Positions 1 to 64,000 of a stretch of DNA of 64,000 nt are shown piece by piece. Position 1 is the stretch's first letter. Every line of letters begins with the position of its first letter. Source of the stretch: Bacteroidota bacterium (lineage in GTDB: Bacteria; Bacteroidota; Bacteroidia; Cytophagales; Cyclobacteriaceae); assembly GCA_016178785.1 (NCBI GenBank), contig JACOSO010000031.1:124001-188000 (forward strand), read 5' to 3'. Below the pieces are notes generated by a model. It saw only the letters and a program-made list of their open reading frames with translations. It did no database searches and was not told the origin of the DNA. Both the position numbers and the translations under genes were made by a program.

Positions 1-636
1 TGTTTTCAATTTATAGCTGCCCACTTGCAAATCGCCCGTAAACAGGTAATTGTTCCACCTATAAAACGAAACGCCAAGCATACCCCAGTATTTCCGAATG
101 AACCCGGTGGGGCTACTTGGAGTCATATCGCTGATTTTGTCGCTTAATATTTTTGAGTGCAGTGTACCAATGCTCATCAGTTCATAAGAGTAGCCACCTC
201 CAATTCGATACCGTTTGAACTCATAGTGCAGTGTCCCTCCCAGAGGAATATTCAAAGCTTGTCCACTGAAACCAAGCCCTGCAGTGCCTGGGGCAGCGAC
301 AACAAAATTTCCCGGGGCGCTGATATCTGAGCCCGCATTGTTGACCCAATTCGTAAACCTAACTGCAGTTGAGTTTGTGGTGAGCTCAGGGGTGCTATTC
401 GGGGCCTGGTAAATACCAAAGCCATCGAGTTTATTATTAAAAAAAGTTCTTCCTACACCAGTAAAAGCTCCAACGTGAAAATTGCGAAGAACTCGTCTGA
501 TTGCATTGGTGCCATGCCTCGGCTTAGCATAAAAATGATCAAGAGGAATGGAAGAATTGCTTTCATTTTGAGCAAAAGAAACGATCGGCAGTGAAGCCAA
601 GACAATTAAAACCAATGTGACCCGCTTTTTCAGAAT
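1..636 (-). CDS. Partial exported, probably outer-membrane protein; non-ATG start
   Basis: An open minus-strand frame runs from about 636 off the left edge (212 codons visible). No ATG lies between the in-frame upstream stop and the signal peptide. An ATT at 634-636 or CTG at 631-633 would give a good signal peptide: LKKR, a hydrophobic run, then VSFAQ before a likely signal peptidase I cut. The mature part alternates aromatic and polar residues (for example YRIGGGYSYELMSIG and YWGMLGVSFYRWNNYLF), which looks like outer-membrane beta strands. It lies 50 bp downstream of the COG3014-like lipoprotein on the same strand, so it is probably the last gene of the rpe-led series. I do not recognise the family. 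The frame and signal peptide are read directly; the barrel call and the start codon are inference. Confidence 0.6.
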   Translation of the reverse strand, partial: MLKKRVTLVLIVLASLPIVSFAQNESNSSIPLDHFYAKPRHGTNAIRRVLRNFHVGAFTGVGRTFFNNKLDGFGIYQAPNSTPELTTNSTAVRFTNWVNNAGSDISAPGNFVVAAPGTAGLGFSGQALNIPLGGTLHYEFKRYRIGGGYSYELMSIGTLHSKILSDKISDMTPSSPTGFIRKYWGMLGVSFYRWNNYLFTGDLQVGSYKLKT

Positions 637-686
637 CGTATTTTGCTGATAAAGATAGAACAGATTAGAGAATTATCGAAAGATGG

Positions 687-2087
687 TCAATAAGCGTGAT
701 AACTAGGGTAACTACTTTCTAACGAAGAGAAAGTATGAAATAGTGTCTGGCCTTTCTTCACATTATAGGTGTACGTGTGCTCAGTGGTTTTGCCTTCCAA
801 AGTCGTCAGCGTAAATGTTAGCGTATTTTCTCCTTCTTTTAAAGGCACCCGGCAATAATAGATGCTGTGAGGAAGCGTTTGCCAATTGCGCGTGTCTGCC
901 TTTTCGGTCATCGCATTGATCATCCCTAAAACCGATCCCAGTGTTTTATCTTGCTTTCGCAGTTCGTATTCTTCTGCTTTCTTTAAAGCTACCCGCAGCA
1001 AAGCCTTGCTGAACTCAAGACCCATTCGTTCTTGCAAACATTTGAAAGCGATTTTATCCACGTCTTCGAGAAGTTGCAAAGGCAATGCATCGCCATCCAA
1101 GCTGATTGTAGCTCGCGAATAATAGGGAGGCCTCTCAATATATTTTGGAAATGCTACTCGAAAAACCTCCATATTAGCCAATCCATGTCTGTCTCGATCG
1201 CTATGACCCTCCATGTTAAATGGAAATGTCATTCCCAATTGTTGATTTGAAAAATTAACCCAGTTTCCCTGCCTGTTGATGACAAAGTCAACTCCCCACT
1301 CAGACTTTACAGGGCTTAATCCGTTGTGCCAGAAAAAAACAAGTTCTCCTCCTTCGTTGGGTTTGTAAACATACGTGGGCATTTGCAGGGAATCTTTGTA
1401 CATCTCAAATTCGTCTTTCATCCCACTCAACCACGCGGTGCGCAGAAGATCTTCTTTCAGTTGATCAGGTGCATAAACACCAAACATCGATTGGTAATCG
1501 TCTTTATATATTCGAAGAGCATTGCGGTAAGCGATGAATGCATTGTTGTAATCCTTATCCACCTCATAAGTGATGCCCATCAACACATTAATGAAAGCAT
1601 CTTCCTCATATTTGTCATCCGATTTGTACCGATCCGACAATTGCTGCAACCGAATGTTCAATCTTCTGCACTCCACAAGTGCATCTTCAGTCTTGTTCAT
1701 CTTCAAATAATTGATTGCCTTGTAGTAAAGCAATAGTAAGTGCTCATGGTCTTCACCTTTGTAGGAAGTGAAGTTTGGATTTGTGAGATAGGAAGCAGCC
1801 TCGTTTAAATAATTGGTTCGGTAGTCTTCACCAAACAAATAGGCCTTCTCAAAAAAATCATTGCTATCCTCGTAACGGCTCATCATGGAGAGGATCAAAC
1901 CATTATTGAGAAAATACAAAAACTCCTTTTTGCCGTGAGCTTCTGAAGAATGTTGCTGTAAGGTTTTGTACGCTTTGTCGAGTTGGCCACTTTCAAACTC
2001 CTGATTGAAAGCAAAATTGGATTGATAATAAGTGGCACAGGAGGAGACGGCCAGAAGAGATACCAAGATGGAAAGACTTCGTTTCAA
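687..2087 (-). CDS. COG3014-like conserved lipoprotein with TPR-like helical repeats
   Basis: 466 residues. The N-terminus has a lipoprotein signal (KRSLSILVSLLAVSSC) with the lipid-accepting Cys at residue 17. Residues about 30-230 are helical and TPR-like, with repeated patterns such as AYKTLQQ, FFEKAYLFG and AFIAYRNALRIYKDD. The C-terminal half carries beta-rich stretches including VFFWHNGLSPVKSEWG. This matches the conserved uncharacterised lipoprotein family COG3014, which in other bacteria sits beside LpoB- and LPP20-type lipoproteins. Here it follows the LpoB-like gene by 88 bp on the same strand. It probably acts in the envelope, perhaps with the neighbouring lipoproteins in cell-wall synthesis, but no function is proven for the family. 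Confidence 0.7.
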   Translation of the reverse strand: MKRSLSILVSLLAVSSCATYYQSNFAFNQEFESGQLDKAYKTLQQHSSEAHGKKEFLYFLNNGLILSMMSRYEDSNDFFEKAYLFGEDYRTNYLNEAASYLTNPNFTSYKGEDHEHLLLLYYKAINYLKMNKTEDALVECRRLNIRLQQLSDRYKSDDKYEEDAFINVLMGITYEVDKDYNNAFIAYRNALRIYKDDYQSMFGVYAPDQLKEDLLRTAWLSGMKDEFEMYKDSLQMPTYVYKPNEGGELVFFWHNGLSPVKSEWGVDFVINRQGNWVNFSNQQLGMTFPFNMEGHSDRDRHGLANMEVFRVAFPKYIERPPYYSRATISLDGDALPLQLLEDVDKIAFKCLQERMGLEFSKALLRVALKKAEEYELRKQDKTLGSVLGMINAMTEKADTRNWQTLPHSIYYCRVPLKEGENTLTFTLTTLEGKTTEHTYTYNVKKGQTLFHTFSSLESSYPSYHAY

Positions 2088-2175
2088 AAAGATTTAAGAT
2101 TCAACGTTCAAAATTTCAGATCACTGCTTACGAATTAAAAAGGATGTACTTGAAGCATTTTCAAATCATCCAATT

Positions 2176-2751
2176 TTAATTCTTTATAAACTTCTTGATC
2201 TCTTCCTGCCCGTACCAGATGCGTTTGTTCGTTTCGATATCCGTCAGAAAAAGTGTGGTCACATAGTTGACCACTTTTTTGTTATTATAAACATCAGTTT
2301 CGGAAGTCATTTCACCAAACAACATTAGATTAGCCCCCTGCTCTTTTCCCCATTGTGAAGCCGTGTTGCTGCTAGCGAAATCTTGTTGCTCAGCACGTTC
2401 CAGTCTTAACTTATCGCGAAAGTTGTCTGATTCTACCAAATCGGCTGAATTCGAATTGTAAATAGCCAGTTCAAATTTCTTGATATAGTTATCGGCATCA
2501 ATGTGTTCGCTGGTCTTGTTACGAATCAAACCAACGATAATTGAAGGTTTTTTATTTAACGACTTTGAATAGTCCTTGAATTTGTCGCTCGCCAGAAAAT
2601 CATTGATCATTTTTTGGGCGACCATCCGTGAGTCGCTGTCGTTCCACCGGCCACTCAGATCAATCTGCTGGTCAGGACTAATACGGGAGACGGAACGAGA
2701 ACATGAAATAGAAATCAAAACAGTGAGGAAAAACAAAAGCGATCGTGTCAT
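2176..2751 (-). CDS. LpoB-like penicillin-binding protein activator lipoprotein
   Basis: 191 residues from the ATG at 2751. An in-frame ATG at 2802 overlaps the rpe stop (ATGA) and may give translational coupling. The 2751 start is preferred because it places the signal peptide (TRSLLFFLTVLISISC) at the N-terminus with a lipoprotein Cys. Family features are RMVAQKMINDFL, a PSIIVGLIRNKTSEHI strand, GANLMLFGEMTSE and a closing TNKRIWYGQEEIKKF. This is the pattern of LpoB/YcfM proteins, outer-membrane lipoproteins that activate class A penicillin-binding proteins in enterobacteria. The family match is fairly strong. The PBP partner in Bacteroidota is not known, so the specific role is inferred. 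Confidence 0.72.
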   Translation of the reverse strand: MTRSLLFFLTVLISISCSRSVSRISPDQQIDLSGRWNDSDSRMVAQKMINDFLASDKFKDYSKSLNKKPSIIVGLIRNKTSEHIDADNYIKKFELAIYNSNSADLVESDNFRDKLRLERAEQQDFASSNTASQWGKEQGANLMLFGEMTSETDVYNNKKVVNYVTTLFLTDIETNKRIWYGQEEIKKFIKN

Positions 2752-2798
2752 TGTCCTTAAATTATACTTTACAACAGCAAAGGCCTTGCCACACTCTT

Positions 2799-3452
2799 TC
2801 AACTCACTTCCTTTAAACGCTGAATTACCTCTTTTGGATTTGATGAAGAGAAAACAAAATTGCCTGCTACTAAAACATCGGCACCGGCATCCATTAATGG
2901 CTTCGCATTTTGTTGGTTAACTCCTCCATCAATTTCTATTAGTGTCTTCGCCTTTCTTTTGTTAATTAGCGTTTTCAATGATCTGATCTTATCGTAAGTC
3001 CTCTCAATAAATTTTTGCCCGCCAAAGCCTGGGTTCACCGACATCAAACACACTAAATCAATATCCAGGATGACGTCTTCCAAACTTGAAATCGGTGTAT
3101 GGGGATTCACAGCTACACCAGCCTTACAGCCCAATGATTTTATCTGCTGGAGGTTGCGGTGCAAATGTGGGCAAGCTTCGATGTGAACAGAAATAGTTTC
3201 AGCTCCCGCTTTATGAAATGCCTCTACGTACTTTTCAGGCTGCACAATCATCAAATGGACATCCATCGGCTTCTTTGCGTGGCGCTTAATGGCCTCTACA
3301 ATGGGAACACCTAATGAAATGTTGGGTACAAACACGCCATCCATCACATCAATGTGAATCCAATCTGCTTGACTGGTATTGATCATTTCAATTTCACGTT
3401 GGAGGTTGGCAAAATCAGAGGCTAAAATGGATGGGGCAACAATGGGGTTCAT
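2799..3452 (-). CDS. rpe: Ribulose-phosphate 3-epimerase
   Basis: 217 residues, normal length for this TIM-barrel enzyme, which interconverts ribulose 5-phosphate and xylulose 5-phosphate in the cytoplasmic pentose phosphate pathway. Landmarks in order are APSILASDFANL, WIHIDVMDGVFVPN (metal His and catalytic Asp), DVHLMI (metal His), LVCLMSVNPGFGGQKF and the EIDGGVN phosphate-binding region near residue 175. Its stop overlaps a possible upstream start of the LpoB-like gene, so the two are likely cotranscribed. It is divergent from the ABC-F gene. Confidence 0.95.
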   Translation of the reverse strand: MNPIVAPSILASDFANLQREIEMINTSQADWIHIDVMDGVFVPNISLGVPIVEAIKRHAKKPMDVHLMIVQPEKYVEAFHKAGAETISVHIEACPHLHRNLQQIKSLGCKAGVAVNPHTPISSLEDVILDIDLVCLMSVNPGFGGQKFIERTYDKIRSLKTLINKRKAKTLIEIDGGVNQQNAKPLMDAGADVLVAGNFVFSSSNPKEVIQRLKEVS

Positions 3453-3522
3453 TCTTAAATGACAATTTCAGATGGCAAATTACAAATTACAAATTGAACT
3501 GCTCCAAAGTCTGTAATCTGAT

Positions 3523-3530
3523 TACCTTTG
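3523..3530 (+). promoter_or_regulatory. Candidate Bacteroidetes -7 box (TACCTTTG) for the ABC-F gene
   Basis: TACCTTTG matches the TAnnTTTG -7 consensus of Bacteroidetes sigma-ABfr-type promoters and lies 20 bp before the GTG start at 3550. The nearest upstream TTG is about 26 bp away, longer than the usual 17-23 bp spacer, so only the -7 half is convincing. Confidence 0.4.
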
Positions 3531-3549
3531 CGTCCTTATTTTTCAAATT

Positions 3550-5418
3550 GTGAATTACTTATCTGCAGAAAACCTCTCTAAATCGTACAATGACCGCTGG
3601 CTTTTTCAAGACCTGACCATCGGTATTTCGCAAGGTGAAAAAATCGCTCTTGTAGGTGAAAACGGGGTGGGTAAATCCACATTGCTGAAAATCCTCATCG
3701 GGAAAGTTCAGTCTGACGGGGGCAAGATCAGTGTGCGTGATGGTATCAAAATCGGTGACCTTGTGCAACAACCCAACGCGCCAGGCCATCTCACGGTGAA
3801 TGATATTTTATTCGATGAGAAAAATAAGATCGCAGCCGTTGCAAAAGAATATGAGGCCTGCATCCATGATCCGCATGTCTCACCTGAACGCATGCAACAC
3901 GCCCTCGAACAAATGGAAGAATTTCACGCGTGGGAATATGATGCCCGCGTGCACGAAATCACAAGTAAACTTGGAATCGTAAATCTGGAGCAAAAATTCG
4001 AAGAGCTCTCTGGCGGACAGCGTAAGCGCACCTTTCTTGCGCAGATGCTGCTCACCTCACCTGATCTATTGATCCTTGATGAACCAACCAACCACCTCGA
4101 CCTCGAAGCAATCGAATGGCTGGAGAATTATTTATCGGGGCAGAATATTACCTTATTGATGGTAACGCACGACCGTTATTTTCTTGATAATGTGGCAAAC
4201 CTGATCATCGAGATTGATCGCCAAAAACTTTATACTTACAAGGGCAATTATGCCTACTTCCTCGAAAAGAAATCCGATCGCGAAGAGATGCTGAAGACAG
4301 AGGTTGCCAAAGCGCGCAACCTCATGAAAAAAGAATTGGAGTGGATGCGAAAGCAACCCAGAGCAAGAGGAACCAAAGCAAAATACAGAGTCGATGCGTT
4401 TTATGAATTGCAGGAGAAGGCTTCGGTCAATTTGAAGAAAGACAAACTTGACCTTGATATTGCCGAGCGAAGACAAGGTGGAAAAATCCTTGAACTTCAC
4501 AACATCAACAAAAGCTATGGTCAATTAAAAATGGTCGAAAACTTTTCTTACGTTTTCAAGAAAAAAGATCGGATTGGCATTGTAGGAAAAAACGGAGTAG
4601 GCAAATCTACCTTTCTTGATTTGCTCAACGGAAGTATCAAAGCAGACTCAGGCGAGATTATTCCGGGCGTAACCACTAAAATTGGCTACTTCACTCAGGA
4701 AACTGAAAATTTAAATCCTTCTCATCGTGTCATCGAAGAAGTAAAGGAGATCGCAGAGTTCATCACTTTGGCCGATGGTTCTCAGATATCGGCTTCAAAG
4801 TTTTTGGATTTGTTTTTGTTCACGCCAGAGAAACAATACACCTTCATTGAAAAATTAAGCGGTGGTGAAAAGAAAAGGCTACAACTTCTGAAAATTTTGG
4901 TGACCAGCCCTAACTTTTTGATTCTGGACGAACCAACGAATGACTTTGACATAGACACATTGAATGTACTTGAGGACTTCCTTGAAAAATTCAATGGTTG
5001 TTTGATACTTGTCTCACATGATCGTTATTTTATGGATCACTTGGTCGATCAGCTTTTTGTTTTTGAAGGCGATGGCAAGATCACTCCCTTCAACGGAAAC
5101 TATTCGGATTATAGGAGTTGGATTGACGAAAATGAGAATGTGCCAAAGGAGACGGATCAAAAGCCAAAACCCTTGGAAGAATCGCCATCCGACAAGAAAC
5201 CCAAGCCCTCGTTCAAGGAAAAACAAGAATACGAGCAACTGGGCAAAGACATTGAAAATCTTGAATCTCAAAAAGAAGAGTTAACTCAACAGATTAACTC
5301 AGGCAATGCTGATCATCAAAAATTGATGGAGTTATCAAAACAGATTGAATCAATTACGCAAACGATTGAATCAAAAACCAATCGTTGGTTGGAGCTTACC
5401 GAGTTGATCGGGCAATAA
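3550..5418 (+). CDS. ABC-F family ATPase (Uup-like)
   Basis: 622 residues from a GTG start. It has two ABC domains and no membrane segments. The first has Walker A GENGVGKST (36-44), signature LSGGQRKR (about 152) and Walker B LLILDEPTNHLD. The second has GKNGVGKST (about 345), LSGGEKKR (about 435) and FLILDEPTNDFD. A linker with KKELEWMRKQPRARGTKAKYR separates them. The last 80 residues form a charged coiled coil (EYEQLGKDIENLESQKEEL), the C-terminal layout of Uup. ABC-F proteins act on the ribosome or on nucleic acids rather than in transport. Uup itself is linked to branched DNA intermediates and ribosome function in E. coli. The subfamily assignment rests on domain layout. Confidence 0.85.
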   Translation: MNYLSAENLSKSYNDRWLFQDLTIGISQGEKIALVGENGVGKSTLLKILIGKVQSDGGKISVRDGIKIGDLVQQPNAPGHLTVNDILFDEKNKIAAVAKEYEACIHDPHVSPERMQHALEQMEEFHAWEYDARVHEITSKLGIVNLEQKFEELSGGQRKRTFLAQMLLTSPDLLILDEPTNHLDLEAIEWLENYLSGQNITLLMVTHDRYFLDNVANLIIEIDRQKLYTYKGNYAYFLEKKSDREEMLKTEVAKARNLMKKELEWMRKQPRARGTKAKYRVDAFYELQEKASVNLKKDKLDLDIAERRQGGKILELHNINKSYGQLKMVENFSYVFKKKDRIGIVGKNGVGKSTFLDLLNGSIKADSGEIIPGVTTKIGYFTQETENLNPSHRVIEEVKEIAEFITLADGSQISASKFLDLFLFTPEKQYTFIEKLSGGEKKRLQLLKILVTSPNFLILDEPTNDFDIDTLNVLEDFLEKFNGCLILVSHDRYFMDHLVDQLFVFEGDGKITPFNGNYSDYRSWIDENENVPKETDQKPKPLEESPSDKKPKPSFKEKQEYEQLGKDIENLESQKEELTQQINSGNADHQKLMELSKQIESITQTIESKTNRWLELTELIGQ

Positions 5419-5481
5419 CTTTTTCAGGTTTCTTTAAACTAAAATAACTCTGTTTACGTCTAATGAGACAAAATCTGGGTT

Positions 5482-5640
5482 ATGATCAATTATACTTTTA
5501 AGAAAGATCATCGCTTGCCGTTAAAGGCCGATTGGTCTAATTATTATCAGAAAAATTTTGCGTTGGCAGTTTTAAATTGGGAGATCAACCGACAAGAAGA
5601 TCGTCTTGAAACCCCAAAATCGATTCGCACCAAAAAATAA
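5482..5640 (+). CDS. Small conserved-looking hypothetical protein, 52 residues
   Basis: A short ATG frame begins MINYTFKKDHRLPLKADW and ends in a basic tail (PKSIRTKK). Its stop codon directly abuts the stop of the convergent GIN-domain gene at 5641. The composition (YYQKNF, LAVLNWEINRQEDR) looks like a real amphipathic protein rather than a random frame. It lies 64 bp after the ABC-F gene on the same strand. No domain is recognised, and the coding call is moderate because nothing but composition and tight packing supports it. Confidence 0.45.
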   Translation: MINYTFKKDHRLPLKADWSNYYQKNFALAVLNWEINRQEDRLETPKSIRTKK

Positions 5641-6324
5641 TCAATTGGATTTTTTCACAGATCCACCACTGCTGGAATGCGTATTGGTACGTGAAGGGTT
5701 TCCGCGATAACGAATGTCAGCTCCACTACTTGAATGAGCCTCCAGATCTTTTGATACTGAAATCTTGGCATCTCCCCCGCTGCTTGCACTTGCTTTCACG
5801 GTTTCACTTTCTAATTTATAGGCATCCACCTCACCGCCACTGCTAACCTCTACTTCCAACTTAGGAGATTTACCCTCAAGCACAGCTTCGCCTGCGCTTG
5901 ACACATCCACCATCACCGAGCCTGCATCAAGAGATAATTCTACATTGGCGGCACTTGAAACCCCAATATCCAGGCTACTCGTTTTGATAATCCCTTCCGA
6001 GAAAACACTTGAAGCGGAGCTCGCTGATATTTTTTCGAGAGTCACGTAGGTCACGTAAACTTTCACGTTGACCTTCGAAAAGAACCCGCGCGTATCGCGC
6101 ATCTTTATGCGTAATGTTGTGCCATCTACCTCTGTTACCACATCAGAAAGGTCACCTCCCGTCACCTCAACCTTTGCACTTTCCTTGTCCCCTTTCTTAA
6201 GATATAAATCAATGGCCTGTGAAACTTTCACTCCTTTGAAAGAACTGATCTTCCTTACCTCACTCTGTTGGGCCAGCACAGGAAACGAACTGATTAACAG
6301 CAAACTGATTAATAAATTCTTCAT
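5641..6324 (-). CDS. Exported GIN-domain (DUF2807) protein
   Basis: 227 residues with a signal peptide (MKNLLISLLLISSFPVLAQ). The mature protein begins RKISSFKGVKVSQAIDLYLKKGD, the usual opening of putative auto-transporter adhesin head GIN domains (DUF2807). It continues as a right-handed beta-helix-like run of Ser/Ala/Gly-rich turns (SASSASSVFSEGI, VSSAGEAVLEG, SASSGGDAKISVS, SSSGADIRYRG). The family is abundant in Bacteroidota and is exported to the envelope. No biochemical role is established. It is monocistronic between two oppositely oriented genes. Confidence 0.8.
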   Translation of the reverse strand: MKNLLISLLLISSFPVLAQQSEVRKISSFKGVKVSQAIDLYLKKGDKESAKVEVTGGDLSDVVTEVDGTTLRIKMRDTRGFFSKVNVKVYVTYVTLEKISASSASSVFSEGIIKTSSLDIGVSSAANVELSLDAGSVMVDVSSAGEAVLEGKSPKLEVEVSSGGEVDAYKLESETVKASASSGGDAKISVSKDLEAHSSSGADIRYRGNPSRTNTHSSSGGSVKKSN

Positions 6325-6481
6325 AGACTTTAATTTGGCTTAATGACGGATGGTTAAAAACAAGGTTGCATGGAGGCTCTGATCATCCATAAAATATTTT
6401 TTTTTGCGTGTAAGAAATAATGGGATTTTAACCTAAATTCGTTACCTGTTCAATTTATTTTCGCACAAATATTAAAACATC

Positions 6482-6874
6482 ATGATAAAAGAGCAACTGA
6501 ACGTACTTATCAATCTCGCAGCCAGCGACAACACTGTTGCCGAAAAAGAAGCAAAGACTATTCACGTTATAGCCAAAGCCAATGGCATATCAAGGGAGGA
6601 AGTTGACGCTATGCTGAAAAAACCCCAACCTGTTGGCGATCTTTCTTCATTAACAGAAGACCAGAAATTTGAGAACTTATACCACCTTATCCAGTTGATG
6701 AAAAGTGATGGCCAGGTATTTAAAAGTGAGATTCATTTCTGCGAGCAAATTGCTGACAGGCTCGGTTACAAAAAAAGTGTTGTTGCAGAACTTTCTTCTC
6801 GAATCTACAGCGACCCAACCATTACAGCCGATCGTAAGTTATTGATGGATCGTGCGCATAAGTTCTTGAAATAA
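6482..6874 (+). CDS. TerB-like all-helical protein (paralogue 1)
   Basis: 130 residues, no signal peptide, all helical. The segments NVLINLAASDNTVAEKEAKTIHVIAKANG, then KKPQPVGDLSSLTEDQKFENL and IHFCEQIADRLGYKKSVVAEL resemble the TerB/DjlA-type tellurite-resistance-associated fold, including acidic residues in the first and third helices. The proposed metal-binding role of TerB is from the family, not shown here. A clear paralogue lies at 47859-48245 with the same PQP and DQKF landmarks. A terminator hairpin follows at 6898. Confidence 0.65.
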   Translation: MIKEQLNVLINLAASDNTVAEKEAKTIHVIAKANGISREEVDAMLKKPQPVGDLSSLTEDQKFENLYHLIQLMKSDGQVFKSEIHFCEQIADRLGYKKSVVAELSSRIYSDPTITADRKLLMDRAHKFLK

Positions 6875-6897
6875 TCTACCCTGAAAATCTTTTTGAT

Positions 6898-6920
6898 AAG
6901 GGCTGCTTTTCGCAGCCTTT
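6898..6920. terminator. Bidirectional intrinsic terminator
   Basis: AAGGGCTGC, a TTTTC loop, then GCAGCCTTT forms a 9-bp stem (one G-T pair) exactly between the convergent stops at 6874 and 6922. A T-rich stretch follows on each strand. Confidence 0.75.
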
Positions 6921-6921
6921 G

Positions 6922-8940
6922 TCATTTTATCCGCTTGAGTTGGCTTCCCTCTGATGTAAGATTATTTTCTACCATGCGGTTGTTGTATTGCTGAATAAAT
7001 GCTTTCAGCGACCGATTCATACTCTGGGTTGTATCAGGAAGACTATTCATCAGGTTGTCTTTCAAGGACTTATCTTGTCTGAATTGATACAGTCCTATTG
7101 CTTTCTTACCGTCAAACTGCAATAAATAATCACCTCTAAAAATCTGATACGTATTATTCAAATAGTTAAACGCAAATGGTCTTGTTTTATCATTAAAAAT
7201 ATCACGACCAAACGCTACATAGGGCTTATTGTAATGAAGGTAGCCCAGTACTGTCGGCATGATGTCAATCTGTTGAATTATCTCCGGTTTGAGTCCTCCT
7301 CCATTTTCACCCGGATGATAAAAGAAGACTGGAATCGAAAAATAACCCCAGGCCGAATTGTACGCGGGTACATTGATTTCAGCTGAAGCATGATCTGCCG
7401 TGATCACAAAAAGAGTGTTTCTGAACCAAGGCATTGTGCTTGCCGTTTTGAAAAATCTTTTCAGTGCATAATCAGTGTATCCTATGGTGCGATGAACAGG
7501 ATGCGGTCCATTTCTAAATTTATTCTCGTAGCCATCGGGTAAGTTATAAGGGTGGTGCGATGAAACTGTGAATAGTGTTGTAAAAAACGGCTGCTTAAAG
7601 GTATTCATTTGCTGAGCAAAATATTGCAGGAATGGTTCGTCCCAGATTCCCCAGATGCCATCGAAGTCAGTATCATTGTTGTATTCTGTTTTACCGAAGT
7701 AATTATCGAAACCCGAAAGGTTTGCGAATGCATCAAAGCCCATTGAACCATTGGGAGCACCATGAAAAAATGCGGTATAGTAATTTTCTTCTTTCAACAA
7801 GTTAGCGAGACTATTCACTTTGTTTCCTGAAAAATGTGAAAGCACATACGGCACTTCGATGGATGGAATACTGCTTATTACCGAAGGCATAGCGTCAATC
7901 GATTTGCGGCCGTTAGCCAGAGAATATTGATAAGCATAGCTCACACCAATCAATGAATCGAGAAATGGTGTGTATCCTTTATAACTACCATTGTCCAAAT
8001 CTTTGTTGTAGGCCCCAACAAATTCTTTTGAAAAACTTTCCAGGATAAGGATCACTACGTTCTCAGGCCTGAAAGAGACGGTGTCTTTCGGTGCTCTCAA
8101 TGGAGTAAAAACCTGATCCAGTTCTTGCTCTGAAGAGAAATACTCTACCTTCTCGATCACATTTGCTTTTGCAGTGCGCATCAGCGCGAATGGTGTATTC
8201 AGTACAATGTTGATATCATTTGGCACTTGGGCATATGCAGCGGCATTACTTAGTGTGATTGGTCGTGTACTGCTTCGGAAACCTCCACGCGCACCGCCAA
8301 CAAACAAGTAAACACTTAGCAACATTGCAGCCACGCCACCACTATAAAATGCAACTTTATTGTTGATTTGAGGGCCCGAGAATTTTATTCGCTTAAAAGT
8401 AAAATAAAGAATGGCAACTATTAATAACCAAAAGAGAAATGCGTACCAATAGTCCCAAAGAAACCTGGCCGACAAACGCCCAAGATTGTCTTCGTTTTTA
8501 AATTGACTGAATACGCTGATCGTGGTTCTGCGCAGGGTAAACCGATAGTAGATGAAGTCAATTGTGTTTATTGCAAAAGCAATTGAGTTGACGATGATAA
8601 AAATCCAAAAAAGGAATTTCTGATATACCGGTTTGAACCGAATTGCAAATGGAACAATCATCAACAGAATGTATAGGGAATTGGAGTACAAGGTTGCTGA
8701 AAGATCAAACCGCAATCCTCCCCAAAGCATCTTTCCCATTCTCACCCAGCTCATCCCGGGAAAGTAAGATGTATTGAAAAAGTAAAAACCAACCCTTCCA
8801 ATGGAATAAAGGAGCATCACAAGCAGTAAGCTTAAGATCAGGGCAACGTATATATTGCTTTTAATGCGAAAACCCGAAAAAAATTCTTTGAGCATGAAGA
8901 GTTGTTCCCTGGAGGGTTCGGCAAAATTAAAATAATTCAC
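6922..8940 (-). CDS. LTA synthase family membrane sulfatase / phosphoglycerol transferase
   Basis: 672 residues. The N-terminal third has about five membrane segments (for example NIYVALILSLLLVMLLYSIG and SLYILLMIVPFAI). It is followed by a periplasmic sulfatase-fold domain from about residue 290: ENVVILILESFSKEFVG with a metal Glu, YTPFLDSL with the candidate catalytic Thr near 320, and ITADHAS with metal Asp/His near 513. This is the LtaS/OpgB layout. Gram-negative Bacteroidota lack lipoteichoic acid, so the product is more likely a phosphoglycerol- or phosphoethanolamine-modified glycan or lipid. It overlaps the DUF3052 stop by 4 bp, so the two are cotranscribed. An internal ATG at residue 16 is an alternative start. 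Confidence 0.8.
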   Translation of the reverse strand: MNYFNFAEPSREQLFMLKEFFSGFRIKSNIYVALILSLLLVMLLYSIGRVGFYFFNTSYFPGMSWVRMGKMLWGGLRFDLSATLYSNSLYILLMIVPFAIRFKPVYQKFLFWIFIIVNSIAFAINTIDFIYYRFTLRRTTISVFSQFKNEDNLGRLSARFLWDYWYAFLFWLLIVAILYFTFKRIKFSGPQINNKVAFYSGGVAAMLLSVYLFVGGARGGFRSSTRPITLSNAAAYAQVPNDINIVLNTPFALMRTAKANVIEKVEYFSSEQELDQVFTPLRAPKDTVSFRPENVVILILESFSKEFVGAYNKDLDNGSYKGYTPFLDSLIGVSYAYQYSLANGRKSIDAMPSVISSIPSIEVPYVLSHFSGNKVNSLANLLKEENYYTAFFHGAPNGSMGFDAFANLSGFDNYFGKTEYNNDTDFDGIWGIWDEPFLQYFAQQMNTFKQPFFTTLFTVSSHHPYNLPDGYENKFRNGPHPVHRTIGYTDYALKRFFKTASTMPWFRNTLFVITADHASAEINVPAYNSAWGYFSIPVFFYHPGENGGGLKPEIIQQIDIMPTVLGYLHYNKPYVAFGRDIFNDKTRPFAFNYLNNTYQIFRGDYLLQFDGKKAIGLYQFRQDKSLKDNLMNSLPDTTQSMNRSLKAFIQQYNNRMVENNLTSEGSQLKRIK

Positions 8941-9338
8941 CGATCGGTAAGCCGATAAACCAACTTCAGTCCAGACCAGACTTCATTGACTGAGCAGACC
9001 TTCACATCAACTAATCCGTTCTTCAATGCAAAATCACGAATGATATTTTCGTTGAGGTCTGTTATCACTTTCGAAGCCTTCTTTGGCCACGACATCCAAA
9101 GCATTCCATTCTTCTTTAGTAACGCCTTTTTCTTATGAAATTCCTTTTCAAAAAGTTTGTTTTCCATTACAAACCAATGAACGAAATCAAATTCCTTTCC
9201 CCTGGTTTTTACGGCAATGTTTTCAGGCAATGGCGCCAGCCAATCCCAATAATTTTCAGGCTCGTTAAATACGATCACTGAAAACCCCTCTTTGATCCCA
9301 AGTTTCCTAATAAGTTCTGTATTCGATTCTGCAGGCAT
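8937..9338 (-). CDS. DUF3052 family cytoplasmic protein
   Basis: 133 residues, no signal peptide or membrane segment. The pattern RKLGIKEGFSVIVFNEPENY, then LPENIAVKTRGKEFDFVHWF and LWMSWPKKASKV is the DUF3052 family. Members are small proteins that look like a trimmed Rossmann fold and often sit beside cell-envelope or regulatory genes. Function is unknown. Its ATGA overlap with the LTA-synthase-like gene implies coupled translation. Confidence 0.75.
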   Translation of the reverse strand: MPAESNTELIRKLGIKEGFSVIVFNEPENYWDWLAPLPENIAVKTRGKEFDFVHWFVMENKLFEKEFHKKKALLKKNGMLWMSWPKKASKVITDLNENIIRDFALKNGLVDVKVCSVNEVWSGLKLVYRLTDR

Positions 9339-9399
9339 ATTCCTAAAATAAAAATCCCGACCATTAAGATCAGGATTTCTAAATAATTTCAGTTAGAGA

Positions 9400-9993
9400 T
9401 TAATTACCACCGTTTTTCTGTGCGGCCATTTTATCCATCTCTTTATTGAATGTGTCTTTGAATTTTTCGTAATCGTAATCCACTTTCAGTTTTTCATCCG
9501 CTGTGATGCGGCTGTTGTATTGTTTAACTAAATCATCAGCCGATAATTCAATTGCAATGTAAGTTTTATAGTTACCGTCTTTAGTTTGAACTAACTTTTC
9601 GCAAATCGTGCGGATTCCTTGCAAAGTTTGATCAACTACCTCGCGATTAAGGCTCTCAAATTTTTGCTCGAGCTGCTCACGCTTGTCAACCGAAGTCGAG
9701 TTGGTGTAGTTGTCAGTTACAGTCTTCACCGTAGTCTGAATCGACTGAGCTAATTCGTTGCGGGCATTGGTAAGCGCTTTCTTTTTTGAAGTCACTTGAT
9801 CCATGCTTTCGCCAATTGAGTTAGCGCGAAATACTTTGTTGCTGGTAAAGAAATCAGGACCCGAACAGGGAACTGTTACTTCTGTTTCGCCCGCAGGAGT
9901 CTTATCTTTTTTGCTGCTTTTGCAGCCACCGATTAACGCAGCAGCGATCGCCACTGCAACCATCGATAAACTTCCGATTCTTTTCATATTCAT
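9400..9993 (-). CDS. LPP20-like lipoprotein
   Basis: 197 residues. The lipoprotein signal ends IAAALIGGC. After a charged linker (KSSKKDK) the core reads KKALTNARNELAQSIQTTVKTVTDNYT, then GIRTICEKLVQTKDGNYKTYIAIELSADD, the arrangement of LPP20/FlgP-type outer-membrane lipoproteins. The C-terminal tail is charged. It directly follows the larger LPP20-type gene, and the two together resemble the LPP20 partners that accompany LpoB and COG3014 proteins elsewhere. Function in this group is unproven. Confidence 0.65.
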   Translation of the reverse strand: MNMKRIGSLSMVAVAIAAALIGGCKSSKKDKTPAGETEVTVPCSGPDFFTSNKVFRANSIGESMDQVTSKKKALTNARNELAQSIQTTVKTVTDNYTNSTSVDKREQLEQKFESLNREVVDQTLQGIRTICEKLVQTKDGNYKTYIAIELSADDLVKQYNSRITADEKLKVDYDYEKFKDTFNKEMDKMAAQKNGGN

Positions 9994-10093
9994 TGGGTAT
10001 TAAAGGTTAATGCAATTTAAGTAAAGCAAGTTTAAGGCCATTCTTTTCTTCCAAAATTTAATATCAGCTATTCTCACAAGGTTTGCCTTAATT

Positions 10094-11485
10094 CTACTGT
10101 AAAATAGCGTTAAGCATTTCAGGTAATGTCTGGCTATCCAGGTTCTCAAGCAACTTATTGTACGCATCCTGACTGCTGCGCTCATAATCCAAGCTAAAGC
10201 CCTTCACTCGATCCAACGTAGTAGCATAAATTTCCTTATCGTCTTTAACCGAAGAAACTCTAATCACAGATGTAGCATAAGTAATAAAAATACTTCCTGA
10301 AACAGCCCCTTTTTCGGAGTTTGAATTTACGTCAAGGGCAAGCTCTGCTTTCTTTTTATCACTTGTGAATTCAAAACCGGCTGTGGCGAGATAATTTTTA
10401 ATTTTATTGACCACCTGTTGGTTAGTCTTATCAATACCTAAATTCCTTTCGATAGAAGATACATACACTAAAGGTCGCTGCACATTCATTACCACAATGC
10501 CCTTGGGCACCACAATTTTTTGAGATACCAATGAATAAATAGCCGAAGGATTATCACCGGCAAATTTTAACAAGTTCACTTTCACGGCTACTGTTTGCTC
10601 TAAGTCTCTAGAACTTATTTTTGTAAGCAGAATTTTCACTGTTCCATTGTCGTCTGTTTTGTAATCGGGAAAAACATCGCCTGCGCCTTTCTCAAATGCA
10701 GCTATTAATGGCAGTCCACTAATCGGTTTCTGGGCTGCCTTGTCAACTACTTTTGTCGTAACAGTTTGTCCGCTTTGCGCGACAATGCGGTTGACCATAA
10801 TTTGCGTAGGGTGCACATTCAATTGCATTTTATCCAAAAGCAATTGCATGCTTGCGATGATCTCGTTAGTGAGAAGAATATCTTTTCCATTAAACTGGAT
10901 TTGAAGAGGCTCCGCAAGGTATTTTTCCACCGCTCTGAACCCTTGGTAGTAAAATCCAAGGGCGGTGACGGGGTCATTATTCTTTTCGGCTTCGCGAGCC
11001 TTCGTGAAGAAATCGAGACCAAGTGTAACCGCATTTCTCTTAAGCTGTTCCTTAATTTCTTTATAACGTTGCTTCGACAAGCGGTAATAGACCCAATAAT
11101 TCCTATCGTCTTGCCAAACATCTACCTGCTCAAACTCTTCGATGTCATCCGTGGCGGTGGTCTGAATCATCTGTTGATATTTTTCCTGGAACTCCTTGCC
11201 ATTATCCAGTTGATTCAAAACCGAAGTGGAGGACACGTTAACTTTTATTTCAGAAACCAAATCCTCGAGCGCACTCTTCTTTGCTTCCTGGATGTAATTA
11301 TTTTGACCGTCTTTAGCTGCATGGCCTATACCGATGTAGTATGTACCCTCATCAGGCTTAGCGATTAACCAAGCAGGCTTCGGATTCTCATCCTTCTTTC
11401 CCCTTTTTTTTGATGATTTGGATTGCGTAGAAGCTGGCGAACAGCTCACCAAAGTAATGAGTATAAAGAATAAAAGTTTTTTCAC
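10094..11485 (-). CDS. LPP20 family lipoprotein with extended C-terminal region
   Basis: 463 residues. The signal ends FFILITLVSC, a lipobox. Residues about 25-160 form the LPP20 domain: KPAWLIAKPDEGTYYIGIGHA, SALEDLVSEIKVNVSS and NYWVYYRLSKQRYKEIKEQ. The C-terminal 300 residues contain beta-sandwich-like strands (QTVTTKVVDKAAQKPISGLPLIAAF, VAVKVNLLKFAG) and a final helical part (AYNKLLENLDSQTLPEM). It is predicted to be anchored in the outer membrane. It lies upstream of the second LPP20-like gene on the same strand, 100 bp apart. Confidence 0.7.
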   Translation of the reverse strand: MKKLLFFILITLVSCSPASTQSKSSKKRGKKDENPKPAWLIAKPDEGTYYIGIGHAAKDGQNNYIQEAKKSALEDLVSEIKVNVSSTSVLNQLDNGKEFQEKYQQMIQTTATDDIEEFEQVDVWQDDRNYWVYYRLSKQRYKEIKEQLKRNAVTLGLDFFTKAREAEKNNDPVTALGFYYQGFRAVEKYLAEPLQIQFNGKDILLTNEIIASMQLLLDKMQLNVHPTQIMVNRIVAQSGQTVTTKVVDKAAQKPISGLPLIAAFEKGAGDVFPDYKTDDNGTVKILLTKISSRDLEQTVAVKVNLLKFAGDNPSAIYSLVSQKIVVPKGIVVMNVQRPLVYVSSIERNLGIDKTNQQVVNKIKNYLATAGFEFTSDKKKAELALDVNSNSEKGAVSGSIFITYATSVIRVSSVKDDKEIYATTLDRVKGFSLDYERSSQDAYNKLLENLDSQTLPEMLNAILQ

Positions 11486-11531
11486 TTTAACAGGAGAATG
11501 GTTAATTCAAAGATAGCGATAACTGTGCCGA

Positions 11532-11605
11532 ATTTGATTTCAGATTGCAGATTTTTGATTTCAGATCGCTATAACATCCCTTCTAAAATCTAAAATCTTA
11601 ATCCC
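11532..11605. repeat. Degenerate intergenic repeats of the AAATCTnAAATCT style
   Basis: Short imperfect copies of TTTCAGATTGCAGATTT and TCTAAAATCTAAAATCTTAA fill the space before the rplT terminator. Similar sequence occurs at about 2101, 3461, 31346, 38198, 41946, 46655 and 62617. Confidence 0.5.
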
Positions 11606-11661
11606 TTTTCTCCAAAATCGAATTTGAGAATATCCAACAAGGTCAAAGATTTTCGAAGGGA

Positions 11662-11697
11662 TCAAAACAAAAAGGCCACCATTTTCTGGCAGCCTTT
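11662..11697 (-). terminator. Intrinsic terminator of the infC-rpmI-rplT operon
   Basis: On the minus strand AAAGGCTGCCA, a GAAAA loop, then TGGTGGCCTTT forms an 11-bp stem with two G-T pairs. It is followed by TTTTTGTTTT, 20 bp after the rplT stop. Confidence 0.8.
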
Positions 11698-11716
11698 CTT
11701 TTTCTTGATTTTTAAA

Positions 11717-12061
11717 TTATTTCAGCTTCTTTACTACCGCCTCAAAAGCCTGAGGATGGTTGGTAGCAAGGTCAGCCAAAGCTTTACGGTTCAATTCGAT
11801 TCCGGCAGTTTTGATTTTGCCCATGAATTCTGAATAAGACATTCCAAACATTCTGGCGCCTGCATTGATACGGGCGATCCAAAGTGAGCGGAAGTCGCGC
11901 TTCTTGGCTTTACGGTCGCGGTAAGCATAACCAAGGCCTTTTTCAACCTTGTTTTTAGCAACCGTCCATACATTTTTTCCGCGGCCAAAGTAACCCTTGG
12001 CTAGCTCTAGTGTTCTTTTGCGTCTCTTGCGAGAGGCTACGTTGTTTACTGAACGTGGCAT
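11717..12061 (-). CDS. rplT: Large ribosomal subunit protein bL20
   Basis: 114 residues, the usual length. The basic N-terminus [27 protein letters not shown] and the core [24 protein letters not shown] are diagnostic of bL20, which binds 23S rRNA early in large-subunit assembly and in many bacteria represses its own operon. It is the last gene of infC-rpmI-rplT and is followed by a terminator. The 95-bp gap to rpmI is longer than the infC-rpmI gap and could carry an L20-responsive structure, though I cannot identify one. Confidence 0.96.
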
Positions 12062-12156
12062 ATTAAATTAGTTTTTGACCAGAGGCGTCTTCTATCGAAG
12101 ATCTTTGTGCCATCGGCCGGGTTTAACATAAAACCAAACCTTGCTCAAGGCAAAGT

Positions 12157-12357
12157 TTATACTAAATAAGGCAACATCGGTTTGACGTTACTCTCATCTA
12201 CTTTCTTTACAGTTACTTTATGACCAAGTCTTCTTTTTTGCTTGGTTGTTTTTTTGGTCAGAATGTGTCTCACATAAGCTCTCTTACGCTTGATTTTACC
12301 GCTCCCGGTAACTTTGAAACGTTTTTTTGCTCCTGACTTGGTTTTTAACTTAGGCAT
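12157..12357 (-). CDS. rpmI: Large ribosomal subunit protein bL35
   Basis: 66 residues. It begins [26 protein letters not shown] and contains [15 protein letters not shown], typical of bL35. It lies 18 bp after infC and before rplT, the conserved order. Confidence 0.96.
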
Positions 12358-12375
12358 GATATCAACAATTAAAAT

Positions 12376-12948
12376 CTATTTACCTTTTCCTTTGGGTGTC
12401 ATCATCAAATACATCCGCTTTCCTTCCAGTTGCGGCATTTGCTCTACCTTACCATGCTCTTCCAACGACTGAGCAAACTTCAACAACAAAATCTCACCCC
12501 GTTCTTTATAAACAATAGAGCGGCCGGCAAAGTGAACGTAGGCTTTCACCTTCGCTCCTTCTTTCAAAAAATTCTCAGCATGCTTTACTTTAAAATTGAA
12601 ATCATGGTCATCCGTATTGGGCCCAAATCTAATTTCTTTCAAAACTGATTTCTGCGCGTTGGCCTTGATCTCTTTCTGCTTCTTCTTCTGTTCGTATTTA
12701 AACTTCGAGTAATCAACCACTTTACAAACCGGAGGATCTGCCTTAGGAGAAATCTCCACCAAATCCAACCCTTGTTCCTGAGCCAATTTGATGGCTGCTG
12801 CTATCGGATAAACATCTACTTTGATGTTTTCGCCTACTACACGCACACGCGGTGCAGTTATTCTTTCATTGATGCGGTAGGGTTCTTCTACTACTCGCGG
12901 CCGGAAACCTCTATTATAGGGTCGGTTGTTGGTTGGTCTTAATGCCAC
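12376..12948 (-). CDS. infC: Translation initiation factor IF-3
   Basis: 190 residues from a GTG start. An in-frame TAA four codons upstream leaves GTG as the only reasonable choice, in keeping with the rare start codons common in infC. The N-domain includes [18 protein letters not shown] and [30 protein letters not shown]. The C-domain includes [25 protein letters not shown] and [17 protein letters not shown]-3 prevents premature subunit joining and checks start-codon fidelity. It heads infC-rpmI-rplT. The usual upstream partner thrS is separated from it by a PIN toxin-antitoxin pair. Confidence 0.96.
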
Positions 12949-13072
12949 TCGTTGGGTTTAAATTCTTACTTTTTTAAAAACAGGCTGCAAATATCGGCAA
13001 ATTTTCGGTCTTTCAAAATGGTGGTCTTTCAAGCTGGCTTTGCCTTTAACCAAACTAAGAAATCAGCTGGCT

Positions 13073-13447
13073 TTAGAATTGGTATACCATGAATGGATTG
13101 AGATCTGTGAGATCAAGGTCTCCGCTGCAAATGCAATCTGCCTTTGCTTCCAAAGCAAGGGACAGAAACTTAATGTCAGTGCTATCACGACATTCAATTT
13201 CGGGGTTATCAGTCAATGTAAAAATCTCCCCCTTTAGAATGATACTTTGTGCTAACCGTATTCTTTGTTGCAAGGGCTGATAACGGTCAAACTTTACCCG
13301 ATTCAAAACCGATATCATTTCCTCTTTGGTCTCAATAGTGAACAGCAATTGGTGCTTTGTTTGCGCTATATCAAGCGCCTGCCATGAAACTCCATTCGAT
13401 TTTAAAATAGCACTCACCAAGGTATTGGTGTCAAACACAAAACGCAT
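13073..13447 (-). CDS. PIN-domain toxin of a type II toxin-antitoxin pair
   Basis: 124 residues. The opening FVFDTNTLVSAIL carries the first PIN acidic residue, KEEMISVLNRVKF the middle Glu, and CRDSTDIKFLSLALEAKADCICSGDLDL the remaining acids. This matches the COG1569 PIN toxin group. PIN toxins are Mg-dependent ribonucleases, often cutting tRNA or rRNA. It follows its antitoxin by 11 bp on the same strand. The pair sits between thrS and infC, which suggests insertion into a conserved operon. The target RNA cannot be told from sequence. Confidence 0.8.
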   Translation of the reverse strand: MRFVFDTNTLVSAILKSNGVSWQALDIAQTKHQLLFTIETKEEMISVLNRVKFDRYQPLQQRIRLAQSIILKGEIFTLTDNPEIECRDSTDIKFLSLALEAKADCICSGDLDLTDLNPFMVYQF

Positions 13448-13458
13448 GGTTAGGGTCT

Positions 13459-13704
13459 CTATTTTTTAAGGAAGCTTTCAAAAGAATCAGGAGAAAGACG
13501 AGTAAGCTTGCTTATGATTTCGGGTTCTACGCCAGCCTCGGCAAGATCTATGGCAAGTTCTAATTGATCTGTGCCTGTTGGATACAACTCTCCTTTAAGA
13601 ATAGCAGCGATTGCATTGGAGGTTAGATGTTGTTTTGCTTCTTGAGGCAATTTATTCCAAAGTTTTGCTGTAGGTTCTTCAAGCTCAATGGTTAGCGTTT
13701 GCAT
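13459..13704 (-). CDS. Antitoxin partner of the PIN toxin
   Basis: 81 residues from the ATG at 13704. An in-frame ATG at 13737 would add 11 residues (KIVFYAANNS) unlike the family, so 13704 is preferred. The protein starts MQTLTIELEEPTAKLWNKLP and continues with a helical segment LTSNAIAAILKGELY and an acidic tail (LSPDSFESFLKK). This resembles small antitoxins encoded just before COG1569 toxins. The N-terminal part would bind DNA and the C-terminal part would wrap the toxin. The 11-bp spacing to the toxin supports cotranscription. Confidence 0.68.
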   Translation of the reverse strand: MQTLTIELEEPTAKLWNKLPQEAKQHLTSNAIAAILKGELYPTGTDQLELAIDLAEAGVEPEIISKLTRLSPDSFESFLKK

Positions 13705-13803
13705 AGAATTGTTAGCTGCATAAAATACTATTTTCAAAGATACAAAAAATAAGAATCCTAAAGCTCAACCATGTTTGATCTTCACTAACACACTTCTTAT
13801 TGC

Positions 13804-15741
13804 CTATGAACCCGGCATGCTAAAATCAGCACGAAATTGATCAACAAACTCGGTCAGACCCATCGCTCCCTTATCGCCTTCGCCATGTTTACGAACAGCT
13901 ACTTTGCTTTCGGTAGCCTCCTTCTCTCCTACTATTAGCATGAACGGCACTTTCTTCATCTCTGCATCGCGAATCTTGCGTCCGATCTTCTCATCACGGT
14001 CGTCAAGGAATCCTCGGATATCACTTTCCTTGAGCGTGTCAACCACTTTTTGAGCATAGTCATTGAATTTCTCAGAGATAGGAAGCACCGCAAATTGTTC
14101 AGGAGCCAGCCATAGCGGGAAGTTCCCTGCACAATGTTCAATCAATACCGCAATAAATCGCTCGAGAGAACCGAATGGCGCACGGTGAATCATCACGGGC
14201 GTGTGTTTCTGATTGTCTGAGCCAACATACTCCAATTCAAATCGCTGAGGCAATTGATAGTCCACCTGGATAGTACCCAGCTGCCAGCTTCTTCCTAATG
14301 CATCACGTACCATGAAGTCCAGCTTGGGGCCATAGAATGCCGCTTCGCCAAGAACAGCTACGGTCTTCAGTCCGCGTTCATCAGCCGCTTCCTGAATCTC
14401 ACGTTCTGCGCGTTCCCAGAAATGATCTTCTCCTACATACTTCCCCTTATTTTCGGGGCTCCGAAGAGAAACCTGGGCTGTATAATTTTCAAAGCCAAGC
14501 GCCTTGAAAACGTGAAGCACAAGGTCGATTACTTTTACAAATTCTTCCTTCACCTGATCGGGGCGACAGAAAATATGGGCATCATCCTGCGTAAATCCTC
14601 GAACACGGGTAAGCCCATGCAATTCCCCACTTTGCTCATAACGATAAACAGTTCCAAACTCTGCCAACCGAACCGGCAGGTCTTTATAGGATCTCGGCTT
14701 GGTCTTATATATCTCGCAATGATGCGGGCAATTCATCGGCTTGAGAAAAAACTCTTCGTTCTCGTCAGGTGTGTGAATCGGCTGGAAAGAATCTTTGCCA
14801 TACTTTTCATAGTGACCTGAAGTAACATAGAGTTGCTTGCTACCAATATGAGGGGTAACTACCGGATCATACCCTGCTTTGATCTGAGCCCTGCGCATGA
14901 ATTGCTCTAAACGCTCGCGAAGGATTGTTCCTTTCGGCAACCACAACGGTAAGCCCATGCCTACTTTTTCAGAGAAGGCAAACAACTCCAATTCTTTTCC
15001 AAGCTTGCGGTGGTCGCGTTTCTTCGCTTCCTCAAGCAAGTGCATGTATTCTTCAAGCTCTTTCTGCTTAGGAAAAGTTATGCCGTAAACACGAGTGAGC
15101 ATTTTGTTTTTCTCATCACCGCGCCAGTAAGCCCCTGCAACGCTCAGGAGTTTTACAGCTTTGATCGGACCCGTTGATGGAATATGTGGACCACGGCATA
15201 AGTCGACAAAATTTCCTTGTTGGTAAAAAGTGATTGATCCGTCTTGCAAACCATCAATCAACTCCAACTTATATTGATCTCCCTTCTTTTTGAAATAGTC
15301 AATAGCTTCAGCTTTGGAAACATCCTTCCGAACGAAAATGCTATTCATTTTCGCCAACTCAGTCATCTTCTTTTCGACTGCAGCTAAATCTTCTTCGCCA
15401 AAAGTTTTCTCGCCTAAGTCTACGTCATAGTAAAATCCATTCTCAATTGGAGGGCCAATTCCAAACTTCACACCTGGATAAAGTGCTTCCAGCGCTTCAG
15501 CAAACAAGTGCGCTGACGAGTGCCAGAAAGCATACTTTCCGCCTTTGTCATTCCATGTGAAAATTTTTATTGAAGAATCTTTCGTAATCGGGCGACTTAA
15601 GTCCCATATCTCTCCATTCACTTCAATTGACAGCGCATTTCGGGCAAGACCTTCACTTATGCTTTGCGCGATTTCAATTCCTTTAACTCCTGAAGGAAAT
15701 TCTTTTACCGAACCGTCTGGTAATGTAATCTTAACACTCAT
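13804..15741 (-). CDS. thrS: Threonyl-tRNA synthetase
   Basis: 645 residues, full length. Domains in order are an N-terminal TGS domain (about 1-62), the editing domain with HSSAH (74-78), a class II catalytic core with [10 protein letters not shown] supplying the zinc Cys and motif 2 [24 protein letters not shown], motif 3 [11 protein letters not shown], and a C-terminal anticodon-binding domain ([17 protein letters not shown]). It attaches threonine to its tRNA. In many bacteria it is followed directly by infC; here the PIN pair intervenes. A four-copy 7-bp repeat lies 35 bp upstream of the start. Confidence 0.97.
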
Positions 15742-15775
15742 CTTCTACTTTTTTGGAATGCAAATATAGAAAGTC

Positions 15776-15803
15776 GGCAGTAGGCAGTATGCAGTAGGCA
15801 GTA
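15776..15803. repeat. Heptanucleotide tandem repeat (GGCAGTA)x4 upstream of thrS
   Basis: Four consecutive 7-bp units read GGCAGTA, GGCAGTA, TGCAGTA, GGCAGTA. They lie between metG and thrS, 35-62 bp upstream of the thrS start, where a change in copy number would alter the length of the promoter or leader region. Confidence 0.8.
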
Positions 15804-15876
15804 GAATAAATTGGCTTTAAGCATAAGAACAGATCAGCAGGCAAAGCGGGTTTAAGTCCCAAGGCGACCTAAATTC

Positions 15877-17982
15877 CTAACTCACCTTCGATCCCTGCGC
15901 TACAGCTTCTGATGGTTGGAGCATTCTCAGTTTTCCATCTTTATCCGATGCCATCAAAATCATTCCCTGAGATTCTATACCCATGATTTTGCGAGGGGCA
16001 AGATTGACAAGAAGGGTAACCTGTTTTCCAATTATTGATTCCGGTGAAAAATGCTCCGCTATTCCGCTCATTACTGTGCGCACATCTATGCCCGTATCCA
16101 CTTGAAGCTTCAAAAGCTTTTTCGATTTCTCTACAGCCTCTGCCTTCAAAATCTTTCCGATGCGAATATCCATTTTGGAAAAATCATCAAATGACACTTC
16201 TGGTTTAGCTGGGTCAGCAGGTGTAGAGGCAAGTTCCATAGCGTTCTTTTTATCGTTCAATTTTTTGATCTGCGCTTCTATCACGCTGTCCTCAATTTTT
16301 TCGAAAAGCAATTTGGGTTCACCCAACTGGTGACCTTCCTTCAACAAGTTTGCGCTACCCGTATTTGCCCAATCAGTATTTCCCTGAGCCAGCATTTCTT
16401 TCAATTTCCTTGAAGTGAATGGCAAGAAGGGCTCACACACCACAGCAAGGTTTGCTGAAATTTGCAACGCCAAATTCAAGATTGTGCCTACGCGCGACAT
16501 GTCTGTTTTAGAAAGCTTCCAAGGTTCGGTCTCGGCTAAATACTTATTTCCCAACCGTGCCAAATCCATCAGTGACGCTGTTGCTTCGCGAAAGCGATAG
16601 CCTTCAATGGAAGCCGCTATTCGAGATGGAAATTCTTTCAATTCAGCAATTACTTTCTTATCGACTTCTGTCAACGCACCCACCGGTGGAATTTTATTGT
16701 CGAAATATTTTTGGGTTAGCACAAGCGCACGGTTCACAAAGTTTCCGAAGATAGCAACTAACTCGTTGTTGTTCTTTGATTGAAAATCTCTCCAGGTGAA
16801 TTCGCTGTCTTTTGTTTCAGGCAAGTTGGTGAGCAACGCGTAGCGTAGTACATCAGGCTTGTCAGGAAAATCTTCGAGATACTCGTGCATTTCAATCGAC
16901 CAGCCACGGCTTGTACTCATTTTATCGCCTTCGAGATTCATGAATTCATTGGCCGGCACATTGTCAGGCACGATGTATTCTCCTTCAGCATGAAGCATGA
17001 TCGGGAAAATGATGCAATGAAAAACGATATTGTCTTTGCCTATAAAGTGAACAAGTTTGGTTTCTTCATCTTGCCAATATTTTTTCCAGTCATCGGCAGC
17101 AACCTTTCCAAAGTCACGTTTCGGGGTTGAAAATTCTTTCTTTCCTTTTGCCAATTCAGAAAACAATGCCCTGGTGGCCGAGATATAACCAATCGGGGCA
17201 TCGAACCAAACGTACAGTACTTTACCTTCGGCATTTGGTAACGGTACTTTGATTCCCCAATCCAAATCGCGGGTCATGGCGCGAGGCTGAAGGCCTGCGT
17301 CAATCCAGGATTTGCATTGACCATATACATTCGCACGCCAATCTTCTTTGTGCGACACGAGAATCCATTCTTTGAGCCAGCCTTCGTACTTCTGCAAAGG
17401 CAAATACCAATGCTTGGTTGGTCGCAATACCGGTGGTTTACCTGAAAGTGTTGAACGAGGATTGATCAATTCGCTTGGGCTCAACGTTGAGCCGCACTTC
17501 TCGCATTGATCTCCATATGCATTGGTGTGCCCGCATTTGGGGCAAGTGCCGACAATGTATCGATCAGCCAAAAAGACCTTAGCCTCATCATCATAATATT
17601 GCTCTGAAGTTTCCTCAGTAAGCAATCCCTTTTTGTGCATCTGCAAAAAAAACTCCTGCGAGGTCTCATGATGAATTTGTTCGCTGGTGCGATGATAGAT
17701 ATCAAATGACATCCCCAACTTCTCAAAACAGTCGCGGATAAGTTCATGATACTTATCGATAATCGCCTTCGGAGTTGTATTTTCTTTGAGCGCCTGATTT
17801 GGAATTGCAGTGCCGTGTTCGTCACTCCCACTGACAAACACAACGTCTTTATTATTCAACCGCAAATATCTCACATACACATCCGCGGGAATATATGCAC
17901 CCGCCAAATGACCAATATGTTTTGGCCCATTGGCATAAGGCAATGCTGCCGTTACCATGTATCGCTGGTAATTTTTACTCAT
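15877..17982 (-). CDS. metG: Methionyl-tRNA synthetase with C-terminal tRNA-binding domain
   Basis: 701 residues. The class I signature is [21 protein letters not shown] near residue 20. The zinc knuckle is [18 protein letters not shown] (about 146-163) and the KMSKS loop is DKMSTSRG. The C-terminal 100 residues ([27 protein letters not shown]) form the Trbp111/EMAP-like OB-fold that aids tRNA binding and dimerisation. It charges initiator and elongator tRNA-Met. It is upstream of thrS on the same strand with a 135-bp gap. Confidence 0.97.
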
Positions 17983-18256
17983 TATCTGAACCTCGATTAT
18001 TTAATTGAAAATTTTGATCACTGATAACAAACTTATTCCTTCCAGAAGAATTGATTATTCTGATATTCATGATCAAATCATTTTTAAAATTATGCCCAAA
18101 AATAACGGATTACATGGGAATCAATACGAATTCTTTGTCGTTGAAATCATGGAAATCATGAAATCAGTACGAACACTCATGAATGAACTACAAGCGATAG
18201 TTTACAATTCAACCAAGTAGGTAATTCGCCATCCTGGTAAAAGATGTGAAATGAAT
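17983..18256. repeat. Intergenic stretch with degenerate ATCATGnAAATCAT repeats
   Basis: Between metG and the TPR kinase gene. It holds repeated motifs such as GATATTCATGATCAAATCAT and GAAATCATGGAAATCATGAA, of the same style as 49240-49375 and 50475-50525. A plus-strand frame of 71 codons crosses it, but its composition follows the repeats and I do not call it a gene. Confidence 0.45.
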
Positions 18257-20437
18257 TCAGATAACCGTGGCTTGGTTTGAAGCAGGTTCATTCTGCTTTT
18301 CGAGTAAACCAACCAATTTCTTTTCGTTTTTGTTTCTTGCCTTTATTACGGCACTCAGGTCTGCAGGGAAAAGAGCCTGAAATATGGAACCATTACTATC
18401 TGAGTGAACAAGGCTTATTGATCCACCCACTTTATCAAGAGCCGTCTTGACCAGGTAAAGTCCTACGCCACCAATTTCTGACTGTTCAGAACCTCGTACA
18501 AACATTTTAAAGATATCTTCTGTCTCGTATTTGTGAATCCCTATGCCGTTGTCTTCCACGGTAACTTTCACCAGATTCGCTTCTCTGATCAATTTTATTC
18601 TGACAAAGGGGGCAATTCGGTTCGAAGATGCCCTGAATTTGACGGCATTATCGATAAGGTTTTCCAAAACCGTGCGTACTAAAAACTCATCTGAAACAAT
18701 ATTACAGTCAGGCTCAATTTCACAAGAGAATGAGAACCGATCAGAAATTCCTTTTCTTTTTTCGAAGGCTATAGTTTCATCGATAATGGTTTTGAAATCA
18801 ATGTCCTCAGGCTTAAGTTCCGAATGAGTAACGTAGTTCACCATTTGCAGCCGCGTAAGGATAACATTAAGCTTGTCGGTGGTAAGGTCGAATTTTTTAA
18901 AATAATCAATTGCCATCGGGTCTTTCAAATCCATCAGAGCGATGTTGCACATTCCTTTTAAGGTTACCAGCGGTCCGCGGATGTCATGAGAGCTTTTGTA
19001 TATAAAGTAATCCAATTCATCATTTACCTTCTGCAATGCGCTATTAGAAAATACCAGGTCACCGGTGCGCTCATTTACCTTGTCCTCCAGTTCCTTATTG
19101 TAGCTTTCTAAACGCTCATTTTGCTCCTGAATCAGGTTCTTTGCAGAAGAGAGTTCACGGTTTATTTTCTGTTGCCTTTTGCTGAAATAAAATAACATTC
19201 CAGCAAGGGCAACGATTAATGTTGTGATGACGGTTACGAAAAAGAACTGTCTCTGTTGCCGAACGATAATTTCCTTTTGAAGAGCCAGGACTTGGTCTTT
19301 TTCTGCAATGGCTTTTAGGTTCGCGCGCTCTTCATAGGCGGTTCGAACTTGTGAGAGATTGCTTATCACCTTTTCACTTAGGATGCTATCCTTTATAGCA
19401 ATAAATTTTGATTGATAGAATGCAATGTTTTTATAGTCATTGGTCTCGTTATAGAGCTTCGAAAACATTTCGTACACAGATTGCAACAAAAATCTGTATC
19501 CTTTCTGTTTAGAAATGGATTCAGTTTCGTTGAGATATTTTAAAACCATGGAATAATCTTTTCGAACGAAATAAATACGTGCAAAATTCAACTTGCTTTC
19601 CGCCTGAAACCTGAAGCTTCCTATACGTTTGGCTACCTCATAGGATTTTTCGAAGTGCTTTAAAGCCTCATTGTACGATTTACTTTGTAAAAGAGAAACA
19701 CCTAAACAAAATTCTCCTTCAAGGATGATTTGATCTGAACATTTTCCATCGCATTCAGACAGTCCCTCATTTATATACTTTCTTGCCTCCTTATAGTCTC
19801 CAATAGCATTAAGACAGAAACCAATATTTATTAGCAATCGATCAAGATCATAATGGTCGTTAACCTGTTTCTTTAGTTCCAAAGATTTTGTGTAGTAATC
19901 AAGCGATCTGTAGAAATCATGAAGTTTATAATATATGACTCCAATATTATTAAGAGCAATACTGATCTCTTTTTTATTTCCCTCTGCCTCTCGAATCACT
20001 AGTGACTCAAAGTTACATTTCAACGCCTTATCATATTCCGCTTTCAAAGTATACGAAGCAGCTAAAGAATTGAGCAATAGTTTTGTTTCTGGTATGTTAT
20101 TAAGCCGCTTAGCGATCCCCAATACAATCTGAGCAGTTTGAATGGCCTCATCAATACGCTCTAGTCTCCTTAATTCACCTGCCTTAATTCTTCCACCTTT
20201 AATTATTCTTGCGCTATCGCCCAAACTTAATGCTAGGTCGAAGGCCTGCCCAGCATATACTAAAGAAAGCGAATCGTTCACATCAGAATACTCATAAGCC
20301 AGGCCAAAGAGTGCTTCGTATTTATTGATCCCGTCAGATGACAGAAGAACATTTTTTAATGAATCTAACTTCTGGGCATTCAATCTAAAAGCCAAAACAA
20401 AGACGGAGATGAATAGAAAAGATGTTTTAATAAGCAC
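18257..20437 (-). CDS. TPR-containing sensor histidine kinase
   Basis: 726 residues from a GTG start. A signal peptide (FLFISVFVLAFRLNAQ) is followed by about six periplasmic TPR units (residues 30-370, for example ALNNIGVIYYKLHDFYRSLDYY), a membrane segment (FFFVTVITTLIVALAGMLFYF, near 400) and a coiled coil. The kinase region has H-box SSHDIRGPL with His near 484, N-box NLIDNAVKF, G1 VEDNGIGI and GGVGLYLVK. It should autophosphorylate in response to an envelope signal; no partner regulator is adjacent. The 20984-22528 gene is a close paralogue of its sensor half. It is divergent from two tiny exported peptides. Confidence 0.85.
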   Translation of the reverse strand: MLIKTSFLFISVFVLAFRLNAQKLDSLKNVLLSSDGINKYEALFGLAYEYSDVNDSLSLVYAGQAFDLALSLGDSARIIKGGRIKAGELRRLERIDEAIQTAQIVLGIAKRLNNIPETKLLLNSLAASYTLKAEYDKALKCNFESLVIREAEGNKKEISIALNNIGVIYYKLHDFYRSLDYYTKSLELKKQVNDHYDLDRLLINIGFCLNAIGDYKEARKYINEGLSECDGKCSDQIILEGEFCLGVSLLQSKSYNEALKHFEKSYEVAKRIGSFRFQAESKLNFARIYFVRKDYSMVLKYLNETESISKQKGYRFLLQSVYEMFSKLYNETNDYKNIAFYQSKFIAIKDSILSEKVISNLSQVRTAYEERANLKAIAEKDQVLALQKEIIVRQQRQFFFVTVITTLIVALAGMLFYFSKRQQKINRELSSAKNLIQEQNERLESYNKELEDKVNERTGDLVFSNSALQKVNDELDYFIYKSSHDIRGPLVTLKGMCNIALMDLKDPMAIDYFKKFDLTTDKLNVILTRLQMVNYVTHSELKPEDIDFKTIIDETIAFEKRKGISDRFSFSCEIEPDCNIVSDEFLVRTVLENLIDNAVKFRASSNRIAPFVRIKLIREANLVKVTVEDNGIGIHKYETEDIFKMFVRGSEQSEIGGVGLYLVKTALDKVGGSISLVHSDSNGSIFQALFPADLSAVIKARNKNEKKLVGLLEKQNEPASNQATVI

Positions 20438-20458
20438 GTAGTTTAAAAAATCAAATAC

Positions 20459-20488
20459 TTGGAAATGTGCGACAAAGTACTATTTTCG
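20459..20488 (+). promoter_or_regulatory. Candidate promoter for the small-peptide genes
   Basis: TTG (20459-20461), a 19-bp spacer, then TATTTTCG (20481-20488) resembles the Bacteroidetes TTTG-N19-TAnnTTTG form with a C for T in the -7 box. It lies 40 bp before the first peptide start, in the divergent gap with the TPR kinase. Confidence 0.4.
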
Positions 20489-20528
20489 CGGCACAATTTA
20501 AAAAATCAAACCATAATCCAAAACCAAC

Positions 20529-20663
20529 ATGAAAAAACTAGTTTACATTTTCGTTCTATTGGCATCAATCGCCATGTCAGTTGCCTCTTGCACAGAAGAA
20601 GTAGTTAAGCCAAAAGATGGAGCTGCCGATGGCTCAAGTACTTCAGTACCAAAAGGATCATAA
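20529..20663 (+). CDS. Tiny lipoprotein, 44 residues
   Basis: It begins MKKLVYIFVLLASIAMSVASC, a classic lipoprotein signal with Cys at residue 21. Only 23 residues follow (TEEVVKPKDG, then a Ser/Gly-rich end SSTSVPKGS). The mature product would be a lipid-anchored acidic peptide. It is followed 31 bp later by another small exported peptide and is flanked by two paralogous TPR kinase genes. No family is recognised. The signal peptide makes coding likely despite the size. Confidence 0.7.
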   Translation: MKKLVYIFVLLASIAMSVASCTEEVVKPKDGAADGSSTSVPKGS

Positions 20664-20694
20664 TTCATCTTAATCACATTAAAAATCAAAAGCT

Positions 20695-20859
20695 ATGAAA
20701 ACTAAAGTATTGAGTCTGATCGCAATCTCTGCAATTCTGGCCTTGTCTTTCGCTTTCACTTCTTCTTCCAAAAGCGTTAAGAAAGCAACCAAAGAAATCA
20801 AGCAGAAAAATCAAGACAACGAGCCCCTTGGCGGCCTTGTTTCAGAAGACAAGTTCTGA
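20695..20859 (+). CDS. Tiny exported peptide, 54 residues
   Basis: It begins MKTKVLSLIAISAILALSFAF, a signal peptide or membrane anchor, then a Lys-rich stretch (SKSVKKATKEIKQKNQDN) and a terminal EPLGGLVSEDKF. It is 31 bp after the tiny lipoprotein, so the two are likely one transcript. The basic middle and defined C-terminus suggest a secreted peptide, perhaps a ligand for a neighbouring TPR sensor, but that link is only positional. No known family is recognised. Confidence 0.65.
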   Translation: MKTKVLSLIAISAILALSFAFTSSSKSVKKATKEIKQKNQDNEPLGGLVSEDKF

Positions 20860-20983
20860 TTGATTTCTGCTAAACTTTGCCATCGGCAAGTCATTCCTTC
20901 CAAATGACTTGCTGATGGCTTGGTATTATCCAATTTCTCAATGAGGTGTCCGCCACACTGTCTGCAGAACACCCTTTCAATAC

Positions 20984-22528
20984 TTATTCGCCCTCTTTCG
21001 TCTTCTTGAATAAGGGCGAGAGTTGGTCAATATTGTTTGCGACTTTCTGGATATACTCTTTTGCTCTTCCATCAGTAAGCTCAAGTCGAGCTGCATGGCA
21101 CAGGCCGCTAACACTGGACAAAATTATTAGGCTTTCTTTTTCAACTTTAAGAATCTTCGATTGCTGTAATTCATAGGCGGTCGTTAAAGAGCGATTATTT
21201 TCCCGCAGTTCTTCTGTCCTCTCTTTTACTTTTTGGTCCAGTTTAATATTGATCAAAAGTTTGTCGCGATAAATTTTATACAACATTATCGCTACTATCG
21301 TCAACAGCAATGCGATGGCCGCCATTAAAGCCAATTGTATTTTTTGCTTTTGAATGAGCTCTTCCCTTAAAGACAACATTTGGTTTTTTTCAGCAATGGT
21401 TTTGAGATTCTCACGCTCCTCAAAGTCGGCATGAAGTTGAGCGAGGTTACTGGTCACCTTTTCATTGAAGACACTGTCTTTATAAGCAATATATTTTGAC
21501 AGATATAGCGAAGCACTTTTATAATCCTTAATTTCATTAAACAACTTTGAAAATACTTCATAAGTATCGATCAATAAAAACTTGTATCCTTTTTGCAGAG
21601 ATATATTTTCGGCTTCATTCAAGTATCTTATTGCCATCTCAAAATCTTTCTTAATTAAATGTATCCTGGCAAAGTACAAAATATTCTCTACCTGAAATCT
21701 AAAATTGTCGATTCTCTTAGCTATTTGATATGATATTTTTAGGTGCTTCAATGACTCTGAAAATAACTTCGCATCATAAAAGGTGTCTCCCAAAGCTATC
21801 TCACCTTCAAGGATAATCTGATCAGTGCATTTTCCATCGCATGAGTTTAATCCTTCAGTAATATATTTTATGGCTTCTGCATAGTTACCCATTTCATTAA
21901 CACACAATCCAATATTGATTAATAATCGATCAAGACCATACTTGTCATTTGACTCCCTTTTGAGTTCCAAACATCTTTTGAAGTATTTGATTGAACTGGG
22001 AATATCATTGAGCTTATAATAACAAACGCCAATGTTATTCAATATAATACTAATCTCTTTCTTGTTTCCTCCTTTCTCCCTAATAACTAACGACTCAAAT
22101 TGATACCTTAATGCTTGGTCATATTCGCCCCGCAAAATATGTGATGTACCTAAAGAATTTAGCAACGATTTTATTTCAGTTGTATCCTTATGACGCCTTG
22201 CTATTCTTAATATGTACAATGCCATCACTATAGCATCGTCAATGTGTTCAAGCCTTCTCAGTTCAGCAGATTTGATTCTCCCCCCTCGAATTATTCGCGA
22301 ACTATCTCTGAGTTTCAGCGCAAGATCAAATGCCTGCGTAGCATAAGCCAATGAAAGGGAATCGTTCACCTCTGAATATTCGTAGGCCAACCAATAAAGA
22401 GTCTCATACTTGTTTACTCCTTCGGAGGATTGGAGAATCTTCTTCAGCGAATCTATTTTCTGAGCATGTAATTCGCATGATAGCGTGAAGGACAAAAAAA
22501 GGAGAGAAAATCGTAATGATAAGCCCAT
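20984..22528 (-). CDS. TPR sensor paralogue with lost kinase domain
   Basis: 514 residues. Signal peptide, TPR array, membrane segment (LALMAAIALLLTIVAIMLYKI) and coiled coil closely parallel the 18257-20437 kinase, including shared SLSLxYAxQAFDLAL and CDGKCxDQIILEGE stretches. After the coiled coil the H-box and the whole ATPase domain are missing. What remains (SVSGLCHAARLELTDGRAKEYIQKVANNIDQL) aligns with the residues after HDIRGPL in the paralogue. It is therefore a decayed kinase or a sensor-only protein. It is divergent from the soluble kinase gene at 22598. Confidence 0.8.
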   Translation of the reverse strand: MGLSLRFSLLFLSFTLSCELHAQKIDSLKKILQSSEGVNKYETLYWLAYEYSEVNDSLSLAYATQAFDLALKLRDSSRIIRGGRIKSAELRRLEHIDDAIVMALYILRIARRHKDTTEIKSLLNSLGTSHILRGEYDQALRYQFESLVIREKGGNKKEISIILNNIGVCYYKLNDIPSSIKYFKRCLELKRESNDKYGLDRLLINIGLCVNEMGNYAEAIKYITEGLNSCDGKCTDQIILEGEIALGDTFYDAKLFSESLKHLKISYQIAKRIDNFRFQVENILYFARIHLIKKDFEMAIRYLNEAENISLQKGYKFLLIDTYEVFSKLFNEIKDYKSASLYLSKYIAYKDSVFNEKVTSNLAQLHADFEERENLKTIAEKNQMLSLREELIQKQKIQLALMAAIALLLTIVAIMLYKIYRDKLLINIKLDQKVKERTEELRENNRSLTTAYELQQSKILKVEKESLIILSSVSGLCHAARLELTDGRAKEYIQKVANNIDQLSPLFKKTKEGE

Positions 22529-22597
22529 ACATTATTTGGTTTGAGTTTAATGAGGCCAGGTCACTTTTGCTCCAGGAAACAGACTTACCTTTGCTAA

Positions 22598-23275
22598 ATG
22601 ATGCCCAAAGGTTTAATTGTTACCACCAAACAAAAGTACGAAACCGAAATTGCCAAACGTACCATGGAAGCCTGCGAGCAAATTTCCATCGAAATGGGCG
22701 CTGAGGTACATGACGACCTGATCCAGAAGCTCACGGTTTTCACTTTAAACATCGACAGATTAGAGCGATCAATCGGTAACCCTCCGGAGGCCGAATCATT
22801 GATTATGAAGATGCGTAACGATTTTCAGGAAATGGTGTCTTCCGTGAGGAGTATCTCGCGCAAATTGATGCCTGTAAGTATGGAGGGTGAAAAATTTACC
22901 CGAAGTATCGAATTACTCTGCGAAAATTTAGAGCTGCCGAGCCAGGGTCTGATTCATTTTAGTAGCTCGGGGCACGAAATTGATCTATCGGTTGTAACAA
23001 GAAGATACCTGTACAGAATCTTACAAGAGCTAATACATAATGCCTTCAAGAACTCTTCCGCCTGGCACGTGTGGGTAAAGCTGATATGGACTGATGATCA
23101 ACTATTGCTAGAGGTAGAAGACGATGGCACCGCTTTCTCAAACATGCAAGAACAGATTACCCGGTTGGAGAGCAAATACAATACACTAAAAATGCGGTCG
23201 CAGGCAATTAATGCCGTGCTGTCTTATCATCAGGGCAAAAAGGGTTTGCTGGCAAGGGTGAAGTATAAGATTTAA
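22598..23275 (+). CDS. Soluble HisKA_3-type histidine kinase
   Basis: 225 residues with no sensor or membrane segment. The H-box is AEVHDDLIQKLTVF with His38, typical of the NarX/DegS-like HisKA_3 family. The ATPase part has LIHNAFKNSSAWHV (N-box) and VEDDGTAF (a shortened G1), then GKKGLLARVKYKI. It would need another protein, possibly the TPR-only neighbour encoded divergently 69 bp away, to sense a signal. It converges with a NarL/LuxR response regulator across a palindrome, so the two make a plausible two-component pair. Confidence 0.82.
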   Translation: MMPKGLIVTTKQKYETEIAKRTMEACEQISIEMGAEVHDDLIQKLTVFTLNIDRLERSIGNPPEAESLIMKMRNDFQEMVSSVRSISRKLMPVSMEGEKFTRSIELLCENLELPSQGLIHFSSSGHEIDLSVVTRRYLYRILQELIHNAFKNSSAWHVWVKLIWTDDQLLLEVEDDGTAFSNMQEQITRLESKYNTLKMRSQAINAVLSYHQGKKGLLARVKYKI

Positions 23276-23342
23276 TCCCTCACCCCCTTCCCCTCTCCCT
23301 GGGGAGAGGGGTGTCCGAGGAACGAGGACGGGGTGAGGGATT
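23274..23342. repeat. Nested perfect palindrome filling a convergent intergenic gap
   Basis: The outer arms AATCCCTCACCCC (23274-23286) and GGGGTGAGGGATT (23330-23342) pair over 13 bp. An inner 9-bp stem CCCCTCTCC/GGAGAGGGG (23290-23298 and 23303-23311) has a CTGG loop. The outer arms overlap the stop codons of both flanking genes. It could act as a bidirectional terminator or be a REP-like mobile palindrome. Confidence 0.8.
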
Positions 23343-23973
23343 AAAGTATTCCATTCCTATACGCATAGGCTAGCAGCCCTGCTGTATTATTTACCTGCAC
23401 TTTTTTGATCAACCTTATCCGGTAAGTCTCTGTTGTGGATTCGGTCATTTTCAGTAGGGAAGCAGCTTCTTTTGTTGTAAGCCCCTTGGCAATAGCTTTC
23501 AGTAATTCTTTTTCCTGAAAAGTAAGTTGTACAGGTGGCACATCGCCAAACTGATGTGCATACTGACGGATTACATGAAGTACCTTATCCGGAAAATAAC
23601 TTCCCGAGTCTGACACCGCCCTGATAGCTTTAAGTATTTCGCGGTAGCCATCTAATTTGAAAATGACGCTGTTGACTCCGGCCTTTAACAAGTTGATGAT
23701 AAGCTCCTGCCCTTCCAGCCCCGTGAGCACAATTACTTTGGGTTCGTTGGGTAACTGCTTTAACGCAGGGAGTAACTCCAGCCCGTTGGTATTTGCCATA
23801 CGAAAATCTAAAAAAACAATGTCAAACAAATGGTCAGAAAGTGCATTTTTGAATTCCCAGGCATTGCCAGCCTCTACAATTTGTTTTACAAAGTCTTCTT
23901 TCTCTAACAGCGCGCGCAGCCCTTCGCGCACCAGGGCCTCATCATCAACCAGTAAGAAGCTAAGCTTATTCAT
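23341..23973 (-). CDS. NarL/LuxR family response regulator
   Basis: 210 residues. The receiver domain has FLLVDDEALVREGLRALLE with the acidic pocket at Asp10-Asp11, the phospho-acceptor Asp56 in DIVFLDFRMANTNG, Thr in VIVLTG, and a C-terminal LuxR helix-turn-helix (LTFQEKELLKAIAKGLTTKEAASLLKMTESTTETYR). It is convergent with a HisKA_3 kinase, its likely partner. It is divergent from the gene at 24099, and the gap between them holds the first copy of the three-copy repeat, so it is a natural candidate to regulate the 24-30 kb island. That regulation is inference. Confidence 0.88.
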   Translation of the reverse strand: MNKLSFLLVDDEALVREGLRALLEKEDFVKQIVEAGNAWEFKNALSDHLFDIVFLDFRMANTNGLELLPALKQLPNEPKVIVLTGLEGQELIINLLKAGVNSVIFKLDGYREILKAIRAVSDSGSYFPDKVLHVIRQYAHQFGDVPPVQLTFQEKELLKAIAKGLTTKEAASLLKMTESTTETYRIRLIKKVQVNNTAGLLAYAYRNGIL

Positions 23974-23989
23974 CGTTCAAAGTTAAGCA

Positions 23990-24076
23990 CGTTTTCCGTA
24001 CACCTCGTTGTCTGGTTTTCCAGATGAACTGATACTACGTGTTGACCAAACCCGGAAGAGGTTGCAATTACGCGGC
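23990..24076 (+). repeat. Three-copy element, copy 1
   Basis: It contains GTTTTCC (23991-23997) and, 24 bp later, TTGTCTGGTTTTCCAGATGA, and ends in a GGCC-rich tail before the 24099 start. It is nearly identical to copy 3 over 19 bp. The frame that reads LSGFPDELIL is open here too but lacks an ATG. Confidence 0.7.
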
Positions 24077-24098
24077 CTAAATCAAAATTTTATTAATT

Positions 24099-24602
24099 AT
24101 GGCACAAGAAAACAGAGTCTCGATCAAAATTCAACCCGCAGACCTTAAGAAAGTATCTGACGCAATCAAAGTGGCAGCGGACACCCTCAAACCTTATCTC
24201 GTTGCGCTCACACCTGTGGAACGCCAGCAACTGCCCAAAATGAGCGATGGCAACATTCCCTTTGTTCAGAAAAGTCTGGAATATGCACAAGCAAATGCCT
24301 CTTTTGTGCCCGCCTACTTAGACGTAACAGAACTAAAAACAGACTTGGATGCTGTTGAGTCTTTACTGCAACTGTTCCGCCCGCTTGAGCAGTTGTACCA
24401 AAATCTGGATGATACCATGACTCTTTCTGGCAGTGAGGCTTATGTGGCCGCCTTAGCTTTTTACAACAGCGTAAAGGTTGCAGCTAAAATGAAAGTGCCC
24501 GGGGCAAAGGCCATAGCCGAAGACCTTAGCCTTCGCTTCGCAGGGCAGGGTAAAAAACTTACGAAGCCAACAACTAATAACAACCACGCAACGGTTAAAT
24601 AA
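24099..24602 (+). CDS. Hypothetical helical cytoplasmic protein
   Basis: 167 residues, no signal peptide. It begins AQENRVSIKIQPADLKKVSDAIK and is predicted all-helical (LDAVESLLQLFRPLEQLYQNLDD, AYVAALAFYNSVKVAAKMKVPGAKAIAEDL) with a low-complexity tail (TKPTTNNNHATVK). I do not recognise the family. It carries copy 1 of the three-copy element in its upstream region and ends in a strong hairpin, so it is its own transcription unit at the edge of the bacteriocin-like island. Confidence 0.7.
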   Translation: MAQENRVSIKIQPADLKKVSDAIKVAADTLKPYLVALTPVERQQLPKMSDGNIPFVQKSLEYAQANASFVPAYLDVTELKTDLDAVESLLQLFRPLEQLYQNLDDTMTLSGSEAYVAALAFYNSVKVAAKMKVPGAKAIAEDLSLRFAGQGKKLTKPTTNNNHATVK

Positions 24603-24647
24603 AAAGTCGAACTGGTTCACGTTTTGACTTGGTCACGCCTCTGATAA

Positions 24648-24680
24648 AGTCGCCCGACCACTCAAAGTGGTCAGGCGACT
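24648..24680. terminator. Strong hairpin, terminator-like
   Basis: AGTCGCC-C-GACCACT, a CAA loop, then AGTGGTC-A-GGCGACT gives two 7-bp stems around a single C-A mismatch. It is 46 bp after the 24602 stop. The T-run is weak (AACTTT), so a processing or protein-binding hairpin is also possible. Confidence 0.55.
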
Positions 24681-24946
24681 AACTTTCAAAAGAGACTAAA
24701 AGGTTCACTGACTTGCTCACACCGCCTAAACGGTAAAATGTTTGGGGCTTTTGTCAAACCAATTCTGCAGTAGCATGAACGAGTTGATGGCAAAGTCTCA
24801 AACTTTTCTTTTTAGCTGAAGTAGTTGTCAAAATAACCGAGCCAGTTTGTCAATGAGCTTAATTAGTTTGTTCAGGAAGTACTGCTGTCCTACTTTAAGA
24901 AGTACTCATTTTCCCGAAAACATCCTCACACTTGTTCGATCAGGCA
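24681..24946. other. Intergenic region without recognised gene
   Basis: About 265 bp with no convincing reading frame. Short TTTGTCAA motifs recur (for example GGCTTTTGTCAAACC and CAGTTTGTCAATGAGC). I see nothing else that can be named. Confidence 0.4.
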
Positions 24947-25042
24947 GGTTTTCCTAATAATGGTGTTGTCTGTTTTTCCTGATGGTATAGCGATAACGCT
25001 TGGCAGCAAAAATGTAATGGTTAATATTTGGCCACGCGGCAT
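24947..25042 (+). repeat. Three-copy element, copy 2
   Basis: GTTTTCC (24948-24954) is followed 25 bp later by TGTTGTCTGTTTTTCCTGATGG, then CGCTTGGCAGCAA and AATATTTGGCCACGCGGC. An ATG frame 24960-25067 (35 residues, MVLSVFPDGIAITLGSKNVM...) reads through it in the same frame as the other copies. TTG-N20-AATATTTG inside it resembles a Bacteroidetes promoter, so it may be regulatory DNA rather than a gene. Confidence 0.65.
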
Positions 25043-25070
25043 AAAAATGGGTTTTCAAATTATTTAACAG

Positions 25071-25217
25071 ATGAATCGACTAAAAATTTTCCTGCTATCA
25101 ATAGCAGCTTCACTTTCCCACATCGTCTCCCGCTTCGGGATGTCTCTCATACTCACCTTCAACCTAAGTCACCCATGCGTATCGTCCCCTAAACGGGAGA
25201 CGATACTTGACGACTAA
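25071..25217 (+). pseudogene. Truncated copy of the small membrane-protein gene at 25228
   Basis: The first 45 bp after the ATG, plus about 9 bp before it, nearly match the intact gene 157 bp downstream: MNRLKIFLLSIAAS versus MNRLNIFLLSIAAS. After that the frame diverges into an unrelated 34-residue tail (LSHIVSRFGMSL...ETILDD) rich in inverted repeats, and the membrane segments are lost. It is best read as a partial duplication interrupted or replaced by hairpin-rich DNA. Production of a 48-residue peptide cannot be excluded. Confidence 0.65.
25122..25204. repeat. Inverted repeat in the tail of the truncated copy
   Basis: ATCGTCTCCCG (25122-25132) is perfectly complementary to CGGGAGACGAT (25194-25204). 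The right half also folds locally, with GTATCGTC pairing with GACGATAC. It lies between the truncated and intact gene copies. Confidence 0.7.
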
Positions 25218-25227
25218 TTATTAACAG

Positions 25228-25482
25228 ATGAATCGACTAAACATTTTCCTACTATCGATAGCAGCTTCAGCAGGTGCATCAATTTTCATAACCAGTGTGA
25301 TTTCCCTCGTTCAAATAAGTGATGTTGCAAAGATAAAAACCGCTCTCCATGTTTTTTATAAAGCATACCTTAATCATTACGGTGCGTTATTGTTGTGCCT
25401 GTTTTTAGTTGCTTTCATTCTCTCACTGATCACTTTTAACTATTTCCTTATCAGGAAAGCACGATACCTAAAAGAGTACTGA
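25228..25482 (+). CDS. Small two-helix membrane protein
   Basis: 84 residues. Two hydrophobic segments, NIFLLSIAASAGASIFITSVISLV (about 5-28) and ALLLCLFLVAFILSLITFNYF (about 53-73), flank a short helical loop and are followed by a basic end (IRKARYLKEY). It is upstream of the bacteriocin-type peptides on the same strand and could be an accessory or immunity-like protein. The sequence matches no family I know, so that is positional inference only. Its 5' end is duplicated just upstream. Confidence 0.65.
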   Translation: MNRLNIFLLSIAASAGASIFITSVISLVQISDVAKIKTALHVFYKAYLNHYGALLLCLFLVAFILSLITFNYFLIRKARYLKEY

Positions 25483-25525
25483 TTAGGCGATCTCAGACGC
25501 AAACTGATACTTTTCCATTCTTCCT

Positions 25526-25672
25526 ATGGTTTCCCTTACTGAAGTGCTGTCTGGTTTTCCAGATGATTTGGTGATTGAGCTTGGTGGCAATCAAGCCAAA
25601 GATGAATATTTGACCAAGGTCTCCGGCCGGAACCGAAAAGTAAATTTTAACTTTAAAAAACAAAAATTATGA
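25526..25672 (+). CDS. Three-copy element, copy 3: 48-residue ORF coupled to peptide 1
   Basis: An ATG frame reads MVSLTEVLSGFPDDLVIELGG then a basic tail ending FNFKKQKL. Its TGA overlaps the peptide 1 ATG (ATGA), which allows translational coupling. Copies 1 and 2 keep the same frame with LS(G/V)FPD and aligned hydrophobic positions, while many third bases differ, which hints at coding. Alternatively the conserved DNA is a regulatory site: paired GTTTTCC motifs at 25529 (one mismatch) and 25554 are 25 bp apart, and TTG-N21-AATATTTG resembles a promoter for peptide 1. Which reading is right cannot be settled here. Confidence 0.4.
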   Translation: MVSLTEVLSGFPDDLVIELGGNQAKDEYLTKVSGRNRKVNFNFKKQKL

Positions 25673-25842
25673 AAACTTTGGAATTGGAAAATTGGGGAAT
25701 AAGTGAGTTAAATCTCTCTGAGGCCCTCTCGATCGATGGTGGAGACTCTAATGGAACTATGGCAGGAGGAAGCATTAGTCTTGATTGGACAAAACCTGTC
25801 ATCAATTTCGTTGCAGGTTTCATTGCTGGGGTTTTTAGTTAA
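25669..25842 (+). CDS. Double-glycine leader peptide 1 (bacteriocin-type precursor)
   Basis: 57 residues. The leader KTLELENWGISELNLSEALSIDGG ends at Gly24-Gly25 and has the hydrophobic/acidic spacing (EL..L..A..I.GG) of C39-processed leaders in Bacteroidota. The predicted 32-residue core starts DSNGTMAGGS and ends VAGFIAGVFS. It contains GxxxG motifs at Gly29-Gly33 and Gly50-Gly54, a hallmark of helix packing in class IIb two-peptide bacteriocins. Peptide 2 follows 34 bp later, then the exporter genes. Antibacterial activity is inferred from this architecture. Confidence 0.8.
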   Translation: MKTLELENWGISELNLSEALSIDGGDSNGTMAGGSISLDWTKPVINFVAGFIAGVFS

Positions 25843-25876
25843 TCAGAAATTTTACAACAATTTAAAAACAAAATAT

Positions 25877-26059
25877 ATGAACATAGAACAATTAAGTTTA
25901 CAATCTATCTCAAAAGAAGAGATGGTTTTAATCAATGGTGGCACGGAGGAGACCCTTATCGACACTTCATCAACGGCATACCAGTTGGGCAATACACTTG
26001 GCCAAGCTGTTAGAAACGCTGCTGCAGCTTGGGGTCTTTACACATTATTTTTCTTATAA
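25877..26059 (+). CDS. Double-glycine leader peptide 2 (bacteriocin-type precursor)
   Basis: 60 residues from the ATG at 25877. The same frame is open further upstream to 25736, but that extension overlaps peptide 1 and lacks sense. The leader NIEQLSLQSISKEEMVLINGG ends at Gly21-Gly22. The 38-residue core (TEETLIDTSSTAY...) contains GxxxG at Gly38-Gly42 (GNTLG), an Ala-rich helix (RNAAAAWG) and a hydrophobic end LYTLFFL. Paired with peptide 1, this gives two leader peptides, each with GxxxG, in front of one C39 exporter. Confidence 0.82.
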   Translation: MNIEQLSLQSISKEEMVLINGGTEETLIDTSSTAYQLGNTLGQAVRNAAAAWGLYTLFFL

Positions 26060-26063
26060 AATA

Positions 26064-26171
26064 AGAAGGGAGCTGATTAAAACCCTTGACTGCTAGTCGC
26101 AATTTAAATTCGTAAATAGACTTTTGTTTGCAATCTGTGTTAAGGGTATAGTTGGCTCCTTCTGTGTTTTT
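26064..26171 (+). terminator. Long-range hairpin, possible attenuator after the peptide genes
   Basis: AGAAGGGAGC (26064-26073) pairs with GGCTCCTTCT (26154-26163) with one bulged G. An inner ACCCTT/AAGGGT pair supports the fold, and GTGTTTTT follows. It lies between peptide 2 and the CPBP gene, so partial termination here would keep peptide mRNA above exporter mRNA. Confidence 0.4.
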
Positions 26172-26189
26172 ACTTAAAAAAATAAATAA

Positions 26190-26921
26190 ATGTTTATCAC
26201 CAGTTTTTATGGTTATTTAAAAAAACCAACTCCCAATTTAAGTATTGATAAGGATCGGAATTTTAAACAAAGAATACTCTGTATTGCCAATTGTTATGCA
26301 ACATATTTACTCTTGGCTCTTTCCTCCTTTTTTATTCTCAAAATCATCGATACGGCAATTCTTAAATATTTTTATGACTTTTCAATTCTATCTCAATTTG
26401 AAATCAATAATAAAAAAACGTTGTCAAAGTTTGGGGATTACGCCATTATTATCATTCCATTTGTCGGCCCCTTTATTGAAGAAATTCTTTTCAGGTTGCC
26501 ACTAAATTTTAGACAAACAAGCATAGGTCTCGCTGTAGCATTGATTACTTACCGCTTCACTGGTAAGCATCTATTTTCGTTTGATCCCTATGAAATATAT
26601 AGTTACATAAGGATCGGAATTGCGCTTACGGTTTTTATGTCAGTTAGCTTTTTCTTTCCATTACCGTGGCTCGAAAAAATCAAGGAAAGTTACTTTAAGT
26701 GGTTTTTTTATCTCTCTGCGGTTTTGTTTGCTCTGGTACACATCACGAATTTAGCCCCATATAACCATTCAGCCCTATTCTTTTATCCCCTTTATACACT
26801 TCCGCAATTCTTCATGGGTTTGGTCATTGGCTACCTTAGAGTAAGGCAAGGTTTTTTTTCAGGTTGGGTGCTCCATGCTTTGATTAATCTACCGTCAGCT
26901 TTAGTTTACTTTTTCAAATAA
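26190..26921 (+). CDS. CPBP family intramembrane protease-like protein, candidate immunity
   Basis: 243 residues with about six membrane segments. CPBP motifs are complete: EEILFR (EExxxR, Glu97-Glu98 to Arg102), FALVH (His184) and HALIN (His229-Asn233). CPBP (Abi) proteins are membrane proteases, and several class II bacteriocin clusters use them as self-immunity proteins. Its place between the double-glycine peptides and their exporter fits that role. Leader processing is better assigned to the C39 domain of the ABC protein. Immunity is inferred from position and family precedent. Confidence 0.78.
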   Translation: MFITSFYGYLKKPTPNLSIDKDRNFKQRILCIANCYATYLLLALSSFFILKIIDTAILKYFYDFSILSQFEINNKKTLSKFGDYAIIIIPFVGPFIEEILFRLPLNFRQTSIGLAVALITYRFTGKHLFSFDPYEIYSYIRIGIALTVFMSVSFFFPLPWLEKIKESYFKWFFYLSAVLFALVHITNLAPYNHSALFFYPLYTLPQFFMGLVIGYLRVRQGFFSGWVLHALINLPSALVYFFK

Positions 26922-26936
26922 ACATTCAGAATACCA

Positions 26937-28106
26937 GTGGATCCCCAACAAGAAAAAGAGTTGATGCCTTCAGTGCTTCTTGAGATAACTTCTCAGAACT
27001 ACCTCTCTCAAACTTCAAAGAAATCCATTTTAATTTACTTGGCATTTTGTCTTGCTACTTCTTGTGCACTTGTTTCTTTTTTCTTTGTCAGTATTTCAAT
27101 CAGCAAGCAAGCTACTGCACTCATCCGCCCTTCTACGGAAATAAGTACCGTTCGCTCTCTGGTCAATGGCCGCATCAAAGAATCTTTCATTAAGGAGAAT
27201 CAATTCGTAAAAAAAGGTGATCTGCTTTGCATGATTGAATCTGAGCCACTGATCGAAAAGGAAAAATTTCTGACCGTAAAAAAGCAGGATATTGAAAATT
27301 TCATAAGTGACCTGCGTCAACTTACGTCAACCCCGAAAGCATCCGGCATTACCACTGCCCTTTACCGGCAGGCATACCGCAGCCACCAGCAAAAATTGGC
27401 CGAGGCCGATACGCACTTAAGCAAAACAAAAACCGACTACAACCGCAATCTGAAGCTGCACAACGAAAGGGTGATTGCCGATGTAGAGTTTGAAAATTTT
27501 AAGTTTGAATTTGACAAAGCCCAAAACGAGCTTGAGCTTTTAAAACAAAACCAGTTAAGCCAGTGGCAGAATGATTTAAGGGCGTATGAAAGAGAACTTC
27601 AAGACATTGAAAGCCAGCTTGCCCAATTGCGGAAAGAAAAAGAGAACCTGGTCATCAAGGCGCCTGTTACTGGCAACATTCAAAACCTGGCCGGCATTTA
27701 TCAAGGGAGTGCTGTATTTACTAACCAGGATATCGCACAAATTTCACCCGCTACAAACCTGATTGTAGAGGCTTATATCAACCCTAACGATATTGGGTTT
27801 ATTCGTTCAGGAATGTCTGCACGCTTTCAAGTAGATGCCTTCAACTATAACCAGTGGGGTCTTGCTTCGGGCAGGGTTATGGAAATATCGAATGACGTTC
27901 ACTTCATCAATGAGAAGCCCGTGTTTAAAGTAAAATGTCAGCTTGACAAAGAGTACTTGCAATTGAAGAACGGGTACAAGGGTTATTTGAAAAAAGGGAT
28001 GACATTACAGGCCCGCTTTATGGTGACCGAGCGCACATTATGGCAACTGCTGTATGACAAAGCAGATGATTGGTTGAACCCCAATACTTTCATTACTCAG
28101 AATTAA
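26937..28106 (+). CDS. HlyD-family membrane fusion/adaptor protein of the peptide exporter
   Basis: 389 residues from a GTG start, 15 bp after the CPBP gene; an ATG nine codons in is an alternative. One N-terminal membrane anchor (LIYLAFCLATSCALVSFFFV, about 31-50) is followed by a lipoyl-like half (STVRSLVNGRIKESFIKENQFVKKGDLL), a long coiled-coil hairpin (about 100-235) and the closing lipoyl half (VIKAPVTGNIQNLAG) plus beta-barrel region. It would span the periplasm and link the ABC exporter to an outer-membrane channel such as TolC, which is not encoded here. Confidence 0.88.
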   Translation: MDPQQEKELMPSVLLEITSQNYLSQTSKKSILIYLAFCLATSCALVSFFFVSISISKQATALIRPSTEISTVRSLVNGRIKESFIKENQFVKKGDLLCMIESEPLIEKEKFLTVKKQDIENFISDLRQLTSTPKASGITTALYRQAYRSHQQKLAEADTHLSKTKTDYNRNLKLHNERVIADVEFENFKFEFDKAQNELELLKQNQLSQWQNDLRAYERELQDIESQLAQLRKEKENLVIKAPVTGNIQNLAGIYQGSAVFTNQDIAQISPATNLIVEAYINPNDIGFIRSGMSARFQVDAFNYNQWGLASGRVMEISNDVHFINEKPVFKVKCQLDKEYLQLKNGYKGYLKKGMTLQARFMVTERTLWQLLYDKADDWLNPNTFITQN

Positions 28107-28124
28107 AATTTCATCCTCCTTCTC

Positions 28125-30293
28125 ATGAAAAAAGCTGTCAAGATAAAGCAACGAGATATTACAGATTGTGGCGCTGCGTGTCTTGCTTCTGTAGCTGCAT
28201 TTCATAGTTTAAAGCTCCCCGTTTCAAGAATAAGGCAACTGGCATCAACGGATAAAAAAGGTACAAATGTGCTTGGGCTTTTGGAAGCCGCCAATAAACT
28301 TGGCTTCGATGCAAAAGGTGTTCGCGGTGAGTTTGACAGTCTTTTCAAAATACCCAAACCAACCATAGCGCACGTCATCGTAAAAAAAGTACTTCATCAC
28401 TATGTGGTGATTTACGATGCCACACCAAAGTACATTGAAGTGATGGATCCTGGCGATGGACAAATGCACCGCTACACTCACGATGAATTCAAAGAAATGT
28501 GGACGGGCGTTTTGATGATTCTATGGCCAAGTCAAAGCTTTGAAATAAGCAATCAAAAAATCTCTGTCGGTGCACGGTTTTGGCAACTTATTGCCCCGCA
28601 TCGCTCAATAATGACTCAGGCAATTTTTGGTGCGCTGATTTACACCATCATCGGGCTCTCCACCTCTATTTATGTGCAAAAAATAATCGATTACGTGCTG
28701 ATTGATGGCAACAGGAATTTGTTGAACCTCATGAGCGTAGTTATGATTGCACTTTTGGCAGTTCAATTATTTATTGGTGCATCGAAGAGCATATTCACTT
28801 TGCGCACTGGCCAGTTGATCGATGCACAGCTTATTCTTGGCTACTATAAACATTTGCTCAAACTCCCACAGCAGTTTTTTGACACTATGCGTGTGGGCGA
28901 GATCATCTCACGCATAAACGATGCGGTAAAAATCCGTGCCTTTGTCAATGACGTGATCATTAACATAGCGGTAAACATTTTCATCATTGCATTGGCCTTT
29001 GCATTGATGTTTACTTATTACTGGAAGCTGGCATTGGTGATCCTGCTCATTGTTCCTTTTTACGGTTTAATTTATTTTATCACCAATCGACTGAACAAAA
29101 AAGTAGAGAGAAGGCTCATGGAGAATTCTGCCGAACTGGAATCTCAATTAGTAGAATCACTGAACTCAGTCCATACCATTAAAAGTTTTGGTTTGGAAAG
29201 TTTTACTAATCTAAAAACAGAAGTTCGCTTTATCACTCTCTTAAAGACCGTTTACAAGTCAGGCCTCAACAATATTTTCACGGGAAATTCATCTGAATTT
29301 TTCTCTCGGTTATTCACCATTATTTTGTTGTGGGTAGGCGCTGGTTTTGTGCTCGACAATCAAATCACCCCTGGAGAGCTTCTTTCTTTCTATGCGCTCA
29401 TCGCTTATTTCACAGGGCCCGTGAGCAGCTTGATTGGCATGAACAAGATTATCCAAAATGCCATGATCGCTGCCGACCGTTTATTCGAGATCATGGATTT
29501 GGAACGTGAGAAAGATGAAAATAAAGTAAAACTTACTGCAGAAATGATCGGTGACATTTCTTTCAGAGATGTTCATTTTCGCTATGGCAGCAGAGTGACT
29601 GTTTTTGAAAGCCTAAATCTTCAAATCCAAAAAGGAAAAGTAACGGCACTTGTTGGAGAGAGCGGTTCGGGAAAATCAACCTTGATGGCGATGCTGCAGA
29701 ATTTGTACCCACTTCAGAGCGGAAATATTTCCATTGGCAATTATGATTTAAAGTATATCGAAAATGATTCATTGAGGTCATTGATTGGCGTGGTGCCTCA
29801 AAAAATTGATTTGTTCGCTGGCAACGTGATCGAAAATATTGCAGTAGGTGATTATCAGCCTGACATGAAAAAGATCATTGCAATTTGCACATCGCTAGGC
29901 ATCATGGACTTTATTGAAAAACTTCCAAACAATTTCAATACTTACCTCGGAGAAAATGGAGCGACACTTTCTGGCGGGCAAAAACAGCGAATAGCCATAG
30001 CGAGAGCATTGTACAAAGGCCCTGAGATTCTAATCCTCGATGAAGCGACATCTTCATTAGATTCAGCCTCCGAGCAGTATGTGCAGCGTATGATCGATAT
30101 TTTAAAATCTCAACAGAAAACGATTATCATCATAGCTCATAGAATGAGCACCATTTTTAATGCAGACAAAATCATTGTGCTTGACAAAGGAAAGGTTGTC
30201 GAAGAAGGTAGGCACGCCAATTTAATGAGCAATCGAAGCTGTTACTACGAACTTTGGAAGCAGCAATTTCCATTGGTTTTGGAAGTTGCTTGA
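28125..30293 (+). CDS. Peptidase-containing ABC exporter (C39, PCAT type)
   Basis: 722 residues. The N-terminal C39 peptidase has catalytic Cys15 in QRDITDCGAACLASV with Gln9, His92 in VLHHYVVIY and Asp108 in VMDPGDG. Six membrane helices follow (about 160-430). The ATPase then has Walker A VGESGSGKST (about 512), LSGGQKQRIAIARAL and ILILDEATSSLD. Such proteins cleave after the double glycine and export the core peptide. It follows the HlyD gene by 18 bp and ends 1 bp from bioB, tail to tail. The two double-glycine peptides upstream are the evident substrates. Confidence 0.93.
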   Translation: MKKAVKIKQRDITDCGAACLASVAAFHSLKLPVSRIRQLASTDKKGTNVLGLLEAANKLGFDAKGVRGEFDSLFKIPKPTIAHVIVKKVLHHYVVIYDATPKYIEVMDPGDGQMHRYTHDEFKEMWTGVLMILWPSQSFEISNQKISVGARFWQLIAPHRSIMTQAIFGALIYTIIGLSTSIYVQKIIDYVLIDGNRNLLNLMSVVMIALLAVQLFIGASKSIFTLRTGQLIDAQLILGYYKHLLKLPQQFFDTMRVGEIISRINDAVKIRAFVNDVIINIAVNIFIIALAFALMFTYYWKLALVILLIVPFYGLIYFITNRLNKKVERRLMENSAELESQLVESLNSVHTIKSFGLESFTNLKTEVRFITLLKTVYKSGLNNIFTGNSSEFFSRLFTIILLWVGAGFVLDNQITPGELLSFYALIAYFTGPVSSLIGMNKIIQNAMIAADRLFEIMDLEREKDENKVKLTAEMIGDISFRDVHFRYGSRVTVFESLNLQIQKGKVTALVGESGSGKSTLMAMLQNLYPLQSGNISIGNYDLKYIENDSLRSLIGVVPQKIDLFAGNVIENIAVGDYQPDMKKIIAICTSLGIMDFIEKLPNNFNTYLGENGATLSGGQKQRIAIARALYKGPEILILDEATSSLDSASEQYVQRMIDILKSQQKTIIIIAHRMSTIFNADKIIVLDKGKVVEEGRHANLMSNRSCYYELWKQQFPLVLEVA

Positions 30294-30294
30294 C

Positions 30295-31278
30295 TCATAA
30301 AGCAGCTGACACCTGTTTCTCCAAATCTTTGTAAGACTTCCTCGGCTTTAAGTTCAATAGCTGAAACATCTCTTTATCTTGCACAGAGCCCGGATTCGGT
30401 GTGGTCAAAAGCTTATCACCAGCAAAAATGCTATTGGCCCCAGCCAAAAAACAAAGTGCTTGCTCTTCCATAGTCATTCTTACACGGCCGGCAGATAAAC
30501 GCACCATTGCCTTTGGCATAATGATACGCGCAGTGGCAATCATTCGCAGCATCTCCCATACCGAAACTTTCTCCTGATCTTCAAGAGGAGTTCCCTCCAC
30601 TGGAACCAATGCATTTACCGGAACTGATTCAGGATGTTGTGGCAAGGTTGCAAGGGTAAGCAGCATTCCAATTCTATCCTGTTCTTTTTCTCCCATTCCT
30701 ATAATTCCACCGGAGCAAACTGAAATTTTCGCGTTGCGGACATTGTCAAGGGTTTCCAATCGATCTTTGTAAGTTCTAGTAGTAATGATATCGCCATAAA
30801 ACTCTTCGCTGGTGTCAAGATTATGATTGTAGGCATAAAGGCCTGCCGCTTTCAATTTCTCAGCTTGCTCGTGGGTGAGCATACCTAAAGTACAACACAC
30901 TTCCATATCCAACCGGCTAACCCCCTTCACCATGGAAAGCACTTTGTCAAAATCTTTATTGTCTCGCACTTCGCGCCACGCAGCACCCATGCAAAACCGC
31001 GTGCTCCCGGCTTCTTTCGCTTCCATCGCTTTCTGCATCACCTCTTCCACTTCCATAAGCTTGTGCACTTTCACATCGGTGTGGTAACGCGCGGCCTGGG
31101 GACAGTAAGCACAATCTTCAGAGCAACCTCCTGTCTTTACTGAAAGCAACGTGCATACCTGCACTTCTTGAGCATCATGATGTTGACGATGTACTGTCGC
31201 TGCTTGGTAAATTAAATCAAGGACAGGTGTGTTATAAATTTCTGTTATCTCTTCTCGAGTCCAGTTATTTCTGATCAT
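30295..31278 (-). CDS. bioB: Biotin synthase
   Basis: 327 residues. The radical-SAM cluster motif is [10 protein letters not shown] (CxxxCxxC). Other landmarks are [51 protein letters not shown] and LSAGRVRM. It inserts sulfur into dethiobiotin to make biotin. No other bio genes are adjacent. Biotin is used by the AccB protein encoded in this window. Confidence 0.96.
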
Positions 31279-31391
31279 GACTTTAATTTGAAGATTAGTG
31301 AATTTGAAAATGACGCTATTTTAGAACTATGATACTGTATGGGTGAGCATTTAAATGAATTTTCAAATTATCTCAATACCAAATTTTCAAA

Positions 31392-33161
31392 TCATTTTAC
31401 TTCAATTGCAAAAGGCACACGCGCCTGCGCACCTTGCAAATGCTGGACTTTTTTCACCTGTTGGTAAGTGGCATAGCCTTCTTCACCAAGTTCTGCTTTC
31501 AATGTCTTTACTTTCGAATTTTCTTCCGCACTCTGCAACCATTGAGCGAAGAAATTTCTCTGCTTCGGATAAAATTTCAGTTTGTAATCATTCTCGACAC
31601 CCGCTTTTTTTGCAGCAATACTTACGGCATCATCAAATCCGCCAATCACATCCACCAAACCTCTTTCTTTTGCTTGCTCACCGGTCCATACACGGCCTGA
31701 TGCTACTTTGCGGAGTTGCTCCACATTCATGTGCCTGCCTTCAGCAGCTTTTGAAGTAAAGTCTTCGTAAATCTTGTCTGTTCTCTTTTGCCAGACAGAT
31801 TTTTCAAATGGAGTCAGCGGGCGAGTCACGGTGACAAGTTCTCCTACTTCGCCAGTTTTCACTTCATCGAAAGTGATCCCTATTTTTTTGTCGAGAAAGC
31901 TGCTCAAATCAAAAAGTACGCTGAACACACCGATCGATCCTGTGATGGTACTTGGCTCGGCAACAATCGTATCGCAGCCCATTGCCATGTAGTAGCCACC
32001 AGATGCAGCCAAGTGCGACATTGAGGCAATGATCGGTTTCTCTTTCGCAGCCAATCTTACTTCACGCCACATCACATCCGAAGCGAGTGCACTGCCTCCT
32101 GGCGAATTGATGCGTAACACAATTGCCTTCACTTTATCGTTGGTTCTCGCTTTGCGTAATTCCTCAGCAAATGTTTCGGAGCCGATCAATCCTTCCTTTG
32201 CCTTACCTGATACAATATCACCTTCAGCAACAATTACCGCAATTTCATTTTTTGAAGTGGATGGCGAGATAAAACTTTTTTTGTACTTACTGTATTTGAC
32301 AAAAGTGATTTTCTTGTTTTTACCTAATCCTAATCTTGAGCGCAGGTCTGCCTGAACCTGGTCAAAGTAAAAAAGTGAATCAATAAGTTTGTGGCGCTCC
32401 GCATCTTGTGGGCTTGTCACCAGCATTTGATCGGCAATCTTTTTTAGTTCGTTCGAATTGATTTTTCTACTCTCCGCAATTTCATTTTTAGTAGAACTAT
32501 TGATTCCATCAATAAGCTCTTTCAACTGGAGGCGATTTGCCTCGCTCATTTTCTCAAGGAAGAACGGCTCAACAGCACTTTTGAAATCACCTACGCGGAA
32601 TATCTCCGGCTTAATGTCCAGTTTATCAAACATCTTCTTGAAGAAGCTTACTTCTATCGCAAGACCATTGAATTCAATTTCGCCTTCCGGGTTTAGATAA
32701 ATTTTGTCAGCAACCGATGCGAGATAATACGATGCTTCAGAATACATCTCGCTATACGCAATTACCCACTTGCCTGACTTTTTGAAATCCAGCAGCGACT
32801 CACGAATTTCTTTTGCAACTGCATATCCGCCTTGAAAAAAACTCACTTCAAGATATATGCCTTTGATGGCAGGGTCAGTCTTTGCATGCGCAATGGAACT
32901 TTTCAAAGACAACAAACCAATGGCAGTCTCTTCAGCGCCCGGAATGGGCAGACCTTCAAACGGATTCTCAATTTCCATTTCGGTGATTGGCACATTAAGT
33001 TTTAGATGAAGAACGGAATTATCGCCAACCTCAACTACTTTGTCATCGGTTGACAGACTGGAAACGGCCGCAGAAAAAAAACCGATCAATAAAAGGCACA
33101 ACACAACAAGCGCAACCAGGGAACCGAGGCACGAGGCGAGAAATGTTTTAAAGAAATTCAT
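31392..33161 (-). CDS. sppA: Signal peptide peptidase SppA, 67-kDa type
   Basis: 589 residues, the long tandem form. It has an N-terminal membrane anchor (LASCLGSLVALVVLCLLLIGFF). The first half carries the catalytic Lys near 154 in ASVADKIYLNPEG. The second carries the Ser nucleophile near 388 in HLAASGGYYMAMG, followed by TITGSIGVF. SppA degrades released signal peptides at the inner membrane through a Ser-Lys dyad. It is divergent from folK. A TACTTTTG box on the minus strand at 33181-33188 may be its -7 element. Confidence 0.92.
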   Translation of the reverse strand: MNFFKTFLASCLGSLVALVVLCLLLIGFFSAAVSSLSTDDKVVEVGDNSVLHLKLNVPITEMEIENPFEGLPIPGAEETAIGLLSLKSSIAHAKTDPAIKGIYLEVSFFQGGYAVAKEIRESLLDFKKSGKWVIAYSEMYSEASYYLASVADKIYLNPEGEIEFNGLAIEVSFFKKMFDKLDIKPEIFRVGDFKSAVEPFFLEKMSEANRLQLKELIDGINSSTKNEIAESRKINSNELKKIADQMLVTSPQDAERHKLIDSLFYFDQVQADLRSRLGLGKNKKITFVKYSKYKKSFISPSTSKNEIAVIVAEGDIVSGKAKEGLIGSETFAEELRKARTNDKVKAIVLRINSPGGSALASDVMWREVRLAAKEKPIIASMSHLAASGGYYMAMGCDTIVAEPSTITGSIGVFSVLFDLSSFLDKKIGITFDEVKTGEVGELVTVTRPLTPFEKSVWQKRTDKIYEDFTSKAAEGRHMNVEQLRKVASGRVWTGEQAKERGLVDVIGGFDDAVSIAAKKAGVENDYKLKFYPKQRNFFAQWLQSAEENSKVKTLKAELGEEGYATYQQVKKVQHLQGAQARVPFAIEVK

Positions 33162-33221
33162 TTATCAACAAATTAAGAGTCAAAAGTAAGTAAACCTGAA
33201 CGGTAAATAAAGAGTGATGGT

Positions 33222-33229
33222 TACCTTTC
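33222..33229 (+). promoter_or_regulatory. Possible -7 box (TACCTTTC) for folK
   Basis: TACCTTTC differs from TAnnTTTG only at the last base and lies 10 bp before the folK ATG. That spacing would give a nearly leaderless transcript, so the call is tentative. Confidence 0.3.
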
Positions 33230-33238
33230 GGAAATAAT

Positions 33239-33751
33239 ATGCTCTACAAGAATATTTTTTTGCTTTTGGGAAGTAATTTGGGGGATCGACTAAGCTGTCT
33301 TAGCCTTTGCCTAGAATTGATTGAAGAACACGTGGGGACAATCATAAAAAAATCATCCATTTACGAAACTACTGCCTGGGGAAGAACTGATCAACCAGAC
33401 TTTCTGAATCAGGCCATTGAAATTGAAACTCCATTCCCGCCTACTGAACTACTTTCTGCCTGTCAAAACATCGAAAAAAAGATAGGAAGACAGCGCGAGG
33501 AAAAATGGGGAGCCCGAACTATTGATATTGACATCATTTACTTTGGTGACAAAATCATCCATTCAAATGAGTTGACAATCCCGCATCCGCGAATGACTGA
33601 AAGAAAATTTGTACTGATACCTTTGACACAAATCAGTCCAAGCTTTGTTCATCCAATTCTAAAGAAAACCAGTGAAGAGCTTTTAAAGCAATGTAGGGAC
33701 GAGTTATTGGTAAAATATTTTTCACCGCAAAGGCGCGAGGGTGCGAAGTAA
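33239..33751 (+). CDS. folK: 2-amino-4-hydroxy-6-hydroxymethyldihydropteridine pyrophosphokinase
   Basis: 170 residues. The N-terminus FLLLGSNLGDRLSCL, the substrate region SSIYETTAWGRTDQPDFLNQAIEIET, and KIGRQREEKWGARTIDIDIIYFGD (Mg-binding Asp pair) are standard HPPK features. It transfers pyrophosphate from ATP to the pterin in folate synthesis. It is a single gene between the divergent sppA and the convergent fabD. Confidence 0.95.
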   Translation: MLYKNIFLLLGSNLGDRLSCLSLCLELIEEHVGTIIKKSSIYETTAWGRTDQPDFLNQAIEIETPFPPTELLSACQNIEKKIGRQREEKWGARTIDIDIIYFGDKIIHSNELTIPHPRMTERKFVLIPLTQISPSFVHPILKKTSEELLKQCRDELLVKYFSPQRREGAK

Positions 33752-33769
33752 AATTGCATTTATAATGGG

Positions 33770-34645
33770 TTACAAACTACCCGCCTCAACAGAAGGTGCA
33801 ATCTTCTTCACCAGCCCTTGTAGGACTTTTCCGGGTCCGCACTCTACAAAGGAAGCCCCACCATCTTTCACCATATTTTGAACCGACTGAGTCCAACGCA
33901 CGGGTGAGGTAAGTTGATCAATCAAATTCTTTTTGATAGATGTAACTTCGGTAAATGGCAAGGCATTTACATTTTGGTAAACAGGGCAAAGCGGCTTGCT
34001 GAAATTAGTTGCTTCAATGGCCGATGCCAATTCCTCACGTGCAGGTTCCATCAATGGAGAGTGAAACGCACCGCCCACTTGCAAGGGTAACGCACGCTTA
34101 GCTCCTGCAGCTTTCATTTTTTCACAGGCGATTTCAATTCCTTTCATCGATCCGGAAATCACTAACTGACCGGGACAATTGTAGTTTGCCGCAACCACAA
34201 CTTCATCTTTTATCGAAGCACAAATCTCTTCTACTATTTTATCATCAAGCCCGAGGATAGCCGCCATCGTTGACGGATTTTGTTCACACGCTTTCTGCAT
34301 TGCCATGGCCCGTTTTGAGACTAGTTTCAAACCGTCTTCAAAGGACAAAGCGCCATTCGCAACCAAAGCAGAAAATTCTCCGAGTGAATGACCGGCTACC
34401 ATCGAAGGTTTTTGTTGATCCTGACTTAACGCAACCAAAACCGAATGAATAAAAACAGCCGGCTGTGTTACTTTGGTTTGCTTGAGTTCATCGGCTGAAC
34501 CTGCAAACATGATGTCAGTGATATTGAAGCCGAGAATTTTGTTGGCAGTTTCGAACAAAGATCTTGCTTTTGCATTAGCATCAAACAAATCTTTACCCAT
34601 ACCTGTGAACTGTGCTCCCTGTCCGGGAAAAATGAAAGCCTTCAT
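33770..34645 (-). CDS. fabD: Malonyl-CoA:ACP transacylase
   Basis: 291 residues. FIFPGQGAQFTGMGKDLF opens the protein, the nucleophile Ser is in VAGHSLGEFSAL, and the catalytic His is in GGAFHSPLMEPA. It loads malonyl groups onto acyl carrier protein for fatty acid synthesis. It stands alone here; fabH and the acetyl-CoA carboxylase genes are 15 kb away in the window. Confidence 0.96.
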   Translation of the reverse strand: MKAFIFPGQGAQFTGMGKDLFDANAKARSLFETANKILGFNITDIMFAGSADELKQTKVTQPAVFIHSVLVALSQDQQKPSMVAGHSLGEFSALVANGALSFEDGLKLVSKRAMAMQKACEQNPSTMAAILGLDDKIVEEICASIKDEVVVAANYNCPGQLVISGSMKGIEIACEKMKAAGAKRALPLQVGGAFHSPLMEPAREELASAIEATNFSKPLCPVYQNVNALPFTEVTSIKKNLIDQLTSPVRWTQSVQNMVKDGGASFVECGPGKVLQGLVKKIAPSVEAGSL

Positions 34646-34647
34646 GC

Positions 34648-34727
34648 AGTTAATCGTTATTCGTTAATTGTTAATCATAGCGTGGTAAAAATACTATTAA
34701 CTATTAACGTTTAACAGTTAACGCTTT
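34648..34727. repeat. Degenerate GTTAAT/TTAACT direct repeats
   Basis: Repeated words such as CGTTAATTGTTAATC, CTATTAACTATTAACG and TTTAACAGTTAACG lie between fabD and the DCC gene. The same style recurs before accC (51651-51736) and upstream of rsmA (about 45757-45785). Confidence 0.6.
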
Positions 34728-34735
34728 CACTCCTC

Positions 34736-35143
34736 CTAAATAAATCGTTCTGAAAATTCAGTGGAAGGAATCCAGCATTGATCTTTTTTTCCAAACCATT
34801 GATACCGATGTTTGGCTATTACATTATAAATCCAATCACGCGCGAACCGAGGTGTGATCGTATACACACTTAAAATCGGATAAAGCCCATTTAGCTCTTT
34901 GCAGATTTCCAGGACTGCATCACTTCTAAGGTATGCCTTTTCCCCCTTCAGGTAGACAATTGTTTTTACTTCGGCTGATAATTGAAATTTGATCAATTGG
35001 CTTTGTCCGAAGTCTGATTGAAGTGAAGCAAATTTTAGATTTTTTTTGGAATTACGTTTAAGAATAAATTGCACGGAAGAACTGCATAAATTGCAAACTC
35101 CGTCAAAGAGCACTATTTTGTTTAGCGAATTATCTGCACCCAT
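34736..35143 (-). CDS. DCC family thiol-disulfide oxidoreductase-like protein
   Basis: 135 residues. The DCC motif is FDGVCNLCSSSVQFILKRN with two Cys near the N-terminus. It continues FASLQSDFGQSQL, a strand KTIVYLKGEKAYLRSDAVLEI and PRFARDWIYNVIAKHRYQWFGK, the standard DCC fold (COG3011). Reductase activity is presumed from the CxxC pair. It overlaps the end of the large type IX cargo gene by 22 bp. Confidence 0.85.
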   Translation of the reverse strand: MGADNSLNKIVLFDGVCNLCSSSVQFILKRNSKKNLKFASLQSDFGQSQLIKFQLSAEVKTIVYLKGEKAYLRSDAVLEICKELNGLYPILSVYTITPRFARDWIYNVIAKHRYQWFGKKDQCWIPSTEFSERFI

Positions 35144-38070
35144 CCTTTGATGGTACGGTTTCTTCTTTTCGGATCAACAACATCAAACACAACATTGGCA
35201 GTGTAATAGTAAACCCCACCATCGAGGTCGCGTCCATCGTTGTCTTTTCCATTCCAGTCGATGTAAATCGTATTCTCCCCGCCCGACTGATACTTGTACA
35301 CTTCCCTACCCCATCGGTTGTAAACTGTAAAGGTCACGCCCAAAACAAACCGCGCACATTTCTTTTTAAGAGCGTCTATATCCGGCTCTTTATTACCACA
35401 TGGATAGCCTTCATCCGGGTCACCATAATACCGGATACTGTAAGCGCTGAATCTATCATTGCATCCATCTCCATTTGGAGTAAATACGTTGGGCAATTCA
35501 TAATAAGGGCAATTATCAAAACAAAACTGGTCGCTCAGATCGCTTTCAATGCCGGCTCGGTTTACTGCAGAAATTTTGTAACACTGAGCAAATGATGGAA
35601 GATTATTGTGCACATAAAACGAATCAGTAACAAGCTCTGCAATTTTTGTGAATGACTCACCAACTGCATTGGAAGCATAAACATTATAACCCCTGATGTC
35701 GTTTTGACAATTTGAATCACTTGGTCGCTTCCAGCGAATGGTATTGCTATAACTTCCACCAAGTACCGGGCATGTGTTAAAATTATTGCAATCAATTCCT
35801 GTCGCTGACACCACGGGTTTGCAGGGAGGTTCACTGGCCGTTAGATTGATACAAGTGATCTCAGAAAAATTATTCAACGGAGCTTTAATTTTGAGATTAC
35901 CGTAAGAGCCCCTGGTCATGATTGCATAACAATAGTCCTGCGTCTTCACCAACGGTTTTTTGTCGTACTGACCTGAATCGAGGTATGTGTATTGATGCTG
36001 ACTTATGTTAACACTATCGATTAGCGTAAGATCGCTGATGGTTTTACTGTTCGTGTTTGTACTACGATAGATCAGGTGCATGGGGTATGAAGCACTACTG
36101 TTCGACCAGGGAACATTAGCATTCCAACTCAACTGAATTTGGGTAGACAGCGGCTTCAATTCCAACCTTACAGAAGATGCTACCGCGGACGTATCAAGCA
36201 CCCCCCCGTTTTTGTCATAACCAATCACTCTATAATTGTAAACAGTCTGAGAAGTATTCAATCCCGAATCGACAAATGTAGTGTCTGTCAATTGTCCGGG
36301 ATGAGCCGGCTTTAAATTGATGTTTCCGGCAAAGCCTTCGGCCCGCATTACCTTGTAAGTATAAGGCGGAGGAAACTGCGATTTATCAACTTCGAATGGA
36401 GATCGCCACTTCACCGCAATTTGTCCGGCTTGAACATCGGTCACATTAACAGAAACATTCGTCACAACCGGTGAATCAACAATGATGGGTGGAAGGCATA
36501 TCTCTTGCGAAACATAACTCTCCCCGCCATCTGGTTGCGGAAATGCAGCGACCAATCGGTAGCAGTACTTTGCACCGACCGCAAGATTTTTATCAGTAAA
36601 ATTAGATGTGCCGACTGGCACCACCCCGATGAGGTCATAACCTAAATAATCGGGCATACCGGTGACACACGTTGGCGGGGTGAAGGGCGAACTGTCGACC
36701 TTACGCCACACTTGAATCAGTTGAGCATTATTACAAACATATGGTTGCCAGCTCAAGGAAGCCGATCGCTGGCCCGGATTGAGTATAGCCGAATTCCAAA
36801 TTGGAGCTGGCGCCACTACTCTGATCTTCCAGGTCTCATAAGAGGCTAATGGAGGAGCACCATTGTCTGTAGCCTTGAAAACTACTTGGTAAGGTTGCTC
36901 TTTCACATGAGCGCAACTGGTCTGCCATGTAAACTGGATATGCGCCTGCTGCACGTCACTCAAGGTGGCTTGCCATACGGATGGCCCTGGCGCATAGGTG
37001 GCCAGAGGCAAAGCTGTGCTAAACACCTCTGAGAAAGCCTCAATCTTAGTACTGTCTCCGTCAGATTTGGTTCTGACCGGACCAACCGCGGGGTTTGTTG
37101 CAAAAATGTCTTGGGTAATTTTTGTTCCCGCGACAACGCAAATATCGGGCGGTACTTTAAGCTTAGGTCTATTGTTCTTACAGTCTTCAATAACAATCTG
37201 CATGTCTCTTTCTACAAAGCCCAACGACACCCACGTGTTGGTACCTCTTACCTTACGCCACTCACGAATGATAAATGCAATATTATATTCACCTGCTTTG
37301 CCCGGGGCATCCCAAGTTATCGTTCCTGATATGGGATCAATTTTATAATCCGGAGGTCCACTGCCGGCTTCATTAGCCTGAGAATAGGGAACTCCAATCG
37401 AAGTGTAGAATTTTTGCGAGTTGGGATTCACGTAATTACTTACGTCAATAGCTGAGACAAAGATTCCGTCAGAATTATACACCCCGCCTTGCTTAGGCAC
37501 GTACTTCTCATACGAAAGGCTGTCTCCATCCGGGTCATAAGCTCCGGGGTTATGCGTCCATTTGACGCCAGTACATCCCTGGTCAACAGGCGGCACCAAT
37601 AGTTGAGGCGTATTATTACATCCTCCTATGAAATCATCTATTAAAATCTGGGTTTGAACGAAAAAAGGAGTCTGCACTGAGTTATCCATGTTCAGAACTC
37701 CATCATTTCGGTTCTGTTCGTAGTAAGTAATGGTATAAAGGCCGGGCCCGGGATAAGTGTAATCAACTGGATAGGTCACCTCACCTATCGGTCCGTTATC
37801 CGACTGCCCAATAATCGGAGGGTTATCAACTTCATGCGGGTGAAAAATCGGGCTTCCATCACCAAAACTCAATTCACCAGAATTGCCGCTGCTAAACTTT
37901 ACGGGCACATTGGCTCGTGTATAGATGTGAAGTGTTACCCTATAGCGATAACTACTGCAACTAAGTCGTGTAACTGTAATATCCCCAGCTCGCAGGTGTG
38001 TGGCTTGAGCAGCCAATGAAATGGAAACCAGCGGGACAAACAAAAAGAAAAACCGCACAAACTTCAGCAT
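35122..38070 (-). CDS. Type IX-secreted multidomain protein with type B gliding C-terminal domain
   Basis: 982 residues. A signal peptide (FFLFVPLVSISLAAQ) precedes ATHLRAGDITV, a start seen in large Bacteroidota surface proteins. The middle has Ig/PKD- and fibronectin III-like segments. The final about 90 residues are a gliding-motility-type C-terminal sorting domain: LPNVFTPNGDGCNDRF, FTVYNRWGREVYKY, WNGKDNDGRDLDGGVYYY. This domain directs export through the type IX system and surface display. Eleven or more Cys in the interdomain parts suggest disulfides. The function beyond surface exposure is unknown. Confidence 0.88.
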   Translation of the reverse strand: MLKFVRFFFLFVPLVSISLAAQATHLRAGDITVTRLSCSSYRYRVTLHIYTRANVPVKFSSGNSGELSFGDGSPIFHPHEVDNPPIIGQSDNGPIGEVTYPVDYTYPGPGLYTITYYEQNRNDGVLNMDNSVQTPFFVQTQILIDDFIGGCNNTPQLLVPPVDQGCTGVKWTHNPGAYDPDGDSLSYEKYVPKQGGVYNSDGIFVSAIDVSNYVNPNSQKFYTSIGVPYSQANEAGSGPPDYKIDPISGTITWDAPGKAGEYNIAFIIREWRKVRGTNTWVSLGFVERDMQIVIEDCKNNRPKLKVPPDICVVAGTKITQDIFATNPAVGPVRTKSDGDSTKIEAFSEVFSTALPLATYAPGPSVWQATLSDVQQAHIQFTWQTSCAHVKEQPYQVVFKATDNGAPPLASYETWKIRVVAPAPIWNSAILNPGQRSASLSWQPYVCNNAQLIQVWRKVDSSPFTPPTCVTGMPDYLGYDLIGVVPVGTSNFTDKNLAVGAKYCYRLVAAFPQPDGGESYVSQEICLPPIIVDSPVVTNVSVNVTDVQAGQIAVKWRSPFEVDKSQFPPPYTYKVMRAEGFAGNINLKPAHPGQLTDTTFVDSGLNTSQTVYNYRVIGYDKNGGVLDTSAVASSVRLELKPLSTQIQLSWNANVPWSNSSASYPMHLIYRSTNTNSKTISDLTLIDSVNISQHQYTYLDSGQYDKKPLVKTQDYCYAIMTRGSYGNLKIKAPLNNFSEITCINLTASEPPCKPVVSATGIDCNNFNTCPVLGGSYSNTIRWKRPSDSNCQNDIRGYNVYASNAVGESFTKIAELVTDSFYVHNNLPSFAQCYKISAVNRAGIESDLSDQFCFDNCPYYELPNVFTPNGDGCNDRFSAYSIRYYGDPDEGYPCGNKEPDIDALKKKCARFVLGVTFTVYNRWGREVYKYQSGGENTIYIDWNGKDNDGRDLDGGVYYYTANVVFDVVDPKRRNRTIKGWVQIIR

Positions 38071-38197
38071 TCAAAAAATGGATAATAATGATTCAAAAAT
38101 ACAACTTTAATAACGATGATTGCCTTTCAGTAACTAAGGTTCTAAAATAACTGATTACCAAACGAATATTAATAACTATTATTGGGTGATATACTTA

Positions 38198-38270
38198 TAA
38201 TTCCAAATTACAAGTTTAAGATCACAGATTGATTTCACTGGAATCTGTAATTTGCAATTTGTAATCACTT
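38198..38270. repeat. AAATTACAAnTTT-style repeats abutting a start codon
   Basis: TTCCAAATTACAAGTTTAAG and CTGTAATTTGCAATTTGTAA directly precede the ATG at 38271. A near-identical arrangement (GTAATTTGCAATCTGAAATT, then AATCACTTAC) precedes the gene at 62648. Confidence 0.5.
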
Positions 38271-38510
38271 ATGAGAGTAGTTGGAGAAATTGCACACCCC
38301 GAATTGAAAATCACCATTTTTCATTGGAACAACCGCTATCTTATAAAACTTGAGGCCGGCCTTTTCGAGCAAACCTATAAGATTCACGAATACGATATTT
38401 CATCGGAAGAAGAAGTAAAAAAATTAGTGGATGAAACGTTTATTAAAAGTGCGATGATTCGCTTCAACGAAATGGCGGAAAGTCTCCAAAACTCATTGAA
38501 TAAAATTTGA
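38271..38510 (+). CDS. Small hypothetical protein, 79 residues
   Basis: No signal peptide. Strands VVGEIAHPELKITIFHWNNRYLIKLEAGLFEQTYK are followed by helices SSEEEVKKLVDETFIKSAMIRFNEMAESLQNSL. The alpha-plus-beta layout with FHWNNRYLIKLE looks like a conserved small Bacteroidota protein of unknown role. It is a single gene divergent from the type IX cargo gene. Confidence 0.7.
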   Translation: MRVVGEIAHPELKITIFHWNNRYLIKLEAGLFEQTYKIHEYDISSEEEVKKLVDETFIKSAMIRFNEMAESLQNSLNKI

Positions 38511-38767
38511 CCCGGATTACGCATGGCTAATTGAGTGATTATAAATTCCTCTTTACACTCCAGTTACATCACCGATTCATTTGATTCGCATGATTTCGTT
38601 CTCAGCCTATAATTTTTAGAGGGTAAACGATACTATGTCTTCACCAAATTGATGAATACCAAGTCAGAAAAATGTCTTATCGCGGAAATCAGATTAATCA
38701 TTCGCTTTGGTGAAGATGTAAATTTGTAGTAATGCACAGAGTCATTTAATGAATAATCCAGGTTAGC
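38511..38767. other. Intergenic region with an inverted repeat
   Basis: No gene is seen in the 300-bp gap before the acyltransferase. It holds a perfect 11-bp inverted repeat, TCTTCACCAAA (38638-38648) and TTTGGTGAAGA (38706-38716), followed by a TAAATTTG box at 38719-38726. It could be an operator or a structured leader. Confidence 0.45.
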
Positions 38768-38799
38768 TTTTGGGATTGAGGCTCGGTAAGTTAACTTTG
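38768..38799 (+). promoter_or_regulatory. Promoter of the acyltransferase-gpsA operon
   Basis: TTTTG (38768-38772), a 19-bp spacer and TAACTTTG (38792-38799) match the Bacteroidetes consensus at both boxes. The predicted start of transcription is a few bases downstream and the ATG is at 38822. Confidence 0.65.
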
Positions 38800-38821
38800 A
38801 CCTCTTGTCTATTTGCAGTTG

Positions 38822-40513
38822 ATGGAAATCATTGAAGAAAAAAAGAACAAAAATAAAAAGTACAAGCCGATACTCGATCGTATCCCCGATTGGCCTGTCT
38901 ATCAGCTTAGCAAAAACCGTAAGGAGTTTGTTGAAGAAGTGACCAGCAAGTCGGTTGAACGCATCCTAGAGATGCGGCCCTCGTACAAACAGCTGATCGA
39001 AGATTTGCAGGCTACCGCTTACCGTGAACAAAACCGGATCAAGCGAAACCGCTGGCGCATTGACCCAAAGGATGATTCGAGTTTTTGGAGTTCCGTAAAG
39101 AATGAATTAGTAGAACTCGGGGCAAAAGATCAAGAAGAAGTAAAACCAAAAGTAGATGAGCTCTTAACAAAAATTGTTCATCGGTACGCTTCTGAGATCG
39201 CGGGCAATTTCAAGCCTACGAGTTACCGATTTGCACGTGAAGCCGTAAAATTTTGGTTTGGGCGTTTGCTCAACGGGGCACGCATAAAAAAATTCGGTGG
39301 ATTCTTTCGTAATCAATACGCGCTGCGCGACAAAATCCATATTGTAGGCAAAGTAAAAATGATTCGAAAGTTGGCGAGGCAAGGCACCGTGGTGATGGTG
39401 CCAACGCATTTCAGTAATCTGGATTCGATTTTGATAGGCTGGGTGATTCATGCGATGGGGCTACCCGCATTCATTTATGGTGCAGGACTCAACCTCTTCA
39501 ACATCAAGATCATTGCATACTTTATGAATAGCCTTGGTGCGTACAAAGTTGATCGCAGAAAGAAAAATCTTCCGTACCTCGAAACACTGAAGATGTATTC
39601 AAATCTCGCCATCCAAAAAGGAGCGCACAGCTTGTTTTTTCCTGGTGGCACGCGCTCACGTTCCGGAATGATTGAAAAACAATTGAAGCTGGGGCTATTG
39701 AGTACAGCAATTGAAGCGCAACGAACCTTGTACAACAATCCGGCAGGTGAAGCTCGAAAGATTTTTGTAGTGCCGGTCACTCTGAACTATCATTTTGTAC
39801 TCGAAGCCCCTGATCTCATTGAAGATTATTTATCTAAAAAAGGACAAGACAGGTACTTTCCCGAGCAAGATAAATACGGCAGTTTTCAGCTGATCAGATT
39901 TATGATCAAGTTCTTTGGCAATAGATCAAACATTTCGGTTTCCATCGGTCCGGGTCTTGACGTAATGGGTAATTACGTTGACGAAGAGGGAAACAGCCTT
40001 GACTCGCACGGAAGAATAATTAACACAAAAGATTACTTCACAAGCAGCGGACAACTTACGATAGACCGTCAGCGCGAAGATGAATACACTAGAATGCTGA
40101 GTCAGCGGATCGTAAGTGAATATCATAAAATCAATCGCGTGTTTGCAAGTCACTTGGTCTCTTTTGTAGCGTTTGAGATATGGCAGAAAAAACACAGTCA
40201 GCTTGATCTGTTCAGTTTGCTTCGCTTGCCGGAGGAAGATTTGGAAATCGACTATTTGGAATTTAAAACTGTATTTAAAAGGGTGCGCAAGCAAATCTAT
40301 CAAATGAAAGAAGAAGGTAAAATCAATTTTGCCTCGCACCTCAAAGGAAAATCAGACCTGGTGATCAAACGCGGTATTGACAATGCGGGCGTGTTTCATT
40401 TGAACAGGTCTGTTGCAAAAAACAAAAAAGGAAATATCATCACACAGGATTTATCCTTACTTTACTACTACCACAACCGCTTAGTCGGATATGACCTCGA
40501 ACAATTCATCTGA
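38822..40513 (+). CDS. Glycerolipid acyltransferase (PlsC/PlsB-like)
   Basis: 563 residues from the ATG at 38822; a TTG at 38813 would add three residues and lies closer to the promoter. The acyltransferase motif I is THFSNLD (HxxxxD), motif II GAYKVDRRKKN and motif III FFPGGTRSRSG. N- and C-terminal helical extensions make it longer than a typical PlsC. It overlaps gpsA, which makes glycerol 3-phosphate, by 23 bp. That coupling points to acylation of glycerol 3-phosphate or its lyso product in phospholipid synthesis. Which of the two it uses is uncertain. Confidence 0.82.
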   Translation: MEIIEEKKNKNKKYKPILDRIPDWPVYQLSKNRKEFVEEVTSKSVERILEMRPSYKQLIEDLQATAYREQNRIKRNRWRIDPKDDSSFWSSVKNELVELGAKDQEEVKPKVDELLTKIVHRYASEIAGNFKPTSYRFAREAVKFWFGRLLNGARIKKFGGFFRNQYALRDKIHIVGKVKMIRKLARQGTVVMVPTHFSNLDSILIGWVIHAMGLPAFIYGAGLNLFNIKIIAYFMNSLGAYKVDRRKKNLPYLETLKMYSNLAIQKGAHSLFFPGGTRSRSGMIEKQLKLGLLSTAIEAQRTLYNNPAGEARKIFVVPVTLNYHFVLEAPDLIEDYLSKKGQDRYFPEQDKYGSFQLIRFMIKFFGNRSNISVSIGPGLDVMGNYVDEEGNSLDSHGRIINTKDYFTSSGQLTIDRQREDEYTRMLSQRIVSEYHKINRVFASHLVSFVAFEIWQKKHSQLDLFSLLRLPEEDLEIDYLEFKTVFKRVRKQIYQMKEEGKINFASHLKGKSDLVIKRGIDNAGVFHLNRSVAKNKKGNIITQDLSLLYYYHNRLVGYDLEQFI

Positions 40514-41546
40514 AATACCGGTCGGGGTTATTGGTGCGGGAAATTTCGGCACCGTCATCGCAAACATGCTGGCGCAAAACCGCAAAGTGTTGCTCTACGC
40601 GCGCAACTCTGAAGATGTTCATCGAATTAACTCCACGCATCAAAACCGCGGCTATGAAGTTCATCCTCAGGTAGAGGCCGTCAACGATTTTGAACGAATT
40701 GGTCGAGAATGTGAAGTTATCTTTCCGATGGTGCCTTCTTCGCACTTTCGTGAAATGATGATTAAGCTAGCTCCTCATCTGCATCCATACCACATGCTGA
40801 TCCATGGCACTAAAGGATTTGACCTTGTACTTCCCAAAGGCGAGACTATAGAGACAGTAAAAAAATTGGACAGAAGCATGGTGAAAACCATGAGTGAAGT
40901 TATTCGAGAAGAAAGCGTTGCCGTGCGAATCGGATGCCTTGCGGGGCCAAATCTGAGTAAAGAACTGGCTGAACGGCAGCCGGCCGCTACCGTGGTGGCA
41001 AGTCATTTCAATGAAGTTATTCAAACAGGAAAAAAATTACTGAAGAGCGATCGTTTTCAGGTGTATGAAAACAGTGACATCGTTGGTGTAGAGATTGCGG
41101 GCGTTTTGAAAAATATTATCGCCATTGCTTCTGGAGCATTAAGTGGCCTGGGTTTTGGCGACAATGCAAAGGGTTTGTTGATCAGTCGTGGAGCTGTGGA
41201 GATGGTCTATCTCGGCCGCGCTCTTGGTGGTGATACAAAAGCTTTTCTTGGCGTGGCAGGCATTGGTGATCTTGTGACTACATGCAACAGTCCGAAGAGC
41301 AGAAACTTTAGCGTTGGTTATCGCCTGGCTAAGGGTGAAAAGCTTCAGGACATCATTGAAGACATGAAAGAAGTTGCTGAAGGAATCAATACTGTGCGCA
41401 TCGCCAAAATGTGCGCAGATCATTATAAAGTTCGTGCCCTTATTACGGATAGGTTATACAAAGTTTTATTCGAAGGGCATACGGTAGAAGAGGCACTCGA
41501 TTTTCTCCTGCGCTTCCCACTGAATGTGGATATTGATTTTATTTGA
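40491..41546 (+). CDS. gpsA: NAD(P)H-dependent glycerol-3-phosphate dehydrogenase
   Basis: 351 residues. The Rossmann motif is VGVIGAGNFGTVIANML. Others are GTKGFDL, CLAGPNLSKELAERQPAATVVAS, the catalytic Lys region EIAGVLKNIIAIASG, and GDLVTTCNSPKSRNF. It reduces dihydroxyacetone phosphate to glycerol 3-phosphate for membrane lipids. It is cotranscribed with the upstream acyltransferase and converges with the HIT gene with no gap. Confidence 0.95.
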   Translation: MTSNNSSEIPVGVIGAGNFGTVIANMLAQNRKVLLYARNSEDVHRINSTHQNRGYEVHPQVEAVNDFERIGRECEVIFPMVPSSHFREMMIKLAPHLHPYHMLIHGTKGFDLVLPKGETIETVKKLDRSMVKTMSEVIREESVAVRIGCLAGPNLSKELAERQPAATVVASHFNEVIQTGKKLLKSDRFQVYENSDIVGVEIAGVLKNIIAIASGALSGLGFGDNAKGLLISRGAVEMVYLGRALGGDTKAFLGVAGIGDLVTTCNSPKSRNFSVGYRLAKGEKLQDIIEDMKEVAEGINTVRIAKMCADHYKVRALITDRLYKVLFEGHTVEEALDFLLRFPLNVDIDFI

Positions 41547-41945
41547 TCAAGTAAGATTGATGTGAATTTCTTTCATCACTTTCTCAAATTCCACTTTAGA
41601 AAGTTTAAGCTTAGGGTTCGCAAAATTGATATCATTCATTCCATTCATAGGCACGAGATGGAGATGTGCGTGGGGAATTTCAAAGCCAATTACTGCCACT
41701 CCTACCCTCTTGCATTTCACTGATTTACGAATTGCAGCAGCAACTCTCTTTGAGAACACCATCATTGATGATAGTGTGTCTTCGTCAAGATCAAAAAAAT
41801 AATCGGTTTCCTTTTTTTTGGGTACGATTAACGTATGCCCAACAGACAACGGATTGATATCAAGGAATGCAATAAAGTTATCGTCTTCAGCAACCGTGTA
41901 GCTGGGAATTTCGCGATTGACGATTTTGGTAAAGATAGATGGCAT
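41547..41945 (-). CDS. HIT family nucleotide hydrolase/transferase
   Basis: 132 residues. It opens IFTKIVNREIPSYTVAEDDNFIAFLDINP and carries the histidine triad HAHLHLVPM near residue 98. HIT proteins of this size hydrolyse nucleotide phosphoramidates or dinucleotides. The physiological substrate is not known. It is just downstream of greA on the same strand, an arrangement common in Bacteroidota. Confidence 0.93.
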   Translation of the reverse strand: MPSIFTKIVNREIPSYTVAEDDNFIAFLDINPLSVGHTLIVPKKKETDYFFDLDEDTLSSMMVFSKRVAAAIRKSVKCKRVGVAVIGFEIPHAHLHLVPMNGMNDINFANPKLKLSKVEFEKVMKEIHINLT

Positions 41946-42038
41946 TTTAGATTGAAGAATTATGATTTTAGAATTATGAAATTACAATTGAATCAAAGAA
42001 AACAGAAATCTCAAATCTAAATTCTGAAGTCTAAAATC

Positions 42039-42515
42039 CTAGGCGCCAATATTCACAATCTCAAACTCCATCTCACCTGCCGGTGTTTTTACTTTGGCTA
42101 CGTCACCCTTCTTTTTTCCTAACAAACCTTTTCCAATTGGTGACTGTGTTGAGATTTTTCCCGCCTTCAAATCAGCTTCTTCTTCACTTACCAGAACATA
42201 AGTCACCGATGCACCATTCTTTTTATTCTTGATTGTAACTTTAGAAAGAATAGAAACAGATGACGTGTCAATTTTCGTTTCGTCTATCAATCGCGCATTA
42301 CCTACAAGATCTTCCAGTTTTGCAATTTTTGCTTCGAGGTGGCCTTGCGCATCTTTGGCGGCATCGTATTCGGCATTCTCACTCAAATCGCCTTTATCCC
42401 GTGCTTCGGCAATCTGTTTTGCAATTTCCGAGCGGCCTTTGGTCTTAAGGGTATTCAGTTCGTTGGTAAGTCTATCTAAACCCTCTTTAGTGTAATACGA
42501 AATTTTTTTGCTCAT
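42039..42515 (-). CDS. greA: Transcription elongation factor GreA
   Basis: 158 residues. The N-terminal coiled coil (LDRLTNELNTLKTKGRSEIAKQIAEARDKGDLSENAEYDAAKDAQ) ends in the acidic tip used to stimulate RNA cleavage. The C-terminal FKBP-like domain includes SPIGKGLLGKKKGDVAKVKTPAGEMEFEI. It rescues backtracked RNA polymerase. Confidence 0.96.
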   Translation of the reverse strand: MSKKISYYTKEGLDRLTNELNTLKTKGRSEIAKQIAEARDKGDLSENAEYDAAKDAQGHLEAKIAKLEDLVGNARLIDETKIDTSSVSILSKVTIKNKKNGASVTYVLVSEEEADLKAGKISTQSPIGKGLLGKKKGDVAKVKTPAGEMEFEIVNIGA

Positions 42516-42550
42516 AAATTCATTCCATTAAAAAATATTTTCATCCCATC

Positions 42551-42591
42551 ATTAAAAAACAAAACAACGGCTTCGATGCGGAGCCGTTGTT
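42551..42591 (-). terminator. Intrinsic terminator after the pentapeptide-repeat gene
   Basis: On the minus strand AACAACGGCT, a 9-nt loop, then AGCCGTTGTT forms a 10-bp stem followed by TTGTTTTTTAATG. It lies about 92 bp past the 42683 stop and just upstream of greA. Confidence 0.85.
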
Positions 42592-42682
42592 CTTTCGATA
42601 CAAAGATAACTTATTAAAACACGTGAGCAAAATTTAACCTTGATTATGCACCGGCAACTCGCCCTAAAATGAATAATCCGGT

Positions 42683-43525
42683 TTAAGTGCCCACTAATTC
42701 GGGAATAGTCGCTTTCACTTGCTCTAAAATTTCGTCATCAAATTTGGCTAGGTAAAGCGTTTTGGCTTTGGTCAATTGTTCTACTGTCAATCCCTTTGCC
42801 CCGCGGAGGTCCGCTTTATATAAACTTGCATTTTCAAAATCAGCTCCCATTAAGTAACTGTTTTGCAGATTTGATTCCATCAAGTAGGAGTTTTTAAAAC
42901 TCGTTTTGATTAGGAAAGCCCCCTCAAAATTGGCCTTGATCAAAAACGCGTCTTTAAAATTAGCACCACTGGCATAAGCCCCTTTCAAAATTGCCTGATT
43001 GAGATTTGAGTTTTCCAAATTGGTTTGATTGAGCCGAGTGTTCTCCAAATTGGTTTCGATCAGCGATGAATTGGAAAGATTTGCCGAATTCAGATTCGAG
43101 GCTTTCAAATTCACATGGCTAAGATTCGTGCGAGACAGATGGCAATTCACCAAATTGATCTCATAGATTTTGTGACGGTTTAAGCGCTTGATATTTCCTA
43201 CGGTGCGAAATGCCGCCTCTTCTGATTCCCACAAACGAAAGTCATCAATTTCATCTTTGTAGGTTCGAATCTGCTGGCGCGTCTGGCCATTTTGGTTCAA
43301 CCAGAAAAGCAAAATACCAATCACCGCAATATCGAAGATCATGCCATGAGCTTCTGCCAAAATTTGTCCCCAAAACGAATGGAAGTCAGCGATGTAATAA
43401 CTGAGGCTCAGGCTTAAAACAATAACGGCAACGCAGACCAAAACAAGGGTGCTTGTGAGCAGAGGTTTTTCGACAATCTCATCGAACTTGTCTTTTATTT
43501 GCTGTTTGAATCCCTTCTTCGCCAT
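42683..43525 (-). CDS. Membrane-anchored pentapeptide-repeat protein
   Basis: 280 residues from the ATG at 43525 (MAKKGFKQQIKDKF). A longer frame to 43576 adds an atypical N-terminus and is not preferred. Two membrane segments (TSTLVLVCVAVIVLSLSLSYYI and MIFDIAVIGILLFWL) come first. From about 115 there are about 25 pentapeptide units of the A(N/D)LxN type (for example LSHVNLKASNLNSANLSNSS). These fold as a right-handed quadrilateral helix. The role of membrane-tethered members is unknown. It forms its own unit with a terminator. Confidence 0.83.
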   Translation of the reverse strand: MAKKGFKQQIKDKFDEIVEKPLLTSTLVLVCVAVIVLSLSLSYYIADFHSFWGQILAEAHGMIFDIAVIGILLFWLNQNGQTRQQIRTYKDEIDDFRLWESEEAAFRTVGNIKRLNRHKIYEINLVNCHLSRTNLSHVNLKASNLNSANLSNSSLIETNLENTRLNQTNLENSNLNQAILKGAYASGANFKDAFLIKANFEGAFLIKTSFKNSYLMESNLQNSYLMGADFENASLYKADLRGAKGLTVEQLTKAKTLYLAKFDDEILEQVKATIPELVGT

Positions 43526-43634
43526 CACTAAAGTATCACAACGGAATTTATAGAATTTCCGCCACAAACAAAACAAAAGTTGATGCTATAAATCCTTCTC
43601 ATTCAAATAAAAAGTTACATTGTTTGTTATGTAA

Positions 43635-44999
43635 TCAAATTAATATTTGAACAGTCAGAAAATAGGTTGTTAGGCCCAGCAAATCGCTCATGGTAGTGAT
43701 GAATGGGCCTGACGCAAGAGCAGGATTGAAACCCAGCCTGTTAATTAATATCGGAGTGATCGTTCCGACAAACGAGGAAAACAAAACCACACAAAAAAGA
43801 GCGAATGAAACAATAATTGGTAGTTTGTTATTATTAAAGAATACGTAAGTCGATGCAAGAACGATCAGCGATAGCAATAATCCATTAAGCAGGGCCACAC
43901 TAAAAACTTTCGTCAATCTTTTCCACAAGCCTTCGTCCATGTAATCAGGGTTGACTAAACTTTGCACAACAAGTCCGGAAGATTGAATCCCGACATTTCC
44001 ACCTGTGGCTTGAATGAGCGGAACAAAAAAGGCGATCGCTGTGACTTTGGCCAGTTCTTGTTCAAAAAATCCCATGAACCGGGCGCTGAGCATTCCACCA
44101 AAAATACCAATGAGCAACCACGGCAGGCGCGCACGTACATTGCGCCAGAGACTGTCATCTTCTTCTACGTCTTCAGTAATACCGCTCATCAGTTGGCGTT
44201 CTTCCTCAGCTTGCTCGGTGATCACATCCACAACGTCATCGATCGTGATGCGTCCCACAAGCTGGCCTTGCACATTCACCACAGGCACCGATTCCAAATC
44301 GTATTTCCTCATGATCTCCGCTACGTCACGATCTTCCATGTAGGTCTCTACTGCAGTTACATCATCATCATAAATATCTTTGACGAGCGTTTTAGAGTCA
44401 GTGAGAATCAGTTTTTGAAGTTCAACCCGACCTAAAAGTTTATCGTGCTCATCCACCACCCACACGCTATAAAACTTTGTCTCATTCTCTGCCTGCTTGC
44501 GAATTTCGTCTATGCATTCAACGACTGTCCAATTGGCGCGTGCCCGAATCAATTCTTTAGCCATCAAACCGCCCGCCACATTTTCATCATAGCGCAGCAG
44601 GTCGATAACTTGAGATTTCAGGTCAGGATCAAGCATTGCAATTATCTCCTCGCTTGTCTTGATCGGCAGCTCGTTAAGGATATCAGCTGCATCATCGGAA
44701 TCAAGTTGATTGATGATTTCAGTCAGTTCCTCCAGTGAATAAATGGAAAGAAAGTTTTTTCTTGTCTCGGGGTCGAGATCCTTGATGATCCTCGCCCGAA
44801 CTTGCAGCGAAAGCAAATTAAGAACGTATTTCGACTCTTCACTGGTAAACTCGTAAAGCAGAGAAGTGATGTCTGCTGGGTTTACTTCTTCAAGGCTTGA
44901 ATAGATAAATGCATCATCACGTTCGTCTAGCGCTTTTTGAAAGCGATCACGAAACTCCTTGGTCAACTCAAACTCTGCGAACTCCACCTGCCTGCTCAA
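43635..44999 (-). CDS. mgtE: Magnesium transporter MgtE
   Basis: 454 residues. A cytoplasmic N-domain (about 20-130, with helical IINQLDSDDAADILNELP), two CBS domains (about 135-255, with VAGGLMAKELIRARANWTV and DVAEIMRKYDLESVPVVNV), then five membrane helices including GGNVGIQSSGLVVQSL and NPALASGPFITTMSDLLGL, the conserved pore. MgtE is a magnesium-gated channel. It overlaps rsmA by 32 bp on the same strand. Confidence 0.93.
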   Translation of the reverse strand: MSRQVEFAEFELTKEFRDRFQKALDERDDAFIYSSLEEVNPADITSLLYEFTSEESKYVLNLLSLQVRARIIKDLDPETRKNFLSIYSLEELTEIINQLDSDDAADILNELPIKTSEEIIAMLDPDLKSQVIDLLRYDENVAGGLMAKELIRARANWTVVECIDEIRKQAENETKFYSVWVVDEHDKLLGRVELQKLILTDSKTLVKDIYDDDVTAVETYMEDRDVAEIMRKYDLESVPVVNVQGQLVGRITIDDVVDVITEQAEEERQLMSGITEDVEEDDSLWRNVRARLPWLLIGIFGGMLSARFMGFFEQELAKVTAIAFFVPLIQATGGNVGIQSSGLVVQSLVNPDYMDEGLWKRLTKVFSVALLNGLLLSLIVLASTYVFFNNNKLPIIVSFALFCVVLFSSFVGTITPILINRLGFNPALASGPFITTMSDLLGLTTYFLTVQILI

Positions 45000-45756
45000 T
45001 TTGTAATGTGAGTGAAATAAAATCTTCTACGCTCAGTTGCTCGGCACGCAAATCCATTTGTTGCAAAGACAAAATCTGAGTCGGTAAATTTAATGGTTTG
45101 AGTGCGTTGCGCAAGGTTTTCCTTCGGTTTTGAAATCCCTGCTTCACCACTTTTTTAAAAAGTGCTTCATCACACGGAAGATGATCACGGTTGTTTCGGG
45201 TCATCCGAATCACAGCAGACATTACTTTGGGTGGTGGAAAAAAAACGCCTGGCGGAACTTTAAAGAGAAGCTCAATATCGTAGAAAGCCTGGAGCAGCAC
45301 ACTCAATATTCCATAGGTTTTGCTGCCCTCCTTTTCGGCAATGCGATCGGCCACTTCTTTTTGAATCATGCCGACCGCTTGCTTTACCTGTGAGCGGTGT
45401 TCAAGAACTTTAAAAAATATCTGTGAGGAAATGTTGTAAGGGAAATTGCCGATGACATAAATATTTTGATCGGTGAGCCGGGTTAAATCCAATTCAAGGA
45501 AATCACCTTCAATGATTTTTTCGGAGTGACTTGGATAATGTTCTTTTAAATAGGCAACCGATTCGCGGTCGATCTCGGCCAAATGCAAATCGATATTTTC
45601 TTTTTTAACCAAGAATTGAGTGAGCACCCCCATGCCTGGTCCTATTTCCAAAACAAAACTTTTTTCTTGAGGCAAAACCAAGGCATCAACAATTTTAGCT
45701 GCGATGTTCTGATCTTTTAAGAAGTGTTGGCCTAAGAATTTTTTGGGGCGAACCAA
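44968..45756 (-). CDS. rsmA: 16S rRNA (adenine1518/1519-N6)-dimethyltransferase
   Basis: 262 residues. It begins KKFLGQHFLKDQNIAAKIVDAL, has SAM-binding VLEIGPGMGVLT and catalytic NFPYNIS, and ends with QNRRKTLRNALKPL. It dimethylates two adjacent adenines near the 16S 3' end late in small-subunit assembly. The overlap with mgtE suggests one transcript. Confidence 0.95.
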   Translation of the reverse strand: MVRPKKFLGQHFLKDQNIAAKIVDALVLPQEKSFVLEIGPGMGVLTQFLVKKENIDLHLAEIDRESVAYLKEHYPSHSEKIIEGDFLELDLTRLTDQNIYVIGNFPYNISSQIFFKVLEHRSQVKQAVGMIQKEVADRIAEKEGSKTYGILSVLLQAFYDIELLFKVPPGVFFPPPKVMSAVIRMTRNNRDHLPCDEALFKKVVKQGFQNRRKTLRNALKPLNLPTQILSLQQMDLRAEQLSVEDFISLTLQIEQAGGVRRV

Positions 45757-45793
45757 AATCGTTATTCGTTAAAAGTCAAAAGTAACATTAGTT

Positions 45794-46645
45794 TCAGTAA
45801 ATGATTCTCTTTCCGTTTTTGGTTATTCGTTCTACACGCACATCATTGGTCATTGAGTTTTCCAAAATCCAAAAGTCACCGTTAGGCGCGAGCAAGCTTC
45901 CTGTTGGCGACCACGGTATTTTTGTTTCTGCAAACACTGAAACTTGTTTGGTTGGCGTAACTTTCTTGACTTGTCTCCCACTGTAATCAGCCACGTAAAT
46001 ATTTTCCTGCTTATCCAAACTAAGTCCGCTTAGGTAATGTGGCGGATCGACAAAGAGTTGGGAGAATTTTTTATCGGGCAGATCTTTAGCTAAAGTTGTA
46101 ACATATCCTTGCTGATCTACTTTTTTCAGATCGTGAAGATCGATTAAATAAACAATGCCTTCCGCATCGCAGACCATCCATCGGATATTCTCTAAGCAAT
46201 GGTCTCCCGGTTTCGTTTTAGTTCCGTCCTTACTAATTCGAACTACTTTCTGGCATTTGCTTTCTCTATCGGCCAAATACATGTTACCATTTTTGTCTCG
46301 TACAAAACTGTAGTTGTTTGGGAATCCCTCGGTTGGCGGAATAATTTTTTCGAGTTTTCCATCGGGTGACAATTTCCAGACATAATATCCCCATGTATTC
46401 GCCTTCTCGCCATTGTACCAAAGATGTTCTCCATAAAGGTTATCGGCTTCATCCAGAAAAAGTTCGTGTGTATGAACTCCATTAACAACAATTGTCTTTT
46501 TTCCATTAGTACTGATCTTCCATACTTGCTTGAGATCACTGTAATAAACATTGCCTTTACTATCCATGATGATGCTCACACTGGGATGCCCAAAGCCAGC
46601 TGATATCATTAGAATTAGGAGCAGTGCGATAGAAACTCGGAGCAT
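45794..46645 (-). CDS. Exported NHL/SMP-30-like beta-propeller protein
   Basis: 283 residues with a signal peptide (RVSIALLLILMISAGFG). Repeated blade-like strands include IIMDSKGNVYYSDLKQVWKIS, FVRDKNGNMYLADRESKCQKVVRIS, LSLDKQENIYVADYSGRQVKKVT and LLAPNGDFWILENS, the pattern of NHL or SMP-30 propellers. It probably binds a ligand or has a lactonase-like role in the periplasm; nothing in the sequence says which. It is upstream of rsmA and may be monocistronic. Confidence 0.78.
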   Translation of the reverse strand: MLRVSIALLLILMISAGFGHPSVSIIMDSKGNVYYSDLKQVWKISTNGKKTIVVNGVHTHELFLDEADNLYGEHLWYNGEKANTWGYYVWKLSPDGKLEKIIPPTEGFPNNYSFVRDKNGNMYLADRESKCQKVVRISKDGTKTKPGDHCLENIRWMVCDAEGIVYLIDLHDLKKVDQQGYVTTLAKDLPDKKFSQLFVDPPHYLSGLSLDKQENIYVADYSGRQVKKVTPTKQVSVFAETKIPWSPTGSLLAPNGDFWILENSMTNDVRVERITKNGKRIIY

Positions 46646-46654
46646 TTAATTTTC

Positions 46655-46748
46655 ATTCAAGGTTCAAAATTCAAGATTCAAGATTGAATTAACTAAACTT
46701 GCACCGTTAATTTTGAATGTTGAATATTGAATATTGAATTTTGAAATC
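46655..46748. repeat. TTCAAnATTGAA-style repeats between divergent genes
   Basis: Many imperfect copies of CAAGATTCAAGATTGAA and TTGAATATTGAATATTGAAT fill the gap and touch the pdxA start codon. Confidence 0.55.
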
Positions 46749-46751
46749 CCA

Positions 46752-47777
46752 ATGAATCCACAAACTCCAGATAAACCACGAATAGGTATCACTATAGGCG
46801 ACTTGAACGGCATCGGAACTGAAGTTGTAATCAAAGCGCTTGCCGATAATCGCCTGCTCAATTTTTTAACACCTGTAATTTACGGATCAACACGTGCACT
46901 TTCATACTATCGCAAACTGATGAATATTGAAGATTTCAATTACAGTCAGGTGAAAACCAAAGGTCAGTTTTTTCCTAAGACGGTTAATGTAGTAAACTGC
47001 TGGGAAGATGTGATCGAGATCACGCCCGGCCAACCTTCTCGTCAAGCTGGAAAAGCCGCATTGCTCTGTTTGAAAAAGGCCGTTGAAGAAATGAAGGAGG
47101 GTCTGATCGATGCGATAGTCACTGCACCTATTGATAAGAATACCATTCACGGAGAAGAATTTCCGTATCGTGGTCACACCGAATTTTTTACCAGTGAATT
47201 CAATGCCGGTGAAAGTTTAATGCTTCTTACAGGCGCAAATCTTCGGGTAGGGCTGGTTACGGGTCATGTTGCGGTAAAGGATATCGCGAGTAACATCACC
47301 CGCGATCGGGTTGAACTGAAAATCCGCCTGCTTGAACTATCTCTCAAAAACGATTTCAATATCAGTAAACCGAAAATTGCAGTGCTCGCGCTTAATCCCC
47401 ATGCTGGCGATGAAGGATTGCTTGGCAACGAAGAGAATGAAATCATAAAACCGGTAATCAGCGAACTGAAAGCGAAGGGTAAACTGATCATGGGGCCATT
47501 TGCTGCAGATGGTTTCTTTGCTTCAGGCCAGCACACCAAGTATGATGGCATTTTGGCGATGTACCATGATCAGGGGCTGGTTCCTTTCAAAACGATCGAC
47601 TTCAGTAGTGGTGTCAATTTCACAGCGGGTTTGCCCATTGTACGCACCTCGCCAGATCATGGCACCGCCTATTCCATCGCTGGAAAAAATCAAGCCGATG
47701 AAAGCTCGATGCGACAAGCAATCTATTTGGCCTGCGACATCGTTAAAAACAGATTGGAAGCAAAAAAGGCAGCTTAA
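46752..47777 (+). CDS. pdxA: 4-hydroxythreonine-4-phosphate dehydrogenase
   Basis: 341 residues from the ATG at 46752; an in-frame ATG at 46734 lies inside the upstream repeat and is less likely. GITIGDLNGIGTEVVIKAL opens the protein. Metal-binding His is in FPYRGHTEFFTS, others lie in GLVTGHVAVKDI and YHDQGLVPFKT, and NFTAGLPIVRTSPDHGTAYSIAGK closes it. It acts in pyridoxal 5'-phosphate synthesis; no other pdx gene is near. Confidence 0.94.
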   Translation: MNPQTPDKPRIGITIGDLNGIGTEVVIKALADNRLLNFLTPVIYGSTRALSYYRKLMNIEDFNYSQVKTKGQFFPKTVNVVNCWEDVIEITPGQPSRQAGKAALLCLKKAVEEMKEGLIDAIVTAPIDKNTIHGEEFPYRGHTEFFTSEFNAGESLMLLTGANLRVGLVTGHVAVKDIASNITRDRVELKIRLLELSLKNDFNISKPKIAVLALNPHAGDEGLLGNEENEIIKPVISELKAKGKLIMGPFAADGFFASGQHTKYDGILAMYHDQGLVPFKTIDFSSGVNFTAGLPIVRTSPDHGTAYSIAGKNQADESSMRQAIYLACDIVKNRLEAKKAA

Positions 47778-47810
47778 CTTCAACAAATTACCGTTTGTCG
47801 TGTTGGCAAC

Positions 47811-47840
47811 TTTGCAGAGAATGAATAGTTTATAAATTTG
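47811..47840 (+). promoter_or_regulatory. Promoter of the second TerB-like gene
   Basis: TTTG (47811-47814), an 18-bp spacer and TAAATTTG (47833-47840) match the Bacteroidetes consensus. The ATG is 19 bp further on. Confidence 0.6.
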
Positions 47841-47858
47841 AGTGTAACAAAAGATTAA

Positions 47859-48245
47859 ATGGACATCGTTACTGAAAAGAAACTCAATATTTTAATTCAA
47901 TTAGCTGAAGCAGACAAGCATTTCGCCACCGCTGAGCGCGAAATGATTTTGAGAATTGCAAAAGAAAGAAGCTTCCCGGAAGACTCGGTTAACAAATTAA
48001 TTCGAAGCCCGCAGCCAATCGATTCGCTTGGAGCACTCACAAATGACCAAAAGTTTGATTACCTCAAAGACTGCATAGAATTGATCTATGCCGACCACAA
48101 AATCTTTGAAAGCGAGCTGATCTTTGTGAAAAGCATTGCTATTAAGCTTGGCTTTAAGAAAAGTGTGGTGGAATTCTTGATACAAAACTTTGATAAAAAG
48201 TTACAATCCGAGTTAAAATCGCAGGTTTTTAAAGAGTATTTCTGA
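47859..48245 (+). CDS. TerB-like all-helical protein (paralogue 2)
   Basis: 128 residues. It shares with the protein at 6482-6874 an N-terminal LNxLIxLAxxD pattern, the RSPQPIDSLGALTNDQKF block and the closing IAIKLGFKKSVVEFL. Both lack signal peptides. The fold is inferred to be TerB-like and the function is unknown. It stands alone with its own promoter between pdxA and yceD. Confidence 0.65.
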   Translation: MDIVTEKKLNILIQLAEADKHFATAEREMILRIAKERSFPEDSVNKLIRSPQPIDSLGALTNDQKFDYLKDCIELIYADHKIFESELIFVKSIAIKLGFKKSVVEFLIQNFDKKLQSELKSQVFKEYF

Positions 48246-48292
48246 TCTTTTAGTCTCTTTTCATTCCAATTCTAGTGAAATTCATTCTCTCA

Positions 48293-48325
48293 TTGCCTGA
48301 AATTCGGCAAAACGTGATAAATTTG
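48293..48325 (+). promoter_or_regulatory. Promoter of the yceD-rpmF unit
   Basis: TTG (48293-48295), a 22-bp spacer and TAAATTTG (48318-48325) fit the Bacteroidetes consensus. It lies 22 bp before the ATG at 48348. Confidence 0.5.
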
Positions 48326-48347
48326 CGGTCTTATTTTAAAAACGGGG

Positions 48348-48854
48348 ATGACGAAGGAGTTCAGTGTCAACATTCTCGGCCTTTCAAAAAGTGTTCACCA
48401 TTTCAATTTTCAATTGGATGAGGACTTCTTCAAGAAATACGGCCAGGAGGTAGTTGCCAGCGGCAAGTTCGCTACCCAAGTGTCCCTTGACAAAAGGGAA
48501 ACGTTCATTGAAGCTGATTTTAAAATTGACGGCAACGCTAAATTGGTTTGCGACCGAAGTCTGGATGAGTTTGATTATCCCGTCTCGATCAGCAGGAAAG
48601 TTGTCTTTAAATATGGCGAAGAGCCGCAAGAAATCAGCGATGAGATTATCATCATCACGCAAGACCAGGACAAATTGGATCTTGGCCAGCTGATGTACGA
48701 GTTTATAGCATTGCAAATACCAATGAAGAAACTACATCCGCGGTTTCGCGATGATGAAAACAAGGAAGGGTTAGTTTACACTTCAACTGATACTGATCAA
48801 GACAGGGAAGAGAAAATCGATCCGCGATGGGAAATGTTAAAAAAGTTAAAGTAG
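48348..48854 (+). CDS. yceD: YceD family (DUF177) protein
   Basis: 168 residues. The C-terminal half carries the family core: KLVCDRSLDEFDYPVSISRKVVFKYGEE, then DQDKLDLGQLMYEFIALQIPMKKLH. YceD proteins are encoded directly before rpmF across bacteria and have been linked to 23S rRNA processing. Here rpmF follows by 18 bp, supporting the assignment. Confidence 0.88.
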   Translation: MTKEFSVNILGLSKSVHHFNFQLDEDFFKKYGQEVVASGKFATQVSLDKRETFIEADFKIDGNAKLVCDRSLDEFDYPVSISRKVVFKYGEEPQEISDEIIIITQDQDKLDLGQLMYEFIALQIPMKKLHPRFRDDENKEGLVYTSTDTDQDREEKIDPRWEMLKKLK

Positions 48855-48872
48855 AATATAAATTTTTAGGTT

Positions 48873-49064
48873 ATGCCAAATCCGAAACGAAAAACCTCGA
48901 AGACCCGCAGGGACAAGAGAAGAACACATTATAAAGCTGTTGCAAAAGCATCAGCCGTATGCCCTACTACAGGCGAACACCATTTGCCGCACCGCGCTTT
49001 TTGGCACGAAGGCAAACTATATTTTAAAGGAAACGTGGTGATGGAAAAAGAAGTACTGGCCTAA
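48873..49064 (+). CDS. rpmF: Large ribosomal subunit protein bL32
   Basis: 63 residues, beginning [21 protein letters not shown] and containing [15 protein letters not shown]. The usual four-Cys zinc ribbon is reduced to one Cys here, the zinc-free C-minus form common in Bacteroidota. It is followed by a terminator hairpin at 49151. Confidence 0.95.
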
Positions 49065-49417
49065 TAGCCATGTCTGACTTTTTTAAAATCCATTTATCAT
49101 CGTTCAATCATTGCAGCAGTAAGCTTCAATTGAACTAATATATTTGTACAGCCCGATTGAGATTTTCGATCGGGCATTTTATTTGACTTTGATTGTACAT
49201 TGACTGAATCTGTTGACTTGAAAACACTTAGGCACTTTTATTACTTTAAAATGATTAATGTGATTTACATGATTTTCTCGGCAATCGATTTTGTTACCAC
49301 CAAGCCCATCACTGCGGCTTCCCAACAATCATGGAATCATATAAATCATTCTTTTTTAAAGGATATAAATTTGGCTATCAACGCGAAAATTTTTCTATTG
49401 AATAATCAAGGTTAAAA
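49065..49417. terminator. Intergenic region with the rpmF terminator and degenerate repeats
   Basis: GCCCGAT (49151-49157), an 11-nt loop and ATCGGGC (49169-49175) followed by ATTTTATTTG is a convincing terminator. The rest (49240-49375) holds ATGTGATTTACATGATTT-style repeats. A 71-codon frame across it is rejected as repeat-driven. plsX, often found between rpmF and fabH, is absent. Confidence 0.6.
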
Positions 49418-50428
49418 ATGAATAAAATCAGGGCAGCAATTACAGGTGTAGGAGGTTATGTACCCGATTATGTGCTTACCAACAAAGAGCTCGAAACGAT
49501 GGTAGAGACCACCGATGAGTGGATCACCTCGCGCACGGGCGTTAAAGAGCGCAGAATTTTAAAGGGCGATAACTTGGGGGTCTCTGTGATGGGAATTGAG
49601 GCTATGAAAGATATGTTAGCCAAAACCAAAATCGATCCCAAAGAAATTGATTGCATCATCTTCGCAACAATTACACCTGATCTTACCTTTCCTGCTACTG
49701 CCAACATCGTGGCAACGGCCGTTGGAGCTACAAATGCTTTCAGCTACGATTTAGGTGCTGCATGTTCCGGTTTTATCTATGGCCTCAGTACAGGTGCAAG
49801 TTTCATTCAGTCGGGTATGTATAAAAAGGTAGTAGTGATTGGCGGAGACAAGATGTCTGCCATCCTTGACTATACAGACCGCACTACCTGCATCATTTTT
49901 GGTGATGGCGCTGGTTGTGTTTTATTGGAACCGACTACCGAAGACGTTGGTGTGATCGATTCTGTTTTAAAAAGTGATGGCTCAGGCGAAGCCTACCTGC
50001 ACATGAAAGCCGGTGGCAGCAGAATGAGACCTACGCATGAAACCGTTGATAAGCGTTTGCACTATGTTTATCAGGAAGGCTCAGCCGTTTTCAAATTTGC
50101 CGTGACAAACATGGCGGATGTGGCTGCTCAAATTGCCACACGGAATAATCTTAACTCTGAAACCATCACCTGGTTAGTTCCTCATCAAGCAAACAAACGA
50201 ATCATCGATGCTACGGCTAGCCGTGTTGGCATCAATGAAGACAAGGTCATGATGAACATCGAGCGGTATGGTAACACCACTGGTGGCACGATTCCATTAT
50301 TATTATGGGATTATGAAAAGCAACTCAAGAAAGGCGACAACTTAATCATTGCTGCTTTCGGTGGCGGGTTTACATGGGGGGCCATCTATGTGAAGTGGGC
50401 ATATAATGGAAATCATAATAGGCATTAG
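49418..50428 (+). CDS. fabH: 3-oxoacyl-ACP synthase III
   Basis: 336 residues. Landmarks are [17 protein letters not shown], the nucleophile Cys in [13 protein letters not shown], His in VPHQANKRI and Asn in [18 protein letters not shown], completing the Cys-His-Asn triad. It starts fatty acid chains from acetyl-CoA and malonyl-ACP. It leads fabH-efp-accB-accC on the plus strand. Confidence 0.95.
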
Positions 50429-50535
50429 GAATTTGGAATTGGGCATTAGAGATTGGGGCTTAGGCATTAGTAATATTTTGTATTATCATAAGAATCAAGT
50501 AAATCATAAAAATCATAGTTAAATTTTGAATTGAG

Positions 50536-51099
50536 ATGGCAACCGTATCTGATCTGAGTAAAGGAAATTTCATCCGCTACAATGGCGAAGTTGTGCAAGT
50601 GGAAGAATTGCAACACCGCACACCCGGCAATTTGCGTGCATTCTACCAAATTAAAATGCGTAACGTTCGCAACGGAAAAATTGTTGAAAACCGTTTTCGC
50701 CCAGGCGATGCTGTTGATCAACTTCGCGTGGAAACAAAAGAATATCAATACTTGTATCAGGACGGAGAAAGCCTGGTGTGTATGGACAACCAGACTTTCG
50801 AGCAGATCTACCTTGACAAAGTTTTATTGGGGGAATCGGTAAACTATATCAAAGAAGGCGTAACACTTTTGATTGCTTTCGAAAACGGAACGCAACCGAT
50901 AACGGCAGAGCCACCCGCACACGTTGTGGTGAATGTAACGTATACCGAACCAGGGCTTCAGGGCGATACAGCTACCCGTACTTTGAAGGCTGCAACTATT
51001 GAAACTGGCGCTGAAATTCGTGTACCTTTATTTGTTAACACAGGCGATAATATCAAGATCAAGACCGCCAATGGCGAATATGTTGAACGTGTAAAATAA
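50536..51099 (+). CDS. efp: Translation elongation factor P
   Basis: 187 residues with three OB-like domains. It begins ATVSDLSKGNFIRYNGEVVQVEEL and ends VNVTYTEPGLQGDTATRTLKAATIETGAEIRVPLFVNTGDNIKI. EF-P relieves stalling at polyproline. The domain I loop reads TPGNLRAF: Asn32 stands where E. coli has the lysylated Lys34 and Pseudomonas the rhamnosylated Arg, with Arg34 two residues on. It lies 6 bp before accB, so it is coexpressed with fatty acid genes. Confidence 0.93.
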   Translation: MATVSDLSKGNFIRYNGEVVQVEELQHRTPGNLRAFYQIKMRNVRNGKIVENRFRPGDAVDQLRVETKEYQYLYQDGESLVCMDNQTFEQIYLDKVLLGESVNYIKEGVTLLIAFENGTQPITAEPPAHVVVNVTYTEPGLQGDTATRTLKAATIETGAEIRVPLFVNTGDNIKIKTANGEYVERVK

Positions 51100-51105
51100 T
51101 TTTTC

Positions 51106-51648
51106 ATGGCATCAAACAAAACAGGTGGAGCAAAAAAGAAAACCGCTCGCCCAACTTCAGAATCCCAAAACCAAAACGAAATGAAAACTACTGAAATCAG
51201 GGACCTTATCGACTTCATTGCGCAATCCGGTTTGAACGAAGTGGACATCGAAACCAAGGAGTTGAAACTCCATGTGAAACGCGAGCCTGATCAAAAAGTA
51301 ATGAAGTCCTCTGCTCCCATGATGGCTGCTCCTATGGCCGCTCCAGTCGCTGCAGCCCCTGTTGCTGCTCTTGCTGCGCCAAAACCTGAAAAACCTGCCG
51401 TTGGAAAAACAGTAGAAATAAAATCACCGATGATAGGTACATTCTATCGCTCTTCAAATCCCGACTCACCTCCATTTGTTTCAGTAGGCGATAAAGTTTC
51501 CAAAGGCCAGGTGGTTTGTATTATCGAAGCGATGAAGTTGTTCAACGAAATCGAATCTGAGGTTTCAGGAACGGTGGTGAAGGCAATGGTAGAGAACTCC
51601 TCTCCTGTGGAGTACGATCAGGTTCTGTTTGTTGTTGAGCCGGATTAA
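51106..51648 (+). CDS. accB: Acetyl-CoA carboxylase biotin carboxyl carrier protein
   Basis: 180 residues from 51106, or 155 from the ATG at 51181, which gives the usual opening [16 protein letters not shown]. The Ala/Pro linker (about 65-95) joins the C-terminal biotinyl domain with the acceptor Lys in [12 protein letters not shown]. It carries CO2 for malonyl-CoA formation with the AccC protein encoded next. The extra basic N-terminus ([13 protein letters not shown]) may be real or an over-long start. Confidence 0.93.
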
Positions 51649-51650
51649 TA

Positions 51651-51736
51651 AAGTTAAACGGTAATAGTTAATCGTTAATAGTCAATTGAAAATCTAACGA
51701 TCAACTGTTAACTAATAACGATTAACCAATAACGAA
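51651..51736. repeat. GTTAATnGTTAAT-style repeats before accC
   Basis: GGTAATAGTTAATCGTTAAT, ACTGTTAACTAATAACG and ATTAACCAATAACG fill the 90-bp gap between accB and accC up to the start codon. It is the same style as 34648-34727. Confidence 0.6.
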
Positions 51737-51740
51737 TTTT

Positions 51741-53090
51741 ATGTTTAAAAAAATATTGATAGCTAACCGTGGAGAGATTGCCTTGCGTATCATTCGTACG
51801 TGCAAAGAGATGGATATCAAAACGGTTGCCGTTTATTCTACAGCCGATCGCGAAAGTCTTCACGTGCGTTTTGCCGATGAGGCAGTTTGTATTGGCGATG
51901 CTCCAAGCAAAGACTCATATTTAAATATTCCACGAATTATTTCTGCAGCAGAGATCACTGGCGCAGATGCAATTCACCCCGGTTACGGTTTCTTGTCAGA
52001 ACGGGCTGAGTTTTCTGCCATCTGCCATGAATATGGAATTAAGTTCATCGGTCCAACTCCTGCGATGATTAATGCTATGGGCGACAAAGCCACGGCCAAG
52101 GATACCATGAAGAAAGCAGGTGTTCCAACTATTCCAGGCTCAGATGGATTATTGAGTTCCATTGAAGAGGGAATGGCCATCGCCAAACAAATCAAGTACC
52201 CCGTTATTGTTAAAGCAACTGCTGGCGGTGGCGGAAAAGGAATGCGCATCATCAACGATGAGAGCGAATTCAAGAAAGCGTGGGACGATGCCAAGCGCGA
52301 AGCCAGTGCATCCTTTGGCAATGATGGTCTTTATCTTGAAAAATTTGTTGAAGAACCTCGCCACATTGAAATTCAAGTGGTGGGCGATCAATACGGAAAA
52401 GTTTGTCACCTTTCAGAACGCGACTGTTCAATTCAGCGCAGGCATCAAAAGTTAGTAGAAGAAACTCCCTCACCTGTGGTGACACAGGAGTTGCGTGAGC
52501 TCATGGGTGAAGCGGCTATTAAAGGTGCAAAGGCAATCAGTTACGAAGGTGCAGGCACTATTGAATTCCTTGTTGATAAGCATAGTGATTTCTACTTTAT
52601 GGAAATGAATACACGTATTCAGGTAGAACATCCGATCACCGAAGAAGTAACCAACTACGATTTGATCAAAGAACAAATCAAAGTGGCAGCTGGCGTACCT
52701 ATTTCAGGTAACAATTATTTCCCAATGTTGTATTCGATGGAGTGCCGTATCAACGCAGAAGATCCTGCCAACGGATTCCGCCCTTCACCCGGAAAAATTA
52801 TTAATCTTCACAAGCCGGGTGGTCATGGCATTCGTATTGATAGCCACGTGTATGCAGGCTACACCATCCCTCCTAACTATGATTCGATGATTGGTAAGTT
52901 GATTGCAACTGGTCAATCACGTGAAGAAGTGATCACGCGTATGAAGAGGGCTCTCAGTGAGTTTATCATTGAAGGCGTGAAGACGACAATTCCGTTCCAC
53001 TTGAAATTGATGGACAACCCGATCTTCCGTTCAGGCAAGTTCACCACCAAGTTTTTGGAAACCTCATTTGATTTTTCTCAATTGAAATAA
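51741..53090 (+). CDS. accC: Acetyl-CoA carboxylase, biotin carboxylase subunit
   Basis: 449 residues. [23 protein letters not shown] opens the protein. The ATP-grasp part has [41 protein letters not shown] and [18 protein letters not shown]. It carboxylates biotin on AccB. The carboxyltransferase genes (accA, accD) are not in the window. Confidence 0.97.
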
Positions 53091-53125
53091 ATCTATGGTT
53101 CGTGTCTTCACGGCCACTTTAATTT

Positions 53126-53150
53126 AAAAACCCTCATACCGAAGTGAGGG
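53126..53150. terminator. Weak hairpin after accC
   Basis: CCCTCA (53131-53136) pairs with TGAGGG (53145-53150). The preceding AAAAA gives a T-run only on the minus strand. A terminator for either direction is possible. Confidence 0.4.
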
Positions 53151-53158
53151 CTGAGCTT

Positions 53159-53260
53159 CTACTTGCTCATATTCTCCATGGGATGACCTCGATTTCCCCT
53201 ATCACCACGTTTATGATGATGACCTTTTCCCTCCTGCCCTGTTGCACTTACACAAATCAT
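53159..53260 (-). CDS. Possible 33-residue His/Gly-rich peptide
   Basis: The frame MICVSATGQEGKGHHHKRGD then RGNRGHPMENMSK begins 10 bp after AAAGGAG, an unusually good Shine-Dalgarno for this group. A metal-binding peptide is possible, but a fragment of a larger lost gene is as likely. Low confidence. Confidence 0.25.
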   Translation of the reverse strand: MICVSATGQEGKGHHHKRGDRGNRGHPMENMSK

Positions 53261-53311
53261 GGTTGTCAATCTCCTTTAATATCAGCACTCTCTATTTAAA
53301 GATTAGTTTGA

Positions 53312-53743
53312 TCACGTGTTGTCATCATTTTCAGCAAAACGCTGAAAGGCTTTGCTTCCAAAAGCAAGACCAAGAATATATATCCAGCTGGTGTCTATGA
53401 CAAATTCGGAAAAGCTACCGGCTACCCAGCCCAGCTTAATATAGACAAGCGCGAAGACCAACACGACTATAAGAACAATTATCCGCATGGTCGAGATCAC
53501 ACCTGTACTTTCTTCCAGCAAACTTGGAAAGTAAAATATCAAACCGATGATCAGCACCAAAAAAGAGAGCGCAGGAATGGTGCCATTCGTTACTTTCTCA
53601 AGGTCAGTGATGCTAAGAATAGTGGTTGCTATAAATCCTGCTATCGACAACAGGATTAAAAACGCCCCAAAATACTTTGTCATTTTTGTGTCTTGCCCGC
53701 TGTCGGAAGTGTCTGGTGTTTCTGATTTGCTTGAATTGCTCAT
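53312..53743 (-). CDS. Hypothetical membrane protein, four hydrophobic segments
   Basis: 143 residues. A polar, Ser/Asp-rich N-terminus (SNSSKSETPDTSDSGQDT) precedes four hydrophobic segments: YFGAFLILLSIAGFIATTIL, LSFLVLIIGLIFYFPSLL, IIVLIVVLVFALVYIKLGWV and a weaker last one (WIYILGLAFGSKAF). No family is recognised. It follows the gene at 53754 by 10 bp on the same strand and is probably cotranscribed with it. Confidence 0.65.
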   Translation of the reverse strand: MSNSSKSETPDTSDSGQDTKMTKYFGAFLILLSIAGFIATTILSITDLEKVTNGTIPALSFLVLIIGLIFYFPSLLEESTGVISTMRIIVLIVVLVFALVYIKLGWVAGSFSEFVIDTSWIYILGLAFGSKAFQRFAENDDNT

Positions 53744-53753
53744 AACCGTGGTG

Positions 53754-54359
53754 TTAGTTTATTTTTTTTATGTTTATGACCGGATGAATCTCTACCCCAT
53801 TGGCGTTTCCACCGGTACCGTGATTACTTTTATCATGGAATAAAACACCTGTAATCTCAAACGTTCCCTTCGACCACACACTTTTATCCTGGTATTTATT
53901 CACAAACTCGTTTCTCGCTTTGCGGAACATATCTTTATAATCGGACCCCTTTGTAATTTCGCAATCAGGATTAGGAATTTCGGCCACCAAATGCAGCTTC
54001 GAATTCGTTTTATCCATTAGCTCAATGTGGATGTCTCCATCGGCTTCAATATTTACAAATGGAATTTTTCCGGTTACTTTGAAAACCTGGAATTCATCCT
54101 GCTGGCGTTCATCATCTTTAGCCAACGACCAATCACTCGTTTTCGTTTTGTCAAGGATATCCGCCATCGCTATCGTTTTTGGGGTAAAATTGATTTGCGA
54201 TGCTGTTTCATCCTGCAGGGTCTTTACCTGCCAGCGCTGCTCGCCAACACACTTAACTTTGGTTGAATGACTAGGTAAACCGGAAGCTCCTGCAAATGCA
54301 GCGGCCATGGCTCCTGCAGCAACTACCATTTTGCGCCCGTGTTTTTTTATGGTTTTCAT
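53754..54359 (-). CDS. Exported hypothetical protein with a GVEIHPV C-terminal motif
   Basis: 201 residues. The N-terminus (KKHGRKMVVAAGAMAAAFAGASG) is a signal peptide. The rest has strands EFQVFKVTGKIPFVNIEADGDIHIEL, VAEIPNPDC, a helix RKARNEFVNKYQD and a final TFEITGVLFHDKSNHGTGGN followed by NGVEIHPVIN. The last motif recurs in many secreted bacterial proteins of unknown function, some near nucleases. No catalytic assignment is made. Confidence 0.65.
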   Translation of the reverse strand: MKTIKKHGRKMVVAAGAMAAAFAGASGLPSHSTKVKCVGEQRWQVKTLQDETASQINFTPKTIAMADILDKTKTSDWSLAKDDERQQDEFQVFKVTGKIPFVNIEADGDIHIELMDKTNSKLHLVAEIPNPDCEITKGSDYKDMFRKARNEFVNKYQDKSVWSKGTFEITGVLFHDKSNHGTGGNANGVEIHPVINIKKIN

Positions 54360-54563
54360 TCTCCGTTTTTTAAGCTTATCGAAACGTGGTAATTATATCA
54401 TATACACTACTAAGTCAAACGAGCAACTAGGAGTTTGACCTATGGGTCGGTTCTTTGTCAGTATGCCTTCATCTACAAAAAATTAGAAATGAGATGGTTG
54501 GCCAAGCGCACCAAATAATAGCAAAGAGAGGCACCGGCCTGAATGTGCGGTTGATGACGGGAA

Positions 54564-55412
54564 TCAATATTTGCACAAAGAATTATCCGACCTTATATAA
54601 TACGATTTATAATTTTTTGCCTTGGGGTCTTTGCAACCCTTGAGATTCACCAATTCTACTTTTCTGAACTCGACAGGATGTGATTCGCTTTGGAGTGCAA
54701 TGAATCCTTCGGTCAATGGCATGCCATCAACTTTTACTTTTGGATCAAAGTTGCTTACTGCCCCACCACCGATTTTAGGGCGTGTGTACTCCAATACTGT
54801 TTCGCCTTCTACCATGTGCCGAATGAGCGAGTCACCCAATACCAGGAATTCTGCTCGCACCCATTGATCTCCCTCGTAAGTTTTGGATTTGGAAGAAATG
54901 CAATGAGGTGTAAACAAAGTATCGCCCATATGGACAGTTGTTCCCGGAGTGCAGAGATTGGCAGTAGGTCGATTGCCCTCCCCGAGTCCACCGAGAAGTT
55001 GTGCTTCAATACTGATGGGAAAGTCTTGCTCTTTCAGCATAGTTGCAGGATCTTGAGAATGGAGCATGGCCCCACTGTTCCTTTTGGCCCAGTCAGGCCC
55101 ACCTTTGCATTGGTCTCCTGTAAATCTATATTCAACAGCCAACAGATAGTTGGAGAATTTCTCCTTATAAAAAATATGACCGAATTGCTGGCGGAAAGAA
55201 TCATATTGATCATACTTCACTTTCATGATACCATCTTCAACACGAAAAGTATTTCCCACATTGTCATTCAAGTCATGCCCGCTTATTTTGACTTGCCAGT
55301 CACTCAGGTCTTTGCCATTGAAAAGCTGAACCCATTCTTTTTCATTGGGGTTATTGTGCCTTTCACAGGAACAAACGAACCCAAAGACCAGGAAATAAAT
55401 AATCTTTTTCAT
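54564..55412 (-). CDS. DUF1080 (3-keto-disaccharide hydrolase domain) lipoprotein
   Basis: 282 residues. The signal ends LVFGFVCSC, a lipobox with Cys at about 16. The concanavalin-like DUF1080 domain follows: EWVQLFNGKDLSDWQVKISG, YLLAVEYRFTGDQ, WAKRNSGAMLHSQDPATM, EAQLLGG and EGFIALQSESHPVEFRKVEL. Members cleave 3-keto-glycosides in periplasmic sugar breakdown. The short tail CKDPKAKNYKSYY carries extra Cys residues. The GH9 gene 4 kb away is another glycan gene, but the two are not an operon. Confidence 0.85.
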   Translation of the reverse strand: MKKIIYFLVFGFVCSCERHNNPNEKEWVQLFNGKDLSDWQVKISGHDLNDNVGNTFRVEDGIMKVKYDQYDSFRQQFGHIFYKEKFSNYLLAVEYRFTGDQCKGGPDWAKRNSGAMLHSQDPATMLKEQDFPISIEAQLLGGLGEGNRPTANLCTPGTTVHMGDTLFTPHCISSKSKTYEGDQWVRAEFLVLGDSLIRHMVEGETVLEYTRPKIGGGAVSNFDPKVKVDGMPLTEGFIALQSESHPVEFRKVELVNLKGCKDPKAKNYKSYYIRSDNSLCKY

Positions 55413-55485
55413 GCGACTTGGCGACTAGTTAGAATGTGATATCATTGATGAATAAGACCAATCGATGGCGAATACGCTATGCAAA

Positions 55486-56658
55486 TTACTGCGTTACCTC
55501 CAGCTCAACGCGAGCATTTTTGCGTGCGTTAGGGCTATTCTTGTCATACAAAGGTTTGGTGCCCCCCCAGCCAACGGCCTCAATACGATCTGCAGCAATC
55601 CCTTGAACAACCAGCCAGTCTTTGATCACTTGTGCCCTTGCTTCTGACAATTCTTTCGCTGATCCTGTTTTCTCGATCCGGTCTGAGCTAAGGCTAAAGA
55701 AATTTTTGCTCGGACCAACATAAATTATCTTTCCTCGCCCGTTGCTGTTGGTGTGGCCGTTAAGACGGATTCGTGTGGAGGGGTTTTCTTCCAACATTTC
55801 CAACAACGCCTGCAATTGCTCGCTGCTGGCAGGCGTCATAATAGCTGCATCGTTAAAGAAAGAGACTTTTGACATTATAAACTCCTGGCCTTTGCTCATC
55901 TTTTCCATTGGAAAGATGAATTGAAAATAACTCCCAAAATAAGTCACATTCTTCTGCAAGGTATCTTCTTCAGTAGTGTAGTATCCGACATTCAATTTTG
56001 CGTCACTGTAGCCAAAGGCAGAGGCAACCAAAGTGATGCGGCCTGATTTTGTTTTCGGGTCGGGCAGGTTCAGGTAACGATTGCTTTTCACTGTTGTTAG
56101 CTGTCGAGATTTCTCAGCATCATACACTCTAACATCCGCGTTCACTATCCGACCATCACGATCGCGAAACACACTAAGGAAAGCGGGCGTATTACCCAGG
56201 TGCTGAGGGCTCGGGATGGGCGTCATCGGGGGATTATCAATATATTCGGTGACAATATTAACTACAGAATCCTTTTTAGGAATTGGATCTTTACTTTCGG
56301 TGACTGGTTCACTTTCTTTGATTTCGCGACCATCTTTGATTTTGACAACCCATGCCGTGGCAAACTCACTCTTTTGTCGTGCTTCTGTCATAGCCTTGAC
56401 GGCATCGCTGTAATGGTCAAAGTCAAAACTTTGAAGAAACACGTAGATAAAGCGTTTTCCCTTCTCGAGCCCATAGCCGGAAGTGAAGCCTCTTTTATTA
56501 AGTGACTCAGAGTAGGTGCGCGCCTCTTTTTCATGGCGGTCGCTAAAGGTGGCCACCACAACATGGTAGCCATTGGCGATAGGGTCAACGTCATCAGCCA
56601 GAGCTTTAAAGAAGAGTGTTGCTACCAGAAGGGAAGTAAGAATAGATATCCTTTTCAT
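55486..56658 (-). CDS. Exported SPOR-like/OmpA-family protein
   Basis: 390 residues with a signal peptide (ISILTSLLVATLFFKALA). Residues about 30-105 are SPOR-like (GYHVVVATFSDRHEKEARTYSESLNKRGF, FIYVFLQSFDFDHYSDA). The middle has a carboxypeptidase-regulatory-like beta segment (AFLSVFRDRDGRIVNADVRVYD). The C-terminus is an OmpA peptidoglycan-binding domain (RIRLNGHTNSNGRG, LSEARAQVIKDWLVVQGI, RIEAVGWGGTKP, NARKNARVELEV). It should tie the envelope to peptidoglycan. Confidence 0.87.
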   Translation of the reverse strand: MKRISILTSLLVATLFFKALADDVDPIANGYHVVVATFSDRHEKEARTYSESLNKRGFTSGYGLEKGKRFIYVFLQSFDFDHYSDAVKAMTEARQKSEFATAWVVKIKDGREIKESEPVTESKDPIPKKDSVVNIVTEYIDNPPMTPIPSPQHLGNTPAFLSVFRDRDGRIVNADVRVYDAEKSRQLTTVKSNRYLNLPDPKTKSGRITLVASAFGYSDAKLNVGYYTTEEDTLQKNVTYFGSYFQFIFPMEKMSKGQEFIMSKVSFFNDAAIMTPASSEQLQALLEMLEENPSTRIRLNGHTNSNGRGKIIYVGPSKNFFSLSSDRIEKTGSAKELSEARAQVIKDWLVVQGIAADRIEAVGWGGTKPLYDKNSPNARKNARVELEVTQ

Positions 56659-56894
56659 AGATTGATTAAAAGTCTATAATTATATCATAGACTGCCCCTA
56701 AATTAAAACATTTGAGGTATCCGAAACAACAGTATTCTTCATAGACGGAGAACTCCAACGATGGCGGAGGTCTTTAAACACTTGCCTCCTCGCAATTTGC
56801 TGCGCTAAAGATATGTCCGAAGTTAGGCCAAGAAAAATGTTTCCCGCTGGCTGGGGTGGCCTTCTCTTCTGATTTTATCTGATCATCAGAAATG

Positions 56895-57497
56895 TCAGTT
56901 AATCTTTTTCAATCCCTTCAACTTCTCTTTTTCTTTGTTATTGAATTTATCCTTCAGCTTGTCCTTCTCTTTGTCCTTGTCTTGGTTTGCTGACTTGTCT
57001 TTGCGGAAGGTTTTGTCGCTATCATCGTCCTCATCATTATCATTGTCTACATCATCCCGATCAAAATCATGATGATCCATATCCGCATCAATATCAAGGT
57101 CAGGCAGATCAACTCCAATCGGTTCGATGTCTATGTTCAGGTCACGAATATTGACCACAATGGGATCGACATCAACGTTCATATCCTTTAAATTTATTTC
57201 GATAGGTTCGATATGAATCTCGATTTTTTCAAGCACCCCTTCAACCGACCTCATGGCATTCTCGATAGCCTGTTCAATGTTCGCTTCCAGAGCCCTTTCA
57301 TCAATATTGATGTCGAAATTCCAATCGCGTGGCGAACGAGTTGTTATTTTTCTCAGCCCTCCTGGCCTGGGTTCCTCTTTTGTTGCGTCTGTTTGAGTTT
57401 TCCTTTCTGTTTTTTGGGTATTGGTATCTTGCGAAAAACCCTGAATTGCCAGTGAAAGGATCAGAAAAACAAACAGGGTACGGATAAAGGCATTCAT
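56895..57497 (-). CDS. Exported acidic repeat protein with a charged tail
   Basis: 200 residues. The signal peptide (LFVFLILSLAIQGFSQ) precedes a region of about 14-residue repeats: IHIEPIEINLKDMN, VDVDPIVVNIRDLN, IDIEPIGVDLPDLD, then IDADMDHHDFDRDD. An Asp-rich run (DVDNDNDEDDDSD) and a Lys/Asp/Glu tail (KDKEKDKLKDKFNNKEKEK) follow. The alternating acidic/hydrophobic repeats suggest a beta-helix or calcium-binding structure. No homologue is recognised. It is monocistronic. Confidence 0.65.
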   Translation of the reverse strand: MNAFIRTLFVFLILSLAIQGFSQDTNTQKTERKTQTDATKEEPRPGGLRKITTRSPRDWNFDINIDERALEANIEQAIENAMRSVEGVLEKIEIHIEPIEINLKDMNVDVDPIVVNIRDLNIDIEPIGVDLPDLDIDADMDHHDFDRDDVDNDNDEDDDSDKTFRKDKSANQDKDKEKDKLKDKFNNKEKEKLKGLKKIN

Positions 57498-57680
57498 AAT
57501 GAGAGATATTTGATCTACAATACTTCGCTTGTTTAAGATGGTTACAAGACGTTTAAATAAAAATCTCAGGATACTCTATCACGTTTTTCATGCTTTATTA
57601 TACTCACCGCATTTTCTTTGGGGCAAGCATCCATAATCTGTAAAAGATTTCATCCTTCTCAAATTTAGACATACTTGCTC

Positions 57681-58520
57681 CTACAAAAACTTTTTAAACA
57701 ACTCGCTCTCAGTTACCATCTTTTTATAGCGTTCTAATGCAGAGGTTGATTTGTGGTCTTCCTCTTCAAAGTAACTATCAAGTTTCACTTTCACTCCGTA
57801 CAATTGCAGTGTAGCCGTAGTTTTCTTTTTGGTGCTCTTCACCTCCAACGATTGCATAGCCCTGGTCAATTCAGTGCGGATTTCTTCCTTGGTAAAATGG
57901 TTTTGCAAGATGGCGATCAGTTCTTCATTCACATCTTTATCAGAAGAGAGATAATCGGGAAAGATATGGGGAACCAAAATTTCTACGGCTTGTGTAAAGC
58001 GGTTAGTTCCTTCATACACTTTTGCCAGCATCACTGCATAATATTTGTGATAAGCCGACCACTCGTTGCCACAAAAATGCTGGTACGGATATTCCTTATC
58101 AAAAAGGCGAATGTATTCTTCGGCTTCCTCAAACTTCTTTTCCTCCAGGCTCATGTGTGCCAGCAGGCGGCACGAGTGATGCTTGTAAAGTGCATATGGT
58201 TCCATCAGGGAGTTCGGATCCGTTTCATTGTAAGGCTGATCGAGGATTTCCAAAAAAACCTTTTTGCCAGCTGCATAGTCTTTGAACACATAGTAGGTAA
58301 GCCCGAGGTTGTAATGAGCCCTGGCCCGCAACTGTGAGCGCGGATACCGCTTCATGAATTGCCGAAACTCTTCTGCTGACTCTTTGTACTTTTTCTCTAC
58401 GTATAGACTGCCGGCATGATTAAAGGCAAGTTGATCTTCCGTGAGTGCTTTATCCTGGGCAGCTGCCGGTGCCATGGATGCCAGTACAAGCAAGAACATG
58501 GTAATCCATGATATTTTCAT
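57681..58520 (-). CDS. Exported TPR protein
   Basis: 279 residues. The signal peptide ends MAPAAAQ. TPR-like units follow (FNHAGSLYVEKKYKESAEEFRQFMKRYP, ARAHYNLGLTYYVFKDYAAGKKVFLEIL, CRLLAHMSLEEKKFEEAEEYIRLFDKEYP), then a Lys-rich segment and a C-terminal helix (ALERYKKMVTESELFKKFL). It probably acts as a periplasmic scaffold. The partner is unknown. Confidence 0.75.
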   Translation of the reverse strand: MKISWITMFLLVLASMAPAAAQDKALTEDQLAFNHAGSLYVEKKYKESAEEFRQFMKRYPRSQLRARAHYNLGLTYYVFKDYAAGKKVFLEILDQPYNETDPNSLMEPYALYKHHSCRLLAHMSLEEKKFEEAEEYIRLFDKEYPYQHFCGNEWSAYHKYYAVMLAKVYEGTNRFTQAVEILVPHIFPDYLSSDKDVNEELIAILQNHFTKEEIRTELTRAMQSLEVKSTKKKTTATLQLYGVKVKLDSYFEEEDHKSTSALERYKKMVTESELFKKFL

Positions 58521-58732
58521 AATACATGGGTTTAAGGTTATGACTTAAAACTAAAGCGATCCGAGCTTATGATTCTTATAATCTCCCGATTCCATAAAAG
58601 TCACATTAATTTTTTCGATTGGGGAGAGAACTTACGTCCAGCAGTGCGCAGCATCAACGGGTTGAAGAATAAAAATAAGCACCGAAAGAAGGAATGTGAG
58701 TTGGTAGACCGTGAAAATACCCGTTGGCAGGG

Positions 58733-59002
58733 CTAGGAAGTTGGCTTCTCTCTGCGTGTCTTCATAACTTGAAGGTATTCGTTTTGGCCAACAAGCGTCA
58801 GCTCTACAACTACAAGGTTCTTATTGAAGTTTGAATAGAGCAATTTCACCAGGTTACTGTTCTGCATTTCATTGGCCAGCATAAAGCCTTCTTCAAATCT
58901 TGAAACCGGCCATTCCAAAATCTCCATCACATTGGCAGTGCCACCTGCCGCAGTGAGTTTGCCGAGTATCTTAATTTCATCTTTTGTAAAAGACCGATCC
59001 AT
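58733..59002 (-). CDS. Small hypothetical cytoplasmic protein, 89 residues
   Basis: It begins DRSFTKDEIKILGKLTAAGGTANVMEILEWP, a helix-turn-helix-like opening, then strands LVKLLYSNFNKNLVVVELTLVGQNEYL. A small winged-helix is possible, but the motif is weak. It is alone between two oppositely oriented regions. Confidence 0.6.
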   Translation of the reverse strand: MDRSFTKDEIKILGKLTAAGGTANVMEILEWPVSRFEEGFMLANEMQNSNLVKLLYSNFNKNLVVVELTLVGQNEYLQVMKTRREKPTS

Positions 59003-59202
59003 GAGTTTTAAAAGGATAAATCTACCAACATCCTTGAAAATTGCATGAAAGAATTCTTAATGCTGTTAGAAGAAGAAGAAAAATAACCACTTGAAAATGC
59101 CGAGAAATAACACCAATTGTAAATGAAATGCGATGATCTAAAAGAGGTAAGTTTGGATTTGCGTACCGACTAAATACTTATTACAATTTTAATGCACAAA
59201 AA

Positions 59203-61581
59203 ATGAGACTTGCTGCGATCTTTATTCTCGGTCTTCTGATCATTTCTTCACTTGGAGCTTTCTGCCAGGATAGTCTCTTACTTCGGCAACTCAAACAGAG
59301 CAAACATCTGCGGTTTGTAATGAAACCCGATTCTGCCAACATGGGCTTTACACGCTGGCAGAAAAAGAAAGTGCTTAAGTCGAGAGTCTTGCCGCTAGCC
59401 ACCGATTTCAGCGCATTGAAAATGAAAGGTCCAGGCACATTAACGATTGACAAGAACTCGGTCTCGGGGGTTGTAATTAAAACACCTACATCGCTGGCTG
59501 TAAAAAATCCGAGTAATCGAAGTTATGCATTTGCAGAAATGATCAGGCCATTGGCGAATGAAGATTTGGGTAAGTACAATCGAATTTCCATTAAAGTAAA
59601 ACTAGACGCTCCCGGTTTTTATTCTGCCTTTGTCGGTGTCACGCTTTATAATGAAGGCCAGCATGTGATGCCTACTCCGGGCCGGTTTGAAGGTCAGCAT
59701 TTTGTTACCGTGTATCCCAATCGTTGGCAACAGATACTCTGGGAAATACCAGACCTTTATCGCGATAAGGTTACCGGAATTTCAGTCAACATCATGTTAG
59801 GCGGTTCACCCGATGGCGCCAGCAATCTCATGAAACTTTTCATTGACGACATGCGCCTTGAAGAAGTACAACAGGAAAACAGCCGAGGTTTTACTCTCAG
59901 GCAAAATGCAATAGCCTATAGCCATAGTGGGTATAAACAAAAAGCCAGCAAACAGGCTCTGGTTCAACATGTTTCCAATTCGCATTTCCAAATACTTGAT
60001 GCCAGCGATCACGTAGTTTTATCAGGTGAAGGGAAAAAAATTGAAAATGGTTTTGTAAAACTGGATTTTAGCCAACTAACGAAACCCGGCTATTACAAAA
60101 TAAAAACAGATGCTGTCACCTCAGGGATTTTTCCCATTGGAGATGACGCTTATTTGTCCACGGCATGGCATACGCTCAATTTCTTTTTTGCTGAGCGATG
60201 TGGTTTTGATCAGCCCGGAATTCACCAGGTTTGTCATAAAGATATTTTTTGCGTTCACCCTGACGGAAGGCGAATTGCCGTAAACGGAGGTTGGCACGAT
60301 GCCGCAGATCTTACGCAAGGTGTAGGCAATACTGCCCGGGGGAGTATAGCTATGCTGAAGCTTGCAAGATCAGTAAAGCGCATCCAACCCGAACTTTATG
60401 CAAGATTGTTGGAGGAAGCCCGATGGGGTCTAAACTGGGTGCTTGGCACTCGCTTTGGTGATGGCTATCGAGACGGTGGGCTGATCGTAGGCATCTGGAC
60501 AGACAATATTATTGGAACCAAAGATGACATGGAAGGGAAAGCGTCAAATAGTCCGTTTGACAATTTTTTCGGCTCAATGCTAGCATCCATGGCTGTGCCA
60601 TTTTATAAATCAGAGGATTCTGTTTTTTCGAGGTGGTGTCAGCAAGCGGCTATTGAAGATTTCAATTTTGCAACGGAACGGATGGAACAAGTTGTTAACG
60701 ACAAAAATGAAATTGACTTATACGCCACCGCTACTGTTGCTGCGCTGAATCTTTATCAACTCACCAAAGACAAGCGTTACCTCGAAAAAGGAGTGCAATT
60801 TGCTCAGGTAGTTTTGGCGTGCCAGCAAGTAGAAAGACGCAAGGATTGGTCTATTCCTTTACATGGTTTTTTTTATGAGTCCAGAAATAAAAAACGTCCT
60901 CTCGCCTATTTCCATCGCAGTGATGAAGAATTGATGATGGAGGGACTTTGCCTGTTGCTGAAAAATGCTCCTGATCATCCGGATGCAACGCGCTGGAAAG
61001 CTTCTTGTCAGGCTTATGCCGATTACCTCCACGACATTTCCGGCAGCATTGAACCGTATGGAATTTTGCCTGCAGCAGTTTATGAAATAGACAACGCAGA
61101 TTTCTCAGGAATTTACCATGAAGGCGACCGTGTAGGCCTACCATCCATGGAAGAATACAATGCTCAAGTGAAAAATGGAATTCACCTCGGTGGCAATTTT
61201 TATTTGAGGCGTTTTCCGGTTGCTTACCAGTTTAGAGGCTTCCATGCTGTGTTAATGGGAAAAGCCAAGGCAGCATTTTTGGTCTCTGACCTGCTGGGAG
61301 ATAAAGAATTACGAAATATAGCGACAAGGCAGCTAGAGTATGTTGTCGGTTATAACTCTTTTGCGATGAGCACTATTTACGGAGATGGATACGACTATCC
61401 TCCGCTATATGGCGCCTATGCGGGAGATGTTGTCGGAGCCGTCCCGGTTGGTATCGAGACTTTTGAAAATGACGATGAGCCGTACATGCCCACGCAGGTA
61501 AACGCCACATACAAAGAAATTTGGACACACACTACTGCAGCAACCATGTGGTTGTTATCATGCCTGTTTGGTGAGAACTAG
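59203..61581 (+). CDS. Exported glycoside hydrolase family 9 enzyme
   Basis: 792 residues. A signal peptide (LAAIFILGLLIISSLGAFCQ) precedes an N-terminal carbohydrate-binding-like beta domain (about 60-225), an Ig-like cellulase N-domain (about 230-310, KPGYYKIKTDAVTSGIFPIGDD) and the GH9 alpha/alpha barrel. Catalytic Asp are in NGGWHDAADLTQG (near 365) and the acid region is near the end (FENDDEPYMPTQVNATYKEIWTHTTAATMWLL). GH9 enzymes cleave beta-glucans such as cellulose by inversion, and some Bacteroidota members act on other beta-glycans. No SusC/D pair is adjacent. Confidence 0.88.
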   Translation: MRLAAIFILGLLIISSLGAFCQDSLLLRQLKQSKHLRFVMKPDSANMGFTRWQKKKVLKSRVLPLATDFSALKMKGPGTLTIDKNSVSGVVIKTPTSLAVKNPSNRSYAFAEMIRPLANEDLGKYNRISIKVKLDAPGFYSAFVGVTLYNEGQHVMPTPGRFEGQHFVTVYPNRWQQILWEIPDLYRDKVTGISVNIMLGGSPDGASNLMKLFIDDMRLEEVQQENSRGFTLRQNAIAYSHSGYKQKASKQALVQHVSNSHFQILDASDHVVLSGEGKKIENGFVKLDFSQLTKPGYYKIKTDAVTSGIFPIGDDAYLSTAWHTLNFFFAERCGFDQPGIHQVCHKDIFCVHPDGRRIAVNGGWHDAADLTQGVGNTARGSIAMLKLARSVKRIQPELYARLLEEARWGLNWVLGTRFGDGYRDGGLIVGIWTDNIIGTKDDMEGKASNSPFDNFFGSMLASMAVPFYKSEDSVFSRWCQQAAIEDFNFATERMEQVVNDKNEIDLYATATVAALNLYQLTKDKRYLEKGVQFAQVVLACQQVERRKDWSIPLHGFFYESRNKKRPLAYFHRSDEELMMEGLCLLLKNAPDHPDATRWKASCQAYADYLHDISGSIEPYGILPAAVYEIDNADFSGIYHEGDRVGLPSMEEYNAQVKNGIHLGGNFYLRRFPVAYQFRGFHAVLMGKAKAAFLVSDLLGDKELRNIATRQLEYVVGYNSFAMSTIYGDGYDYPPLYGAYAGDVVGAVPVGIETFENDDEPYMPTQVNATYKEIWTHTTAATMWLLSCLFGEN

Positions 61582-61652
61582 CGAAGCATTATTTAAGTGA
61601 CTTGTGATTTTATGAGATTGGTGATGAAGGTCAATTGATAATGGCGTGAAGT

Positions 61653-61850
61653 CTATTTGAAAATATTTTTCTCCTTCACCATTTTTTTATACTCCGGCAT
61701 GATCTTCTCGTAAAGAGCCTCGTCTACCTTCTTTAGTGAATTCATTAACCCACCGATGCCAGAGTCTTTCAAGCTCACGCGTTGCTTTTTGATCTCTTCC
61801 ATTTTATTGCGGATCACTGCTTCGAGTTTGATCAGTTCTCTTTCGGTCAT
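61653..61850 (-). CDS. Small hypothetical protein, 65 residues
   Basis: All-helical and strongly charged: TERELIKLEAVIRNKMEEIKKQR, then DSGIGGLMNSLKKVDEALYEKIMPEYKKMV. No signal peptide and no domain recognised. Its heptad-like spacing suggests a short coiled coil. Confidence 0.55.
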   Translation of the reverse strand: MTERELIKLEAVIRNKMEEIKKQRVSLKDSGIGGLMNSLKKVDEALYEKIMPEYKKMVKEKNIFK

Positions 61851-61972
61851 TGAAATTAATTTTTACTATGCAAAGTAAGCTGATTATGGGAAGAAAGAGC
61901 TAGCGAGTATTTAAAAAAACATAATCTTTGCAGAAATCTACTTTACTACACATCAACCTTTAAAAAACTTCC

Positions 61973-62503
61973 ATGAAATTTATTGCCGCCAGCTTTCTAC
62001 TTGTCATTTCAACTGCTGCTTTTTCGCAAACGAGAATATACCCTGTCATTAAAAATTTTGGTGGCATTTTCGATATTCCTTATGCTGAAGAGAAACCAGA
62101 TCCCAACATGGATTACAACATTGTCATTGAAGTAGAGCACGCCATCGACAATGCAGATTCTGTTAACTGGGCCCTCAACAATGTGGCGCGACTGCTCAAT
62201 GTCCATGCGATGGGCGGAGTTAAACCTGAAAAACTTCATGTGGTGTTAGCCGTTCACGGTGGGGCTGCCTACTCTATAATGAACAACGATGCTTATCAAG
62301 CAAAATACAAAGTGAATAATCCCAATACTGCCTTGCTAGAGGAACTTGAAAAGGCAGGCGTGAAGATATTTGTCTGCGGGCAATCATTGATTGCGCGAAA
62401 AATCGATCGGATGAAATTGGTGCCTCAGGTGAAAATTGCCTCATCGATGCTTACCACCCTTACAACTTATCAATTGCGAGGCTATGCAGCTTTAAAATTT
62501 TAA
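61973..62503 (+). CDS. Exported DsrE-like protein
   Basis: 176 residues with a signal peptide (FIAASFLLVISTAAFSQ). The rest matches the DsrE/DsrF fold: MDYNIVIEVEHAID, LNNVARLLNVHAMGGV, LHVVLAVHGGAAYSIMN, NTALLEELEKAGVKIFVCGQSL with a Cys in the usual reactive position, and a C-terminal Leu-rich end. Cytosolic DsrE proteins carry sulfur. Exported versions are common in Bacteroidota and their role is unknown. Confidence 0.8.
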   Translation: MKFIAASFLLVISTAAFSQTRIYPVIKNFGGIFDIPYAEEKPDPNMDYNIVIEVEHAIDNADSVNWALNNVARLLNVHAMGGVKPEKLHVVLAVHGGAAYSIMNNDAYQAKYKVNNPNTALLEELEKAGVKIFVCGQSLIARKIDRMKLVPQVKIASSMLTTLTTYQLRGYAALKF

Positions 62504-62523
62504 GAAAAGATTACTTCAAACCG

Positions 62524-62591
62524 GTGCTAGCTTCTCACTCGTACCTTACTCAAACTAGTGCAAGCGTCTCGCTTCTACCTTACACTATTAG
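62524..62591. repeat. Imperfect 34-bp tandem repeat
   Basis: GTGCTAGCTTCTCACTCGTA (62524 on) and GTGCAAGCGTCTCGCTTCTA (62558 on) start two 34-bp units that share a TACCTTAC block. They lie between the DsrE-like and PLD-like genes. Confidence 0.55.
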
Positions 62592-62647
62592 TGGAGAAGA
62601 GGCATACGGTTGTGTAATTTGCAATCTGAAATTTTGAAATCACTTAC

Positions 62648-63898
62648 ATGATCATTAAAAAACTGGCTGTTCCATTTATTAACGATAAGCTATTGCAGCA
62701 AGTAGAACATTGCTATATCGCCACCGCGGCTATCTCCGAAGCGGGATTCGATTTTATCAGAAGCCGCATTCCCACCAAGGCGAAAATGGAAATCGTAACG
62801 GGACTGGACGAGCCAACCTCGCCTGAGGTACTGCGAAGAATCTGGCGCAACTATCAAGGGCGCATCACGCTCAATATCTATACACGAAATTCCTTTCATG
62901 CTAACGTTTATATTTTTGACCTGCCATTTCGAAAAGCGGTTGCCTTTGTTGGCTCCGGTACTTTTACCTTGGAAGGCATCAAGGACAGCGAAGAACTTTT
63001 CTATAAAATCACTGATCCTAAAGAAATTGAAAATCTGAAATCGTGGTTCGTAGGCTACTATGAATTTGGTGAGCCTCTCTCCGAACCACTCATTCAGGAG
63101 TATGAATGGCTTTACCCAACCCTGAAGCAACGCGACATTTTATCGAGACAAGAAAAGAAACAATTCATTTCGCTTACCACCGCTGGCTTTAGTTGGGATC
63201 ATGTCAAGTTGAAGCATCAATACTTTAAAAAAGAAGACTACCTCGCACTTAGTCGTAGCAAGGCACAATTCACTACGCCCGAGATTCATACCGAGCGAAT
63301 AAATGTGCAAACTAAATTGTTAGAGCTTCATGAGTTGATCAAGGATCACGTACGCAAATTGAAACTTCATGAAGCTCGTGCAACCGAGATTGTGAGCAGT
63401 CTCGATCCTGCTGATCATCCCGATCACCAACTGCGCTCGATGTGGTTAGTCTACGGATGCAGCGAAGCTGAATTGAAAAAAAAGAACGCGGCAACGCTTG
63501 CTGAGGTGATACACGTGCAAATCATCCTACGGCAAAAGGAAGTGTGTATTTGTTTGCTGCCGGGATTACCGCGCGCAGGCAAAGTCAATCGAGAATATTT
63601 TAAGCGCCAGATGAACGATGCCGAATACCGAAAACAATTCTTCACGCTGCTCACCAGACTGGGCCCCGGCTATTGGATTGAAATAGCTGGCGACAAAAAA
63701 GCCATCGACTCGTTTCAGAATGAAGAATTGCTTTGGGAATTTACCAAGACCGACAACTGGATGTATTATTCATTCCTAATCGGAAAAAGTTATTCTCCTA
63801 CAGATATTGAAATCAGCAGCGAGAATATAGTACTTACATTGATGAAGGAATTGGATAAGTTGATAGCGCTTTATAGAATGATGGAAGTTGCCGGGTGA
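62648..63898 (+). CDS. PLD-like nuclease-family protein with altered HKD motif
   Basis: 416 residues, no signal peptide. The first 150 residues resemble phospholipase D-superfamily domains of DNA-processing enzymes: HCYIATAAISEAGFDFIRSRI, MEIVTGLDEP, then SFHANVYIFDLPFRKAVAFVGSGTFTLEG. The usual HxK reads HAN: the His is present but the Lys is replaced by Asn, so catalysis may be lost or changed. The C-terminal 260 residues are helical (VQTKLLELHELIKDHVRKLKLHEAR) with a late alpha/beta part. Related domains occur in restriction and repair systems, but no partner gene is visible here. Confidence 0.6.
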   Translation: MIIKKLAVPFINDKLLQQVEHCYIATAAISEAGFDFIRSRIPTKAKMEIVTGLDEPTSPEVLRRIWRNYQGRITLNIYTRNSFHANVYIFDLPFRKAVAFVGSGTFTLEGIKDSEELFYKITDPKEIENLKSWFVGYYEFGEPLSEPLIQEYEWLYPTLKQRDILSRQEKKQFISLTTAGFSWDHVKLKHQYFKKEDYLALSRSKAQFTTPEIHTERINVQTKLLELHELIKDHVRKLKLHEARATEIVSSLDPADHPDHQLRSMWLVYGCSEAELKKKNAATLAEVIHVQIILRQKEVCICLLPGLPRAGKVNREYFKRQMNDAEYRKQFFTLLTRLGPGYWIEIAGDKKAIDSFQNEELLWEFTKTDNWMYYSFLIGKSYSPTDIEISSENIVLTLMKELDKLIALYRMMEVAG

Positions 63899-64000
63899 TT
63901 GCATGTAAGTGAGCGAGGAGACGCCTCCTAGCAGAGAGCACAACAATATCTGGAATTGATAAACTCTTACGATGACGAAAACAATCAGCTGATGCTGATA
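63899..64000. other. Right-edge sequence, possible start of another frame
   Basis: An open frame near the end reads QYLELINSYDDENNQLMLI with no ATG, and continues past the window. A short AAGTGAGCGAGGAGACGCCTC segment resembles the repeat at 62524. Nothing firm can be said. Confidence 0.3.

Follow-up and report, generated by a model that had tools for sequence, protein, structure and literature searches.

Genes and features of the locus

The window, by which we mean the whole stretch of 64,000 nucleotides that was analysed, comes from a 4.47-Mb draft genome of the Cyclobacteriaceae (96% complete, 100 contigs) and contains a two-component system next to a cassette encoding double-glycine leader peptides, a membrane protease, an adaptor and an exporter (Table 1). 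The response regulator has a receiver and a helix-turn-helix domain recognised by Pfam (Response_reg 3.5e-21, GerE 2.1e-08) and lies below every NCBIfam cut-off among the best 25 families listed, while Pfam recognised no sensor domain in the kinase. The association of these genes extends to related genomes. Of the 21 loci, window included, 20 have a kinase homologue adjacent or close to the regulator, and none was found near the regulator of G316 (L138); matches to the TPR protein at 20984-22528 or to a neighbouring TPR protein (18257-20437) occur at 17 of the 20 relatives' regulator loci, those at L064 and L067 being to the kinase-like end only.

Table 1. Features of the locus, in window coordinates; operators and promoters are predictions.
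Feature	Position	Strand	Remarks
TPR protein, 514 aa	20984..22528	-	
Histidine kinase, 225 aa	22598..23275	+	HisKA_3 1.5e-06, HATPase_c 6.3e-07
NarL/FixJ-type response regulator (receiver + GerE/LuxR helix-turn-helix)	23341..23973	-	proposed binder of the sites
Weak upstream partner word GTTTTCC of copy 1	23991..23997	+	24 bp from main core; below second-site score
Putative operator, copy 1, TGTCTGGTTTTCCAGATG	24009..24026	+	between response-regulator gene (minus strand) and 167-aa gene (plus strand)
Predicted -33 TTG of rightward promoter after copy 1	24042..24044	+	would-be -7 box CAATTACG at 24065-24072, poor
167-aa protein, divergent from regulator	24099..24602	+	
Weak partner site of copy 2	24942..24959	+	25 bp upstream; score 10.7
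Putative operator, copy 2, TGTCTGTTTTTCCTGATG	24967..24984	+	
Predicted promoter after copy 2	25000..25030	+	TTG 25000-25002; -7 box AATATTTG 25023-25030, 38 bp after site
84-aa small protein, probably the first gene downstream of copy 2	25228..25482	+	membrane protein by eye
Weak partner site of copy 3	25523..25540	+	25 bp upstream; score 10.5
Putative operator, copy 3, TGTCTGGTTTTCCAGATG	25548..25565	+	
Predicted promoter after copy 3	25581..25612	+	TTG 25581-25583; -7 box AATATTTG 25605-25612, 39 bp after site
Second, separate conserved element AAGGTCTCCGGCCGGA	25616..25631	+	predicted transcription start; 53 nt before first double-glycine peptide gene
Double-glycine leader peptide, 57 aa	25669..25842	+	read by eye; weak match to lactococcin G-beta family, below cut-off
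Second double-glycine leader peptide, 59 aa	25880..26059	+	leader read by eye
Rce1-like (CPBP) membrane protease	26190..26921	+	
HlyD-type adaptor	26937..28106	+	HlyD_3 2.4e-14
C39-peptidase ABC exporter	28125..30293	+	Peptidase_C39 1.4e-31

The gene after copy 2 had been given a start codon at 25071 in the preliminary description, and this is doubtful. The sequence at 25064-25112 is a 94% copy of 25221-25269, and the stretch between the two holds a repeat present at five other places in the genome, so that the real gene probably starts at 25228.

Structure and scarcity of the repeat

The locus had been described as carrying a roughly 90-bp element repeated three times. The three copies are indeed present in the window; uniformity over 90 bp is not borne out, since all that is common to the three is an 18-mer and the TTG that lies 15 bp after it. 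This 18-mer, the core of the repeat, is itself an inverted repeat in which two 7-bp halves flank TTTT; the form TGTCTGGTTTTCCNGATG is located at 24009 and 25548, and at 24967 with one mismatch. Four places in the window match it with at most three mismatches, where shuffling leads one to expect 0.28, the fourth being position 53710 (three mismatches). In the relatives' sites the halves read TGTCnGG-TTTT-CCnGACA, an inverted repeat with halves of about 7 bp that makes a candidate operator. The word GTTTTCC, said to be shared by all copies, is exact in its upstream position in copies 1 and 2 but reads GTTTCCC in copy 3, and the main word reads TTTTTCC in copy 2. Consequently, the two-word pattern that had been put forward for a genome scan, searched as GTTTTCC-N16-19-GTTTTCC, finds copy 1 only and does no better than its reversed control (1 vs 1).

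The draft genome contains 26 places within three mismatches of the 18-mer, against six for the reversed control, and no place within one mismatch of the window word besides the three copies. Of the remaining 23 places, which have two or three mismatches, every one falls within a stop-to-stop open frame of 336 nt or more; the three copies do not. With the relatives' consensus, 255 places are found at up to three mismatches and 203 in the control, which leaves no room for a large hidden family of sites. At one mismatch this consensus finds the three copies and three further places, the latter in open frames of at least 648 nt; at two mismatches it finds 33 places, and among the 24 examined, two (L158 and L160) are outside open frames and neither has TTG at the 15-bp spacing. 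The element is not, therefore, strewn widely and randomly through the genome: outside open frames, and among the places examined, it is confined to this locus save for L158 and L160.

Conservation of the site beside homologues of the regulator

Among 146 genomes searched, the window's own included, there are 12 other clear orthologues of the regulator (46-67% identity), and each of them has a site beginning 47-128 bp ahead of the start of the regulator gene. When up to four mismatches were allowed, the window-derived word was sufficient to locate the upstream site in 10 of the 12, while a refined consensus was needed at L060 and L070. Orientation is as in the window in 10 of the 12, mixed in L068, which has two sites, one of each orientation, and flipped in L071 (G084). 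The relatives' sites read roughly TGTMYGGTTTTCCTGAYA, with the variant TGTCTGGTTTTCCTGACA in G040; the word keeps its relative position in other genera, where the flanks differ.

A wider search of 390 genomes of the family at E 1e-45 returned 22 homologues in 21 genomes, and a site (score of at least 18, within 135 bp upstream) adjoins the regulator gene in 18 of these 22, both counts including the window's. The scoring matrix was built from 12 of these 18 site-bearing homologues; outside the matrix, a site is present in five of nine homologues, plus the window. Four of the 22 have no recognisable upstream site, namely one of two paralogues in G276, the homologue in G393 (54% identity), and those in G279 and G253 (42-43%). 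The last two read ETNR where site-bearing homologues read ETYR, in a stretch that we take to be the recognition helix; G393, however, has ETYR yet no site, and so this difference is suggestive only as a link between regulator and site.

A sequence-only model trained on 14 relatives' sites, to which the window's genome contributed none, places the three copies at ranks 1-3 of 31 reported matches in the 64-kb window (E 0.018-0.029, filters off) and at ranks 1, 2 and 4 in the genome (E 1.25-2.06, 150 of 3680 candidates scored), where rank 3 is C80:143455, inside an 801-nt open frame. Exact matches to a strict pattern that the window's genome fails, TGTNYGGTTTWCCTGAY, number 37 in 24 of the 390 genomes, against seven for the reversed control. 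The pattern occurs in 12 of 20 regulator carriers (12 of 21 with the window's genome) and in 12 of 369 non-carriers; Fisher's test on 12/20 vs 12/369 gives p 1.3e-11, and carriers not used to define the pattern give 5/8 with p 5e-6, both being statistics that ignore kinship. Frames of 150 aa or more enclose six of the 12 places in non-carriers. The comparison shows, then, that the site tracks the regulator across genomes.

In G053, G006 and G042 the interval that separates the regulator from a double-glycine peptide/C39-exporter cassette contains a site (the G006 stretch yielded no HlyD), and G249 has separate sites before a peptide gene and before a HlyD gene; exporter and site occur together at five of 21 loci, window included, several of the loci being on short contigs. 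Solo sites in other carriers stand before or close to genes other than peptide cassettes, and the regulon is therefore not only about peptides. A homologue of the 167-aa protein also follows a site in G276; the two homologues of this protein (45-48% identity) from a scan of genome contigs are both at loci without the motif upstream, L059 among them. The earlier suggestion that the two-component system and the peptide cassette are joined in a private regulon thus gains support from the restriction to the locus, the conservation beside the regulator, the co-occurrence and the cassette sites in relatives. As to its scope, the putative regulon would include the peptide cassette in the window, but the sites of other species also precede other genes.

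Paired sites and spacing to promoter-like boxes

Some sites come in pairs. Second sites scoring at least 10 were sought on either strand, over 106 offsets, around each of 42 sites with scores of 20 or more; of the 19 found, 15 are offset by 24 or 25 bp. This spacing is represented by 11 distinct pairs, seven with a second site scoring at least 17, while the pair in G023 is 50 bp apart. Copies 2 and 3, with their weak partners, supply two of the weaker pairs. GTTTTCC had been seen as paired half-sites in the window; the pairing does recur in other genomes, but GTTTTCC is the core of a full inverted repeat and not a half-site. The pair is best read as accommodating two dimers about 2.3 helical turns apart.

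Distances downstream of the site also recur. We assembled 43 sites scoring at least 18.5 from the window and the carriers' fetched loci; 12 of them have TTG at exactly 15 bp past the site, where other offsets have a mean of 0.83 and a largest value of five. A box resembling the Bacteroidota -7 element, nAnnTT[T/C]G, stands exactly 38 bp after the site in nine of the 43, while offsets other than 37-39 bp have a mean of 0.12 and a largest value of one. The spacing was first noticed by eye in the first 18 sites (nine TTG, six boxes), and the 25 sites not used to see it contribute three TTG and three boxes. It is a property of a minority: the exact TTG spacing is absent from 31 of the 43 carrier sites, and many solo sites do without it, including perfect words before RHS/SpvB-like genes in G244 and others before or near RHS/SpvB-like and helix-turn-helix genes. 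The boxes likewise are enriched at a fixed offset yet occur in a minority of sites, with the first base of the -7 box departing. Among non-carrier sites the TTG spacing is found in three of 13, all three in G327 and G340. In the window, TTG at 15 bp is present in all three copies; the -7 box of copy 3 sits one base further from its site than that of copy 2, and that of copy 1 is poor.

The -7 box TAnnTTTG of Flavobacterium psychrophilum is placed at -12 to -5 in an excerpt of PMC9723704. If the boxes described here were placed likewise, the centre of the site would be near -60 and the TTG at -35 to -33, and transcription from the three window promoters would be predicted to begin near 24077, 25035 and 25617. 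The sequences between site and box are unlike between most genomes, and the spacing of site to promoter consequently appears to be under constraint. No conserved spacing to a -7 box was seen on the regulator side across the homologues.

A second conserved element

Directly after the -7 box of copy 3, where transcription is predicted to start, is a separate conserved element, AAGGTCTCCGGCCGGA. The pattern AAGGTNTCCGGCCGGA has 10 matches in 10 of the 390 family genomes, against two for the reversed control. In G000, G030, G053, G059, G006 and G385 the element is 53, 54, 53, 53, 84 and 54 nt, respectively, before a double-glycine peptide gene (the G030 distance rests on the second ATG chosen as start), and in G032 it precedes by 58 nt a gene whose product looks like a lipoprotein; the remaining three matches look like chance. 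Since the regulator is absent at E 1e-45 from G030, G059, G385 and G032, the start-site element is not tied to it. An RNA fold of the element is not better than shuffles (z +1.14), and pair changes among seven copies are one-sided by eye, such that neither RNA nor DNA action is favoured. Rfam gave five matches only over 22500-28500, all far below gathering scores. Among 271 genomes drawn from the order there was no exact AAGGTTTCCGGCCGGA, a pattern that excludes the window variant, in a draw without the other element-bearing genomes.

A model of regulation and its alternatives

In our judgement it is highly probable that the repeated element is the operator of the NarL/FixJ-type regulator encoded at 23341-23973, through which this protein would activate the divergent gene, the small membrane gene and the peptide/C39 cassette. 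We infer that the regulator, supplied by phosphorelay from the neighbouring kinase, would bind the 18-bp inverted repeat TGTCnGG-TTTT-CCnGACA as a dimer, and that a second dimer could occupy the weaker copy 24-25 bp further upstream. Sitting some 60 bp ahead of the start, the regulator would recruit RNA polymerase to a Bacteroidota sigma-A promoter with TTG near -33 and nAnnTT[T/C]G at -7. Three units would be switched on in this way: the 167-aa gene from copy 1, the small membrane gene from copy 2, and the operon of peptides, protease and C39 exporter from copy 3. Autoregulation is likely from the position of copy 1, which is also 36-53 bp upstream of the regulator gene.

That same position speaks for a reading in which the sites are this regulator's operators but serve for repression, or for activation of some units and repression of its own gene. 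On the regulator's strand a perfect TAACTTTG box stands at -12 to -5, counted from the start codon, so that binding could influence the regulator promoter in either direction. At the rightward promoters, however, the site lies wholly upstream of the -33 TTG, a position from which activators usually act and not blockers. NarL activates at ogt from sites centred at -44.5, -67.5 and -77.5, as given in an excerpt of PMC7419079. We regard repression as unlikely. A different transcription factor might alternatively bind the sites, with the response regulator merely co-occurring, and here G327 and G340 are instructive; both have strong sites with the TTG spacing, and their best regulator matches in a search at E 1e-25 have 33-37% identity, with none above 37%. 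The word can seemingly be used by another regulator, therefore, but that another does so at this locus is distinctly improbable given that a site adjoins the regulator gene in 18 of 22 homologues; that the 42-43% homologues without a site carry ETNR, and site-bearing ones ETYR, points the same way suggestively only, G393 being ETYR without a site.

The remaining readings deny that the element is an operator at all. The three copies do share a reading frame, in which S(G/V)FPD precedes a run of hydrophobic residues and which in copy 3 overlaps the peptide gene as ATGA, but in L062a, L062b, L063, L065, L066 and L069 this frame terminates immediately or no more than a few codons past the motif while the DNA word stays; we have rejected a coding origin on these grounds and give it next to no credence. 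Hardly better are the prospects of a dispersed mobile repeat or a recent local duplication. Copies 2 and 3 share extra letters (GCTTGGnnGCAA and AATATTTG), and one may derive from the other. Against both, the genome has no further close copy among the places examined, and the word occupies the same relative place in other genera between unlike flanks. We have accordingly rejected this for the element itself, although a real dispersed repeat lies nearby.

Comparison with known systems and significance

The arrangement that we propose has one of its closest analogues in the 7-2-7 operators of NarL in Escherichia coli, such as those at ogt, where a NarL-type regulator uses two inverted 7-bp elements per dimer. 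The word itself is unlike the NarL consensus, the pairs are 24-25 bp apart here as against 33 bp there, and the promoters have Bacteroidota boxes in place of -35/-10. An excerpt of PMC7419079 describes tandem dimer sites upstream of the promoter, as here, but a spacer of 2 bp within the operator where ours has 4 bp. In the minority of sites that have them, the boxes and their positions appear to fit those of Bacteroidota sigma-A promoters (TAnnTTTG at -7, TTTG near -33), as outlined in excerpts of PMC9723704 and PMC7366714, and differ from plain promoters of this kind in having an upstream putative operator at a recurring distance and in a -7 box that often starts with a base other than T; according to the PMC7366714 excerpt, the search for a -33 motif in Flavobacterium johnsoniae did not find one.

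In functional terms the locus is also reminiscent of peptide circuits in streptococci, in that a two-component system is accompanied by a putative shared operator before double-glycine peptide and exporter units. In ComDE/ComAB and BlpRH/BlpAB, a two-component regulator controls double-glycine peptides and a C39-ABC exporter through a shared operator before several units; the regulator is of LytTR type and acts at direct repeats, while the peptide that is exported serves as signal. The regulator here is, by contrast, of NarL type. The words CTGGTTTTCCTGA and TCAGGAAAACCAGA were not found in a literature search, and a search on double-glycine peptides with two-component control in Bacteroidetes or Bacteroidota returned no matching title or abstract opening among the matches listed, which does not establish absence from print.

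More speculatively, and with considerable doubt, the locus might represent a peptide-signalling circuit in a Gram-negative organism. Double-glycine peptides exported by the C39 transporter would be sensed through the kinase and the neighbouring TPR proteins, which are only candidates for such a part, and the NarL-type regulator would act on paired operators in a loop that induces its own peptides and exporter and, elsewhere, further genes; the element at 25616-25631 would be a second layer of control, shared with cassettes that lack the regulator.

For a regulator that is below the NCBIfam cut-offs of the best 25 families listed, these results provide a concrete candidate operator, predicted transcription starts and target genes, and they link, within Bacteroidota, a two-component system with secreted peptides. 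With the motif the regulon can be mapped in related species, and the geometry of the paired sites would allow activation of sigma-A promoters in this phylum to be studied with a natural activator.

Sequence organisation around the regulator and peptide genes

The gene at 25228, probably the first after the second copy of the 18-bp site (the putative operator of the NarL/FixJ-type regulator), begins within a 49-bp stretch that has a second copy 157 bp upstream. Between the two copies lie an inverted repeat and a repeat with five other occurrences in the genome. Because the start of this gene is duplicated upstream, the short ORF there is probably an artefact. Before the double-glycine peptide genes, the element AAGGTYTCCGGCCGGA coincides with a predicted transcription start; it stands 53-54 nt ahead of such genes in five species and 84 nt ahead in a sixth (L190-L195, L198), and is also present in genomes that lack this regulator.

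TPR proteins surround the regulator gene here and likewise in relatives. One has, by eye, a C-terminal kinase-like part. Of the 20 loci from relatives, 17 contain a match to one or other of the TPR proteins, and in two or more of them the match is to the kinase-like end only; these proteins are candidate sensors. Kinase and regulator genes are separated by an inverted repeat (CCCTCACCCC...GGGGTGAGGG) with perfect 16-nt arms, possibly a terminator or dispersed repeat.

Coordinates of features in the window and of related peptides
Feature	Location
TPR proteins	18257-22528
Kinase-regulator inverted repeat	23271-23345
49-bp duplication	25064-25269
ORF	25071-25217
AAGGTYTCCGGCCGGA	25616-25631
Related peptides	L066:4747-4926; L141:8517-8711; L188

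Sites and peptides in other genomes

Double-glycine peptides of two genera have a common mature part: compared by eye, the L066 and L141 peptides agree at 24 of 36 residues, and MPGLK ends both these and the G030 peptide. Peptides of this type occur in 3 of 390 genomes, the query's own included, and the G030 copy adjoins a different NarL-type regulator (31% identity).

In genome G244, strong sites lie 230 and 320 bp ahead of large secreted proteins, one matching RHS_repeat above that family's cut-off and the other SpvB below its own; in G053 a strong site lies 272 bp ahead of a protein fragment resembling these by eye. The promoter spacing (TTG 15 bp and a -7-like box 38 bp past the site) is absent at these sites (L143, L147, L148).

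Upstream of regulator homologues of 42-43% identity, loci L151 and L152 (G279, G253) have in common GCAGAAAA(C/T)(A/C)GGGC(G/A)TG, a word that differs from that of the 18-bp site and is perhaps a changed operator matching a changed recognition helix.
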